DNA of 46,560 bases, from the NCBI GenBank assembly GCA_947475715.1, contig CANJNY010000025.1, positions 1-46,560 on the forward strand, given 5' to 3'. Source of the DNA: Prolixibacteraceae bacterium (GTDB lineage: Bacteria; Bacteroidota; Bacteroidia; Bacteroidales; Prolixibacteraceae). Numbering within the stretch: the stretch's first letter is position 1; every line of letters starts with the position of its first letter. Shown here piece by piece: positions 1-46,560 of this stretch. The translations under genes were made by a program, and so were the position numbers. Below the pieces are notes generated by a model, which worked only from the letters and a program-made list of their open reading frames with translations, was not told where the DNA came from and did no database searches.

Positions 1-347
1 GATTATCAGTAAGCAAAGATACAATTTGAAAGCAAATCACAACACCTACTGTGTGCTTTAAAAGCGAAATAAAGGTGATTATCAGTAAGCAAAGATACAA
101 TTTGAAAGCAAATCACAACGCGCATATGATAATTACACTCGCACAGGCAGGTGATTATCAGTAAGCAAAGATACAATTTGAAAGCAAATCACAACAGCCG
201 ATGAGGCGAAGAGAATAAAAGAGGAGGTGATTATCAGTAAGCAAAGATACAATTTGAAAGCAAATCACAACATCCGGAGGGTGGATAACTGATCTGGGTA
301 GGGTGATTATCAGTAAGCAAAGATACAATTTGAAAGCAAATCACAAC
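1..347 (-). CRISPR. CRISPR array end, type II-C-like 46-nt repeats
   Basis: Five repeats are visible: one cut by the window edge (1-43) and four complete identical copies at 74-119, 150-195, 226-271 and 302-347. Four spacers of exactly 30 nt lie between them (44-73, 120-149, 196-225, 272-301), giving a strict 76-bp period. On the minus strand the repeat begins GTTGTGATTTGCTTTC and ends GATAATCACC. This start is the same as in Bacteroidetes type II-C (Cas9) repeats such as that of Bacteroides fragilis, so crRNAs are probably made from the minus strand, running off the left edge. The repeats also carry TATCTTTG, a match to the Bacteroidetes -7 promoter core TAnnTTTG. No cas gene or convincing tracrRNA is in the window; both may lie to the left. 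The type assignment rests on repeat length and sequence only. All visible copies are identical, so the repeats give no hint which end is old. Confidence 0.95.
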
Positions 348-493
348 GGGAATAACTCCAAAGCGGCACCCGGATCGAAGTGGATTCTCAATAGGTTCAA
401 GTTGATAGTGAACGGGTGACTGTGTTCATACTCTGAAAGTCACCCGGTCACTTACTGAGCTGAAAGTCACCCGGTCACATTCATGGTTATCGC
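348..493. repeat. Array flank with a duplicated 19-mer
   Basis: This stretch flanks the array on what would be its upstream side and has no ORF. The 19-mer CTGAAAGTCACCCGGTCAC occurs twice, at 433-451 and 460-478. An inverted GGGTGAC sits at 414-420, so the region can fold. GGCACCCGGA at 364-373 is the inverse of a piece of the terminator at 501-535 and may be a decayed relic of the same element. It is not AT-rich, so I cannot call it a leader with confidence. Confidence 0.5.
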
Positions 494-535
494 AAACAAA
501 AACTCCGGGTGCCACTCAAAGTGGCGCTCGGAGTT
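494..535 (-). terminator. Intrinsic terminator after the acyl-CoA synthetase gene
   Basis: A 16-bp stem (501-516 with 520-535, loop of three, only G-U type deviations) lies just beyond the stop codon at 546. Read on the minus strand it is followed by TTTTTGTTT (complement of 494-502), so it has the classical form for the minus-strand gene. The stem is nearly identical to the hairpin at 4701-4737. Confidence 0.8.
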
Positions 536-545
536 CGCGCGCAGT

Positions 546-2471
546 TTATCTGAAAATACCAACTTTAGATTTCTCCAAAATTACTCTTATTTCCTCAACA
601 ACATCTTCATTATCAATAGTTGATGGCATTTGAAAATCAACCCCATCGGAAATATTTCGAATTAATTTTCGCAATATTTTACCCGAACGGGTTTTTGGTA
701 AACGCTCTACTATAACGACATCTCTCAACGAAGCCACGGCACCTATCTGATCCCTGACCAAATGAACCACCTCATGTTGTAACTGAAAATGTTCAATATC
801 CTCTCCGTGTTTAACCACAACCAATGCCAATGGAACCTGACCTTTTAAAGCGTCGTACATTCCAACTACGGCACATTCAGCAACCGAATGATGCGAAGAG
901 ACAATCTCTTCCATCTCGGCTGTCGAAAGCCGGTGACCTGCAATATTGATTACATCATCGACCCTGCCGGTGATAAATATATAATTATTTTCATCCTTGA
1001 AACCACCATCGCCGGAGAAATAAAATCCCGGAAACCGATCTAAATATCCCTCCTTAAAACGGCGGTGGTCGTTCCATAGATTCATCATCATTCCGGGAGG
1101 TAATGGTAATTTAATGACCACATATCCTTCCTGATTCGGACCTAACTCTTCGCCGTTTTCTCCAAATATCCGAATATCAAATCCCGGAACAGCCTTTCCG
1201 GCAGACCCGGGATTAACCGGAAAATAATCGAGACCCATCATATCGGAGATCATCGGCCATCCCGATTCGGTTTGCCACCAATGGTCAATGGCCGGAACCG
1301 GAATATGCCGGTTATACCATTCCAATGTAGCCACATCACACCGTTCGCCTGCCAGAAATTGGGTTCTCAGGCAAGACAAATCATATTTTTTAATGAACTC
1401 TCCGTTTGGATCTTCCTTTTTTATCGCTCGGATAGCTGTTGGAGCAGTAAACATGATGCCCACTTTGTGTTCGGAGATTACCCTCCAGAAAGTACTCGCA
1501 TCGGGTGTTTTAATTGGTTTTCCTTCAAAAATTAGCGTAGTATTTCGGTTAATAAGCGGTCCATAAACAATATAACTATGTCCTACCACCCAACCCATAT
1601 CGGAAGCAGCCCAAAATACTTCGTCCTGTTTTGCCCCATAAATATATTGCATTGAGAATTTTAACGCTGCAGCATAACCTCCTGTATCCCTTACAATTCC
1701 CTTCGGTTTTCCGGTCGTTCCCGAAGTATAAAGGACGTATAATGGATGGGTTGCATGTACTGGAATACAGGGGGTTTCCTCTGAGCCATATACGATTGCA
1801 TCGTAATCGACATCGTATATTTTAAAGGGAATCCTGGCACCCAATTTCCGATTGAAAACAATAACTTTTTCAGGTTTATGGGATGCCAGTTCAATGGCCT
1901 CATCGACCAAAGGTTTATAGGCTATTAACCGGTCAATCTCAATTCCTGAGGAGGCGGTTATAATAAGTTTTGGTTTACAATCGTCAATTCGCAAAGCCAG
2001 TTCATGGGGTGCGAAACCCCCAAAAACTACAGAATGGGTCACTCCTATTCTTGCGCAGGCGAGCATGGCAAAGGCTGCCTGAGGAATCATTGGCATATAA
2101 ATTACCGCGGTATCTCCCTTTTCTAATCCCAATAAAAGCATACCTCCGGCTAATTTAGCCACTTCAGTTTTTACTTCATTATAAGTATATTTTAGAACCG
2201 TTTGGGTAACCGGCGAATCATAAATAAATGCGGTTTGTTCTCCAAATCCATCCTCAATATGCTTATCTAAAGCTAAATAACAAATATTTAACTCACCATC
2301 CCTGTACCAAAGCGGATAGTTATTTTCGTCTTTGGATAATATAACCGATGGCTTAGTGTACCATGCTATTTCATCTGCCTGTTTTGCCCAAAATATTTCA
2401 GGAAAATCAATACTCTCTTTGTAAAACTCCTTGTAGCTTTTCATATAGCTTATCGTTTGAAGACTATTCAT
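546..2471 (-). CDS. prpE: Propionyl-CoA synthetase-like acyl-CoA ligase
   Basis: An AMP-forming acyl-CoA synthetase of 641 residues that activates a short-chain acid (propionate or acetate) to its CoA ester in the cytoplasm. The P-loop-like motif reads YTSGTTGKPKGIVRDTGG. The RDTGG and SDMGWVVGHSYIVYGPL stretches resemble PrpE/ACSS3 more than acetyl-CoA synthetase, which usually has HTTGGY. WWQTESGWP is motif A5, and PKTRSGKILRK near the C-terminus holds the catalytic, acetylatable lysine (about K598). The N-terminus of E. coli PrpE aligns better with the internal Met10 (start at 2444), so the true protein may be nine residues shorter; neither start has a clear ribosome binding site. It stands alone with its own promoter (2520-2549) and terminator (494-535). 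Substrate preference for propionate is inferred from motif similarity. Confidence 0.9.
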   Translation of the reverse strand: MNSLQTISYMKSYKEFYKESIDFPEIFWAKQADEIAWYTKPSVILSKDENNYPLWYRDGELNICYLALDKHIEDGFGEQTAFIYDSPVTQTVLKYTYNEVKTEVAKLAGGMLLLGLEKGDTAVIYMPMIPQAAFAMLACARIGVTHSVVFGGFAPHELALRIDDCKPKLIITASSGIEIDRLIAYKPLVDEAIELASHKPEKVIVFNRKLGARIPFKIYDVDYDAIVYGSEETPCIPVHATHPLYVLYTSGTTGKPKGIVRDTGGYAAALKFSMQYIYGAKQDEVFWAASDMGWVVGHSYIVYGPLINRNTTLIFEGKPIKTPDASTFWRVISEHKVGIMFTAPTAIRAIKKEDPNGEFIKKYDLSCLRTQFLAGERCDVATLEWYNRHIPVPAIDHWWQTESGWPMISDMMGLDYFPVNPGSAGKAVPGFDIRIFGENGEELGPNQEGYVVIKLPLPPGMMMNLWNDHRRFKEGYLDRFPGFYFSGDGGFKDENNYIFITGRVDDVINIAGHRLSTAEMEEIVSSHHSVAECAVVGMYDALKGQVPLALVVVKHGEDIEHFQLQHEVVHLVRDQIGAVASLRDVVIVERLPKTRSGKILRKLIRNISDGVDFQMPSTIDNEDVVEEIRVILEKSKVGIFR

Positions 2472-2519
2472 TACCGGGTAGGTTCAGATTAGTCAATGGT
2501 AAGTTGGTTATTAACTGGT

Positions 2520-2549
2520 CAAAGATACCATTTGAATCCAATTCACAAC
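2520..2549 (-). promoter_or_regulatory. Promoter of prpE, resembling the CRISPR repeat
   Basis: On the minus strand TATCTTTG (2527 down to 2520) matches the Bacteroidetes -7 core TAnnTTTG. A TTG lies 18 bases upstream, close to the usual -33 spacing. Transcription would start near 2513, about 42 bases before the gene. The whole 30-base segment matches the first 30 bases of the CRISPR repeat at 26 positions by my hand alignment, and similarity ends sharply after TATCTTTG. It could alternatively be a degenerate repeat or a tracrRNA anti-repeat. Confidence 0.65.
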
Positions 2550-2622
2550 TATCGGACTAAACGAATGAATTACAAAGAAGTAACATGGATGAATTGGACT
2601 CCGTTTATTAAATCAAATATAC

Positions 2623-2630
2623 TACTTTTG
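2623..2630 (+). promoter_or_regulatory. Possible -7 promoter element for the ubiquitin-domain gene
   Basis: TACTTTTG fits TAnnTTTG on the plus strand. No good -33 TTTG is seen at the expected spacing, and the implied 5' leader would be about 165 bases. The rest of the 2472-2800 gap is AT-rich and holds no ORF worth calling. Confidence 0.35.
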
Positions 2631-2800
2631 CGATATTAAAGATTATTTTTATTCAGTCTTAATAGAAAGTAACTGTAATCATTGTTTTTTGATAAAATAA
2701 TAAGAATTGGCTCTTAATGCAGATGATCCGATGAAGAGGAACTCAATTAATAAAGGGTGCAAAAATTTCAATTATAATTTCAAACATTGAGACCAATAAA

Positions 2801-4693
2801 ATGAGCTATCCCAACCGATTGATTCTAGTCCTCTTTTTTTCGCTTCTTACCATCGTGGCGTATCCTATGCAAATTTTTATAAAGACATTAACCGGAAAAA
2901 CTTTAACGCTAGATGTAGCTCCATTTGAAACAATCGGGATTGTTAAGTCGAAAATTCAGGATAAAGAGGGAATTCCTGCCGATCGGCAACAATTTATCTT
3001 TGCTGGAAAAGAACTATTAAATGAAAAAACATTATCTGATTATAATATTCAAGATAAATCAACCTTGCATTTAGTCATCAGAGTATTCTCATGGACCGGA
3101 ACTTCCGGAACCAACTGGAACGATACGCTGAATTGGAACCCCCGTGCAATCCCGGATTCGACCTCCACTATCGTTATTCAAAGTGCAGCCAACTATCCTT
3201 CGATTTCGGATCTTAAGATTGGATCACTGGGAAAAATAACTATTGCTCCCGGTGCCACATTAACAGTTTCTGATTCGTTAGTCAACAACGCGATTAACGG
3301 TTTGACGATTCAAAGTGACTCCACAGGAACAGGATCCTTGATCGTGGGCAAATCCACCGGAACCGGGAGTGTATCCTCACAGCAGTGGGTGAAATCCGGA
3401 GCCTGGCACCTGGTGTCATCACCGGTGTCACAGGATGTCGATAGCTTTCTTACCAATAATAATCCCATCATCCCCGCAAGGGAATCGCTGCGTGGAATGA
3501 TGGATTATAATCCCGCAAATAACCAGTGGAACAACTATTTCACTACCGGAAATTCCAATGGAAATATTGGTGCCGGAAAAGGATTCGGACTTCGTGTTGA
3601 CACCGCCGATGCGGCAGTTAAAGCTACCGGAGTACTTCAGGCCGGAATAATCATTGTGCCTGCCAGTCCCGGATACTGGAACTGTATCGGAAACCCGTAC
3701 TCATCGGCTATTGGAATCACTTCAGGCTCAATAGCTGCCAGTAATTTTATAACAGAAAATGGATCCAATTTTGATCCTGAATATGGGGCAATCTATGTTT
3801 GGGATAAAACGGATACCTACAATGGAATGGATGGCAACTATACTGCGGTATCGAATGCAAATTCTTCCGGGCTGGATAATCTTCAGCAAGGCCAAGGCTT
3901 TATGGTTAAGCGGATTGCTTCGGGTGGATCTGATTTTATTTTCACCCCCGACATGCAGCTTCATTTACCCACTCTGTCGCTAAAATCGAATAATACCGGT
4001 TGGCCGACAATCAAGCTGATCGCAACTGCCAATGCTCAGACCGGAACAACGATCATTACGTTTAGCTCGGGTATGACCAAAGGGCTTGATATCACCTACG
4101 ATGCCGGTCTTCTGCGCGGATATGGTGATATTCAGCTTTACACCCGTCTGGTTGAAGATCCTGGGAACACACCGCCGATTGCCATTCAGGCACTGCCTGA
4201 TAATCAATATAATGAGATGATAATTCCCGTTGGAATCGAATCAAAAAACGGAGGAGAGGTAATCTTCTCGGCCGAGACTCTGAATCTAAATTTCGATTGT
4301 CAGGTAATCCTCGAAGACCGTCAAAAAGGAATCTTAACTAATCTGGCAACGTCAAAATATAAGGTTGCTTTGGCTCCAAATTCTGTTAGTGCTGACCGGT
4401 TCCGGCTCTATACCTCAACCCCAAAAATTTCAACTTTAAAAGATCAAACGTCGGACGAGGGAATATTGAAGGCTTATGCTGTGTGCGATACTGAGATACG
4501 CATTATTGGAGCGGTAAATCAGGGTGCAGTGGCTTCGTTGTTTGCTTCGAACGGTCGTCAAATAGTGATGCAACGGCTCAATGAGGGGACTCTTAATGTA
4601 ATTCCAACACGGGGATTAAATACCGGAGTTTATTACCTGACCATTCGTGATCAGGCAAATGCTCAGTGCTTCAAAATATTGCTGATGCATTAA
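2801..4693 (+). CDS. Secreted ubiquitin-domain protein with T9SS sorting domain
   Basis: A protein of 630 residues. Residues 1-20 form a signal peptide ([14 protein letters not shown]), so the mature protein would start almost directly at [17 protein letters not shown], a ubiquitin domain (residues 23-95). By hand alignment 51 of 73 positions equal human ubiquitin. The Leu8/Ile44/His68/Val70 surface patch and lysines 6, 11, 27, 29, 33 and 48 are kept; Lys63 is Asp, and the C-terminal LRGG is replaced by VFSW, so it cannot be conjugated in the normal way. After it comes a WTG...NWND..NW segment common in Bacteroidetes secreted proteins (about 97-140), then a long beta-rich region. The last 80 or so residues resemble the T9SS type A sorting domain ([10 protein letters not shown] near the end), implying export through the outer membrane and surface attachment or release. 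Function unknown; no E1, E2, E3 or deubiquitinase gene is nearby. Bacteroides fragilis is known to secrete a ubiquitin homologue, but as a small stand-alone protein. Confidence 0.9.
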
Positions 4694-4700
4694 TCAACTT

Positions 4701-4737
4701 CCACTCCGGGTCCCACTTTGAGTGGGGCTCGGAGTGG
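4701..4737. terminator. Hairpin between convergent genes
   Basis: A 17-bp stem (4701-4717 with 4721-4737, loop TTG) lies between the stop codons of the convergent ubiquitin-domain and GH95 genes, so it may stop transcription in both directions. There is no good T-run on either side. It shares ACTCCGGGT...GCTCGGAGT with the hairpin at 501-535, so it also belongs to a dispersed repeat family. Confidence 0.6.
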
Positions 4738-4741
4738 ACCT

Positions 4742-7147
4742 TTATCCCTTTGTGGCCTGCACTTTTTTAGTCTCGCCATTGATAATGATTGTCACCATAC
4801 GTGGTTTTTCGGAGGTAATCTTATAGCTGGTTACCTTACCGTTTTTCCATTGAAGATCAACGCTGAAATTTCCACGTGCCTTAACTCCCTCAACCGATCC
4901 TGTATTCCAGGATGAAGGAAGAGCAGGCAGAAAACGGATAATTGGTTGCCCGTCACCGGTTTTTTCATGACTTTGAATAATCATCTCAGCAATTGCGGCA
5001 CATCCTCCAAAATTACCATCGATCTGAAAAGGGGCATGGAGGCAAAACAGGTTCCCGGCACCGCGTCCAATCAACAAATCAATTAATTTATTGGCATGAT
5101 CGCCATCCTGCATGCGAGCCCAGAAATTGGCTTTCCAGGCCATTGACCACCCGGTTGATTCATCACCGCGCCGTTCAAGCGCTAGTCTGGCCCCTTTAAA
5201 CAGCTCCGGAACCTGCGGATTAATCTCCGTTCCCGGATATAGTCCCCATAAATGCGACGAGTGACGATGATGGGGATCGGTCTCTTCGAAATCTTCCTGC
5301 CATTCCATGATACGCCCCTCTTTGTTCACCTGAGTCGGTTTAAGCCTTGCTTTAGAGGCATCGAGACTTTTGGCAAAAGATTCATCGATACCAAGAGTAC
5401 GGGCTGCTTCAGCAGTGCTTGCAAACAGTCCCCGGATAATTTGGAGGTCAAAGGTAGAGCCAATACAAAATGAGGTGGTCTGACTTTTCCCATCACTATC
5501 GGTATAACGATAACCATTCTCCGGTGAATTTGATGGCGCAGTAACTAACCGATGTGTCTTAGGATCCTCAACGAGTACGGCCTGACAAAATTCACTCGCC
5601 CCACGCAGTAACGGGTAATATTTTTTCAAAAATTCTTTATCCTGGGTAAAGGCATAATGAGTTGAAATATGTTGTGCTAACCAGGCACCACAGGTTGGAC
5701 CCACGCAAGCTCCCAAATTACTTGGTGAGGTATCAAACCAGGGGTTTTGCGTGTGATTGGCCATCCATCCCGGGGCGTTATAATAGGCCTTAGCGGTTTT
5801 AGCGCCTTCCACTGCCACACCTTCCATAAAACGGATCAACGGAAGGTGACAATCGGATAAGTTAGCTACTTCGGCCGGCCAGTAGTTCATCTGTAAGTTG
5901 ATGTTGCTATGAAAGTCGCCGCGCCATGGGGTGTCATATTCTTCAGCCCAGATTCCCTGAAGGTTGGTTGGCAATTGTGAATCAGGACGTGATCCGGAGA
6001 CCATCAGGTGGCGCCCAAATTGAAAATACAGGGCTGCCAGAGCCGGGTCGGGAGTTGTCTGAGTCGCACTGACCCGGTCGGGTGTAGGAAGTTGCGAGTT
6101 TGCACCCTGAGGCAAGGTAATACGACATCGGTTCATAAAGGAGCCGTGATCGGCTGCTACATCACTAAGGATTGAACTAAAAGTTTTTTTCAGGGCACCA
6201 GCCACCCGTTGATGTGCAAGATCAGCATAATCTTTGTGATACAGATCTGTGCCAGCGCTGACAATCAGTGTTGCCTCATCTGCCCCGGTGATGGAATATC
6301 CGGAATCAGTTATTTTTATTTTACCCCCTTTAACCGATATCCCGAGCACTGCCAGGTACTTTACCCCTTCACCGGAAACGCCGGCGGGTTTAACAAACGG
6401 AAGCTGACCTTCCATTATCTGGACGCCATTTGCCGATCGTAAAGTTGCAAATTCTTTACGGGAGAGGGAGGCAGAAAATGAAAGAGAGCCCGGTTTATCT
6501 CCCTTAAGATTTAAAGCGATCACCTCATCGGGTTTCGAGACGACTAAATCGCGGGTAAAAGTGATCCCGTTTTGTTTGTATTCGGTATGCGAAACTCCCC
6601 GCATGAGATTCAGGTCACGGCGATAGCCTGAATGTGAGGGGTCAGCAACATTTTTTTCAGGTGTAGCAGATAACACGGCACCATTGAATAAGAGGGTTAA
6701 ATCTCCAAGGGTTTGATACGATCCGAATTGATCGCGGATATTCCATCCTTTAACCCCTTCGGGGTATCCGAAGTTTTTATCCATCTCCTTTTGGGCTGCA
6801 GCGATATTTCCGGCGAAGAGATTTTTTCGTACATCCGGAAGACACTTATAGGCATCATAACGGTTTCCATCATAGGGACCGCCGGTCCAGACCGATGATT
6901 CGTTAAGTGCAATTCGCTCAATGTCAATGCCCCCCATATCCATCGCCCCAAGTCGTCCGTTACCTAATACGGTAGATTGATGAAACGTTACGGCTGGTTT
7001 TATAAACCACACGCTCATCGGTTCTGCCGGAGGGATAATAACCTCTGCCGGTAATGTTTTAAGGGTACCAGGCTGCATAGCAACTACAGGAGTAGCTAAG
7101 GCCATGAATACCAAAGCCTTGCAGGTTATTCGGATTAGATTATTCAT
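4742..7147 (-). CDS. GH95 alpha-L-fucosidase, secreted
   Basis: A protein of 801 residues of glycoside hydrolase family 95, which removes terminal alpha-L-fucose (mostly alpha-1,2) or alpha-L-galactose by inversion. A signal peptide (about residues 1-23, ending TPVVA) sends it to the periplasm or surface. The N-terminal domain starts with GNGRLGAM and [15 protein letters not shown], typical of the family. Family-defining catalytic motifs are present: [14 protein letters not shown] with Asn415 and Asn417, [19 protein letters not shown] with Glu618 as probable acid, and QIDGNFGG with Asp710, corresponding to the Asn/Asn/Glu/Asp set known in the Bifidobacterium enzyme. Length is normal. It is not in a classical SusCD locus; the MFS transporter gene upstream is on the same strand and could bring in a sugar, but a palindromic element at 7178-7236 separates them. 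Confidence 0.93.
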
Positions 7148-7177
7148 AGGAGTAATAATTAATTTATCGTTAAAGTT

Positions 7178-7236
7178 AAGCCTTCACTTGAACGATAACA
7201 TTTTAATTTTAATTATCTTACAGTGAAGGCTTCACT
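7178..7236. repeat. Inverted repeat of the GAAGGCTTCACT family
   Basis: AAGCCTTCACT (7178-7188) pairs perfectly with AGTGAAGGCTT (7222-7232), and the right arm is itself palindromic (AGTGAAGGCTTCACT, 7222-7236). It lies between the small membrane protein gene and the GH95 gene, both on the minus strand, so it may end or attenuate the transporter transcript. Related arms occur at 27347-27406 and 29623-29653. Confidence 0.6.
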
Positions 7237-7248
7237 ATTGATTAAACC

Positions 7249-7464
7249 TCAATCCTCATACTCATCGGTTAAAGCGTACCAGCCAAATATCAGCAACCCG
7301 GTTACGATCAATGGTAGAAGGATAAAGAATATAATAATTCCAAAAACCAGGTCATCCTGTTTACCGGAGGTTAATTTGCTTCCAAAGATTCCGATAAAAT
7401 AGTACGAAACGGCCATTGCCAGAAGAATCCAGACAATTCCCAGATATTTTTTTAATGTGTTCAT
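7249..7464 (-). CDS. Small two-helix membrane protein beside the MFS transporter
   Basis: A 71-residue protein with two predicted membrane segments (about 8-27, IVWILLAMAVSYYFIGIF, and 43-66, IIIFFILLPLIVTGLLIFGWY) and an acidic C-terminus ending DEYED. It lies 11 bases after the MFS transporter gene and is surely cotranscribed with it. It resembles the small membrane proteins (DUF6814-like, from memory) found next to MFS transporters in Bacteroidetes. A role as small subunit or stabiliser of the transporter is inferred only from this pairing. Confidence 0.75.
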   Translation of the reverse strand: MNTLKKYLGIVWILLAMAVSYYFIGIFGSKLTSGKQDDLVFGIIIFFILLPLIVTGLLIFGWYALTDEYED

Positions 7465-7475
7465 AATTTTATCAT

Positions 7476-9260
7476 TTAGTCATGAAGTTTGTTAATTTTT
7501 CTATCGATATAAATCATTCCAATTATAAAAGATACCGCGGCAATACCTATCGGGTACCATAATCCTTCAAGGTAAAATTCCGGATTTCCTGCACTTTTAG
7601 CTGTGGTTACGAAATAGGTGGAAATAGCTGGCAGTAATCCCCCAAAGATTCCGTTACCAACATGGTACGGCAATGACATCGAAGTATACCTGATTTTTAC
7701 CGGGAACATCTCAACCAAAAATGCTGCAATAGGGCCATAAACCATTGTAACAAACAATACCTGAATAAAGACCAGAAGTATCAGATACCATTTTACATCG
7801 CTGGGAATATTTTTTAAAACCGCCACATTTGGCTTAGCGCCCATTCGATTTTCATGAGATTGATCGGCTGTTTTACCATCGGAAAGTTGCAAAGGTATTC
7901 CTGCCTCGATGGTATCTGTTTTTGCAGGAGTGGCCCCATCCTTTAAATTATTTTTAAGCTTTACTACCTTGTGAACTGTAATCCCCGATTTATCTCTGAG
8001 GTCATATTTTAACCAGATTTCATTGGTTAAATTTTTCTTTGCATCGTAGGCTAATTCCTTTGCCAGGAATAAGGTATCTGTTCTGGTATAATGAAATACC
8101 GCCCCACTTGAGAATATTGAGTCAGATTTTGTGACAATAAAAACTTTTGTGTTTTTTAATGCCGGAACAGTTTTATTTGGTTCGGTCAGAACTGTCGCAA
8201 CAGGGGCCGCCACGATTTTACAACTTTCCATTACCCAGGAATTCCCTCCGGCTTTCATTGTTTTTGCATCAGTGAGAACATACATTTGGCGGTATATTGG
8301 ACGGTATAAGAATATAGCCAGTAAAAGTCCCATCATCATAATTGCCTTACGACCAACCTTATCACTCAACCAGCCGAAAAGAACAAAGAAAGGAGTTCCC
8401 ATTAATAAGGAGATACCTAATAATGTGTCCACCTGCGAAGAATCAATATTTTGGACTGTTTTCATAAAACTCATCGCATAAAACTGTCCGGTATACCACA
8501 CAACACCTTGGCCCATAGTTGCTCCAAATAATGCGAGTAAGACAAATTTGAGGTTATAGCGATTATTGAAACTCTCTTTTATTGGATTTACGGAAGTCTT
8601 TCCCTCCAATTTTGCCTTCGCAAAAACAGGGGATTCTGACATGTTTTTACGAATTATGTAGGAGATGATCACCATAAAGATGGATATCCAGAATGGAACT
8701 CTCCACCCCCACTCCTCAAAGGCTTCTTTTGAAAGGATTCCTTTGGTTAAAAGAATGACCATTAGGGATACGAAAAGACCTGCAGTAGCTGTAGTCTGTA
8801 TCCAGGAGGTCCAATATCCTTTTTGATCTTTTGGAGCGTGTTCAGCCACATAGGTTGCAGCACCTCCATATTCGCCTCCCAGGGCGAGCCCCTGAAGCAA
8901 TCTTAGGGTCAGTACCAATAAAGGGGCCCAAAAGCCAATGGTCTGATAACTTGGAATACATCCGATTAAAAAAGTGGCCCCTCCCATTATTAACAGAGTG
9001 ACCATAAATGTGTACTTTCTTCCGATTAAATCCCCTAATCTGCCAAAGAAAAGGGCACCAAACGGCCTCACAACAAATCCTGCTGCAAATGTTGCCAATG
9101 TAGACAGAAAGGCGGCTGTGGGATTGTCTGTGGGAAAAAATTTTGTGGATAGTACAACGGCTAAACTTCCGAAGATATAGAAGTCATACCATTCAATCAT
9201 TGTTCCAAGGGAGGATGCCGTGATTACCTTCCAAATCCCTTTCGTGGATTTTCTACTCAT
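7476..9260 (-). CDS. MFS metabolite:H+ symporter with periplasmic insertion
   Basis: A 594-residue inner-membrane transporter of the metabolite:H+ symporter (ProP/KgtP/ShiA-like) branch of the major facilitator superfamily. Signatures are MIEWYDFYIFG in helix 1, the GRLGDLIGRKY loop after helix 2, RLLQGLALGGEYGGA in helix 4 and GWLSDKVGRKA after helix 8. Family members usually have 430-450 residues. The extra length is an approximately 160-residue hydrophilic segment (about 325-488) between helices 9 and 10, which should face the periplasm. Substrate unknown; the family moves carboxylates, betaines and similar compounds. The downstream 71-residue protein is its likely partner. A near-match to the -7 core (CATTTTTG, minus strand, 9322 down to 9315) lies about 55 bases upstream. 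Confidence 0.9.
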   Translation of the reverse strand: MSRKSTKGIWKVITASSLGTMIEWYDFYIFGSLAVVLSTKFFPTDNPTAAFLSTLATFAAGFVVRPFGALFFGRLGDLIGRKYTFMVTLLIMGGATFLIGCIPSYQTIGFWAPLLVLTLRLLQGLALGGEYGGAATYVAEHAPKDQKGYWTSWIQTTATAGLFVSLMVILLTKGILSKEAFEEWGWRVPFWISIFMVIISYIIRKNMSESPVFAKAKLEGKTSVNPIKESFNNRYNLKFVLLALFGATMGQGVVWYTGQFYAMSFMKTVQNIDSSQVDTLLGISLLMGTPFFVLFGWLSDKVGRKAIMMMGLLLAIFLYRPIYRQMYVLTDAKTMKAGGNSWVMESCKIVAAPVATVLTEPNKTVPALKNTKVFIVTKSDSIFSSGAVFHYTRTDTLFLAKELAYDAKKNLTNEIWLKYDLRDKSGITVHKVVKLKNNLKDGATPAKTDTIEAGIPLQLSDGKTADQSHENRMGAKPNVAVLKNIPSDVKWYLILLVFIQVLFVTMVYGPIAAFLVEMFPVKIRYTSMSLPYHVGNGIFGGLLPAISTYFVTTAKSAGNPEFYLEGLWYPIGIAAVSFIIGMIYIDRKINKLHD

Positions 9261-9413
9261 AACTAGAATAATTGGTTAGTTAAATTCTCAATTATGAAGT
9301 ATACACACAACTAGCAAAAATGTTCAGAATTAATGAAGAAATTTATTATTATGTCTATTTAATCGCAATTGGCTCTCTAACGAATCGTATAATCAGAGAA
9401 TCTTCCCATTCTA

Positions 9414-10403
9414 CTAATAATCGAAAAAGTGGGCCACCAAACCTGATCCTCTGTTGGTAGAATCAAAGGCGTGCAATCCGAATTCATCGGAGAGCTTCTT
9501 AAAACTTTCGATACCACGCACTGAGTTTCCATTTACATCAAGAAGGGGTGAATAGGTGCCGATTCCAAGTTGCCGGTTTACAATACCCATGATACCGCCA
9601 CCGACTCCGCTCTTGGCTGGCAATCCTACATCGTGGGCCCAAAATCCTGAAGAATCATACATTCCACAGGTAAACATTACTGATAACGTATTTCGAATAG
9701 AGGTCATGTCAAATACCTGCTTGCCGGTAATTGGATTCTGCCCCAGATTGGAAAAAGTTGCCCCCATTACTGCCAGATCAAGGGTTGAAACACTTATTGA
9801 ACACTGCCTGAAATAGAGATCAAGAGCCTTATCTACAGGCTCTTTAATGGCCTGCGTACTCAATAAAAGATGTCCGATAGCCCTGTTCCGGTGACCGGTT
9901 AACATCTCTGAATTATAAACATCCTCATTGAGTGTAAGCTGACGTCCTGCAGCGCGCGAAAAGCGGTCTAAAATGTACTCATAAGCCTCATTTCCCAGGT
10001 GATTATATAATAACCCTGCGATTGTAATTGCACCGGCATTAACCATCGGATTATACGGACGAAGAGTACGGGGATCAAATTCAATTGCATTAAAACGATC
10101 ACCACTTGGCTCGACTCCAACACTCTCTAAAACATCCCTGCCCAATAACTCAAGAGCGATGCAATAATTAAGCGCTTTGGAAATTGACTGTATGGTGAAG
10201 GTTGCGTCAACGTCTCCTACCGAATGAATATGCCCTTTGTTTGTAGCTATTGCTATACCATAAATATTTGGATCTACTTTTGCAAGTTCCGGAATATAAT
10301 CAGCTAAGGCTCCTTTGCGATTCTCTTTAACACTATCATAGATCTGACTAAGAACATGATTAATATCTGAAGATTTCTGCGATGCAATGTCTAAATTATC
10401 CAT
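9414..10403 (-). CDS. glsA: Glutaminase A
   Basis: A 329-residue glutaminase of the serine-dependent beta-lactamase-fold family, hydrolysing glutamine to glutamate and ammonia in the cytoplasm. The catalytic SxxK is in TIQSISKALNY (Ser73, Lys76). The family motifs VGVEPSGDRFN, NPMVNAGAI, LTGHRNRAIGHLL and SGVGGGIMG are all present. The length is slightly above the usual 300-310. Stand-alone gene on the minus strand, followed 153 bases later by the MFS transporter gene. No promoter core of the TAnnTTTG type was found directly upstream. Confidence 0.95.
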   Translation of the reverse strand: MDNLDIASQKSSDINHVLSQIYDSVKENRKGALADYIPELAKVDPNIYGIAIATNKGHIHSVGDVDATFTIQSISKALNYCIALELLGRDVLESVGVEPSGDRFNAIEFDPRTLRPYNPMVNAGAITIAGLLYNHLGNEAYEYILDRFSRAAGRQLTLNEDVYNSEMLTGHRNRAIGHLLLSTQAIKEPVDKALDLYFRQCSISVSTLDLAVMGATFSNLGQNPITGKQVFDMTSIRNTLSVMFTCGMYDSSGFWAHDVGLPAKSGVGGGIMGIVNRQLGIGTYSPLLDVNGNSVRGIESFKKLSDEFGLHAFDSTNRGSGLVAHFFDY

Positions 10404-10851
10404 TATTATTACTCTACTTTAATATAACCGTTAAAACTAACAGCTTTTCCGATTAAACACCTTGTATATCCTCATTGTTCTTTAAAATTTAATATTTTTT
10501 TAATAATCGCAATTTATTTGGGGGCTCACAACTCTTTTTTTTATTTTTTTCCGTAGTAATCATAAATATATTAGGGGATAAGGTTATATTCTTTATTTAT
10601 ATTAAAAATATAAAAATTAATAAATCAAAACCTGCAATCCAATAAGGAGGTCAAACTTCACTTATTATTAAACCAAATGATTTAAGCTATATACTTATAA
10701 TTAGTCAAAGTTCTGGTCAGGATTAACAGGTTTTTTAAAAATCAAGGAGAGGAAGAAAAGGTGCCTAAGAGAATGGATTATTATAATTTGTTTTATCTGT
10801 TACTTCGATTGCAAGCGAAGCCTTCGCTTAAGAGGATATGAAGATAGGCGA
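10404..10851. other. AT-rich intergenic region without a gene
   Basis: About 450 bases between the starts of glsA and the ends of the redox block. No ORF, RNA or promoter core could be supported. A small palindrome AAGCGAAGCCTTCGCTT is at 10813-10829, just after the peroxidase gene, and could act as its terminator. A pyrimidine-rich run lies near 10530-10550. Confidence 0.5.
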
Positions 10852-12027
10852 TCAATTAATGTTCCCCCCCACCATCAAATTACTGGGAACCCTGGAAGGA
10901 ATACTCTTGTCATATTTTTCATCATTAAGGGAATTAAGAAACTCTACGATCAGAGAGATATCCTTAAAATCAACATTTAACTTCTCCGTTAAAGGGTCGA
11001 TCTGCTCAGGTTTTATAGTTGAATTAGCGATTTTACCTCCCGACAGGTCCTCGTAAAACTCGAGCACATTTTCAAGGGTTTTTAGTTTTCCATTGTGCAT
11101 GTAAGGATAGGTTGTTCTGAGATTACGTAATGAAGGGGTTCTGAACGCATACCTTTTCTCAAACCCATCATCGGGAGATTTGAGTTTCCCGTTATCAGCC
11201 ACTCCCATTACATGAGTCTTGAAATCCGAAAACATCGGACCATGGTGACATTTTGTACAACCGTCCTTAAGAAAAAGATTCAAGCCATCGAGTTCATTGT
11301 GCGAAAGAATTGAATGATTTCCCCGCATATACTGGTCGAACCGTGAATTATTGCCAATGATTGTTCGTTCATAGGCAGCGATTGCTTTCCCTAAATTTTC
11401 TTTAGTTATTGCATTCTCCGCACCAAATGCCTCCTTAAATAACTGTCGGTATTCTGCGATCTGTTTTAGCCGGCTTAATACTTTATCGAGAGCATCACTT
11501 TGTTCATAAGCATGCCCCCGCATCTCTTCCAATGCTTTGATCGGTTCGAGAGCTTGATTTTCAAGACTTTTCACCCTGAGATCCCAGAACATCGGAGCCT
11601 GAGATCCCACCTTGGGTTCACCATTGGTCAAGCCGTTAAAAGCGGTGTTAACCACAGTCTGGGAATTTCGTTTTACAAAAGGAATATCATTGGGTTGGTT
11701 AAATGCTCTGGAGAGTCCTAATCCGGAGCCATTTACTCCGATGGAAATCTCAAGACTCTCGGCAAAACCATACTCTGGGTGATGGCAGGTGGCGCATGCA
11801 ACATCTTTATTCCCAGAGAGTATCGGATCGAAAAAGAGCAGTTTCCCCAATTCTGTTTTTTCGCTGGTCATCGGATTATCTTCCGGGACCGGAACGGTTA
11901 AAGGTAAGGCTCCCAAAACAGAAATATCATCAGGAATCGATTTAACCCTTTTCTTTGGATTGGAACCGGCATTACATGAGGCGATTAAACCGGTAATGGT
12001 AACAATGTAAAGCAGATTCTTAATCAT
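10852..12027 (-). CDS. Di-heme cytochrome c peroxidase / MauG-like lipoprotein
   Basis: A 391-residue member of the di-heme peroxidase family (CcpA/MauG). Two CxxCH heme sites are visible: CATCH at 78-82 and CTKCH at 257-261, with the usual spacing. A lipobox (GLIASC, Cys18) marks it as a lipoprotein, probably anchored in the outer membrane or periplasmic face. Bacterial peroxidases of this type reduce H2O2 with electrons from cytochromes; MauG-like members oxidise protein side chains or organic substrates. It lies last in the run of redox genes but is separated from the eight-gene block by a 46-bp repeat array (12073-12281), so joint transcription is uncertain. Confidence 0.92.
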   Translation of the reverse strand: MIKNLLYIVTITGLIASCNAGSNPKKRVKSIPDDISVLGALPLTVPVPEDNPMTSEKTELGKLLFFDPILSGNKDVACATCHHPEYGFAESLEISIGVNGSGLGLSRAFNQPNDIPFVKRNSQTVVNTAFNGLTNGEPKVGSQAPMFWDLRVKSLENQALEPIKALEEMRGHAYEQSDALDKVLSRLKQIAEYRQLFKEAFGAENAITKENLGKAIAAYERTIIGNNSRFDQYMRGNHSILSHNELDGLNLFLKDGCTKCHHGPMFSDFKTHVMGVADNGKLKSPDDGFEKRYAFRTPSLRNLRTTYPYMHNGKLKTLENVLEFYEDLSGGKIANSTIKPEQIDPLTEKLNVDFKDISLIVEFLNSLNDEKYDKSIPSRVPSNLMVGGNIN

Positions 12028-12072
12028 TGCATTGGAGGTTTAGTGTAATTGAATTTAGTGAGATTAACAGTG

Positions 12073-12281
12073 GAGACGCACGGCAGTGCGACTCCAGATG
12101 CCCACAACAATCTATTTTGAGACGCGCCCCCGTGCGTTTTTACCTGACAACAACAATTTATTTAGAGACGTACCACGGTGCGTTTCTACCTGACAACAAC
12201 AATTTATTTTGAGACGTACCACGGTGCGTCTCTACCTGACAACTACAATTTATTTTGAGACGTACCACGGTGCGTCTCTAC
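12073..12281. repeat. Tandem palindromic repeat, 46-bp period
   Basis: GAGACG starts at 12073, 12119, 12165, 12211 and 12257, an exact 46-bp period with 4.5 units. Each of the better units holds GAGACGTACC-AC-GGTGCGTCTC, a near-perfect hairpin, joined by a TACCTGACAACAACAATTTA linker. Units become more alike from left to right: the last two hairpins are identical, the first two are degenerate. It fills most of the gap between the membrane/heme/LRR gene and the peroxidase gene. Confidence 0.9.
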
Positions 12282-12304
12282 AGTTTTCACTGTTACAAAT
12301 CTAC

Positions 12305-13621
12305 TTATTTTATTTTCCAACTATACACACGTTTAAGATTCGGCATTTGTTTTAGTTTTTCAATACAGACACCGGTAATTCTGGTCTCATTCAGGTTAAG
12401 CGCCTCAAGATGATTTAACCCCAAAAGCTCTTTAATAATCTGATCAGTAACAGGATTTTTTTCAAGTCTGAGTTTTTCAAGATTAGTCATCAGGGGTAAA
12501 AAATCAAGATCGGTATCCGATAACCCATTATTGGAGAGATTAAGCCAGATCACATTTTTTGCAACACGCTTCAGATTACCCTTTATCAGATTAATCTTGC
12601 TTCCGGAACCTGGCGGAAGTGTAATATCCAACATCACAGGATTATGGAGCATTATCCTCACATTTAAGCCCTGATTACGAAGCGAGTCAATCAGACCTAA
12701 ATTTATAACCGATGGTATTTCAGGATTGATTTTACTTTCGCTGTTTGAAATTCCCACTGTGGTTAAGGACGATTCGCCCAGCCCCAGAAACTGAGCCGCA
12801 GAAGTTTTAATCTCATCGGCACCTTTAAGTTCCCCAATTTTGATTCCCTTCGTGGCCATCCCCTTTTCGATCCACCATTTAATAATTGAGGTTTCACCTG
12901 CAGTCAGAGGAGTTTTACCATCGGCAGGCATGTGTTTTTCGTTTGACAGATCGAGGATGATCCGTTTATAGAGTTCACTCGTTTCCAGGTTTCCCCCTAC
13001 AACAGATAATCCGCTCTTCCCCCCTTTCATCAAACCGGCAAAGGTTTGAACCGATAATTCACCCTTCATCTTCCCCTCACGGTGGCATTGTGCACACCGT
13101 TTATTCAACAGTGGCAGAACAACATCCTCAAAGAGCAGGGCCTCCTCAACTTTTAAAAACTTCTGAGATGCTTTTCCGCTAATCAGATCGAGCGAAAGAT
13201 AATCACTCCCGTGGGTCAGGGTTCCGCCAAGGTGACCGGTATAGTTCACCAGGAAAAAAAGAATTACAAATGTTGCCGAAAACAAGCGACGGTTGGCCGC
13301 AACTATTTTTTTAAACGGACGGGTAGTGAACAAAAACAACAACCCCGATACAAAAGCAAGTGCAATGCCTGCGATCTTATGATAAGATAAGATCGCAGGA
13401 TCGTAATCCCCACTCAGTGACAACAGGTATCCGAATACGGATGCCAGTGTCGCTGTCACGAAACCCAGAAACAAGGTAAATGGGACCGCCACTTTCAATT
13501 CCTTAAACCGGTTTAAATAGGATACCAGTTCAAACAGAATTGCCAGCAACAGAAAGCCGATCGGCAGGTGAACGATCAGCGGATGGAGGTGACCCATAAA
13601 AGTGGTGATATTCAAAAGCAT
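12305..13621 (-). CDS. Membrane protein with heme c domain and leucine-rich repeats (cassette A)
   Basis: A 438-residue protein with a DUF2231-like four-helix membrane domain (about residues 10-130), one CxxCH heme site (CAQCH, 176-180) in a short planctomycete-type cytochrome segment, and leucine-rich repeats in the last 100 or so residues (for example NLEKLRLEKNPVTD). Conserved histidines in HPLIVHLPIG (helix 1) and NYTGHLGGTLTHGSD (end of helix 4) recur in the paralogue at 19615-21030 and could bind heme or quinone. It would sit in the inner membrane with the heme and LRR parts outside the cytoplasm, a plausible electron entry to the membrane. Starts 3 bases after the propeller gene. Function is inferred; no biochemical role is known to me. 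Confidence 0.85.
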   Translation of the reverse strand: MLLNITTFMGHLHPLIVHLPIGFLLLAILFELVSYLNRFKELKVAVPFTLFLGFVTATLASVFGYLLSLSGDYDPAILSYHKIAGIALAFVSGLLFLFTTRPFKKIVAANRRLFSATFVILFFLVNYTGHLGGTLTHGSDYLSLDLISGKASQKFLKVEEALLFEDVVLPLLNKRCAQCHREGKMKGELSVQTFAGLMKGGKSGLSVVGGNLETSELYKRIILDLSNEKHMPADGKTPLTAGETSIIKWWIEKGMATKGIKIGELKGADEIKTSAAQFLGLGESSLTTVGISNSESKINPEIPSVINLGLIDSLRNQGLNVRIMLHNPVMLDITLPPGSGSKINLIKGNLKRVAKNVIWLNLSNNGLSDTDLDFLPLMTNLEKLRLEKNPVTDQIIKELLGLNHLEALNLNETRITGVCIEKLKQMPNLKRVYSWKIK

Positions 13622-13624
13622 ATT

Positions 13625-14734
13625 TTAAACCCTGGTTAGTTTTATGGGGGTAGTTTGGTTCGCATTCCATTGACAAACATAGAGGTTCTTATCGTCATCG
13701 ACGCATACATCATGACAATGGTGAAACAGCTGACCCGGGGCCTGCAAGGTTTGTTGCAAAACGCTGTTTTTATATACGGGGGCATTACCGCCCGGATTGG
13801 AAATCACCTTATTGTTCTGATCGAGAATTGTAACAAAACCACTGGCTTCGCCGATCATTTTGCCGGCCTGATCCTTCGACCAGCAAACACCTGCATAAAG
13901 ATTGGAATCATTTAACACCGGTCGGCATACGTACATGCCCGGCATATCGATGCGATGAAGAAATTTGCCATCCAGGGTAAACACCTTAAAGCAGTTCTCC
14001 TCTCTTGAGGTGACAATCAGCGTTGGATTCATCTTATCCCTTGAATCGATTGCTACACCATGTGCACAGTGGAAATTCAGATCAGGATTGGTGTTGTTAT
14101 GCCCTCCGAAGTGGCGGATGTATTCCCCTTTGCTGTTATATTGAATCACATAATCGGAACCATACCCATCGGCCAGGTAAATATCTCCGTTTGGAGCTAT
14201 TGCCGTTTCAGTGGGCATAAACTTTTCGGAATCCTTATAGATGCCGATAGTGCGGGGGTGGCCGATTGTAAAAATTACACGTCCGGTTAAATCTGTTTTT
14301 ACGACCTGTCCCGCCTGAGGGGTCCAGTTTCCGGAACGATCCTGATACCATCCACAATCAACGATGAGCAGGAAATCTTCTCCACCTTCCTTGGAGAGGG
14401 ATAAGCCGTGTCCACCGGGCCATGCAGTTCCCCAGTTGTCGAGCAGTTTGCCCGATTTATCAAAAATCAGGATATTGTTATGAACATTGTCTCCCAGCAT
14501 AATCAAACGACCTTTGCTGTCCTGAACCATTTCATGACAGTTGAATACCGGGTTACTGTTGATGCTGATCTTAGCCCAACCTTTATCCACTTTGTATTTG
14601 AAATCACCATGGCCGATTAGTTCGTCAGCTGGATCGGGGGTTCCTGGCAATATTGAAAATCCTGCGGCAGGAATTGCCATTGCAACAGCAGATGCGACCG
14701 CTGAATTTTTAAGAAAATCTCGTCTTGTTGTCAT
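13625..14734 (-). CDS. Tat-exported NHL-type beta-propeller protein
   Basis: A 369-residue protein with a twin-arginine signal (TTRRDFLKNSAVASAVAMA) and repeated propeller-blade motifs such as GRLIMLGDNVHNNILIFDKS, GDIYLADGYGSDYVIQYNSKG and KNLYVCQWNANQTTPIKL, as in NHL/peptidylglycine-lyase-like six-bladed propellers. Tat export suggests folding, perhaps with a cofactor, before transport. In the neighbouring cassette this third position is taken by an unrelated TIM-barrel protein, so it may be the substrate-specific part. It could be an enzyme or a binding protein; the sequence does not decide. Confidence 0.82.
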   Translation of the reverse strand: MTTRRDFLKNSAVASAVAMAIPAAGFSILPGTPDPADELIGHGDFKYKVDKGWAKISINSNPVFNCHEMVQDSKGRLIMLGDNVHNNILIFDKSGKLLDNWGTAWPGGHGLSLSKEGGEDFLLIVDCGWYQDRSGNWTPQAGQVVKTDLTGRVIFTIGHPRTIGIYKDSEKFMPTETAIAPNGDIYLADGYGSDYVIQYNSKGEYIRHFGGHNNTNPDLNFHCAHGVAIDSRDKMNPTLIVTSREENCFKVFTLDGKFLHRIDMPGMYVCRPVLNDSNLYAGVCWSKDQAGKMIGEASGFVTILDQNNKVISNPGGNAPVYKNSVLQQTLQAPGQLFHHCHDVCVDDDKNLYVCQWNANQTTPIKLTRV

Positions 14735-14739
14735 GTTTA

Positions 14740-14773
14740 TTAATGGTTAATGCTTAATGGTTAATGCTTAATT
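14740..14773. repeat. Short tandem repeat upstream of the propeller gene
   Basis: TTAATGGTTAATGC occurs twice in a row (14740-14753, 14754-14767) with a partial third copy. It lies in the 60-base gap just before the propeller start codon, where it could influence ribosome access. Such start-proximal microrepeats are prone to copy-number change. Confidence 0.7.
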
Positions 14774-14794
14774 ATTTAATTCTATGTTGAAGAT

Positions 14795-16312
14795 TTAAGA
14801 GAGAATATCCCTAACTACATTTCCCTGAACATCAGTCAGGCGATAACGTCTGCCTTGAAACCTAAAGGTGAGCCGTTCATGATCGACGCCCATCAGGTGC
14901 ATTAGGGTTGCCTGAAAATCGTGTACATGAACCGGGTTTTTAACGATATTATAGCTGAAATCGTCAGTTTCGCCGTAGCTGATACCAGGCTTAACCCCGG
15001 CCCCGGCCATCCACATGGTAAAGCAGCGGGGGTGGTGATCGCGACCATAATCGTTTGTCTGCAGCTTCCCCTGCGAGTAGACTGTTCTTCCAAACTCTCC
15101 GCCCCAAATTACAAGGGTATCCTCGAGTAAACCTCTTCTTTTAAGATCTTTAATCAAGGCAGCTGTCGCCTGGTCGGTATCTTTGCACTGTTTTTTCATC
15201 CCTGCAGGAAGTCCACCGTGGTGGTCCCATCCCTGGTGATAGAGTTGAACAAATTTAACGTCCTTCTCGAGTAATTTACGGGCCAGAATGCAGTTTGCAG
15301 CATAGGTTCCCGGATCCCTGCTGTCGGGGCCATAGAGTTCAAATACTTCATCCGGCTCATCCGACGTATCCATCACCTCCGGTACAGAGGTCTGCATGCG
15401 ATAGGCCATCTCATATTGCGAAATCCGGGCCTGCACCTCAGGGTCGCCATAAGGCTCATTTTGCATGGTATTCAATTTCGACAGGTATTCGAGCATCTCC
15501 TTACGGTCTTTTCCATCATATCCTTCAGGATTATCGAGAAATAAAACGGGGTCCTTTCCCGCCCGAAACTGCACACCCTGATGTTCCGAAGGGAGAAAAC
15601 CATTCCCCCATAACCTGGAATACAATGGCTGATCCTTAACTGCATTTTTTGAAACCAGCACAATAAATGTGGGAAGGTTTTTATTATCCGAACCTAGTCC
15701 GTAGCTCACCCATGATCCAATCGATGGCCTTCCCGGCAACTGGTTTCCTGTCTGAAAAAAGGTAATCGCGGGGTCATGGTTGATCGCCTCAGAATGTATT
15801 GATTTGATGATACATAAATCGTCAACAACCTGGGCTGTATGAGGAAGTAATTCGGAGATCCAGGTCTGTGATTCACCATGCTGACTAAATTGATATGCCG
15901 AAGGGACCATAGGAAAGACACTCTGGTTCGCACTCATGGCCGTTAATCGCTGACCTTGTCTTACCGAATCGGGCAGCGGCTGTCCAAACATACCAGCCAG
16001 TTTTGGTTTATAATCGAAAGTTTCAAATTGAGAAGGCCCCCCACTCATAAAAAGATAGACTACCCGTTTTGCCTTGGGTGCAAAATGGGGAATGGCACGC
16101 AGGATCTCCTCCTCGAGGGTTGCGGTGACAGGTTCATGGGTTACCGAACCGGCAACTTTACCCAGTACGCGATTCCCAATCAACGATCCAAGGGCTAAAG
16201 CACCAAGTCCCAAAGAGGTTTTGGTAAGAAAATTACGCCGGTCAAGTCGTTTGTTGAGCTGGTTAAACTCCGGCGAATGTAACCTGAATGATTCGTGGTG
16301 ATTATCGCTCAT
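14795..16312 (-). CDS. DUF1501 Tat-exported protein (cassette A)
   Basis: A 505-residue DUF1501 protein with a twin-arginine motif (DRRNFLTKTSLGLGALALG). The family belongs to the alkaline-phosphatase/sulfatase fold group, and conserved stretches include YLFMSGGPSQFETFDYKP near the N-terminus, VIWGGEFGRT and GRDHHPRCFTMWMAGAG in the C-terminal half. DUF1501 genes are nearly always coupled with DUF1549/DUF1553 cytochromes, as here: the start lies 3 bases after the large cytochrome gene. Its reaction is unknown. Paralogue at 21978-23486 shares the same C-terminal ending (RLTD..G.V..DIL). Confidence 0.93.
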   Translation of the reverse strand: MSDNHHESFRLHSPEFNQLNKRLDRRNFLTKTSLGLGALALGSLIGNRVLGKVAGSVTHEPVTATLEEEILRAIPHFAPKAKRVVYLFMSGGPSQFETFDYKPKLAGMFGQPLPDSVRQGQRLTAMSANQSVFPMVPSAYQFSQHGESQTWISELLPHTAQVVDDLCIIKSIHSEAINHDPAITFFQTGNQLPGRPSIGSWVSYGLGSDNKNLPTFIVLVSKNAVKDQPLYSRLWGNGFLPSEHQGVQFRAGKDPVLFLDNPEGYDGKDRKEMLEYLSKLNTMQNEPYGDPEVQARISQYEMAYRMQTSVPEVMDTSDEPDEVFELYGPDSRDPGTYAANCILARKLLEKDVKFVQLYHQGWDHHGGLPAGMKKQCKDTDQATAALIKDLKRRGLLEDTLVIWGGEFGRTVYSQGKLQTNDYGRDHHPRCFTMWMAGAGVKPGISYGETDDFSYNIVKNPVHVHDFQATLMHLMGVDHERLTFRFQGRRYRLTDVQGNVVRDILS

Positions 16313-16315
16313 GAT

Positions 16316-19300
16316 TTATCGTTTCGTTAAGGTGGCGTCAGAATTTAAGATAACACTGGCAACGACAGCATTTGCAGCAACCATTGCCGGTTCCAGATTT
16401 TTATTTACAGCATATTGACCAGCAGATAACCATCCTTTGGTCTTTTTTAGATCACTTCTGAATTTGGTGAGTTCATTCAGCTGAAGCTTTTTCAGTAATT
16501 CAAGTTCCGTTCTGGCAGGCGAAATGCCCGTCAATTTCCGGTAGATTTCGGTGATTCCCTGATCGGGATCACTAATCCCCGAAATTTGTTCCCCCATCAC
16601 CTTTGAAGCCTCAACGAAGGTTGGATCATTCAATGTTACTAAAGCCTGAAGGGGTGTATTTGTTTTTTGCCGCCTAACAACACAGTAACTTCGGGAGGTT
16701 GCATCAAAAGTCGCCAGTGTCGGATTGGGAACCGATCGCTTGATCACGACATACAAACTGCGCCTGTACACATCGTTTCCCGAATCGGGATTATAAGAAG
16801 TATTGTTGATCTCCCACAATCCGCCGGGCTGATAGGGTTTAACGCTCTTACCTCCGATTTTATGATTCAGCAATCCACTTGCCATTAAAGCGTTATCGCG
16901 AATCATCTCTGCTGACATCCGAACGGAAGATCCATGTGACAATAACCGGTTCTCCGGATCTTTCGTCAGAACTGCCGGAATTGCTTTCGAATCCTGACGG
17001 TAAGTGGCTGAAAGGGCAATGAGTTTACATAATTTTTTGGTATCCCAACCCGATTCGCGGAATGTTACAGCGAGCCAATCGAGTAATTCGGGATGACTTG
17101 GCATCTCACCCTGATTGCCAAAATCCTCAGAGGTTTTTACAAGACCTGTTCCAAAAAAATTCTGCCAGATACGGTTAACAGCTACCCTCGAGGTTAGCGG
17201 ATGATTTGCACCGGTTAGCCACAAGGCAAGGCCATAACGGTTTTTTGGCAGATCTTTTGGAAAAGGGAGGATTGACTCCGGCGTATTTGGAAAAACTTCA
17301 TCTCCAAAAGCGTCATAATTGCCCCGCTTGAGAATAAATGTTTTGCGCGGTTTCGGCATATCCTGCATAACACTCAACTCCGAAATAGCCGATACAGAAT
17401 CGGACAAGGATGTTCTGAGCTGCTGAAGTTTTTTTTGTTCTGCAATCATTAACGGATCAATCACCGTCAGATAATAGGTATTCAATTCAGATATCTCGCC
17501 GGCTGATAATTGCTCAGGTTGCTTGCCCGCAATGGAGCTCCAGGCGCTCTGTTGTGCAATAACTTTCACCTCAAAATCGGTCAGTGTACGGTTGTATACC
17601 AGAATATCATCAACCTTTCCACCCTTAAATCCGAGGCCGCGATCCCAGGCACCAATCTGAAGGCCAGGCTGATCCTTGGAATTCAGCAAGATATCTTTTG
17701 TCAGCTGATCCATCGTAGTCTCCAGATCCTGCTCTTTTCCGTCCTGGTATAATTTTAAGCCGGATGCTTTGGATGAACCGTCATAGGTCATCGTAAGCTG
17801 AATCCACTGATTCCGGGGAACCGGCTGCTGTGTAATTTTTGATATTGCATTTGAAGGTGCCGCATGTGAAAGGTTCAGGGTTAAACGGTCGTCTTTCAGG
17901 TAGAGGTGATACCCGCGGAAATTATATAACCGTTCGGCAATACACTTATGAAAGATCACCCCCTCTTTAAAATCTTTTGGGATAAGCAGGCTAATGCTGA
18001 TACTAAACGGATCAGACTTCCGGAACACACCCACCGGATTTACATCAAGCCACTCATCTCCTTTCAGCGCCAATGCCTTGCCGGTACCCCTTGTTTCAAA
18101 GACCTCTTTGTCTCCTGCCTCACCGCCCATACCCCGTTTCATCGCGGCCTTTTGCTTTGGATTTATTGCATTTTTCAACGATCCGTTATCAAAAGTAAAC
18201 TGAGCCTGCAGTCCGGCCTGAGGGATTTTCTCTTTTTCGAGTTGCTTATATTTTTTAGCCTGAAGCCAGGCCTGAAAACCAGCAGCAGAATTTTTCACAG
18301 TTTGTTGAATGGTCTCCTCCTGATGGGTAATCTCACTTTTAATATTCCCGATCGCTTTTTCCTGTGCCGGTGAGGGGAGCATAATTGTAGGAGACGGGGT
18401 GGCATCATCCCATGAAATCTGCCCTGCCTCCTTCACCCGGTTAAAAAAGGCAAACATCTCGTAATAATTTTTTTGTGATATGGGATCAAATTTGTGGTCA
18501 TGACACTTGGCACATCCCACCGGAAGTCCCATCAGGGCCACACCCGTTGTATTGAGGCGGTCGATCACATATTCAGTCTGAAACTCCTCCTCGATAATTC
18601 CACCCTCCATGTTTTGCTGATGCAGGCGGTTAAAAGCGGTAGCAATAACCATCTCTTTTGTTGGATTTGGCATCAGGTCACCGGCGAGCTGCCACTGAAT
18701 AAACTGATCATAGGGGAGATTTTTATTAAATGCTTCAATCACCCAGTCGCGGTAGGGGGACATATCCCGCAACCGGTCAACAGTATATCCGTAGGAGTCG
18801 GCAAAACGGGCAAGGTCGAGCCAATCCACAGCCATTTTTTCGCCAAAACTGGATGATGCAAGCAGCCTGTCTACAACGTTTTCATAAGCTTTCGGCGAAT
18901 TATCCTTCTTAAAGAGATCAATTTCTGCCAACGTCGGTGGCAGGCCCGTCAGGTCTAACGAGACTCTCCTCAGCAACAACTCTTTGGAAGCCTCTTTTGA
19001 AGGGGCCATCTTTTCAATTTCGAGCGTACGGGCAATAAAATGATCCACCTCATTCACTGCCAACTCGTCAAGTTTTACGGATGGAACGCGTGGTTTTTCA
19101 GGTTTTACAAATGCCCAGTGAGGCTTGTATTTGGCCCCCTGCTCAATCCATTTGATCAGGATCGCCTTTTCTTTGGGCGAAAGTGACAGATGCGACTTTG
19201 CGGAAGGCATCGTGTAAGTGGGATCTTCAGAGATGATCCGGTGAAAAAATTCACTGCCATTAAGACTCCCCGGATCGATGGCCACCTTCCCGGGGCTTTC

Positions 19301-19552
19301 CGGAAGCGGACCATAAGCAAACGATTGAATATCGAGCCGCAATCCGGCCTTTTGTTTGGCCTTGTCCGGTCCGTGACACGAGAAACATTTATCGGATAAA
19401 ACAGGTTTTACATGAAGGTTATAATCGAGCTTATCAGGAAGGTTATCATATGCGGCCGCAACCTCCGGAGGAAGTTTCGGGGAGCAGCCAAGCAGTATCA
19501 ACCCTGCAAATATGGTGACCAGACGAACCGGTTTTTTAAGAATAAAAATCAT
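16316..19552 (-). CDS. PSCyt1-DUF1549-LamG-DUF1553 lipoprotein cytochrome (cassette A)
   Basis: A 1078-residue protein. The signal has a lipobox (LILLGC, Cys23). Then come a planctomycete cytochrome C domain with CFSCH (56-60), a DUF1549 domain (about 160-370) with a second CxxCH (CAKCH, 347-351) in GCAKCHDHKFDPISQ, a LamG/concanavalin-like domain (about 450-660, for example DDILVYNRTLTDFEV) and a C-terminal DUF1553 domain (about 740-1010, with NRIWQNFFGTGLVKTSEDFG and RRQKTNTPLQALVTLNDPTF). The LamG-like part suggests binding of a polysaccharide or protein surface. The typical Planctomycete family has unknown function; here it likely carries electrons or oxidises a substrate outside the cytoplasm. 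Begins 62 bases after the preceding gene and is the first gene of the second cassette. Confidence 0.93.
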   Translation of the reverse strand: MIFILKKPVRLVTIFAGLILLGCSPKLPPEVAAAYDNLPDKLDYNLHVKPVLSDKCFSCHGPDKAKQKAGLRLDIQSFAYGPLPESPGKVAIDPGSLNGSEFFHRIISEDPTYTMPSAKSHLSLSPKEKAILIKWIEQGAKYKPHWAFVKPEKPRVPSVKLDELAVNEVDHFIARTLEIEKMAPSKEASKELLLRRVSLDLTGLPPTLAEIDLFKKDNSPKAYENVVDRLLASSSFGEKMAVDWLDLARFADSYGYTVDRLRDMSPYRDWVIEAFNKNLPYDQFIQWQLAGDLMPNPTKEMVIATAFNRLHQQNMEGGIIEEEFQTEYVIDRLNTTGVALMGLPVGCAKCHDHKFDPISQKNYYEMFAFFNRVKEAGQISWDDATPSPTIMLPSPAQEKAIGNIKSEITHQEETIQQTVKNSAAGFQAWLQAKKYKQLEKEKIPQAGLQAQFTFDNGSLKNAINPKQKAAMKRGMGGEAGDKEVFETRGTGKALALKGDEWLDVNPVGVFRKSDPFSISISLLIPKDFKEGVIFHKCIAERLYNFRGYHLYLKDDRLTLNLSHAAPSNAISKITQQPVPRNQWIQLTMTYDGSSKASGLKLYQDGKEQDLETTMDQLTKDILLNSKDQPGLQIGAWDRGLGFKGGKVDDILVYNRTLTDFEVKVIAQQSAWSSIAGKQPEQLSAGEISELNTYYLTVIDPLMIAEQKKLQQLRTSLSDSVSAISELSVMQDMPKPRKTFILKRGNYDAFGDEVFPNTPESILPFPKDLPKNRYGLALWLTGANHPLTSRVAVNRIWQNFFGTGLVKTSEDFGNQGEMPSHPELLDWLAVTFRESGWDTKKLCKLIALSATYRQDSKAIPAVLTKDPENRLLSHGSSVRMSAEMIRDNALMASGLLNHKIGGKSVKPYQPGGLWEINNTSYNPDSGNDVYRRSLYVVIKRSVPNPTLATFDATSRSYCVVRRQKTNTPLQALVTLNDPTFVEASKVMGEQISGISDPDQGITEIYRKLTGISPARTELELLKKLQLNELTKFRSDLKKTKGWLSAGQYAVNKNLEPAMVAANAVVASVILNSDATLTKR

Positions 19553-19614
19553 TTGACAAGAATTACCTTAATTTTAATTTGGTGCCATTTGGTGCTTTGG
19601 TGGCAAACCCTTTT

Positions 19615-21030
19615 TTATTTACCGATCGGCGCCTTCAGAACCGTTGTATCGCTAACCAGCTTCGGAACCTCATAACCTCCGGCATCAATAATGGTATTTG
19701 AAAATAGTTGCCGCAGTTTATCCAGATCATCACCGGTTATAGCTGTCTGAAAAAGATAAAGCTGGCGCAGATTTTTGAGCCCTTTCAGTTGCCCGACCCC
19801 TTTGGATGTAACCTTAGTCCCACCCAGATTTAGATACTGCAGCTCTGAAAGATTACTTAATTGCGGTAAACCCTGGTCCGTTATTTTTGTATTTTGAAGA
19901 AAAAGCATCCGCAGATTAGGAAGCTTTCCGACTGCTTCGAGGTCTACATCGGTTAAACCCATATTTCCGAGTTTTAGCCATATTAGCTGTTTTTTAACAG
20001 GCTCAAGCAGCTGCAGATCCTTTCCTGTAAACGATTCAACAGCCACGAAATTTGCCGACAGGTAGTTGCTGTTTTGTGCAATAGGTACAATTGCAATACC
20101 CCTGTCGCGTAATTGCTGAACAGCGACTTCCGGCGCTTTACCAACAGTTTGTTCGGGAAAGTAGGAGATAACAACTTGTTCATCCGTTTTTCCGGATTCC
20201 AGCGAGTTAAGGATTGATTTGATATGATCTGTTTGCGGCAGCTCCTTCACTTTAAGGTCATACTTTGCACCGGTAGTTATCCACCATTGGAGCAATTCGA
20301 TATCTTGTTTACTCAGCTGAGGTTTCTCCGTGGGTGGCATGTGATCCTTATTATCTTTAGGAAGCAGGATCCTTTTAATCATCGCACTTTCAGCGGCATT
20401 GCCGGCAACGATAACTGAACCATCTTCACCACCCTTTGAAATAAATCCGGGTTCATCGAACCGAAGCTTCCCTTTTTGTTTATTCGGGCCATGACAGGCG
20501 ATACATTTTGCATCAAGCAATGGCTTAATTACCGTGCTAAATGCATTTGTCTCCTGTACATTAGGAATTGATTTACTATTTCCGCTATTGCCAGATGAGG
20601 AGAATGCTTTAGTTAGAAAATCTGAACCATGTGTAATCGAACCTCCAAGGTGACCGGTGATCATCACAAATATAACCATTACTGCCGCAACCCATTTGGT
20701 CTCCCTGTTTTTCAGATGCAAATAATAAATTACAAGGGAGATTAAAGCCGTGGCAATGGCAAACCATTGATGTTTAAAAAGGAGGGCTTCCTCATAGCTA
20801 TCGGTTTTCGACAAAAGAAATCCCGTGACACAGGAGGCTATGGCACTTAACATTCCCAGGAACAACGAGATACTGATCGCGCTTCTTAAAGATTCAAACC
20901 GTTCACTTTTTGCCAGCCAGATAAATATCGCGGCCAGCATTAAAATCCCGACAGGCATATGAACCAGTACCGGGTGAAACCTTCCTATAAATTCAGTAAC
21001 ATTAAATGATAAAATGATCCTGATAATCAT
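19615..21030 (-). CDS. Membrane protein with heme c domain and leucine-rich repeats (cassette B)
   Basis: A 471-residue paralogue of the protein at 12305-13621: four membrane helices (about 12-130) with HPVLVHMPVG and TGHLGGSITHGSD, one heme site CIACH at exactly the same residue numbers (176-180), and C-terminal LRRs such as LPNLRMLFLQNTKITDQGLP. Its start codon overlaps the stop of the TIM-barrel gene by four bases (ATGA), a sign of translational coupling. Placed in the inner membrane, it is the probable electron link of cassette B; this is inference. Confidence 0.87.
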   Translation of the reverse strand: MIIRIILSFNVTEFIGRFHPVLVHMPVGILMLAAIFIWLAKSERFESLRSAISISLFLGMLSAIASCVTGFLLSKTDSYEEALLFKHQWFAIATALISLVIYYLHLKNRETKWVAAVMVIFVMITGHLGGSITHGSDFLTKAFSSSGNSGNSKSIPNVQETNAFSTVIKPLLDAKCIACHGPNKQKGKLRFDEPGFISKGGEDGSVIVAGNAAESAMIKRILLPKDNKDHMPPTEKPQLSKQDIELLQWWITTGAKYDLKVKELPQTDHIKSILNSLESGKTDEQVVISYFPEQTVGKAPEVAVQQLRDRGIAIVPIAQNSNYLSANFVAVESFTGKDLQLLEPVKKQLIWLKLGNMGLTDVDLEAVGKLPNLRMLFLQNTKITDQGLPQLSNLSELQYLNLGGTKVTSKGVGQLKGLKNLRQLYLFQTAITGDDLDKLRQLFSNTIIDAGGYEVPKLVSDTTVLKAPIGK

Positions 21031-21959
21031 GAGTATCGTTTTCTAAGTAAGTGCATCATATGAACATTGATGGCCCACTGGTCTCCCAATGGTTGTCTGG
21101 TATAGGGAAGTGTAGGCATATAATCTGCCGGTCCAAATTCGGCAAGAAAGGTCATCCGCTCACCCTTTTCCTTCTTTCGGGCCACCACCTTATCCCACCA
21201 TTCGAAATGTTGCTTTACAACAGGTTCCCATTCGGGTGCACGGGGATCATTGACTTGCGGACCTTCGGGATGCCCTATCCGTGCATGGATATGATCGGTT
21301 CGTTCAAGGGCCAATGCGACGGTTTCCTTCTGATCGGACAGAAGACTTTCGTGCACATTACACCAATGGGAGATATCCAGGGTTAGCCTTAAATCGGGAT
21401 GTTTTGCGATAAAATTTCCGGCAATATGTGCCGCAAACAACATCCTGCCGCGATGGGTCTCGTGCATAATTAATATTCCCGTCTCTTTTGAGAGGGATGT
21501 GGTGTGATCAATAAATTTCGCATTCTGCTCAAACGAAAAATGATCCCTCCCGGAATGGTTGTTAATGTATAAAGGTCGCTGGATATTCTGACGTGCGGCA
21601 GCATCAATCATTTTCTGAAACGATTCGAGGTGTTCCTGAGCATTTGACTGAGATCCCCCGCATAAAAAGCCAACCGAGAGTTCATACTTTTTTAATGCTG
21701 CAAACATTTCGTTCTGCCCACTTTTATCGTTGGGCCACCATAACTCCACCCCATCATACCCCTCCTTCTTTGCTTTGGCACAAAACTGCTCCATCGATCC
21801 CTCGAAACCCCAGTTGGTTGCCATAATCTGAAGTTCGTAATTTTTAGCCGATGTAGAAGCAGGTCCCTTCGGTAATGAAAATGCCTCCGACGAGGGTAAA
21901 AGCATTGCCGCTGATGCTGTTGCCGCTGTTAAAAGAAAATCTCTTCTGTCTTGTTTCAT
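21027..21959 (-). CDS. Tat-exported sugar isomerase/epimerase-like TIM barrel
   Basis: A 310-residue protein of the xylose-isomerase-like TIM barrel family (AP endonuclease 2 fold) with a twin-arginine signal (QDRRDFLLTAATASAAMLL). Probable metal ligands are Glu167 (MHETH), Asp195 (LTLDISHW), a His in HIHARIGH (225-230) and Glu274 (LAEFGP). Most relatives are cytoplasmic sugar epimerases; export by Tat points to a periplasmic sugar or glycoside substrate. Some members of this fold act on 3-keto-glycosides by beta-elimination, which would suit an oxidising redox cassette, but the substrate cannot be read from the sequence. Lies 18 bases after the DUF1501 gene. Confidence 0.88.
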   Translation of the reverse strand: MKQDRRDFLLTAATASAAMLLPSSEAFSLPKGPASTSAKNYELQIMATNWGFEGSMEQFCAKAKKEGYDGVELWWPNDKSGQNEMFAALKKYELSVGFLCGGSQSNAQEHLESFQKMIDAAARQNIQRPLYINNHSGRDHFSFEQNAKFIDHTTSLSKETGILIMHETHRGRMLFAAHIAGNFIAKHPDLRLTLDISHWCNVHESLLSDQKETVALALERTDHIHARIGHPEGPQVNDPRAPEWEPVVKQHFEWWDKVVARKKEKGERMTFLAEFGPADYMPTLPYTRQPLGDQWAINVHMMHLLRKRYS

Positions 21960-21977
21960 AGTATTTTAGATCCGATT

Positions 21978-23486
21978 TTATGCCAGAATATCTGTAATTA
22001 CTTTTCCGCTTAAGTCAGTCAACCGAAAGTTTCGCCCCTGTGACTCGTAGGTCAGTTTCTCATGATCAAAGCCCAGCTGATTCAATATTGTTGCCTGAAT
22101 ATCGTATGCTTCAGTTTTTCCGCTAACGATATTATATCCGATCTCATCGGTTTCGCCATACGAAGTACCCCCTTTGATTCCGCCACCGGCCATCCACATG
22201 TTGAATGCCGCCGAGTGATGGTCCCTCCCCTTGAAAGGCATCTTCTTCCCTTCGCGGTTCTCCTGCATCGGGGTTCTGCCAAATTCCTGCCCCCAGATCA
22301 CGAGCGTCTCATCAAGCAGACCGCGTTGTTTGAGATCAAGAATCAATGCGGTAATCGGTCGGTCAACCTTCGCACATTTATTTACAAGGCCAATGTCGAC
22401 AGCATTCCCCGCTGAATCGCCATGGGTATCCCATCCCCAGTCGAAAAGCTGTACAAAGCGGACCCCCTTTTCAACAAGTTTGCGGGCAAGCAATACATTG
22501 TTTGCAAAACTCGTCTTACCGGGTTGGGTTCCGTACATCTCATGAATATATTGCGGTTCATCATTGATATTCATCACATCGGGAACCGAAATCTGCATCT
22601 TATAGGCCATTTCATACTGCGATATGCGGGACAGGATTTCAGGATCGTTATATTCAGTATATTGTTCATGATTTACTTTATTTATCGCATCGATGGAGGC
22701 CTTCCTCAGGTCGCGGTCCATTCCTGAAGGATCCTTGATAAACAATACCGGATCACCTTCACTTCGGCACTGAACCCCCTGGTAGACACTCGGTAAAAAG
22801 CCGCTTCCCCAGACACTCTTTCCGGCATCGGGGTTGTTACCCCCGGAGGTTAACACCACAAAACCGGGGAGATTCTTATTTTCGGTCCCCATCCCATAGG
22901 TCACCCATGCCCCGATGCTGGGCCTGCCCAACCGGGCAGAACCGGTGTGCATAAGCAACTGTGCCGGCGCATGGTTGAACTGATCGGTGGTGACGGCATT
23001 GAGCATCGCAATTTCATCGGCAACGGTAGCCAGGTGAGGAAGGTTATCCGACAACCATAATCCGCTATTTCCGCGTTGACGGAAAACAGCCTGTGGTCCG
23101 AGCATTTTAGGGACCCCCCTGATGAATGCAAATTTTTTCCCTTCCAGGAGTGACTGAGGGCAATCGAGCCCGTCCAATTTTGCGAGTTCAGGCTTATAGC
23201 TGAACAACTCAAGTTGTGACGGGGCACCTGCCATGTGGATATAAATCACCGATTTCGCCTTTCCAGGAAACAAGGGGGGCCTTGAAACCAGAGGATTAGA
23301 AGCATCGAACAGCGTCTGAGATGAAGCCGAAGATTTACCAAAACAACCACCCAGTAAAGAGCCTAACGCCAACGCTCCAAAACCCATTGCTCCGTCTTTC
23401 AAAAAATGACGACGTGTATATTGCTGCAAAACTGCATGCTCAGCTTCCTTTAATAATCGTTGATTTTGTTTATCGCTCATCATCAT
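21978..23486 (-). CDS. DUF1501 Tat lipoprotein (cassette B)
   Basis: A 502-residue DUF1501 protein. The N-terminus has a twin-arginine motif (TRRHFLKDGAMGFGALALG) followed by a lipobox (SLLGGC), so it is probably a Tat-exported lipoprotein, unlike the cassette A copy. Conserved parts include IYIHMAGAPSQLELFSYKP, VIWGQEFGRTP and GRDHHSAAFNMWMAGGG. Its start overlaps the stop of the large cytochrome gene by one base (TAATG), and three Met codons in a row make the exact start uncertain. Reaction unknown. Confidence 0.93.
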   Translation of the reverse strand: MMMSDKQNQRLLKEAEHAVLQQYTRRHFLKDGAMGFGALALGSLLGGCFGKSSASSQTLFDASNPLVSRPPLFPGKAKSVIYIHMAGAPSQLELFSYKPELAKLDGLDCPQSLLEGKKFAFIRGVPKMLGPQAVFRQRGNSGLWLSDNLPHLATVADEIAMLNAVTTDQFNHAPAQLLMHTGSARLGRPSIGAWVTYGMGTENKNLPGFVVLTSGGNNPDAGKSVWGSGFLPSVYQGVQCRSEGDPVLFIKDPSGMDRDLRKASIDAINKVNHEQYTEYNDPEILSRISQYEMAYKMQISVPDVMNINDEPQYIHEMYGTQPGKTSFANNVLLARKLVEKGVRFVQLFDWGWDTHGDSAGNAVDIGLVNKCAKVDRPITALILDLKQRGLLDETLVIWGQEFGRTPMQENREGKKMPFKGRDHHSAAFNMWMAGGGIKGGTSYGETDEIGYNIVSGKTEAYDIQATILNQLGFDHEKLTYESQGRNFRLTDLSGKVITDILA

Positions 23487-26218
23487 TAGTTTTTATTCAG
23501 CCACTCATCCATATTCAATAAAGCACTCGCGACCATAACCAGAGAGGCCGATTCTGGATTTGATTTTTCCTTCAGCCCTGTCATCTGGGCGCTCCCGTTT
23601 GAATCACTTTTAAATTTAGCGTATGATTTATCGTAAAGATCTTTCAATGCATTGAGTCTCCCTTCAGAGATAGGTTTATACATCATCAGTTCGTACCCTT
23701 TGGCAATTTTTTTGTTGACCTCACTTCCGCCAAGTTCATTCATGCGGGAGGCAAAATACCTGGCCATCACAAGATAGGTTGAATCGTTGAGTGTGGTTAA
23801 TGCCTGCAGCGGGGTATTGGTTCTGATACGCCGTGTGATGCAAACCTCCCGGGCTCCACCGTCAAAAGTCATCATCGAGGGATAGGGGGCGGTCCTTTTC
23901 CAGTAGGTGTAAACAGCCCGTCGGAACTGATCCTCACCGTCACTGATTTTCCAAATATCCCCACTGTAAGGTGACCGCCAGATCCCCTCCGGCTGAAAAG
24001 GCATTACACTCTTGCCGTACATCTTACTGCTCAGCACATTACTAACCGACAAGCCCTGATCGCGAATCTGCTCTGAAGACAATCTCACACGTGGGCCCCG
24101 TGCATAGAGCCTATTGTTCGGATCTTTTTTGAGCAGCTCTGCGGTTACCTTTGAATCCTGCCGGTAAGTGGCTGACATCACCATCTCTTTGAGCACCTTT
24201 TTCAGACTCCAGTTGTAATCGTGCATAAATTGCCACGAAAGATGATCAAGAAGCTCGCGATGGGTTGGGGCAATACCTTGTGATCCAAGATCCTCCAGCG
24301 TTTCGGCAAGGCCATATCCGAACAGCTGTTCCCAAAGGCGGTTCACCATGGTGCGTGCAACGAGGGGATTCTTCGGATCGGTAAGCCACATCGCCATTCC
24401 CAGTCTGTTCCTGGGGGCATTTTCGGGCATAGGATTCAGAATATGAGGGACATCAGGTGTGACCTCCGGCCCCTCAACGGAACGGTTTCCCCGTACAAAA
24501 ACATGGGTTTTTCTGTATTGATCCGTATTATTTTCAACCATCACCGGAATTGACTCAACCGGGGCTTCCATCAGCTCATTGAAGGATTTTAGCGCCAATT
24601 CAAATCCGGCTTTCCCTTTCCCCGGAAATTTTCCCCCAAACGATAGCCAGTCAATCTGGATTCCGGTCTCGTCAAAACTCTTTAGTGTTGAATTGGAATA
24701 TTTAAAATAGATTGCATGTTTTCCACTTACAGGGGGCAAATCAATAGTCACAATTTCCCATGAACCCCCTGTTTTATGGTATATCAACGGTATCGTTTTT
24801 AACAATTGTCCCTTCAGGCTATCCAGATAAATTAAACATTTGCCATTATTTAAACTGGTATAGTATCGCAAAATAAGCTGATCCTTTTGATTAAGATTCA
24901 CATTCTTTAAGCGGCAACTTCCCTGGTTTCGTAATCCGGCGTTACAGCCCAGCATCGCACCATTTAAATAATCGTCGCATTGAAGGGCGTTTATGGTTGG
25001 TTGCCAGGTTTTTAAAAAGGTATAATAGTTTTTACCAACCTCAGGAGAAACATTTTTTGTTAGCCAGTCGACAAGTTGGTTCAATTTTAAACTGTCGGCC
25101 GGAATATAGTGACGCAGCAACGGATATTCAAGATCATGGTCTTCATCACGGCTATTGTTGAAAAAGGCCATGAATTTATAATACTCGTCATGTTTAAACG
25201 GATCGTAAGGATGGCTGTGACATTGCACGCAATTAAAGGTGGTTCCCATCAGGGCGCCCCAGGTTGTATTGGTTCGGTCGAGTACTGCAGCGGTTCTGAA
25301 CTCTTCGTTGTCGGTCCCCCCCTCATCGTTGGTCATTGTATTGCGATGGAACGAGGTGGCAATATATTTGGCATCATCCGGGTCAGGCATAAGGTCACCC
25401 GCAAGCTGTTCCATAAGAAAATCATTGTAGGGTTTGTCAGCATTGAACGCCCGAATCAGCCAGTCGCGGTATTTCCAGATTGTGCGGCTCCCATCTTTTT
25501 CATACCCTTTGGTATCGGCATACCTGGCCAGATCGAGCCAAAGCGAAGTCCAGCGTTCACCATAACGTGATGATCCAAGCAAGCTATCTACTAAATTCTC
25601 ATAAGCTTTATGCGAACTATCTTTCAAAAAAGCGGTGGCAAAAGAAGCTGATGCAGGCATGCCGGTCAGATCGAGGCTTACTCTTCGAAGCAGAATAGCT
25701 TTCTCAGCCTCAACAGTGGGTGACAAATGCTCTTCTTTAAGTTTTTGATAAATAAACTGGTCTACATCATTGCTGATCCATTTATCTCGGTAATCAGGAA
25801 CCTTCTCCTGTTTTACAGGCACATAAGACCAGTGTTCTCCCCACACTGCCCCCTCTTTAACCCATTGTTTTAAAATTTTGATCTCTTCCTTTGAAAGAGC
25901 AGGATGTTTGTATGGCATCCGTTCGTCAGGATCGGTTGCTGTGAGTCTTCTGATCAATTCACTTTCACCGGGTTTCCCCGGGATGATTGCCGGCTTTCCC
26001 GATTTTGTATTCGCAAGAGCTTCATCGCGGAATAAAAGGCTGAATCCCCCCTGTTGTTTCACCCCTCCATGACAGGTTATACATTTTTTGTTGAAGATTG
26101 GTTTGACCTGAGCGCTATAATCAATCCTTGAATCGGGAATCAGGCTAATAGTAAAGACAATTCCTAGTACTAACAGGACTAAAATTGAGATTATTTTTTT
26201 AGACATCATAAAATGCAT
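23486..26218 (-). CDS. PSCyt1-DUF1549-CBM6-like-DUF1553 cytochrome (cassette B)
   Basis: A 910-residue protein, first gene of the eight-gene block. One N-terminal hydrophobic segment (about 9-27) without lipobox serves as signal or anchor. A planctomycete cytochrome domain carries CITCH (46-50), and the DUF1549 domain (about 145-350) carries CVQCH (330-334). In the middle (about 419-526) is a CBM6-like segment with GGSWEIVTIDLPPVSGKHAI, typical of carbohydrate-binding module 6, where cassette A has a LamG-like domain. DUF1553 follows (about 590-840; RTMVNRLWEQLFGYGLAETL, RRIRTNTPLQALTTLNDSTY). The start could be Met4 or Met5. A -7-like AATCTTTG (minus strand, 26229 down to 26222) lies very close to the start codon. 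Function unknown; probable extracytoplasmic redox protein binding a glycan. Confidence 0.92.
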   Translation of the reverse strand: MHFMMSKKIISILVLLVLGIVFTISLIPDSRIDYSAQVKPIFNKKCITCHGGVKQQGGFSLLFRDEALANTKSGKPAIIPGKPGESELIRRLTATDPDERMPYKHPALSKEEIKILKQWVKEGAVWGEHWSYVPVKQEKVPDYRDKWISNDVDQFIYQKLKEEHLSPTVEAEKAILLRRVSLDLTGMPASASFATAFLKDSSHKAYENLVDSLLGSSRYGERWTSLWLDLARYADTKGYEKDGSRTIWKYRDWLIRAFNADKPYNDFLMEQLAGDLMPDPDDAKYIATSFHRNTMTNDEGGTDNEEFRTAAVLDRTNTTWGALMGTTFNCVQCHSHPYDPFKHDEYYKFMAFFNNSRDEDHDLEYPLLRHYIPADSLKLNQLVDWLTKNVSPEVGKNYYTFLKTWQPTINALQCDDYLNGAMLGCNAGLRNQGSCRLKNVNLNQKDQLILRYYTSLNNGKCLIYLDSLKGQLLKTIPLIYHKTGGSWEIVTIDLPPVSGKHAIYFKYSNSTLKSFDETGIQIDWLSFGGKFPGKGKAGFELALKSFNELMEAPVESIPVMVENNTDQYRKTHVFVRGNRSVEGPEVTPDVPHILNPMPENAPRNRLGMAMWLTDPKNPLVARTMVNRLWEQLFGYGLAETLEDLGSQGIAPTHRELLDHLSWQFMHDYNWSLKKVLKEMVMSATYRQDSKVTAELLKKDPNNRLYARGPRVRLSSEQIRDQGLSVSNVLSSKMYGKSVMPFQPEGIWRSPYSGDIWKISDGEDQFRRAVYTYWKRTAPYPSMMTFDGGAREVCITRRIRTNTPLQALTTLNDSTYLVMARYFASRMNELGGSEVNKKIAKGYELMMYKPISEGRLNALKDLYDKSYAKFKSDSNGSAQMTGLKEKSNPESASLVMVASALLNMDEWLNKN

Positions 26219-26383
26219 AAAACAAAGATTGTTACTAAAATGGGGTTAGCGAATATACAATAGTCATGTGGTGTTGTAGGTCACTAACAATTAAATGCGA
26301 TAAAAGTTTTCGTTATATCATTTTTTTGTATTTTGCTATATATTTTGCTATTTTTATACCTACCAATTTAAATATTCAGGAAT

Positions 26384-27334
26384 ATGAAAAAGAGACTATT
26401 TATTCTATTTCTTGCTTTTGTTAGTATTGGACCGATTGAGTCAAATGCCCAACTTGGGAATTTCATAAAGAATAAAGCTGCAAAAGCGCTTAATTTGGCT
26501 AAGCATGAAAAAGTAAATGAGACTACGAGTACTGTAGATTCTTCAGCGCAAGTTGAAGGAGCTGTTCCAGAGAAAGAATCCAATGCACAAGGGGATAAAG
26601 TGAAAAAAGAAAATGATGCTCAGGATAAATCCGGACAGGAGGGACTTGATTTCTCAAGGTTTCTGGGAGGCAAGGTTGATTTAAAATACAAGGACGAATA
26701 TAGTTTTTCCTCCAGACTTTACATGGTTATGGAGACTTTTGATAAAAAGGAGACTATGAAGATGGATCTCTATATGTATTTCAGTGGAAATTCACCCAGT
26801 GTGGGGATGGAGACCAAATCGTTCACAAACAAGGATGGGGAGTCGGCGCCGTTAAATTCGTCAATGGTGATGGATGGAGAAAACAAATGCTTTATTATCC
26901 TTACCGATCTGGGGGGAACGAAAATGGGGATGATATCGGCTATCCCCGATGAGAAGAATAAACCGGACGGAAAACAGGATCACAATTTCAAACCGGCTGA
27001 TTTAAAGAAGAGCGGCAAAACCAAAATGATAGCAGGTTATAAATGCGAAGAATATACATATACCGATGCAGATAACAAATCATCCGGAAAGCTTTATTTC
27101 ACCAAAGATATCAATCTGAAGATTGATAAACGTGGCTGGTCAAGAACAGGGATGGAGGCCTATTACGGAAATTCGGAATTTGAGGGTGGAATTATTCTTG
27201 GTAATGAGGCTTATGATGAAAAAGGCAACCTAACCATGAGATCTGAGGCCAAAGAGATCAATCCTAATTTTAGCTACAATATTGGTGTCAAGGGATATAC
27301 CCTCAGGCAGATGAATTTTAATCAAGGAAAATAA
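26384..27334 (+). CDS. Secreted DUF4412-like protein
   Basis: A 316-residue protein with a signal peptide (MKKRLFILFLAFVSIG, cleavage near SNA). Residues 25-85 are a lysine/glutamate-rich linker, then a globular part with KMIAGYKCEEYTYTD and SGKLYFTKDINLKID, the hallmark of the DUF4412 family of Bacteroidetes periplasmic or outer-membrane-associated proteins. No catalytic motif is evident. Function unknown. The upstream region has repeated TTTTGCTATAT/TTTTGCTATTT (26333-26356), perhaps regulatory. Confidence 0.8.
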   Translation: MKKRLFILFLAFVSIGPIESNAQLGNFIKNKAAKALNLAKHEKVNETTSTVDSSAQVEGAVPEKESNAQGDKVKKENDAQDKSGQEGLDFSRFLGGKVDLKYKDEYSFSSRLYMVMETFDKKETMKMDLYMYFSGNSPSVGMETKSFTNKDGESAPLNSSMVMDGENKCFIILTDLGGTKMGMISAIPDEKNKPDGKQDHNFKPADLKKSGKTKMIAGYKCEEYTYTDADNKSSGKLYFTKDINLKIDKRGWSRTGMEAYYGNSEFEGGIILGNEAYDEKGNLTMRSEAKEINPNFSYNIGVKGYTLRQMNFNQGK

Positions 27335-27346
27335 CAGAAAATACTA

Positions 27347-27406
27347 TTGAGGGCTTCACTTTATGAAAACTATTATTTTAAGCTTCAATCCAAGTGAAGC
27401 CCTCAA
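27347..27406. terminator. 15-bp inverted repeat between convergent genes
   Basis: TTGAGGGCTTCACTT (27347-27361) is perfectly inverted at 27392-27406, with a 30-base AT-rich loop, between the stop codons of the DUF4412 and SGNH genes. The arms match the GTGAAGCCCTC hairpin at 29623-29653, so this is both a likely bidirectional terminator and a member of a dispersed repeat family. Confidence 0.7.
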
Positions 27407-27418
27407 TTAAGATAAATC

Positions 27419-28150
27419 TTATTTCAATGCCTTAGCGATTAAATCAGCAAGTGGTACAGCCCACAAACCATATTCTGCTCCGGTAAAATGGGGGCCATAA
27501 CCAAGAATTAAACCTGAATTATTCGCTGCCCTGCGACTGATAACTGTGATATCCAGATAAGCCACTTTATACTCATTGGTTACAGATTTATTAATTTCAT
27601 TAAACTGATCGATCTGAATACCCACTTTCGGCCAACCCGCACCAAAAGGGGTGATGCCATAATCAGGAATCGACAACACAATAACCCTTGATTTTTTATT
27701 GGCTGCCAGCCGAATGGAGGTCTCAAGCAAATTTGTAAATTTAGCCCGATAACCTGTAGTATCATTCTTTTGGTACTGGTCATTTACGCCAATTAGTAAG
27801 GTAACAATATCATACGTATTGGTTAAATTTTTAGAGGCAATGGCAGCTGCCAGATTAGTTGTTGTCCATCCTGTCTGGGCAATATACTCCACAGAGCCGA
27901 AAAAAATGCCTTTCTGCCTGAGCAAAACTGCAGCCTGAGAAGGATAACGCTCAGGAGCACTAACCCCTTCACCGATTGTATACGAATCGCCCAGAGCAAG
28001 GTATTTAATAACCAGAGTATCGGTAATAATAACCGGAGGCAACGGCGTTGGTGGAGATACAACTATTATTGACTCGCTTTTAGAGCAACCCGAAAAAACA
28101 ATCATTGCGAAAATAAAAACAAGGCTAACGATGAAAAAAATGATTTTCAT
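27419..28150 (-). CDS. SGNH/GDSL-family hydrolase lipoprotein
   Basis: A lipoprotein (signal ending IVFSGC) of the SGNH hydrolase fold. The nucleophile block is LALGDSYTIGEG and the Asn block is LIGVNDQYQ. The final block reads GYGPHFTGAEY: the histidine is there, but the Asp normally three residues before it (DxxH) is Tyr, so the triad may be incomplete or the acid supplied elsewhere. I place the start at 28150 (MKIIFFIVSLVF) because it gives a proper lipoprotein signal; 28174 is an alternative and the longest ORF starts at 28222. Likely an esterase or carbohydrate acetylesterase of the periplasm or surface. Confidence 0.82.
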   Translation of the reverse strand: MKIIFFIVSLVFIFAMIVFSGCSKSESIIVVSPPTPLPPVIITDTLVIKYLALGDSYTIGEGVSAPERYPSQAAVLLRQKGIFFGSVEYIAQTGWTTTNLAAAIASKNLTNTYDIVTLLIGVNDQYQKNDTTGYRAKFTNLLETSIRLAANKKSRVIVLSIPDYGITPFGAGWPKVGIQIDQFNEINKSVTNEYKVAYLDITVISRRAANNSGLILGYGPHFTGAEYGLWAVPLADLIAKALK

Positions 28151-28363
28151 CCGAATATATTGTCGTTTTATCATAAATATTTTAACTTTAAGATGATTTT
28201 TATAAATGAGTTGATACCCCATTATCTCCTGATCACTTTAACTCATTAAACGGGTAGGAAAACAAAATTGTTTAATACAACTAAACCAAAGATAAAATAT
28301 CTACATATTCACCAATTTTCAGGACTGAATTTTGTAAATTTAACCTACATAAATTCAAACAAT

Positions 28364-29611
28364 ATGAAAACGACTCAGATTTTATTGATGATTCTTTTTT
28401 GTGCGGTATTTATTAATCTGAAGGGGCAGATTGATGTGAAGAGAGTGGTAAAAGATCAGACAACCGGAGGTCTGAATGCCGTTGAAAATGGTGTTAAAGG
28501 GCTGTTCAAAAAGAAGAAAAGCAATCCGGAACCGGCTGTGGAGGCCGTACCAACAAGTGAACCAGAGAATCAAACTCAGGAAACGGTAGCGGACACCAAA
28601 CCTGCTCCCGATGAAAAGCCAACTTTGGCAGTCTATTCAAAATTTGACTTCGTACCAGGGAGTAAAATCATTTTTTACGATGATTTTAACCAGGAAAACG
28701 CAGGTGATTTTCCCGCTCTGTGGTTCTCAAATGGTTCAGGTGAGGTAGTAACTCTGAATAATTATCCGGGCAAATGGCTCAATATGACTGCCGCTGGTTG
28801 CTACTATCCGGAACAGGATTTAATCACTACCGAGAATTTCACCATCGAATTTGATATGATCCTGAATATTCAGGAGGGCGAGTCGTTTAATGTCGGGTTA
28901 TTTCTGGTTTCCGGGAATATCAAGGATCCAGGTGAAGGTGGTGCGATTCCGGGTGTTGCCGGAGTTAAAACCGCGATAGCTCCGACCTCCATTGATTTGT
29001 CAGCCTACGCTGATGGGGCATATACAATGAACGGGCAGAGCAGTGAATTTGAGATTAAACCAGGTGAAAAAGTCCACTATTCCTACTGGATACAGAAACA
29101 GCGCATCCGCGTTTATGTAAACGAGAAAAAAGTAGCCGATTCTCCCCGGATTTTACCTTTGGGATTCAAATATAATATTGTTCGCTTTGAACTTGCAGAC
29201 AGCAAACCCTTTATTACCAATTTCAGGGTGGCTTCAGGATTACCGGACACCCGAAATAAATTGATAACCGAAGGGAAGCTGGTCACCTATGGAATCTATT
29301 TTGATGTGAACAAAGATATCGTGAAGCCCGAATCTTATGGAACACTCAAAGAGATTGCAGCGGCACTGAATGAGAACCCCGGCGTACGGGTAAGAATTTC
29401 AGGATTTACCGATTCAGATGGGGATGATGCCAAAAACATGGATTTATCAAAACGCAGAGCCGAGTCGGTTATGAATGAACTGTCGCAAAATTTTAATGTC
29501 GATGCAGCCCGGTTTGAAACCGACGGGAAGGGTGAATCACAACCGGTTGCCCCTAATGATACTCCTGCAAATAAGGCACTTAACCGCAGGGTGGAGTTTG
29601 TTAAATTGTAA
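28364..29611 (+). CDS. OmpA-family protein with LamG/DUF1080-like domain
   Basis: With the start at Met33 of the longest ORF (MKTTQILLMILFCAVF, a signal peptide) the protein has 415 residues. After a basic linker (VKGLFKKKKS) comes a jelly-roll-like domain (about residues 85-290; SKIIFYDDFNQENAGDFP, FTIEFDMILNIQEG), then a C-terminal OmpA peptidoglycan-binding domain (GIYFDVNKDIVKPES, GFTDSDGDDAKNMDLSKRRA, NRRVEFVKL). It should sit in the periplasm or outer membrane, tied to peptidoglycan. The concanavalin-like domain suggests an extra binding role. Function otherwise unknown. Confidence 0.87.
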   Translation: MKTTQILLMILFCAVFINLKGQIDVKRVVKDQTTGGLNAVENGVKGLFKKKKSNPEPAVEAVPTSEPENQTQETVADTKPAPDEKPTLAVYSKFDFVPGSKIIFYDDFNQENAGDFPALWFSNGSGEVVTLNNYPGKWLNMTAAGCYYPEQDLITTENFTIEFDMILNIQEGESFNVGLFLVSGNIKDPGEGGAIPGVAGVKTAIAPTSIDLSAYADGAYTMNGQSSEFEIKPGEKVHYSYWIQKQRIRVYVNEKKVADSPRILPLGFKYNIVRFELADSKPFITNFRVASGLPDTRNKLITEGKLVTYGIYFDVNKDIVKPESYGTLKEIAAALNENPGVRVRISGFTDSDGDDAKNMDLSKRRAESVMNELSQNFNVDAARFETDGKGESQPVAPNDTPANKALNRRVEFVKL

Positions 29612-29622
29612 TCAATAGTAGC

Positions 29623-29653
29623 GTGAGGGCTTCACCGCGAGTGAAGCCCTCAC
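29623..29653. terminator. Bidirectional hairpin between convergent genes
   Basis: GTGAGGGCTTCAC (29623-29635) and GTGAAGCCCTCAC (29641-29653) form a perfect 13-bp stem with loop CGCGA between the OmpA-like and glutathione peroxidase stop codons. Same arm sequence as at 27347-27406. Confidence 0.75.
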
Positions 29654-29663
29654 TAATAGCGAA

Positions 29664-30143
29664 TTAAAGCAATTTTACCAGTATTTTCTCCATCTGTTTC
29701 GGAGTGGTCATTGGGGAAAAACGGACAACCGGATTCCCTGCACGATCAATCACAAACTTGGTGAAATTCCATTTAATCCGTCCCCCCAAAAATCCGGGTA
29801 ATTGTTTTTTGAGGTATACAAACAACGGATGTGCCCCCTTTCCATTTACTTCAATCTTCTCAAACATCTGAAAACTGACTCCGTAATTGATCAGGCACCC
29901 TTCGGAAATCTGTTTTGAATCACCGGGCTCCTGCTTTCCGAACTGGTTACAGGGGAACCCACAAATCACCAATCCCTTAGCGCCATATTTTCGATTCAAC
30001 TCTTCCAACCCTTCATACTGAGGTGTAAATCCACATTTGCTGGCTGTATTGACAACGACAACTACTTTACCGCTCAAGTCAGCCATGCTCATCTTCTTCC
30101 CCTGAAGGGTAACTGCATTAAAACTATCGAATGTATTTTCCAT
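29664..30143 (-). CDS. Glutathione peroxidase-like thiol peroxidase
   Basis: A 159-residue peroxidase of the glutathione peroxidase family, reducing hydroperoxides in the cytoplasm or periplasm, probably with thioredoxin rather than glutathione. The active Cys37 is in NTASKCGFTPQYEGLE (Cys, not selenocysteine), with GFPCNQFGKQEPG and KWNFTKFVID giving the Gln, Trp and Asn of the tetrad. No signal peptide. It follows the efflux operon on the same strand but a strong hairpin at 30163-30195 separates them. Confidence 0.95.
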   Translation of the reverse strand: MENTFDSFNAVTLQGKKMSMADLSGKVVVVVNTASKCGFTPQYEGLEELNRKYGAKGLVICGFPCNQFGKQEPGDSKQISEGCLINYGVSFQMFEKIEVNGKGAHPLFVYLKKQLPGFLGGRIKWNFTKFVIDRAGNPVVRFSPMTTPKQMEKILVKLL

Positions 30144-30162
30144 ATATAAATTTTAAACGATA

Positions 30163-30195
30163 AGACCCCGAAGGTTTTGAAAACCTTCGGGGTCT
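30163..30195. terminator. Perfect 16-bp palindrome after the efflux operon
   Basis: AGACCCCGAAGGTTTT is followed after one base by its exact inverse. It lies between the TolC stop (30235) and the peroxidase start, so it probably ends the efflux operon. Palindromes of this sequence are scattered in many Bacteroidetes genomes to my knowledge, so it is also a mobile or REP-like element. Confidence 0.65.
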
Positions 30196-30234
30196 ATTAC
30201 AAACACAGCAAAATACAAAAATGTTCTAAATAAA

Positions 30235-31569
30235 TTACAACGTCAATGGTAAACCCCGATATAAATCAAGGAGCTTGGTCCTGAAAATAAACTCATATTT
30301 CGCCTGAAGCAGGTCAGATTCCGATTTTGCCAGCTTTGTTTTTGCGGTATTATACTCTACTGCATTGACCAGCCCCACACTGAATTTCTCCTCCGAATAC
30401 CGGAAGGCCTCCCGCATAGAAGAGACCGCCTTTTGATTCGAGCTAAACCTGTTCATCGCAGCTATGGCATTGGTCTGCGCAGTCTCGATATCTGATCGCA
30501 GCAATTTTTTAGCGCTTTCAAGTTCCAGTTCGGTATTCAGCACCTGCAGCCGGGCGTTATCGATCTGAAGTTTATTTTGAAAACGGGTAAAGATTGGAAT
30601 ATTCATTTGTAATCCAACACCTTTGCGTTGATTATTCCTCAACTGACTCGCAAATGCAATACTTTTACCATTAATATCGGTATACTTATTATTATACGAA
30701 TCGAAGAGATTAGCATACAAACTAATTGAAGGATAAAGGGTTCCCTGAGCCATTCGCAGTTGAAATTTTGAGCTTTGAAAACGGAGATCAGCCCCTTTAA
30801 TCTCAGGCCTAAACTGAACTGCAGTGTTATATACATCGGTTGCAGCCACAACTGAAGCCTGTGCTGAAATTTCAGGAAGAAGAGGAACTTCGATATCAAA
30901 TTTATCGTTCATTTCAAGTTCTAGCAATTGGACAAGTTTAAGCTTGGCCAGTTGCAATTGATTTTTGGCATTGACAAGATTCAGATCTTCACCCGCAGCC
31001 TGTGCCTCAATCTCAAGGAGACTCCCTCTTGCAAGACTTCCTGCCTCCACTTTTTCGCCGATTTGCTTAATCTGCTGACGCGTAATCTGAAGCTGATTTT
31101 CTGCCACTTTAACCAACTCCTTATCAAATAAAATCTCCAGATAGGTTGAGGCAATATTCACCGAGATATCACTTTTAGCCTTGGATAAATCCTCAACGCT
31201 GGCCATTAAGTCAAGTTTAAGCTTTTCGATGCTGTTGCTAATCTGAAATCCATTGAATACCGGAGCATTCGTACTTAATCCAAAATCGGTCTCCGATGAG
31301 TTGATATCCTTATAGGTATTATCATAGGTGAGTGAACGACCAAAATTCAAATTTTGAGAAGTCTGTCCACTAAGATTTGGCAACCGGGAATTCCTGGATT
31401 GCGTCAATTGATTCTGTTGATATTGGGTCGAGATTACCCCCTGTTTGATTTTAATATTGTTTGTCAGCGCATAGTTGACGCATTTCTCAAGGCTCCAAAT
31501 ATCCTGCGCCTGAGAGGTCAGCTCTATACCGAAGAGTAAAATGATGACTGTAAATAAAGTCCGTATCAT
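30235..31569 (-). CDS. TolC-family outer membrane efflux protein
   Basis: A 444-residue TolC-like protein with a signal peptide (TLFTVIILLFGIELTSQAQ). It starts with IWSLEKCVNYALTNNIKIKQ, the usual first repeat, and has two halves of long amphipathic helices (EKFSVGLVNAVEYNTAKTKL in the second). It forms the trimeric outer-membrane and periplasmic channel of the tripartite pump. Last gene of the operon ATPase-permease-permease-adaptor-TolC. Confidence 0.93.
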   Translation of the reverse strand: MIRTLFTVIILLFGIELTSQAQDIWSLEKCVNYALTNNIKIKQGVISTQYQQNQLTQSRNSRLPNLSGQTSQNLNFGRSLTYDNTYKDINSSETDFGLSTNAPVFNGFQISNSIEKLKLDLMASVEDLSKAKSDISVNIASTYLEILFDKELVKVAENQLQITRQQIKQIGEKVEAGSLARGSLLEIEAQAAGEDLNLVNAKNQLQLAKLKLVQLLELEMNDKFDIEVPLLPEISAQASVVAATDVYNTAVQFRPEIKGADLRFQSSKFQLRMAQGTLYPSISLYANLFDSYNNKYTDINGKSIAFASQLRNNQRKGVGLQMNIPIFTRFQNKLQIDNARLQVLNTELELESAKKLLRSDIETAQTNAIAAMNRFSSNQKAVSSMREAFRYSEEKFSVGLVNAVEYNTAKTKLAKSESDLLQAKYEFIFRTKLLDLYRGLPLTL

Positions 31570-31635
31570 AGTTGAAATTTTAGATTTTCTGCAGATCTGC
31601 TAAATTATTAAACGTTTGAATGTTATTCTAAGTTT

Positions 31636-32775
31636 TTACGATTTTTTTTCAGGAGCTTTCTTTTTCGGATCTACAAGCAACCCTTTTAACCGATCTGCTT
31701 TATTGATCCCTGAGAGGATTTCAATATTAATCCCGTCAGAGATACCTGTCTTAACATACTTCTTTTCAAATTTCTGCGGAAGCCCCTCCACCTCAACAAA
31801 TGCGGAATCTTTTTCAAACTTTAGCAATCCTTCGGGGATGGATAGAACACTGTCGCGTTTTTCAAGGACAATATTGGCATTGGCACTGTAGCCTGAACGG
31901 ATAAACTGATTCTCTTTAAGCTTAACATCGGCCTTGATATCAAACTGGATCGCTCCATTCTCTACCAAACCTTTAGGGGCAATATATTTTAACGTAGCAT
32001 TGAATTTTTCAGACTCAATGGCACCTATGGTTAATTCAATATTCATCCCCTCTTTAATTTTTCCAACTTCAGTTTCATCAACCTTACCCTGAAAAATCAT
32101 ATCGTTCATATCGGCAATAATACCGATTGTTGTTCCGGCATTAAAAGTGTTGGCCTGAATAACAGAGAACCCCTCCTTCACCGGAACATCAAGAACCATC
32201 CCTTCGATGGTCGAGCGGATCAGGGTATTGGTCGTGGTCGCCGAACTCTTGGTAACCCCTTTACGGATCAGTTCAAGATTATTTTCAGCAGACTCAGCCT
32301 CCTCTTTGGCTGAGTTAAATGTAAGCTTAGCCTTCTGAAACTCCCCGATTGAAATTACCTGTTTTCCAAAAAGAGACGATTGCCTGTCAAAGTCGATGCG
32401 GGCATCTTCGAGGTTTAGTTTAGCCCGGTTTACCCGCGATTCGGCATTGTTCAGATTAACCATATCGGGGATAATTTTCACCCGTGCAATAACATCCCCT
32501 TTCTTAATCTTCTGTCCTGCAAGAATGAAGATCTCCTCAACAATACCCGAAACCTGGGGTTTAATTTCGATCTCCTTGCGGGGAACAACCGAACCTGTGG
32601 CCACCGTTTTCTTTACAATATTGGTTACCTGAGCCTTCTGAATCTCAAACACATCAGGCTTAGGCTGCGATTTCTGATAAAGGAAGACCAATGTTCCTAT
32701 GAATACTGCCAAAAGCAGGGTTAGCCCGAAAATCTTAGCAATCTTTTTGAATATACTTCCGCTACTCTTTTTCAT
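31636..32775 (-). CDS. HlyD/MacA-type periplasmic adaptor
   Basis: A 379-residue membrane-fusion protein with one N-terminal anchor helix (about 12-32), a split lipoyl domain (EIEIKPQVSGIVEEIFILAGQ and later TIEGMVLDVPVKEG), a coiled-coil hairpin (about 105-170) and beta-barrel parts. It links the ABC permeases to TolC. The C-terminus is lysine-rich (DPKKKAPEKKS). Spaced 66 bases from the TolC gene and 39 from the permease gene, so cotranscribed. Confidence 0.92.
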   Translation of the reverse strand: MKKSSGSIFKKIAKIFGLTLLLAVFIGTLVFLYQKSQPKPDVFEIQKAQVTNIVKKTVATGSVVPRKEIEIKPQVSGIVEEIFILAGQKIKKGDVIARVKIIPDMVNLNNAESRVNRAKLNLEDARIDFDRQSSLFGKQVISIGEFQKAKLTFNSAKEEAESAENNLELIRKGVTKSSATTTNTLIRSTIEGMVLDVPVKEGFSVIQANTFNAGTTIGIIADMNDMIFQGKVDETEVGKIKEGMNIELTIGAIESEKFNATLKYIAPKGLVENGAIQFDIKADVKLKENQFIRSGYSANANIVLEKRDSVLSIPEGLLKFEKDSAFVEVEGLPQKFEKKYVKTGISDGINIEILSGINKADRLKGLLVDPKKKAPEKKS

Positions 32776-32814
32776 AACTCTCTTAATTATTCAATTATTT
32801 ATAGTGTTTATCTA

Positions 32815-34086
32815 TTATTCTTCTCTTAATGCATCAATTGGCTTAATCTGAATTGCCCGTGATGCAGGAATCATCCCTGCAAAGAGCCCGGCGATAATCA
32901 AAATGATAAGTGCTGAAACAGCCACTGTAAGACTTACCTCCGGATGTGCAAAGAAGGCGCGGTCTCCACTTTTGGTAGGTGCATTCTCAATGATCCGGTT
33001 GACCAATTCGAGCAGCCCCACACCCATCGATAATCCGATATACCCGGCAACGGTAGTCAGAACAACGCTCTCCAGCATGATCTGGCCGATAATTGTACGG
33101 GGTGTCGCACCGATTGCCCGCTGCACACCAATCTCCTTGGTCCGTTCCTTAATTATCACAAGCATTATATTGCTTACTCCGATCACCCCTGCCATCAATG
33201 TCCCAATCCCAACGATCCAGGTAAGGATCTGAATTCCAAGAAAAAGACCACTCATCTGTTTAAATTCCTTCTCAATATTAACACTGTTTAAGGCCTGCAT
33301 ATCGGTGGGAGCAATGGAATGTTTCTTTTTAATAAACTCCTTTACTTTATCCTCAACAACACTTACCGGCACCCCTTTTTTAGCGGTGATAGCCAGAAAG
33401 TGCACCTGATTTCCCATATTATAGGTCTGAAGCATGGTGGTAAACGGTAATGAAATTGACTCCTCGGTCCGGCCGTTAATATTGATCTGCGTTTCGGCTC
33501 TGATCAATCCAACCACCTGATAATAAACCCCTGATATCTTAAGATACTGTCCAAGCGGATCTTCCTTCGGATCAAACAACGATTCGAATACTTTCTCACC
33601 GATCACACAAACTTTTCGTTTATCCCGGATATCCAGGTCGTTTATCCACCTTCCTTTTAAGACTGTTGCCGGATCTATTTTGACATAATCGGGATAATCA
33701 CCCTTAACATTAAAAGAGCCATTCTTCTTCCCACGAATCACATTTGAACCATTTCCCCACCGTCCGGTAAAATTCTTAGGAGTAATATATTCGATTTCAG
33801 GAATTTTATCTCTCAGATATTGAAGATCTTCGGAATCCATATGCCAATTCCGTCCACGTTTAAATCCCTTGTAAGGTTCACTGGTCTGCTCTGCCCAAAA
33901 GAATGCTGAATTAGCTGCAAATTTTGCGATCCCTTCGGAGACTCCGTTTTGAAGACCTTTGCCTGATCCTGCCATGACAATAAGCATGAAGATGCCCCAG
34001 AATACCCCAAAAGCGGTGAGCAGGCTCCGGACCTTATTTTTGGCCAGAGCATTCCAAATTTCATTCCACCTGTCGATATCAAACAT
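32815..34086 (-). CDS. MacB-like ABC transporter permease (second copy)
   Basis: A permease of about 423 residues with one N-terminal helix (SLLTAFGVFWGIFMLIVMAGSG), a large periplasmic MacB-type domain, and three C-terminal helices with the FtsX signature (GVSNIMLVIIKERTKEIGVQRAIGA). I choose the start MFDIDRWNEIW (34086) over the longest ORF (34104), since the paralogue upstream begins MFDVDVWQEI. Lacks its own ATPase domain, so it must use the ATPase at 35640-36353, probably as a heterodimer with the other permease. A 44-bp repeat array lies before the gene. Confidence 0.9.
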   Translation of the reverse strand: MFDIDRWNEIWNALAKNKVRSLLTAFGVFWGIFMLIVMAGSGKGLQNGVSEGIAKFAANSAFFWAEQTSEPYKGFKRGRNWHMDSEDLQYLRDKIPEIEYITPKNFTGRWGNGSNVIRGKKNGSFNVKGDYPDYVKIDPATVLKGRWINDLDIRDKRKVCVIGEKVFESLFDPKEDPLGQYLKISGVYYQVVGLIRAETQININGRTEESISLPFTTMLQTYNMGNQVHFLAITAKKGVPVSVVEDKVKEFIKKKHSIAPTDMQALNSVNIEKEFKQMSGLFLGIQILTWIVGIGTLMAGVIGVSNIMLVIIKERTKEIGVQRAIGATPRTIIGQIMLESVVLTTVAGYIGLSMGVGLLELVNRIIENAPTKSGDRAFFAHPEVSLTVAVSALIILIIAGLFAGMIPASRAIQIKPIDALREE

Positions 34087-34143
34087 GACTTCTAATTTTA
34101 ACACAAAAATTGATTCTATATTCTGATTTATCCGATGATAAAT

Positions 34144-34372
34144 CGACGATCACGTACGGATGATCCTGCGTGATCATCCGCAATGCAATTTATTCACGTA
34201 CGGATGATCCTGCGTGATCATCCGCAATGCAATTTATTCATATACGGGTGATCCTGCGTGATCATCCGCAATGCAATTTATTCATATACGGGTGATCCTG
34301 CGTGATCATCCGCAATGCAATTTATTCATGGACATTCGACGATATCCAGGCGACGATCACGTAGGATCGTCG
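34144..34372. repeat. Tandem palindromic repeat, 44-bp period, inside the efflux operon
   Basis: Units start at 34151, 34195, 34239 and 34283, an exact 44-bp period, each with a GGATGATC...GATCATCC-type hairpin and the linker GCAATGCAATTTATTCA. The array is framed by two copies of CGACGATCACGTA (34144-34156 and 34351-34363). The right one is part of a full palindrome CGACGATC-ACGTAG-GATCGTCG that ends one base before the stop codon of the permease gene. It could cause partial termination or protect the mRNA between the two permease genes. Confidence 0.9.
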
Positions 34373-35629
34373 CTACTCGTCGCGTAATGCCTCGATTGGT
34401 TTTACATTTGCCGCCTTTCGTGCAGGCAGATAACCGGCCAGGGCACCCGAAACAACCAAAATAATCATTGATGTAATGGCTGTGGTAAAATCGACGGTAG
34501 GGTTACGGAAGAATATTCCTTCACCGCCGCCGGTCGCCAGGGCCTGTTCAAGCCCGTAATTTATCCCCTCCATTATTCCAACTCCCAACAATAAGCCGGC
34601 ATAACCTGCAACGGTGGTAATGAGCACAGATTCAAGGAGTACCAAAGTGATTACCGAGGCAGGTGATGCTCCCAACGCTTTACGAATCCCAATTTCGCGT
34701 GTCCGCTCCTTAACCAGGATAAGCATAATATTACTCACACCAACAATTCCGGCAATTAATGTTCCGATTCCAATAATCCACACAAAGATTTTGATGGCCT
34801 GAAATATTTTCATTGTGCGGATATATTGGGCAAGCATATTGAAAGATCCCATCGCCTTCTTATCCTTTGGATCAAATTTATGCCTGGCAGCCAGCCCTTC
34901 CCTTACCTTATCAGTAATCGCCTCAGCCTCTTCAGCTGTGGAAACCATTTTTGTTGTAACAGCAAAGGTGTGTACCCTGTCAGCTCCGTTAAAGATCCGC
35001 TGTGCAGTAGAAACCGGAATATAGGCAGTTCTTTCGCTGTGTCGGTCCTTATCAAAAGTTAATCCAATAACTTTAAAAGGTACATTATTCAATTTTACAT
35101 ATTTTCCAATTGGATCTTCCTCCTTAAAAAGCGCCTTTTTGATATTGTCACCGATTACTATAACCTTTCGGAAATCATTCAAATCCAAATCATTGATAAA
35201 ACGACCGGAAACAATATTAACTTTCTCCATTCCCAGTAAGGAGGGGTGACAGGATGAGGTTTCAAACGAGCCATATTCATTTTTATAGGTATAAATAATG
35301 GTGCCCGGCAGATAATAACGCGAAGAGACATTCTCAATATTTTCCCCTTTTTCCTTTAGATAACTATAATCGCCATTATTGAATTTTATGGTACGACCCT
35401 CCTTCATCCCTTCGAAAGGTATCGAAGTATCGCCGGTCCACATCCACATAATATTAATCGAATTGCTTGAGAACTCCTCTTTTACTCCGTTTTGAAGACC
35501 ATTTCCCGATCCCAGAAGGATCATGAGCATAAAAATACCCCACGCCACAGAGAACCCTGTGAGGAATGTCCTTAACTTATTTTTCTTAATGGTGGAGAAT
35601 ATCTCCTGCCAAACATCTACATCAAACAT
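34373..35629 (-). CDS. MacB-like ABC transporter permease (first copy)
   Basis: A 418-residue paralogue of the gene at 32815-34086, with an N-terminal helix (FLTGFSVAWGIFMLMILLGSG), a periplasmic MacB domain and the C-terminal FtsX region (GVSNIMLILVKERTREIGIRKALGA). Ends PIEALRDE, as the other copy ends PIDALREE. Eleven bases after the ATPase gene. Substrate unknown; such pumps export peptides, lipids or antibiotics. Confidence 0.93.
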   Translation of the reverse strand: MFDVDVWQEIFSTIKKNKLRTFLTGFSVAWGIFMLMILLGSGNGLQNGVKEEFSSNSINIMWMWTGDTSIPFEGMKEGRTIKFNNGDYSYLKEKGENIENVSSRYYLPGTIIYTYKNEYGSFETSSCHPSLLGMEKVNIVSGRFINDLDLNDFRKVIVIGDNIKKALFKEEDPIGKYVKLNNVPFKVIGLTFDKDRHSERTAYIPVSTAQRIFNGADRVHTFAVTTKMVSTAEEAEAITDKVREGLAARHKFDPKDKKAMGSFNMLAQYIRTMKIFQAIKIFVWIIGIGTLIAGIVGVSNIMLILVKERTREIGIRKALGASPASVITLVLLESVLITTVAGYAGLLLGVGIMEGINYGLEQALATGGGEGIFFRNPTVDFTTAITSMIILVVSGALAGYLPARKAANVKPIEALRDE

Positions 35630-35639
35630 GGCTCAGGTT

Positions 35640-36353
35640 TTATTCGGTACGTACGCGATCTTTAAATAACTGCAACTCTCCATTTTTAATCACCTCCTCA
35701 ATTACACCATCCTTGAGTCTGATAATCTTCTTGGTCATCGCAGCAATGTCGTGCTCATGAGTAACAATAATAACGGTCTTGCCCTGATCATTGATCTCCT
35801 TTAAAATTTCCATCACTTCGAATGAGGTCGTAGAATCAAGCGCTCCTGTAGGTTCATCAGCAAGAATAATTTGAGGTTGCGAGATTAAGGCACGTGCAAT
35901 GGCAACACGTTGCTTCTGGCCGCCCGACAATTCGCTGGGTAAATGGTGAGCCCAATCTTTTAATCCCAGCCTGTCGAGATATTCGAGTGCAATCTGATTC
36001 CTCCTTTTGCGACTTACTTTCTGATAATAAAGGGGTAATGCAACATTCTCCATCGCATTTTTAAACGAGATCAGATTAAATGACTGAAAGATGAATCCAA
36101 TCATCTTATTGCGGGTCATGGCGGCCTTAGTCTCATTCAAACCCTGAATCAACTTCCCTCCAAGATAATAGGTACCCTTGTCATAATCGTCAAGGATACC
36201 CAGGATATTAAGTAAAGTCGACTTCCCCGAGCCGGAAGAGCCCATGATGGATACAAATTCACCCTCCTCTATCCCCAGTTCCAGCCCTTTTAATACATGC
36301 AGACTGTTATGGCCCATCACATACGACTTATGCAGATTTTCAATCTGTATCAT
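35640..36353 (-). CDS. ABC transporter ATPase, MacB/LolD type
   Basis: A 237-residue ATPase that drives the two permeases of this operon. Walker A is GSSGSGKST, the signature is LSGGQKQR, and Walker B is [12 protein letters not shown], followed by the H-loop VTHEHD. First gene of the efflux operon. No TAnnTTTG promoter core was found directly upstream. Confidence 0.95.
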
Positions 36354-36642
36354 TTTTCTTGTTTATTATCATTTATTGCTCCTATAACTATTACGCTAAC
36401 TATTCTATTAGACGCTTAAATATTCAAATTGTTACGCCAAATAGTCTGTTTTTAAATATTTTCGGAATCATTGAAACGAACATCAACTTTCGTGCCATTT
36501 ATATCATAACCCTGTATTCCATAAATATAATAGAATTCCAGGGTTAAACTGTTTTTCAAAAGTGTACGATTATTATCACCTTAATGTTCATTTTCGGACA
36601 CTGTGTAAAAAAATAACGATCAAGAACTTTATTGCAACTAGA

Positions 36643-36760
36643 TTTTTGGCTAATTATAATATACAATATATGGCCAAAATAAGAATATTTTAATTAAATA
36701 TGGCTGAATATATTTAATTATATTTAGCCAATATATAAATAATAATTGTATATTTGGCTA
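36643..36760 (+). promoter_or_regulatory. Promoter with repeated TTGGCTA half-sites before the AAA ATPase
   Basis: TATATTTG (36749-36756) fits the -7 core and puts transcription about 33 bases before ATG 36796. TTGGCTA or its inverse occurs at 36646-36652, 36725-36731 and overlapping the -7 element at 36754-36760, with weaker forms (TGGCCAAA at 36671, ATGGCTG at 36700). Together they form two inverted pairs, which looks like an operator cluster. The rest of the gap from 36354 is AT-rich and shows no convincing gene. Confidence 0.5.
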
Positions 36761-36795
36761 TATATTACAAATTAATCAAAGCCAAAATCCAGCTT

Positions 36796-38259
36796 ATGGC
36801 AAAAGATAAGATTATCGGAAGATTGCGGGAAACAGAATTATTAGAAAAAGCGCTTCATACCGCAGAACCAGAATTCATTGCGGTATATGGCCGTCGAAGA
36901 ATTGGGAAAACGTTTCTGGTCAGGGAATATTATGAAGATTCAATCTGTTTTGAAATGGTGGGTGTTCACCAAACATCGCTGAAAATACAGCTTCAAAATT
37001 TCGCACAGTCGCTAAAAATTGCGATGGGTTTGGGGATCCCGCCGGAGACTCCCGATACCTGGTTTAAGGCATTTTCGCATCTGACCTATTTTATAGAATC
37101 ACTAAACAAGAGCAAGGGTAAAAATAAGGGTAAAAAAGTAATTTTTATTGATGAACTTCCCTGGTTGAACACCCCAAAATCGAATTTTTTAGCCGCACTG
37201 GAACATTTTTGGAATAGTTTTGGTTCGAAACAAAACAATCTGATTCTGGTAGTTAGTGGGTCAGCCGCCTCCTGGATGATTCAAAAAATTGTGAACTCCA
37301 ATGGGGGGCTCCATAACAGGCTAACTCGCCAAATCAGGTTAATGCCATTTACACTTTCTGAAACCGAGTCCTTTTTGAATTCCCGGGGAGTTCACCTGAC
37401 ACGATATCAAATCATATCTCTTTACACGACCATGGGAGGAGTTCCGTTCTATCTGAAACAGGCAGAACCGGGTCTTTCTTCGGCGCAGATTATCGATCAG
37501 GTATGTTTTTCAAAAGATGGAATTTTACGCAGTGAATTTGACAGACTATTTTCCTCCCTTTTCGATCATAATGATCAGCATATTAAAATTATCACCGCGT
37601 TAAAACAGCATCGTTCAGGGATGAGCAGAAATCTGCTCTTAACCGAAGCCAAAATCCCTAGCGGCGGCACAGCCACGCAAATATTGGATGATTTGGAAGA
37701 ATCGGGATTTATTGCCTCCTGGATTCCTTTCGGGAAAAAATCGAATGATGCCATTTACCGAATCACAGATGAGTTTACACTCTTCTATTTTGACTGGATA
37801 CAACCCCTTGGAAAGAATAATCCTGGAAAGGGGTATTGGCTTTCAAGACAAAGTGATCCCCAAAGATATGCATGGGCGGGATATGCCTTTGAAGGGATCT
37901 GCATGAAACATCTGCAGCAAATCAAAAATGCCCTTGGGATAGGGATGGTAGAAACCTTTTATGGACCGTGGTATTATTCGGCTCCAAAAAATACAACTGA
38001 AACAGGAGTTCAAATTGATTTACTGATAGATAGAAAAGACTCCACAATCAACATTTGCGAAATAAAATTTTCAGAGAACGATTTTACAATTGATAGCGAA
38101 TATGCCAAAAAGCTCAGACAAAAAATCGAAATATTTAAAAACATAACCAAAACAAGGAAAAATATTTTTCTTACCATGATTACGACCTTTGGAATTGTAA
38201 ATAACTCCTATTCAAATGATATCGTATCAAATTCGCTAACTATTGACAGTTTATTTTAA
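36796..38259 (+). CDS. AAA ATPase with C-terminal PD-(D/E)xK-like (DUF234) domain
   Basis: A protein of 487 residues. The N-terminal P-loop domain has AVYGRRRIGKTFLVREYY (Walker A) and KVIFIDELPWL (Walker B), followed by the sensor SGSAASWM. A winged-helix-like part follows (SGMSRNLLLTEAKIPSGGTA). The C-terminal part has QIDLLIDR (Asp408) and ICEIKFS (Glu422, Lys424), the pattern of a PD-(D/E)xK nuclease fold, as in the DUF234 partner of archaeal and Bacteroidetes ATPases. The longest ORF starts at a TTG (36754) inside the predicted promoter, so ATG 36796 is preferred. It stands alone, preceded by a likely operator. Function unknown; DNA-related or defence-related roles are possible. Confidence 0.88.
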   Translation: MAKDKIIGRLRETELLEKALHTAEPEFIAVYGRRRIGKTFLVREYYEDSICFEMVGVHQTSLKIQLQNFAQSLKIAMGLGIPPETPDTWFKAFSHLTYFIESLNKSKGKNKGKKVIFIDELPWLNTPKSNFLAALEHFWNSFGSKQNNLILVVSGSAASWMIQKIVNSNGGLHNRLTRQIRLMPFTLSETESFLNSRGVHLTRYQIISLYTTMGGVPFYLKQAEPGLSSAQIIDQVCFSKDGILRSEFDRLFSSLFDHNDQHIKIITALKQHRSGMSRNLLLTEAKIPSGGTATQILDDLEESGFIASWIPFGKKSNDAIYRITDEFTLFYFDWIQPLGKNNPGKGYWLSRQSDPQRYAWAGYAFEGICMKHLQQIKNALGIGMVETFYGPWYYSAPKNTTETGVQIDLLIDRKDSTINICEIKFSENDFTIDSEYAKKLRQKIEIFKNITKTRKNIFLTMITTFGIVNNSYSNDIVSNSLTIDSLF

Positions 38260-38268
38260 ATCCGGGGG

Positions 38269-39315
38269 TTACTCTTTCAGCGGATTCCACCCCTGTGCCT
38301 GAATCGGAATTGCCTGACCGACACCTGCGGTAATCAGATTGACCCCTTCACTTTTGTCGGTGATATAACCAATCACCGAAATATCGGGGTGGTTGCGGAT
38401 TTTTTCAATGTCTGAAACAGGAAGGGTAAAAAGAAGTTCATAATCCTCTCCCCCATTAAGCGCTGCTACAAGCGGATTAATATTGAGTTCGGCAGCCATC
38501 TTTTTAGTTTGATTATCAAAGAGTAGCCGATCTTCATAAAGTCTGCAACCCACCTCACTTTGAGTACATAAATGGAGGATTTCGGAGGAGAGACCATCCG
38601 AAATATCAATCATTGAGGTTGGTTTAATGCCCAACTCCTTAAATATTAAAGGGATATCTTTCCGGGCCTCCGGTTTAAGCTGCCTCTCAAGGATATAATC
38701 ATACCCATTAAATTGGGGTACCATTTTGGAATCTACTTTAAACACTTCATTTTCGCGTTCAAGCAGCTGCAGCCCCATATAGGCTCCCCCCAGATCTCCT
38801 GTAACACATAATAAATCAGTATCTTTAGCACCATTTCGATAGACCAGGTCCGCTTCGTCGGCCTCTCCAATTGCTGTTACTGATATCAGAAGTCCGGTCA
38901 AAGAAGTTGTGGTATCTCCGCCTACAAGGTCAACACCATATCGTTCGCAGGCCAGGTATATTCCGTCATAAAGGTCATCAATCGCTTCAACCGACATTTT
39001 GGAAGAGACGGCAATCGAAACAGTTATTTGCCTCGGTATTGCGTTCATTGCATAAACATCGCTCAGGTTCACCGTTACTGCCTTATAGCCCAAATGCTTT
39101 AAAGGGACATACATCAGGTTAAAATGAACTCCTTCGGTGAGTAAATCGGTTGTAACTACAATTTTCTTATTCTTAAAATCCAACACCGCGCAGTCATCGC
39201 CAACCCCTTTGATGGTACTGTCATTTTTCAATACGATATTTTCGGTCAAACGACGGATTAAACCGAACTCACCAAGCTCGGAAAGCTCTGTTTTACTTTG
39301 CGTTGTATTTGCCAT
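38269..39315 (-). CDS. thiL: Thiamine-monophosphate kinase
   Basis: A 348-residue ThiL, phosphorylating thiamine monophosphate to the active cofactor thiamine pyrophosphate in the cytoplasm. Key motifs are GVGDDCAVLD, VVTTDLLTEGVHF, DLVGGDTTTS, TGDLGGAYMGL and DISDGLSSEI, which supply the metal and ATP ligands of the AIRS-like fold. It is not with other thi genes but divergent from the suf operon. No TPP riboswitch was recognised upstream. Convergent with the ATPase gene, whose stop is 9 bases away. Confidence 0.95.
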   Translation of the reverse strand: MANTTQSKTELSELGEFGLIRRLTENIVLKNDSTIKGVGDDCAVLDFKNKKIVVTTDLLTEGVHFNLMYVPLKHLGYKAVTVNLSDVYAMNAIPRQITVSIAVSSKMSVEAIDDLYDGIYLACERYGVDLVGGDTTTSLTGLLISVTAIGEADEADLVYRNGAKDTDLLCVTGDLGGAYMGLQLLERENEVFKVDSKMVPQFNGYDYILERQLKPEARKDIPLIFKELGIKPTSMIDISDGLSSEILHLCTQSEVGCRLYEDRLLFDNQTKKMAAELNINPLVAALNGGEDYELLFTLPVSDIEKIRNHPDISVIGYITDKSEGVNLITAGVGQAIPIQAQGWNPLKE

Positions 39316-39349
39316 AGTGGATCAAAAATTATTTAAAATTTTGCAACCT

Positions 39350-39357
39350 CAAAAGTA
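39350..39357 (-). promoter_or_regulatory. thiL promoter
   Basis: On the minus strand TACTTTTG matches TAnnTTTG, with TTG (complement of 39378-39380) 20 bases upstream as -33 element. The leader to the thiL start is about 28 bases. Confidence 0.6.
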
Positions 39358-39369
39358 GTGTTCATTTTG

Positions 39370-39377
39370 TATCTTTG
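39370..39377 (+). promoter_or_regulatory. suf operon promoter (-7 element)
   Basis: TATCTTTG matches the Bacteroidetes -7 core; transcription would start near 39384, about 80 bases before sufB. It lies 12 bases from the divergent thiL element, so the two promoters overlap. No -33 box at ideal spacing was found. Confidence 0.6.
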
Positions 39378-39463
39378 CAATTTAAAACCATTCTATTTAA
39401 ACACGCAGTAGGAATATGTCGTGTTTGTTTGTTAATGGTATATTATTGAACTTAGAAATTATC

Positions 39464-40909
39464 ATGGAAGACCAAAATAAATTAATACATGAGGTCACCC
39501 AACGCGACTATAGATTTGGTTTTGTTTCTGACATCGAAACCGATACAATTGTCAAAGGTTTAAACGAAGAGGTTATCAGAATTATATCTGCTAAAAAGGA
39601 TGAGCCAGAATTTATGCTCGAATTTCGTCTTAAAGCTTACCGTCGTTGGTTGACCATGAAAATGCCCGAGTGGGCCCAATTAAAAGTTCCGGTAATTGAT
39701 TACCAGGAAATTATATTTTATGCAGCACCGACACAACAGGCGAAATATGAAAGCCTCAACGAAGTCGACCCGGAGCTGCTCCGCACGTTCGAAAAACTGG
39801 GGATTCCACTTGAGGAGCAGAAAATGCTTTCGGGGGTTGCTGTCGATGCAGTAATCGATAGTGTTTCGGTAAAAACCACGTTTAAAGAGACGCTGGCAGA
39901 ACGGGGGATTATCTTCTGTTCGTTCAGCGAGGCGGTAAAACACCATCCCGACCTGATTCAAAAATACCTGGGAATGGCAGTGCCATACAACGATAATTAT
40001 TTTGCCGCGCTCAACTCTGCTGTTTTCTCTGACGGATCATTTGTCTACATTCCCAAGGGAACCCGTTGCCCGATGGAGCTCTCCACCTATTTCCGGATCA
40101 ATGCCAAAAATACCGGTCAGTTTGAACGCACTTTGGTTATTGCAGATGATGACAGCTATGTCTCCTATCTGGAGGGGTGTACCGCACCAATGCGCGACGA
40201 GAATCAGCTGCATGCAGCTGTCGTTGAAATCATTGCGCTCGATCGCGCCGAGGTGAAATATTCCACTGTTCAAAACTGGTATCCCGGCGACAAGAATGGT
40301 TTGGGTGGAATTTTCAATTTCGTAACCAAACGGGGAATTTGCAAGGGTGTTTCCTCAAAAATATTCTGGAACCAGGTTGAAACAGGCTCTGCAATAACCT
40401 GGAAATATCCAAGTTGCGTTTTGATGGGCGATAATTCGGTGGCTGAATTTAATTCAGTAGCACTAACCAATAATTACCAGCAAGCCGATACAGGGACCAA
40501 GATGATTCATCTCGGAAAAAATACAAAAAGTACTATTGTCTCGAAAGGAATTTCTGCCGGACACAGTTCAAATTCCTACCGTGGTTTGGTCAGAGTAGCC
40601 CCAAAAGCTGAGAATGCGCGAAATTATTCGCAATGTGATTCACTTTTGCTGGGTGATACCTGCGGAGCGCATACCTTCCCCTATATTGAGGTTGGGAATA
40701 GCAGTTCGATCATCGAGCACGAAGCTACAACTTCCAAAATCGGTGAAGACCAGATCTTTTATTGCAATCAGCGAGGGATCTCCACCGAGGATGCAATTGG
40801 GATGATTGTCAACGGTTATGCACGTGAAGTGATTAATAAACTTCCGATGGAGTTTGCCGTTGAAGCTCAGAAATTATTGCAGATCAGCCTTGAAGGCAGT
40901 GTGGGATAA
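39464..40909 (+). CDS. sufB: FeS cluster assembly scaffold SufB
   Basis: A 481-residue SufB, the scaffold subunit of the SufBCD complex on which FeS clusters are built. The start [20 protein letters not shown] is preferred over an upstream in-frame ATG (39416) because the family begins there. Conserved parts include [72 protein letters not shown] and [17 protein letters not shown]. First gene of sufB-C-D-S-E-T, which is closely spaced and on one strand. Confidence 0.97.
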
Positions 40910-40955
40910 TCAAGGAAGGAATGAAAAATAAAAAATGAAATTACAATTTTAGAAG

Positions 40956-41708
40956 ATGCTCGTAATTAAAGATTTATACGCAAAAGTAGAAGGAAAAGAT
41001 ATCCTTAGAGGCATAAACCTCACGGTGAATGCAGGTGAGGTTCACGCAATAATGGGACCCAATGGTTCAGGAAAAAGTACCCTGGCCAATGTGCTTGCAG
41101 GGAATACCAATTTTGAGGTCACCCATGGTTCAATCACTTTTAATGGAAAAGATATTTTTGACATGTCACCCGATGTCAGGGCTAAGGAGGGGTTATTTCT
41201 GAGTTTTCAGTACCCGGTTGAGATACCCGGTGTAAGTATGGTAAATTTTCTGAAAACTGCAGTCAATGAGCACCGCAAATATCGCAACGAAAAAGAGCTT
41301 TCAGCCGGTGACTTCCTTAAACTGCTGAGAGAGAAAAAGGCGATGGTTCAGATCGACTCACAACTGACAAACCGCTCTGTAAACGAAGGATTTTCAGGTG
41401 GCGAGAAGAAGAAAAACGAAATTTTCCAGATGGCGATGCTTGAGCCCACTTTGGCTATCCTCGATGAAACCGACAGCGGTCTCGATATTGATGCCCTCCG
41501 GATTGTTTCAAACGGAGTTAATATGCTGAAAAACAAGAATAATGCAACGATCCTGGTAACTCACTATCAACGTTTACTCGACTATATTGTGCCAGACTTT
41601 GTGCATGTGCTCTACGAAGGACGGATCGTAAAATCTGCCGGAAAAGAGCTGGCCTTTGAACTGGAGGAGAAGGGTTACGACTGGATCAAAAAGGAGCTGG
41701 GAGAATAA
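40956..41708 (+). CDS. sufC: FeS assembly ATPase SufC
   Basis: A 250-residue SufC, the ABC-type ATPase of the SufBCD complex. Walker A is GPNGSGKST, the signature is GFSGGEKKKNEIFQM (the typical SufC form), and Walker B is LAILDETDSGLDIDAL. Lies 46 bases after sufB and 2 bases before sufD. Confidence 0.97.
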   Translation: MLVIKDLYAKVEGKDILRGINLTVNAGEVHAIMGPNGSGKSTLANVLAGNTNFEVTHGSITFNGKDIFDMSPDVRAKEGLFLSFQYPVEIPGVSMVNFLKTAVNEHRKYRNEKELSAGDFLKLLREKKAMVQIDSQLTNRSVNEGFSGGEKKKNEIFQMAMLEPTLAILDETDSGLDIDALRIVSNGVNMLKNKNNATILVTHYQRLLDYIVPDFVHVLYEGRIVKSAGKELAFELEEKGYDWIKKELGE

Positions 41709-41710
41709 TT

Positions 41711-43084
41711 ATGGCAGAGGTACTAGAAAAAATAGGTGCGGTACGACGGATCAGCGAGCTATATGCCGCGAATCTGGCCGGCATCACCGGGGGATTACCT
41801 TCCTGGGTGAATCAGGCACGTAAACCGGCATTTCTTGCATTTCAACGAATGGGAATTCCCGGGTTCAGAACCGAGAATTACAAATATACCGATCTCACAA
41901 GACTCTTTGAGAACGAAAATTTCAGGAGGTCGTTTACCCCCGATGATTTTGAGGTTGACCTCAGTGAAGTGTTTAGTTGTGACGTTCCTGAATTCGATAC
42001 CCATCTGATTCTTGTGGTTAACGGATGGTACGATGATGCGAGTAATAAAAACACCATTTATCCTGAGGGAGTGATCGTTAAGAGCCTCCGTAAGGCAATG
42101 GTCGAAAACGCCGATCTGGTTCAAAAATACTACGGCCAACTTGCTGTTGTTCAAGACGATCCATTGACAGCAATGAATACGCTATTCGCTCAGGATGGGG
42201 TATTCATTTATATTCCGGATAATCTCCATATTGAGAAACCGTTGCAACTAATCAATGTACTTCGGAGTGAAGATGACCTTTATGTAACGCAGCGCAATCT
42301 GATCATTGCAGGGAAGAATAGCCAGGCTAAGCTGATGTTCTGTGATCATACCCTTATGCCTCAGCAATTTATCAATAACAACCTCACCGAATTCGAAATG
42401 GGTGAAGATTCAGTTATTGATATTTACAGTATTCAGAATCAACATAATAAAACGGCTAGTCTGTCAGGACTTTATATTCGTCAGGAGCGTGGCTCACAAT
42501 TGGTCACAAGTGCCATAACGCTTCATGGAGGAATTATCCGCAATAACCTGAAGGTTTTGCTTGATGGCGAACATGCATCGGCAAATATTTGCGGTCTTGC
42601 CTTATCAGATAAAAATCAACACGTTGATAATTATACAAATATAGAGCACATCAAACCGAACTGTCATAGTAACCAGCTTTACAAAAACATCCTTGACGAT
42701 AGTTCTACAGGCGGTTTCACTGGCCGGATTCATGTGTTACCCTATGCCTCCAAGACAGCTGCTTACCAGCGGAATAACAACGTCTTGTTAACCAATGCGG
42801 CAAGGATGAACACAAAACCGCAATTAGTTATCGACAACGACGACGTGAAATGTTCACATGGTGCTACGGTAGGACGGATCAACGACGAAGCACTTTTCTA
42901 TCTTCAGGCAAGGGGCATCAATGAGCAGGAGGCACGACTCATGCTCATGTTCGCCTTCGCCCATGAAGTACTGGCCGAGGTGAAGATTGAGAAGCTGCGA
43001 GATGTGATAGATAAACTTGTAAATAAACGGTTAAGGGGCGAAGTATCGAAATGCCATTCCTGTGCACTGGACTGCATCAGATAA
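41711..43084 (+). CDS. sufD: FeS assembly protein SufD
   Basis: A 457-residue SufD, paralogue of SufB and third part of the SufBCD scaffold. The N-terminal helical part has GFRTENYKYTDLTRLFE; the beta-helix core is followed by the typical ending HGATVGRINDEALFYLQARG and a C-terminal SKCHSCALDC. Translationally close to sufC. Confidence 0.95.
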   Translation: MAEVLEKIGAVRRISELYAANLAGITGGLPSWVNQARKPAFLAFQRMGIPGFRTENYKYTDLTRLFENENFRRSFTPDDFEVDLSEVFSCDVPEFDTHLILVVNGWYDDASNKNTIYPEGVIVKSLRKAMVENADLVQKYYGQLAVVQDDPLTAMNTLFAQDGVFIYIPDNLHIEKPLQLINVLRSEDDLYVTQRNLIIAGKNSQAKLMFCDHTLMPQQFINNNLTEFEMGEDSVIDIYSIQNQHNKTASLSGLYIRQERGSQLVTSAITLHGGIIRNNLKVLLDGEHASANICGLALSDKNQHVDNYTNIEHIKPNCHSNQLYKNILDDSSTGGFTGRIHVLPYASKTAAYQRNNNVLLTNAARMNTKPQLVIDNDDVKCSHGATVGRINDEALFYLQARGINEQEARLMLMFAFAHEVLAEVKIEKLRDVIDKLVNKRLRGEVSKCHSCALDCIR

Positions 43085-43105
43085 AAATTGTCAATTACCA
43101 ACATT

Positions 43106-44323
43106 ATGATTCCGGATATTTCCAAAATACGAAAAGATTTTCCGATTCTTGATCAAAAGGTCAATGGTAAGCCGTTGATATATCTCGATAATGCTGCGAC
43201 AAGCCAGCGTCCACTTCAGGTAATTGACCGGATGAATGAATTTTCTCTACGGATTAATGGAAATATCCATCGTGCCACTCACTTCTTCGCCAATAAGACT
43301 ACTGAGGCATACGAGAATGGGAGGGAAACACTTCGCAGCTATTTGAATGCCGAAGAAACGGCTGAAATAATCTTTACCCATGGTGCAACAGAATCGATTA
43401 ACCTGGTAGCACACGCATTTGGTGATGCCTTTATATCGCCTGGAGATGAAGTGATCGTTACCGAGATGGAACATCATGCCAATATTGTGCCATGGCAAAT
43501 GATGTGCCAGCGACGGGGAGCAATCTTGAAGGTTCTCCCTTTCGGGGATAACGGGGTCTTACAAGATGATCAGCTCGATAATCTGATTAATGAAAAAACC
43601 AGGATACTAGCTATAACGCATGTTTCCAATGCATTGGGTTCAGTAAATCCTATCGCGGAAATTATCTCTAAAGCCCATTCGAAAAATGTGCCGGTATTAA
43701 TTGACGGAGCACAGGGTGCACCCCACTTTAAAATAGATGTACAGGCACTTGACTGCGATTTTTATGCTTTTTCGGGACACAAAATGTATGGCCCAACAGG
43801 TATTGGGGTGCTTTATGGGAAACGTAAGTGGCTCGACCGGCTCCCCCCTTTCTTTGGAGGAGGGGAGATGATCGAGCGCGTAAAATTTGAAAAGACCACC
43901 TTTAATGAGATACCTTACAAATTTGAGGCAGGAACCCCTAATTATGTGGGTGCCATCGGTTTGGCAGCAGCGGTAGATTATCTGAATAACATGGATAGTA
44001 CACTGGTCAGCAGTTATGAACATGATCTGCTTACAGAGGCAACTATCCGTTTAAAACAAATTGAAGGGTTACGAATTTTTGGTGAAGCTCCTCATAAAGC
44101 AGGTGTTATCAGTTTTAATATCGAAGGAATTCATCCATTTGATCTGGGAACCTTGCTCGATCAGATGGGAATTGCAGTTAGAACCGGCAGATTATGCGCC
44201 GATCCTGTGATGGATCACTATGGCGTTGAGAATATGGTGCGTGCCTCTTTTGCTTTTTACAATACAATAGAGGAGATCGAAACCTTTTATAAGGCATTGA
44301 TTCGCTTAAAAGGGATGTTTTAA
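43106..44323 (+). CDS. sufS: Cysteine desulfurase SufS
   Basis: A 405-residue PLP-dependent desulfurase that takes sulfur from cysteine and passes it through SufE to SufBCD. The start ATG at 43106 (MIPDISKIRKDFPILDQ) is preferred over a TTG at 43088. With it, Lys226 (FSGHKMYGP) binds PLP and Cys364 (VRTGRLCADP) is the persulfide site, the same numbers as in E. coli SufS. The loop around the cysteine is GRLCADPVM instead of the common GHHCAQPLM. 21 bases after sufD. Confidence 0.96.
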   Translation: MIPDISKIRKDFPILDQKVNGKPLIYLDNAATSQRPLQVIDRMNEFSLRINGNIHRATHFFANKTTEAYENGRETLRSYLNAEETAEIIFTHGATESINLVAHAFGDAFISPGDEVIVTEMEHHANIVPWQMMCQRRGAILKVLPFGDNGVLQDDQLDNLINEKTRILAITHVSNALGSVNPIAEIISKAHSKNVPVLIDGAQGAPHFKIDVQALDCDFYAFSGHKMYGPTGIGVLYGKRKWLDRLPPFFGGGEMIERVKFEKTTFNEIPYKFEAGTPNYVGAIGLAAAVDYLNNMDSTLVSSYEHDLLTEATIRLKQIEGLRIFGEAPHKAGVISFNIEGIHPFDLGTLLDQMGIAVRTGRLCADPVMDHYGVENMVRASFAFYNTIEEIETFYKALIRLKGMF

Positions 44324-44345
44324 AAGTTAATAACTGAGAATCAAA

Positions 44346-44777
44346 ATGACGATTGACGAAATACAAGAGCAGATTATCGAAGACTTTTCAGGATTTGAGG
44401 ACTGGATGGATAAATACGGTTTATTGATTGACCTTGGGAATGAACTGACACCTATCGATCCCAAATATAAAATTGAAAGCAACCTGATTCGCGGTTGCCA
44501 GTCAAGAGTTTGGCTGCACCAGGAATTTACAGATGGCAGAATCATCTTCGAAGCCGAAAGTGACGCACTAATTGTTAAAGGATTAGTGGCATTGCTACTC
44601 AAAATATATTCAGGTCGCACACCACATGAGATCCTGATCTCAGAACCCCGGTTTATCGACGAAATAGGATTAAGGCAACACCTTTCACCAACCCGATCGA
44701 ATGGACTTTTGGCCATGGTGAAACAAATGAAACTTTACGCATTGGCATACGAGAAAATTTCAAAAAAAAACAATTAA
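44346..44777 (+). CDS. sufE: Sulfur acceptor SufE
   Basis: A 143-residue SufE that accepts persulfide sulfur from SufS. The acceptor Cys51 lies in LIRGCQSRVWLHQ, the same position as in E. coli. Other family motifs are GLLIDLGNEL and GLVALLLKIYSGRTP. One base separates it from the next gene. Confidence 0.96.
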   Translation: MTIDEIQEQIIEDFSGFEDWMDKYGLLIDLGNELTPIDPKYKIESNLIRGCQSRVWLHQEFTDGRIIFEAESDALIVKGLVALLLKIYSGRTPHEILISEPRFIDEIGLRQHLSPTRSNGLLAMVKQMKLYALAYEKISKKNN

Positions 44778-44778
44778 G

Positions 44779-45081
44779 ATGGACCAGCGAATTGATTTAA
44801 TTATAGAAAACCTCAAAGAGGTGTTTGACCCCGAAATTCCAGTCAATATTTACGACCTTGGATTGATTTATAGTGTTGATATGGAAGGTGATGAAGCTAA
44901 GATTTTAATGACTTTAACAGCTCCTGGCTGCCCTGCCGCCGATATGATTCTGGCCGATGTCGAATACATGTCGAAGAAAGTAGAAGGGGTAGAAACTGTA
45001 AACGTGGAGATAACCTTTGAACCGGCATGGGAAAAGTCGATGATGTCTGAGGAGGCAAGGCTGGAGCTGGGATTTATGTAG
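44779..45081 (+). CDS. sufT: MIP18/DUF59 protein, SufT-like
   Basis: A 100-residue DUF59 protein. Conserved parts are DPEIPVNIYDLGLIYSV and MTLTAPGCPAADMILADVE with Cys51. Such SufT/PaaD-like proteins help mature FeS proteins, often under iron limitation. Last gene of the suf operon, followed by a terminator hairpin. Confidence 0.93.
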   Translation: MDQRIDLIIENLKEVFDPEIPVNIYDLGLIYSVDMEGDEAKILMTLTAPGCPAADMILADVEYMSKKVEGVETVNVEITFEPAWEKSMMSEEARLELGFM

Positions 45082-45148
45082 ATATATTTCCCGGATTTAT
45101 TAATACCTCTGTCAGGATAATACTTTAAATAAGCAAAGTGGAAAGAGG

Positions 45149-45206
45149 AAAGTGCAAAATGCAAATTGAAAATTAGTTTTTGAATTTTGCACTTTGCACT
45201 TTTTAT
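45149..45206 (+). terminator. Terminator of the suf operon
   Basis: AAAGTGCAAAATGCAAA (45149-45165) pairs with TTTTGCACTTTGCACTTT (45185-45202) with one mismatch or bulge, and the right arm runs into a T-stretch. The loop is about 19 bases. The rest of the gap to 45296 holds no gene. Confidence 0.65.
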
Positions 45207-45296
45207 GTGGTATTAATCATTAATTAATTTAGTATCCTATTTGTTTCCAATATACTTCCACTAATTACTAATATTCCACTTTAACCCCCTTAGTCG

Positions 45297-46229
45297 ATGA
45301 CAGAGCAAATCAAAAACCATAGTCTTCTGATCAAGCAAAAGGCATTGGAGCTTGGTTTTGCTGAGTGTGGGATTTCTGAAGCGAGGCCCCTCGAGGAGGA
45401 GCGTGACTATTTACAAAGGTGGCTATCAGAAAATATGAACGGTAATATGGGATATATGGCCAACAATTTTGAAAAGCGCCTGGATCCCGCAAAGCTTGAA
45501 GAGGGGGCTAAATCAGTAATCTCGGTGCTGATTAATTACTATCCTTCCCATGGCCAAAATGATCCATCAGCCCCGGTTATTTCCAAATATGCCTATGGAC
45601 GGGACTACCATTTTGTTGTTAAAGAAAAACTTAATGATCTTTTAATATACATTCAATCAGAGATTTCCCCATGCAGTGGAAGGGCCTTTACAGACTCGGC
45701 TCCGGTAATGGAAAGGTCGCTGGCCAAAGCCGCCGGTCTGGGATGGATTGGGAAGCACTCACTGCTTATCAATAAATATTTTGGATCGTATGTATTTATT
45801 GGTGAATTGATTATAGATTTACCCCTCAACTACGATATTCCATTCACCAGTGATCATTGCGGAACCTGTACCCTTTGCATTGATGCTTGCCCTACTCAGG
45901 CTATCGTGGCTGACCGTGTTGTGGATGCCCGAAAATGCATTGCCTATCATACGATCGAAAACAAGGAGGAAGTTCCGGAACCTTTCCGGTCGAAACTCGA
46001 AGGGCGCATCTTTGGATGCGATATTTGTCAGGATGTTTGCCCATGGAACAGGGTAATAACGCCGAATAAAAGCACTGATTTCGAACCGATTAAAGGGTTA
46101 TTGGAGATGAACAAAACAGATTGGACGGAGCTTGAGCCGGACACTTACCGGCAGAGATTCAGAAAAACAGCCTTCGAGCGCGCAGGTTATAAACGGATCA
46201 TGCGAAATATCGGTTACCTGAACAAATGA
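45297..46229 (+). CDS. queG: Epoxyqueuosine reductase
   Basis: A 310-residue QueG, the last enzyme of queuosine tRNA modification, reducing epoxyqueuosine to queuosine with cobalamin and two [4Fe-4S] clusters. Catalytic Asp133 lies in FTDSAPVMER. The cluster cysteines are C188, C191, C194, C198 (CGTCTLCIDACPT) and C214, C241, C244, C248 (CDICQDVCPW). KYAYGRDYH is also typical. The length is a little shorter than the E. coli enzyme, which carries a HEAT-like C-terminal part. It sits downstream of the suf operon, which would supply its clusters. Confidence 0.96.
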   Translation: MTEQIKNHSLLIKQKALELGFAECGISEARPLEEERDYLQRWLSENMNGNMGYMANNFEKRLDPAKLEEGAKSVISVLINYYPSHGQNDPSAPVISKYAYGRDYHFVVKEKLNDLLIYIQSEISPCSGRAFTDSAPVMERSLAKAAGLGWIGKHSLLINKYFGSYVFIGELIIDLPLNYDIPFTSDHCGTCTLCIDACPTQAIVADRVVDARKCIAYHTIENKEEVPEPFRSKLEGRIFGCDICQDVCPWNRVITPNKSTDFEPIKGLLEMNKTDWTELEPDTYRQRFRKTAFERAGYKRIMRNIGYLNK

Positions 46230-46238
46230 TTTAGATCT

Positions 46239-46246
46239 TATCTTTG
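46239..46246 (+). promoter_or_regulatory. Promoter of the hydrolase gene
   Basis: TATCTTTG matches the -7 core, with a start site near 46253, about 26 bases before ATG 46279. It lies 10 bases after the queG stop. Confidence 0.55.
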
Positions 46247-46278
46247 CATCTCTGTTCAATAATCTTCAGTAACCTTTC

Positions 46279-46560
46279 ATGGAATTAACAGAATATCATT
46301 GGAAATCATTCGATGGACTTGACCTTTACGCCCTTTTATGGAATGTAATGGAAAAGCCTGATGCAGTTATTGCATTTGTGCATGGACATGGTGATCATTG
46401 TCGAAGGTATAACGAATGGTTTGCGAAAATGGTATCCGGAAATATTTCTGTACTCTCTTTTGATTACAGGGGAAATGGAAGATCAAAGGGAAAAAGAGGG
46501 GTAATCAAAAATTATAATAACCTTTTGCAGGACGTAACGCTCTTACATGAGAACGCCAAA
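46279..46560 (+). CDS. Alpha/beta hydrolase, lysophospholipase/monoacylglycerol lipase-like (partial)
   Basis: The ORF is open to the window end (94 codons seen). It begins MELTEYHWKSFDGLDLYALL. FVHGHGDHCRRYNEW is the oxyanion-hole motif and SFDYRGNGRSKGKRG the DxRGhGrS-type motif of the Hydrolase_4 (monoacylglycerol lipase) family. The catalytic GxSxG, Asp and His lie beyond the window. Cytoplasmic by lack of a signal peptide. Confidence 0.85.
   Translation, partial: MELTEYHWKSFDGLDLYALLWNVMEKPDAVIAFVHGHGDHCRRYNEWFAKMVSGNISVLSFDYRGNGRSKGKRGVIKNYNNLLQDVTLLHENAK

What the first reader, a model, noticed from the sequence alone, without database searches (positions are those of the whole stretch)
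2801..4693. Bacterial surface protein that begins with a near-authentic ubiquitin domain
Residues 23-95 match human ubiquitin at 51 of 73 positions by hand alignment, far above normal for bacterial ubiquitin-like folds. The domain follows directly after a signal peptide and is fused to a T9SS-exported protein. The Leu8/Ile44/His68/Val70 interaction patch and Lys48 are kept, but LRGG is lost, so it may act as a decoy for ubiquitin-binding proteins of a eukaryotic host or predator rather than as a modifier. Bacteroides fragilis ubiquitin is a known but stand-alone secreted case; a ubiquitin-T9SS fusion is unknown to me.
Basis: partly seen in the sequence, partly recalled or inferred. Interest (0 to 1): 0.92.

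Follow-up and report, generated by a model that had tools for sequence, protein, structure and literature searches.

The report
Ubiquitin head on bacterial surface protein
A bacterium carries a real eukaryote-type ubiquitin, stripped of its attachment tail, as the front piece of what looks like an exported cell-surface protein, and similar exported ubiquitin heads turn up on unrelated proteins of many other bacteria.

Summary
ORF 2801-4693 (630 aa) encodes a signal peptide, ubiquitin residues 1-73 (51 of 73 identical to human ubiquitin) and a T9SS-type body. It is not a chimera: two congeneric genomes carry the same fusion at the same locus. Relatives on this chassis, in the same and neighbouring genomes, have other N-termini, so ubiquitin fills a variable head slot.

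The architecture is not unique. In a phylum sample 6 of 395 genomes have ubiquitin, and all 7 domains sit directly behind a signal peptide. I found 36 such domains, in 8 bacterial phyla and two archaeal MAGs, stand-alone or on T9SS, autotransporter, PEP-/IPTL-CTERM or other bodies. I found no paper on these fusions; the published case I saw is stand-alone B. fragilis BfUbb.

The decoy reading is not favoured: the Ile44 face is no better kept than other surface sites, and both orthologues lost Lys48. I read it as a captured, non-conjugatable ubiquitin reused as an exposed binding head, perhaps against other bacteria as BfUbb acts. The function is inferred, not shown.

The parts
2801..2860 (+). 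Signal peptide, aa 1-20 ([20 protein letters not shown]); Tyr21-Pro22 (2861-2866) lie between the likely cut site and ubiquitin Met1
   Evidence: Hydrophobic core, best 10-residue hydropathy mean 3.25; aa 1-22 conserved in both orthologues, 18/22 and 14/22 identical. Cut site inferred by eye, not by SignalP.
2867..3085 (+). Ubiquitin domain, aa 23-95 = ubiquitin residues 1-73, without RGG
3086..4498 (+). RemA/RemZ-type beta-rich chassis, from the FSWTG...NW...NW segment onward, about aa 96-566
   Evidence: Profile of A3 (this body and 32 relatives) matches RemA 892-1433 at E 3.1e-48 and RemZ 577-1112 at E 1.5e-40; the body alone did not; model mean pLDDT 82.9; 42-50% identical to nine chassis relatives without ubiquitin, 26-43% to the rest apart from the two orthologues.
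4499..4675 (+). T9SS type A sorting domain, aa 567-625
   Evidence: TIGR04183 20.7 bits, cut-off 23; 23.5 bits, over the cut-off, in the genome search; 29 of 33 members of A3 match PF18962 at E<=0.01.
2472..2800 (.). AT-rich intergenic region between divergent genes; no convincing promoter match found
   Evidence: GC about 0.29; the pattern TTTG-N18-23-TANNTTTG (recalled Bacteroidota consensus) has no hit here; one weak sigma-70-like site at 2595-2623, in a region where 4 such sites were found and 6.3 expected.
546..2471 (-). Neighbour: acyl/acetyl-CoA synthetase-like gene, conserved beside the fusion in both orthologous loci (named by eye)
4742..7147 (-). Neighbour: glycoside-hydrolase-95-like gene, present here but absent from this position in G408 and G404 (named by eye)
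7476..12027 (-). Neighbours in conserved order: MFS transporter-like, glutaminase-like and di-haem cytochrome-c peroxidase-like genes (named by eye)

Best explanation
It is a surface protein built as signal peptide + ubiquitin head + RemA/RemZ-type T9SS chassis + sorting domain. SHOWN by sequence: the parts, their order, the orthologous fusion in three genomes of one genus, the RemA homology of the chassis family, and T9SS genes in the genome. INFERRED: Sec takes the protein to the periplasm, the T9SS takes it across the outer membrane and the sorting domain is removed or anchored, leaving ubiquitin as the outermost, N-terminal globule. The head came from a eukaryote-type ubiquitin; it cannot be conjugated (no LRGG, and its C-terminus continues into the chassis), so it works as a folded scaffold. 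Across exported ubiquitins the fold is kept but the ubiquitin-recognition face is not favoured, so I think the head binds something other than the ubiquitin machinery. The most likely role is contact-range recognition or antagonism of other bacteria, the activity on living cells shown for BfUbb, here carried on an adhesin chassis in place of RemA's own head. Architecture: about 0.97. This function: about 0.35-0.4.
For: Fusion and synteny. T9SS: SprA 2 hits, 33 sorting tails, GldK over cut-off, GldJ-like protein under its cut-off. RemA/RemZ homology. Chassis relatives in the same and other genomes bear no ubiquitin but other N-termini, so the head slot varies. Precedent: in F. johnsoniae signal sequence + mCherry + RemA CTD is transported by the T9SS (PMC10994853, passages). 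BfUbb: exported, signal peptide cut exactly at ubiquitin Met1, no terminal Gly, and the synthetic mature protein inhibits sensitive B. fragilis strains (PMC5705921, passages). Recurrence: 7 of 7 ubiquitin domains in the phylum sample are directly behind a signal peptide; 32 of 36 exported domains have a signal-peptidase-like -3/-1 pair exactly at Met1. Non-conjugatable as a class: L73, R74, G75, G76 kept at 0.14, 0.08, 0.14, 0.01. Fold network kept at 0.91 against 0.71 for random sites, Ile44 patch not favoured (the network sites are recalled and were picked). Tandem, diverged stand-alone exported ubiquitins in Flavobacterium and Pedobacter resemble BfUbb in layout.
Against: No activity or ligand of a fused form came up in my searches. 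The head's dN/dS is 0.27-0.36 between the window and its orthologues and 0.14 between those two, so purifying, with no sign of positive selection; divergence may be plain relaxation. A tethered head may not reach what free BfUbb reaches. The window's ubiquitin is only 49% identical to the BfUbb structure 8hm2 and has no cysteine. The window's own Ile44 patch is intact. One other Bacteroidota ubiquitin match over the Pfam cut-off (L101, 28.3 bits) lies inside a long protein, near residue 450 of its frame, not behind a signal peptide, so the N-terminal position is not universal.
Confidence: 0.4

Rival explanations
1. Inert stabilising cap: ubiquitin is a very stable, fast-folding domain (recalled), and it is kept only as a folded N-terminal cap or leftover on a surface protein, with no specific ligand.
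For: Conservation follows the fold (core 0.81, fold network 0.91) and not the Ile44 face; the window's head has diverged more than its chassis, 53% against 74-76% identity to the orthologues; many bodies without detectable kinship, 17 blastp clusters among 23.
Against: Repeated capture of ubiquitin itself, at the mature N-terminus, in many phyla and on different anchors is odd for a replaceable cap; stand-alone exported copies kept in tandem arrays have nothing to cap.
Confidence: 0.3
2. Decoy or mimic for ubiquitin-binding proteins, E1 or deubiquitinases of a eukaryotic host or predator.
For: Leu8, Ile44, His68, Val70 and Lys48 intact in the window; [quoted passage not shown]
Against: Lys48 lost in both orthologues, Arg42 in all three, Arg72 in both orthologues; recognition face not preferentially kept over 36 domains and depleted in 24 fused ones; the E1 complex was explained by a C-terminal cysteine that this domain lacks; the genera with exported ubiquitin whose titles name isolates (Pedobacter, Bizionia, Flavobacterium, Malaciobacter, Denitrificimonas) are, as I recall, free-living; an exported surface protein does not reach a host cytosol by itself.
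Confidence: 0.2
3. Adhesin head: the ubiquitin domain binds a surface, glycan or particle and takes part in attachment or gliding, as RemA's head is thought to do, without antagonism.
For: RemA/RemZ chassis; GldJ-like protein in the genome, under its cut-off; related chassis proteins carry other heads; one fused relative elsewhere carries a carbohydrate-binding module (L058, PF03442).
Against: Ubiquitin is not a known lectin or adhesin (recalled); gliding in this organism is untested.
Confidence: 0.25
4. Assembly or binning artefact.
For: The genome is a 315-contig assembly and the head has unusual GC.
Against: Three congeneric genomes carry the full-length fusion in the same gene order.
Confidence: 0.01

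Closest known systems
BfUbb, Bacteroides fragilis exported ubiquitin (PMC3352274, PMC5705921; structure 8hm2, a cysteine mutant)
   Same: Eukaryote-type ubiquitin behind a bacterial signal peptide, no terminal Gly-Gly.
   Different: BfUbb is a free 76-aa protein with a C-terminal Cys and inhibits rival strains; here ubiquitin is fused to a large T9SS-type body, has no Cys, is 49% identical to 8hm2 over 75 residues, and activity is unknown.
RemA / RemZ of Flavobacterium johnsoniae (8gl6, 8gl8; PMC10994853)
   Same: The C-terminal ~540 aa, from the WTG...NW segment to the T9SS sorting domain, is homologous end to end at the level of the family profile.
   Different: RemA's first ~890 residues are not matched; a single 73-residue ubiquitin stands there instead. 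No evidence yet for gliding.
   Same: Signal peptide + ubiquitin + Por_Secre_tail; L046 has the same chassis family (25% identical over 577 aa).
   Different: The L046 body is no closer to the ubiquitin-bearing than to the ubiquitin-less chassis proteins, so it may be a separate fusion (one origin not rejected, AU p 0.146, long branch). My searches found no description.
Ubiquitin-headed autotransporters and CTERM proteins (L029, L055, L077, L078; L030, L049, L034)
   Same: Ubiquitin directly after the signal peptide, no free LRGG end, outer-membrane barrel or sorting signal at the C-terminus.
   Different: Other export or anchoring systems and bodies without detectable kinship to this one.

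Membership tests
Ubiquitin family (PF00240) | Profile match over nearly the full domain, beta-grasp fold | tested here: met
Conjugating ubiquitin | Free or processable C-terminal LRGG | tested here: not met
   Residues 72-76 read RVFSW and run on into the chassis.
Conjugating ubiquitin | E2 enzyme in the same genome | tested here: inconclusive
   PF00179 no hit in the own genome, but the control rang nowhere either.
BfUbb-like exported ubiquitin | Signal peptide directly before ubiquitin | tested here: met
   Hydropathy only; Pro at -1, so two extra residues are likely.
BfUbb-like exported ubiquitin | Stand-alone 76-aa mature protein with C-terminal Cys | tested here: not met
   Fused to a 535-aa body, no Cys in the domain.
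BfUbb-like exported ubiquitin | Growth inhibition of rival strains | not testable with these tools
   Needs protein and strains.
T9SS type A substrate | C-terminal sorting domain | tested here: met
   TIGR04183 23.5 bits, cut-off 23, but 20.7 by hmmscan and PF18962 17.0 against 27; 29 of 33 family members match PF18962 at E<=0.01.
T9SS type A substrate | T9SS in the genome | tested here: met
   SprA 2568.9 and 2082.7 bits; GldK 577.6 bits.
RemA/RemZ | C-terminal ~540-aa region | tested here: met
   Family profile E 3.1e-48 and 1.5e-40. The single sequence alone did not find them.
RemA/RemZ | RemA's own large N-terminal head | tested here: not met
   Residues before 892 of RemA are not matched; ubiquitin stands there instead.
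RemA/RemZ | Moves on gliding tracks | not testable with these tools
   A GldJ-like protein, under its cut-off, is present; motility unknown.

The most novel reading that the evidence does not exclude
This is one member of an unrecognised, polyphyletic class of prokaryotic surface proteins in which eukaryote-type ubiquitin has been captured again and again as the mature N-terminal head, on at least three kinds of export or anchoring signal (T9SS, autotransporter, PEP-/IPTL-CTERM) and on other bodies too. It is kept for its fold while its recognition faces are remodelled, that is, ubiquitin reused as a bacterial surface-recognition or antagonism scaffold. In this genus the head has diverged about twice as fast as its chassis at the protein level, or has been swapped.
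Probability: 0.5. Interest if true: 0.87.

Novelty: new variant of a known kind. Interest (0 to 1): 0.74.

Why it matters
Ubiquitin is the textbook eukaryotic modifier. Repeated capture as a non-conjugatable, exported head on bacterial surface proteins would be an unusual reuse of a signalling protein as an external binding scaffold and would place BfUbb in a much wider setting. It gives a panel of natural ubiquitin variants and six genomes whose titles name isolates (Pedobacter cryoconitis, Bizionia argentinensis, Malaciobacter halophilus, Denitrificimonas caeni, two Flavobacterium) in which to ask what an exported ubiquitin binds. The RemA link gives a tractable system (F. johnsoniae) for testing display.

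Tried and rejected
Chimera: rejected. Unique architecture: rejected. Ile44-face decoy: disfavoured. One origin of all ubiquitin heads, or a named eukaryotic donor: the 73-column tree is unresolved, 3 of 36 inner branches starred; holding the window with L067/L068 is not rejected (AU p 0.308) but the free tree does not show it. A swapped head in the window lineage: suggested by 53% head identity, below all 465 chassis windows, by only one identical derived residue in all three heads, R42Q (sites 24, 25, 38, 40, 63 and 73 are changed in all three but not to one residue), and by low GC; fast divergence from one near-canonical head would explain the first two as well, so left open. Promoter: no convincing match. 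Whole-protein fold with 3 sequences: poor (pLDDT 35.4), but the head is readable. A census of other phyla with the genome search was not possible, so outside Bacteroidota only the genome contigs and viral scans speak; the genome-contig scan used six peptide patterns of the window's domain (ubiquitin residues 1-8, 16-23, 27-34, 41-48, 52-59, 61-68), misses heads unlike these and could inflate conservation there. The 10 HMM-found domains give the same patch result. Neighbour names are by eye. The Jiang et al. paper on BfUbb (Nat Microbiol) is used for no claim; I saw it only as a reference, and a search for its target in held papers gave nothing.

Papers: PMC5705921, PMC3352274, PMC10994853, PMC12853789, PMC11354881, PMC4378268: passages only. 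RemA as a mobile cell surface lectin: title in a reference list only; that paper is not held. Searches for a description of exported or surface ubiquitin fusions: (two asked about BfUbb's target); I saw listings, several of them capped (20 of 127, 20 of 45, 30 of 354, 15 of 70), in an open-access library without preprints. No listed title or abstract start described such fusions.

Full report

Not an artefact. Three of 18 genomes of the genus have a ubiquitin domain: this one, G408 and G404. In the other two the whole fusion is present (73% and 72% identical). The gene order acs-like | fusion | MFS-like | glutaminase-like | cytochrome-c-peroxidase-like is shared, except that the window has a GH95-like gene between the fusion and the MFS gene (gene names by eye). 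The bodies of the three form a clade (100/99).

What the body is. Pfam gives only a weak T9SS tail. I aligned it with 32 relatives (A3). A profile of these matches the C-terminal region of Flavobacterium johnsoniae RemA end to end (profile 1-524 on RemA 892-1433, E 3.1e-48) and RemZ (E 1.5e-40) among solved chains. The window body alone does not reach them: phmmer found only two weak ribosomal-protein matches, which I take as chance. The body model is confident (mean pLDDT 82.9) and beta-rich. [quoted passage not shown] The genome has SprA (2 hits), 33 T9SS sorting tails including this one, GldK and a GldJ-like protein below its cut-off. Related chassis proteins in the same and neighbouring genomes have a signal-peptide-like start followed by other N-termini or by little else. 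So ubiquitin occupies a variable head position.

How common. Ubiquitin occurs in 6 of 395 genomes sampled across the phylum, 3 of 395 across the class, one of them below the family cut-off, and 5 of 393 across the order, two of them below it; the window's genome is in each sample. All 7 domains of the phylum sample stand directly behind a signal peptide, as do L079 (= L065) of the class sample and L100 of the order sample (by eye). The other four hits do not: L101, which is over the cut-off with 28.3 bits, lies near residue 450 of its frame; L066, L102 and L103 are below the cut-off, and their frames show nothing ubiquitin-like at the start (by eye). A scan of GTDB contigs gave 35 loci. In these, the window and eight genome-search loci I examined 55 ubiquitin domains; 36 have a strong hydrophobic leader directly upstream and 19 do not by this measure. 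The 36 come from Bacteroidota, Pseudomonadota, Planctomycetota, Verrucomicrobiota, Campylobacterota, Actinomycetota, Bacillota and Synergistota, plus two archaeal MAGs (labels of records; many are MAGs and single contigs may be misbinned). In 32 of 36 the -3/-1 pair at ubiquitin Met1 fits signal peptidase I; the window and its two orthologues, with Pro at -1, are three of the four exceptions. Bodies carry autotransporter barrels (L029, L077, L078, L055; L057 below cut-off), IPTL-CTERM (L030, L049), PEP-CTERM (L034), Por_Secre_tail (L045, L046, L079) or CBM_X2 (L058); the others scanned had no named anchor over its cut-off. The 23 with 30 or more residues after ubiquitin fall into 17 blastp clusters, so many fusions are probably separate events, although some bodies are cut by contig ends. 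In IMG/VR, 13 loci were found, several of them again signal peptide + ubiquitin (L088, L090, L092-L094, L096, L097, by eye).

What selection keeps. Over the 36 domains, weighted for similarity, core sites are kept at 0.81, LRGG at 0.09, the Ile44 patch at 0.68 and the patch rim at 0.58 (site lists recalled). Random non-core sites give 0.72; the patch is not above it (P 0.68), nor in the 10 HMM-found domains (P 0.61), and in the 24 fused ones patch plus rim is below it (0.53 against 0.70, P(random<=obs) 0.005, the lowest of nine comparisons). Sites that I recall as stabilising the fold (D21, K27, Q41, D52, T55, D58, Y59) are kept at 0.91; I chose them after seeing the table, so this is descriptive. 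In the window's own family Lys48 and Arg72 are gone in both orthologues and Arg42 in all three. This argues against a role that needs ubiquitin receptors to see ubiquitin.

Evolution of the head. Window and orthologue heads are 53% identical, less than any of 465 chassis windows of the same length (64% and 61% at lowest), whereas the L067 and L068 heads are 89% identical. Each is about 70% identical to human ubiquitin, and the three share one identical derived residue, R42Q. Between the window and its orthologues dN of the head is about twice that of the chassis and dN/dS 0.27-0.36 against 0.13; dS is near saturation. The window head has GC 0.315; apart from one window over the head itself, 3 of 973 coding windows, all in the gene at 36796, are as low. 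Either a near-canonical head was captured shortly before the species split and then diverged fast, or the head was replaced once. The ubiquitin tree cannot decide.

Mechanism. Shown: parts, order, orthology, T9SS genes, RemA homology of the chassis family, loss of the conjugation tail. Inferred: Sec then T9SS export, display of ubiquitin as the outermost domain, binding to a ligand that is not the ubiquitin machinery. The exported bacterial ubiquitin that has been tested, BfUbb, inhibits rival B. fragilis strains as a synthetic 76-aa protein (PMC5705921, passages) and also inhibited ubiquitination in vitro, with an E1 complex put down to a C-terminal cysteine that is absent here (PMC3352274, passages). 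I therefore put bacterial recognition or antagonism first (0.4), inert cap second (0.3), other adhesion third (0.25) and decoy fourth (0.2). These figures are judgement; the readings are not exclusive, so they add up to more than 1.

Novelty. In the held library I found no paper on ubiquitin fused to T9SS, autotransporter or CTERM proteins (listings, several capped); subscription papers are mostly not held, so this is no proof. The 2017 BfUbb paper calls B. fragilis one of a few bacteria with a eukaryotic-like ubiquitin. I file the window protein as a new variant of a known kind (exported bacterial ubiquitin) on a known chassis (RemA-type T9SS substrate), and take the wider class as the more interesting point.

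Noticed in passing
L054:4705-6231, L082:4893-5814, L053:6001-6231, L041:5186-6585: Tandem, diverged stand-alone exported ubiquitins: 3, 2 and 1 copies at one syntenic place in two Flavobacterium genomes and an unnamed relative (after an ABC-transporter-like gene, by eye) and 4 copies in Pedobacter cryoconitis. Five of the six Flavobacterium-type copies have a Cys in a short C-terminal tail; BfUbb has a C-terminal Cys.
   Followed up: partly
L088:2902-3228: A viral-collection contig encodes signal peptide + complete ubiquitin with intact LRGG at the very end: an exported ubiquitin that could in principle be conjugated.
   Followed up: no
L056:80-1702 and L060:4426-6036: Two archaeal MAGs carry signal peptide + ubiquitin + a shared ~440-aa body with a hydrophobic stretch near the C-terminus (bodies 72% identical over 414 aa).
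   Followed up: no
L055:6001-6219 and L058:5998-6216: Ubiquitin heads of an alphaproteobacterial autotransporter and of a Lachnospiraceae CBM_X2 protein (51 of 73 identical) are sisters with strong support (100/99) although blastp finds no kinship of the bodies: the head alone may have moved between phyla.
   Followed up: no
L037, L039, L047, L051, L052, L062: Contigs mostly of Actinomycetota-type MAGs (one titled Bifidobacterium breve) carry ubiquitin, mostly followed by a ...GVVTY... domain; four of the six loci have two ubiquitin frames; no signal peptide by my measure: another fusion type.
   Followed up: no
L087:1996-2745, L089:2944-3486: Viral-collection contigs encode three and two ubiquitin repeats joined after GG by short Gly-rich linkers.
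   Followed up: no
L101, near residue 450 of its frame: A ubiquitin-like stretch inside a long protein of a genome of the same order, over the Pfam cut-off but not N-terminal.
   Followed up: no
window 7476-9260: The MFS-like transporter holds a long hydrophilic insert (roughly aa 320-490, by eye) that is also present in both orthologous loci.
   Followed up: no
L067/L068 fusion genes, aa 1-200: dS between the two orthologues is about 0.4 over the ubiquitin head and aa 95-200 but about 0.95 over the whole body, which may mean recombination of the N-terminal part between the species.
   Followed up: no
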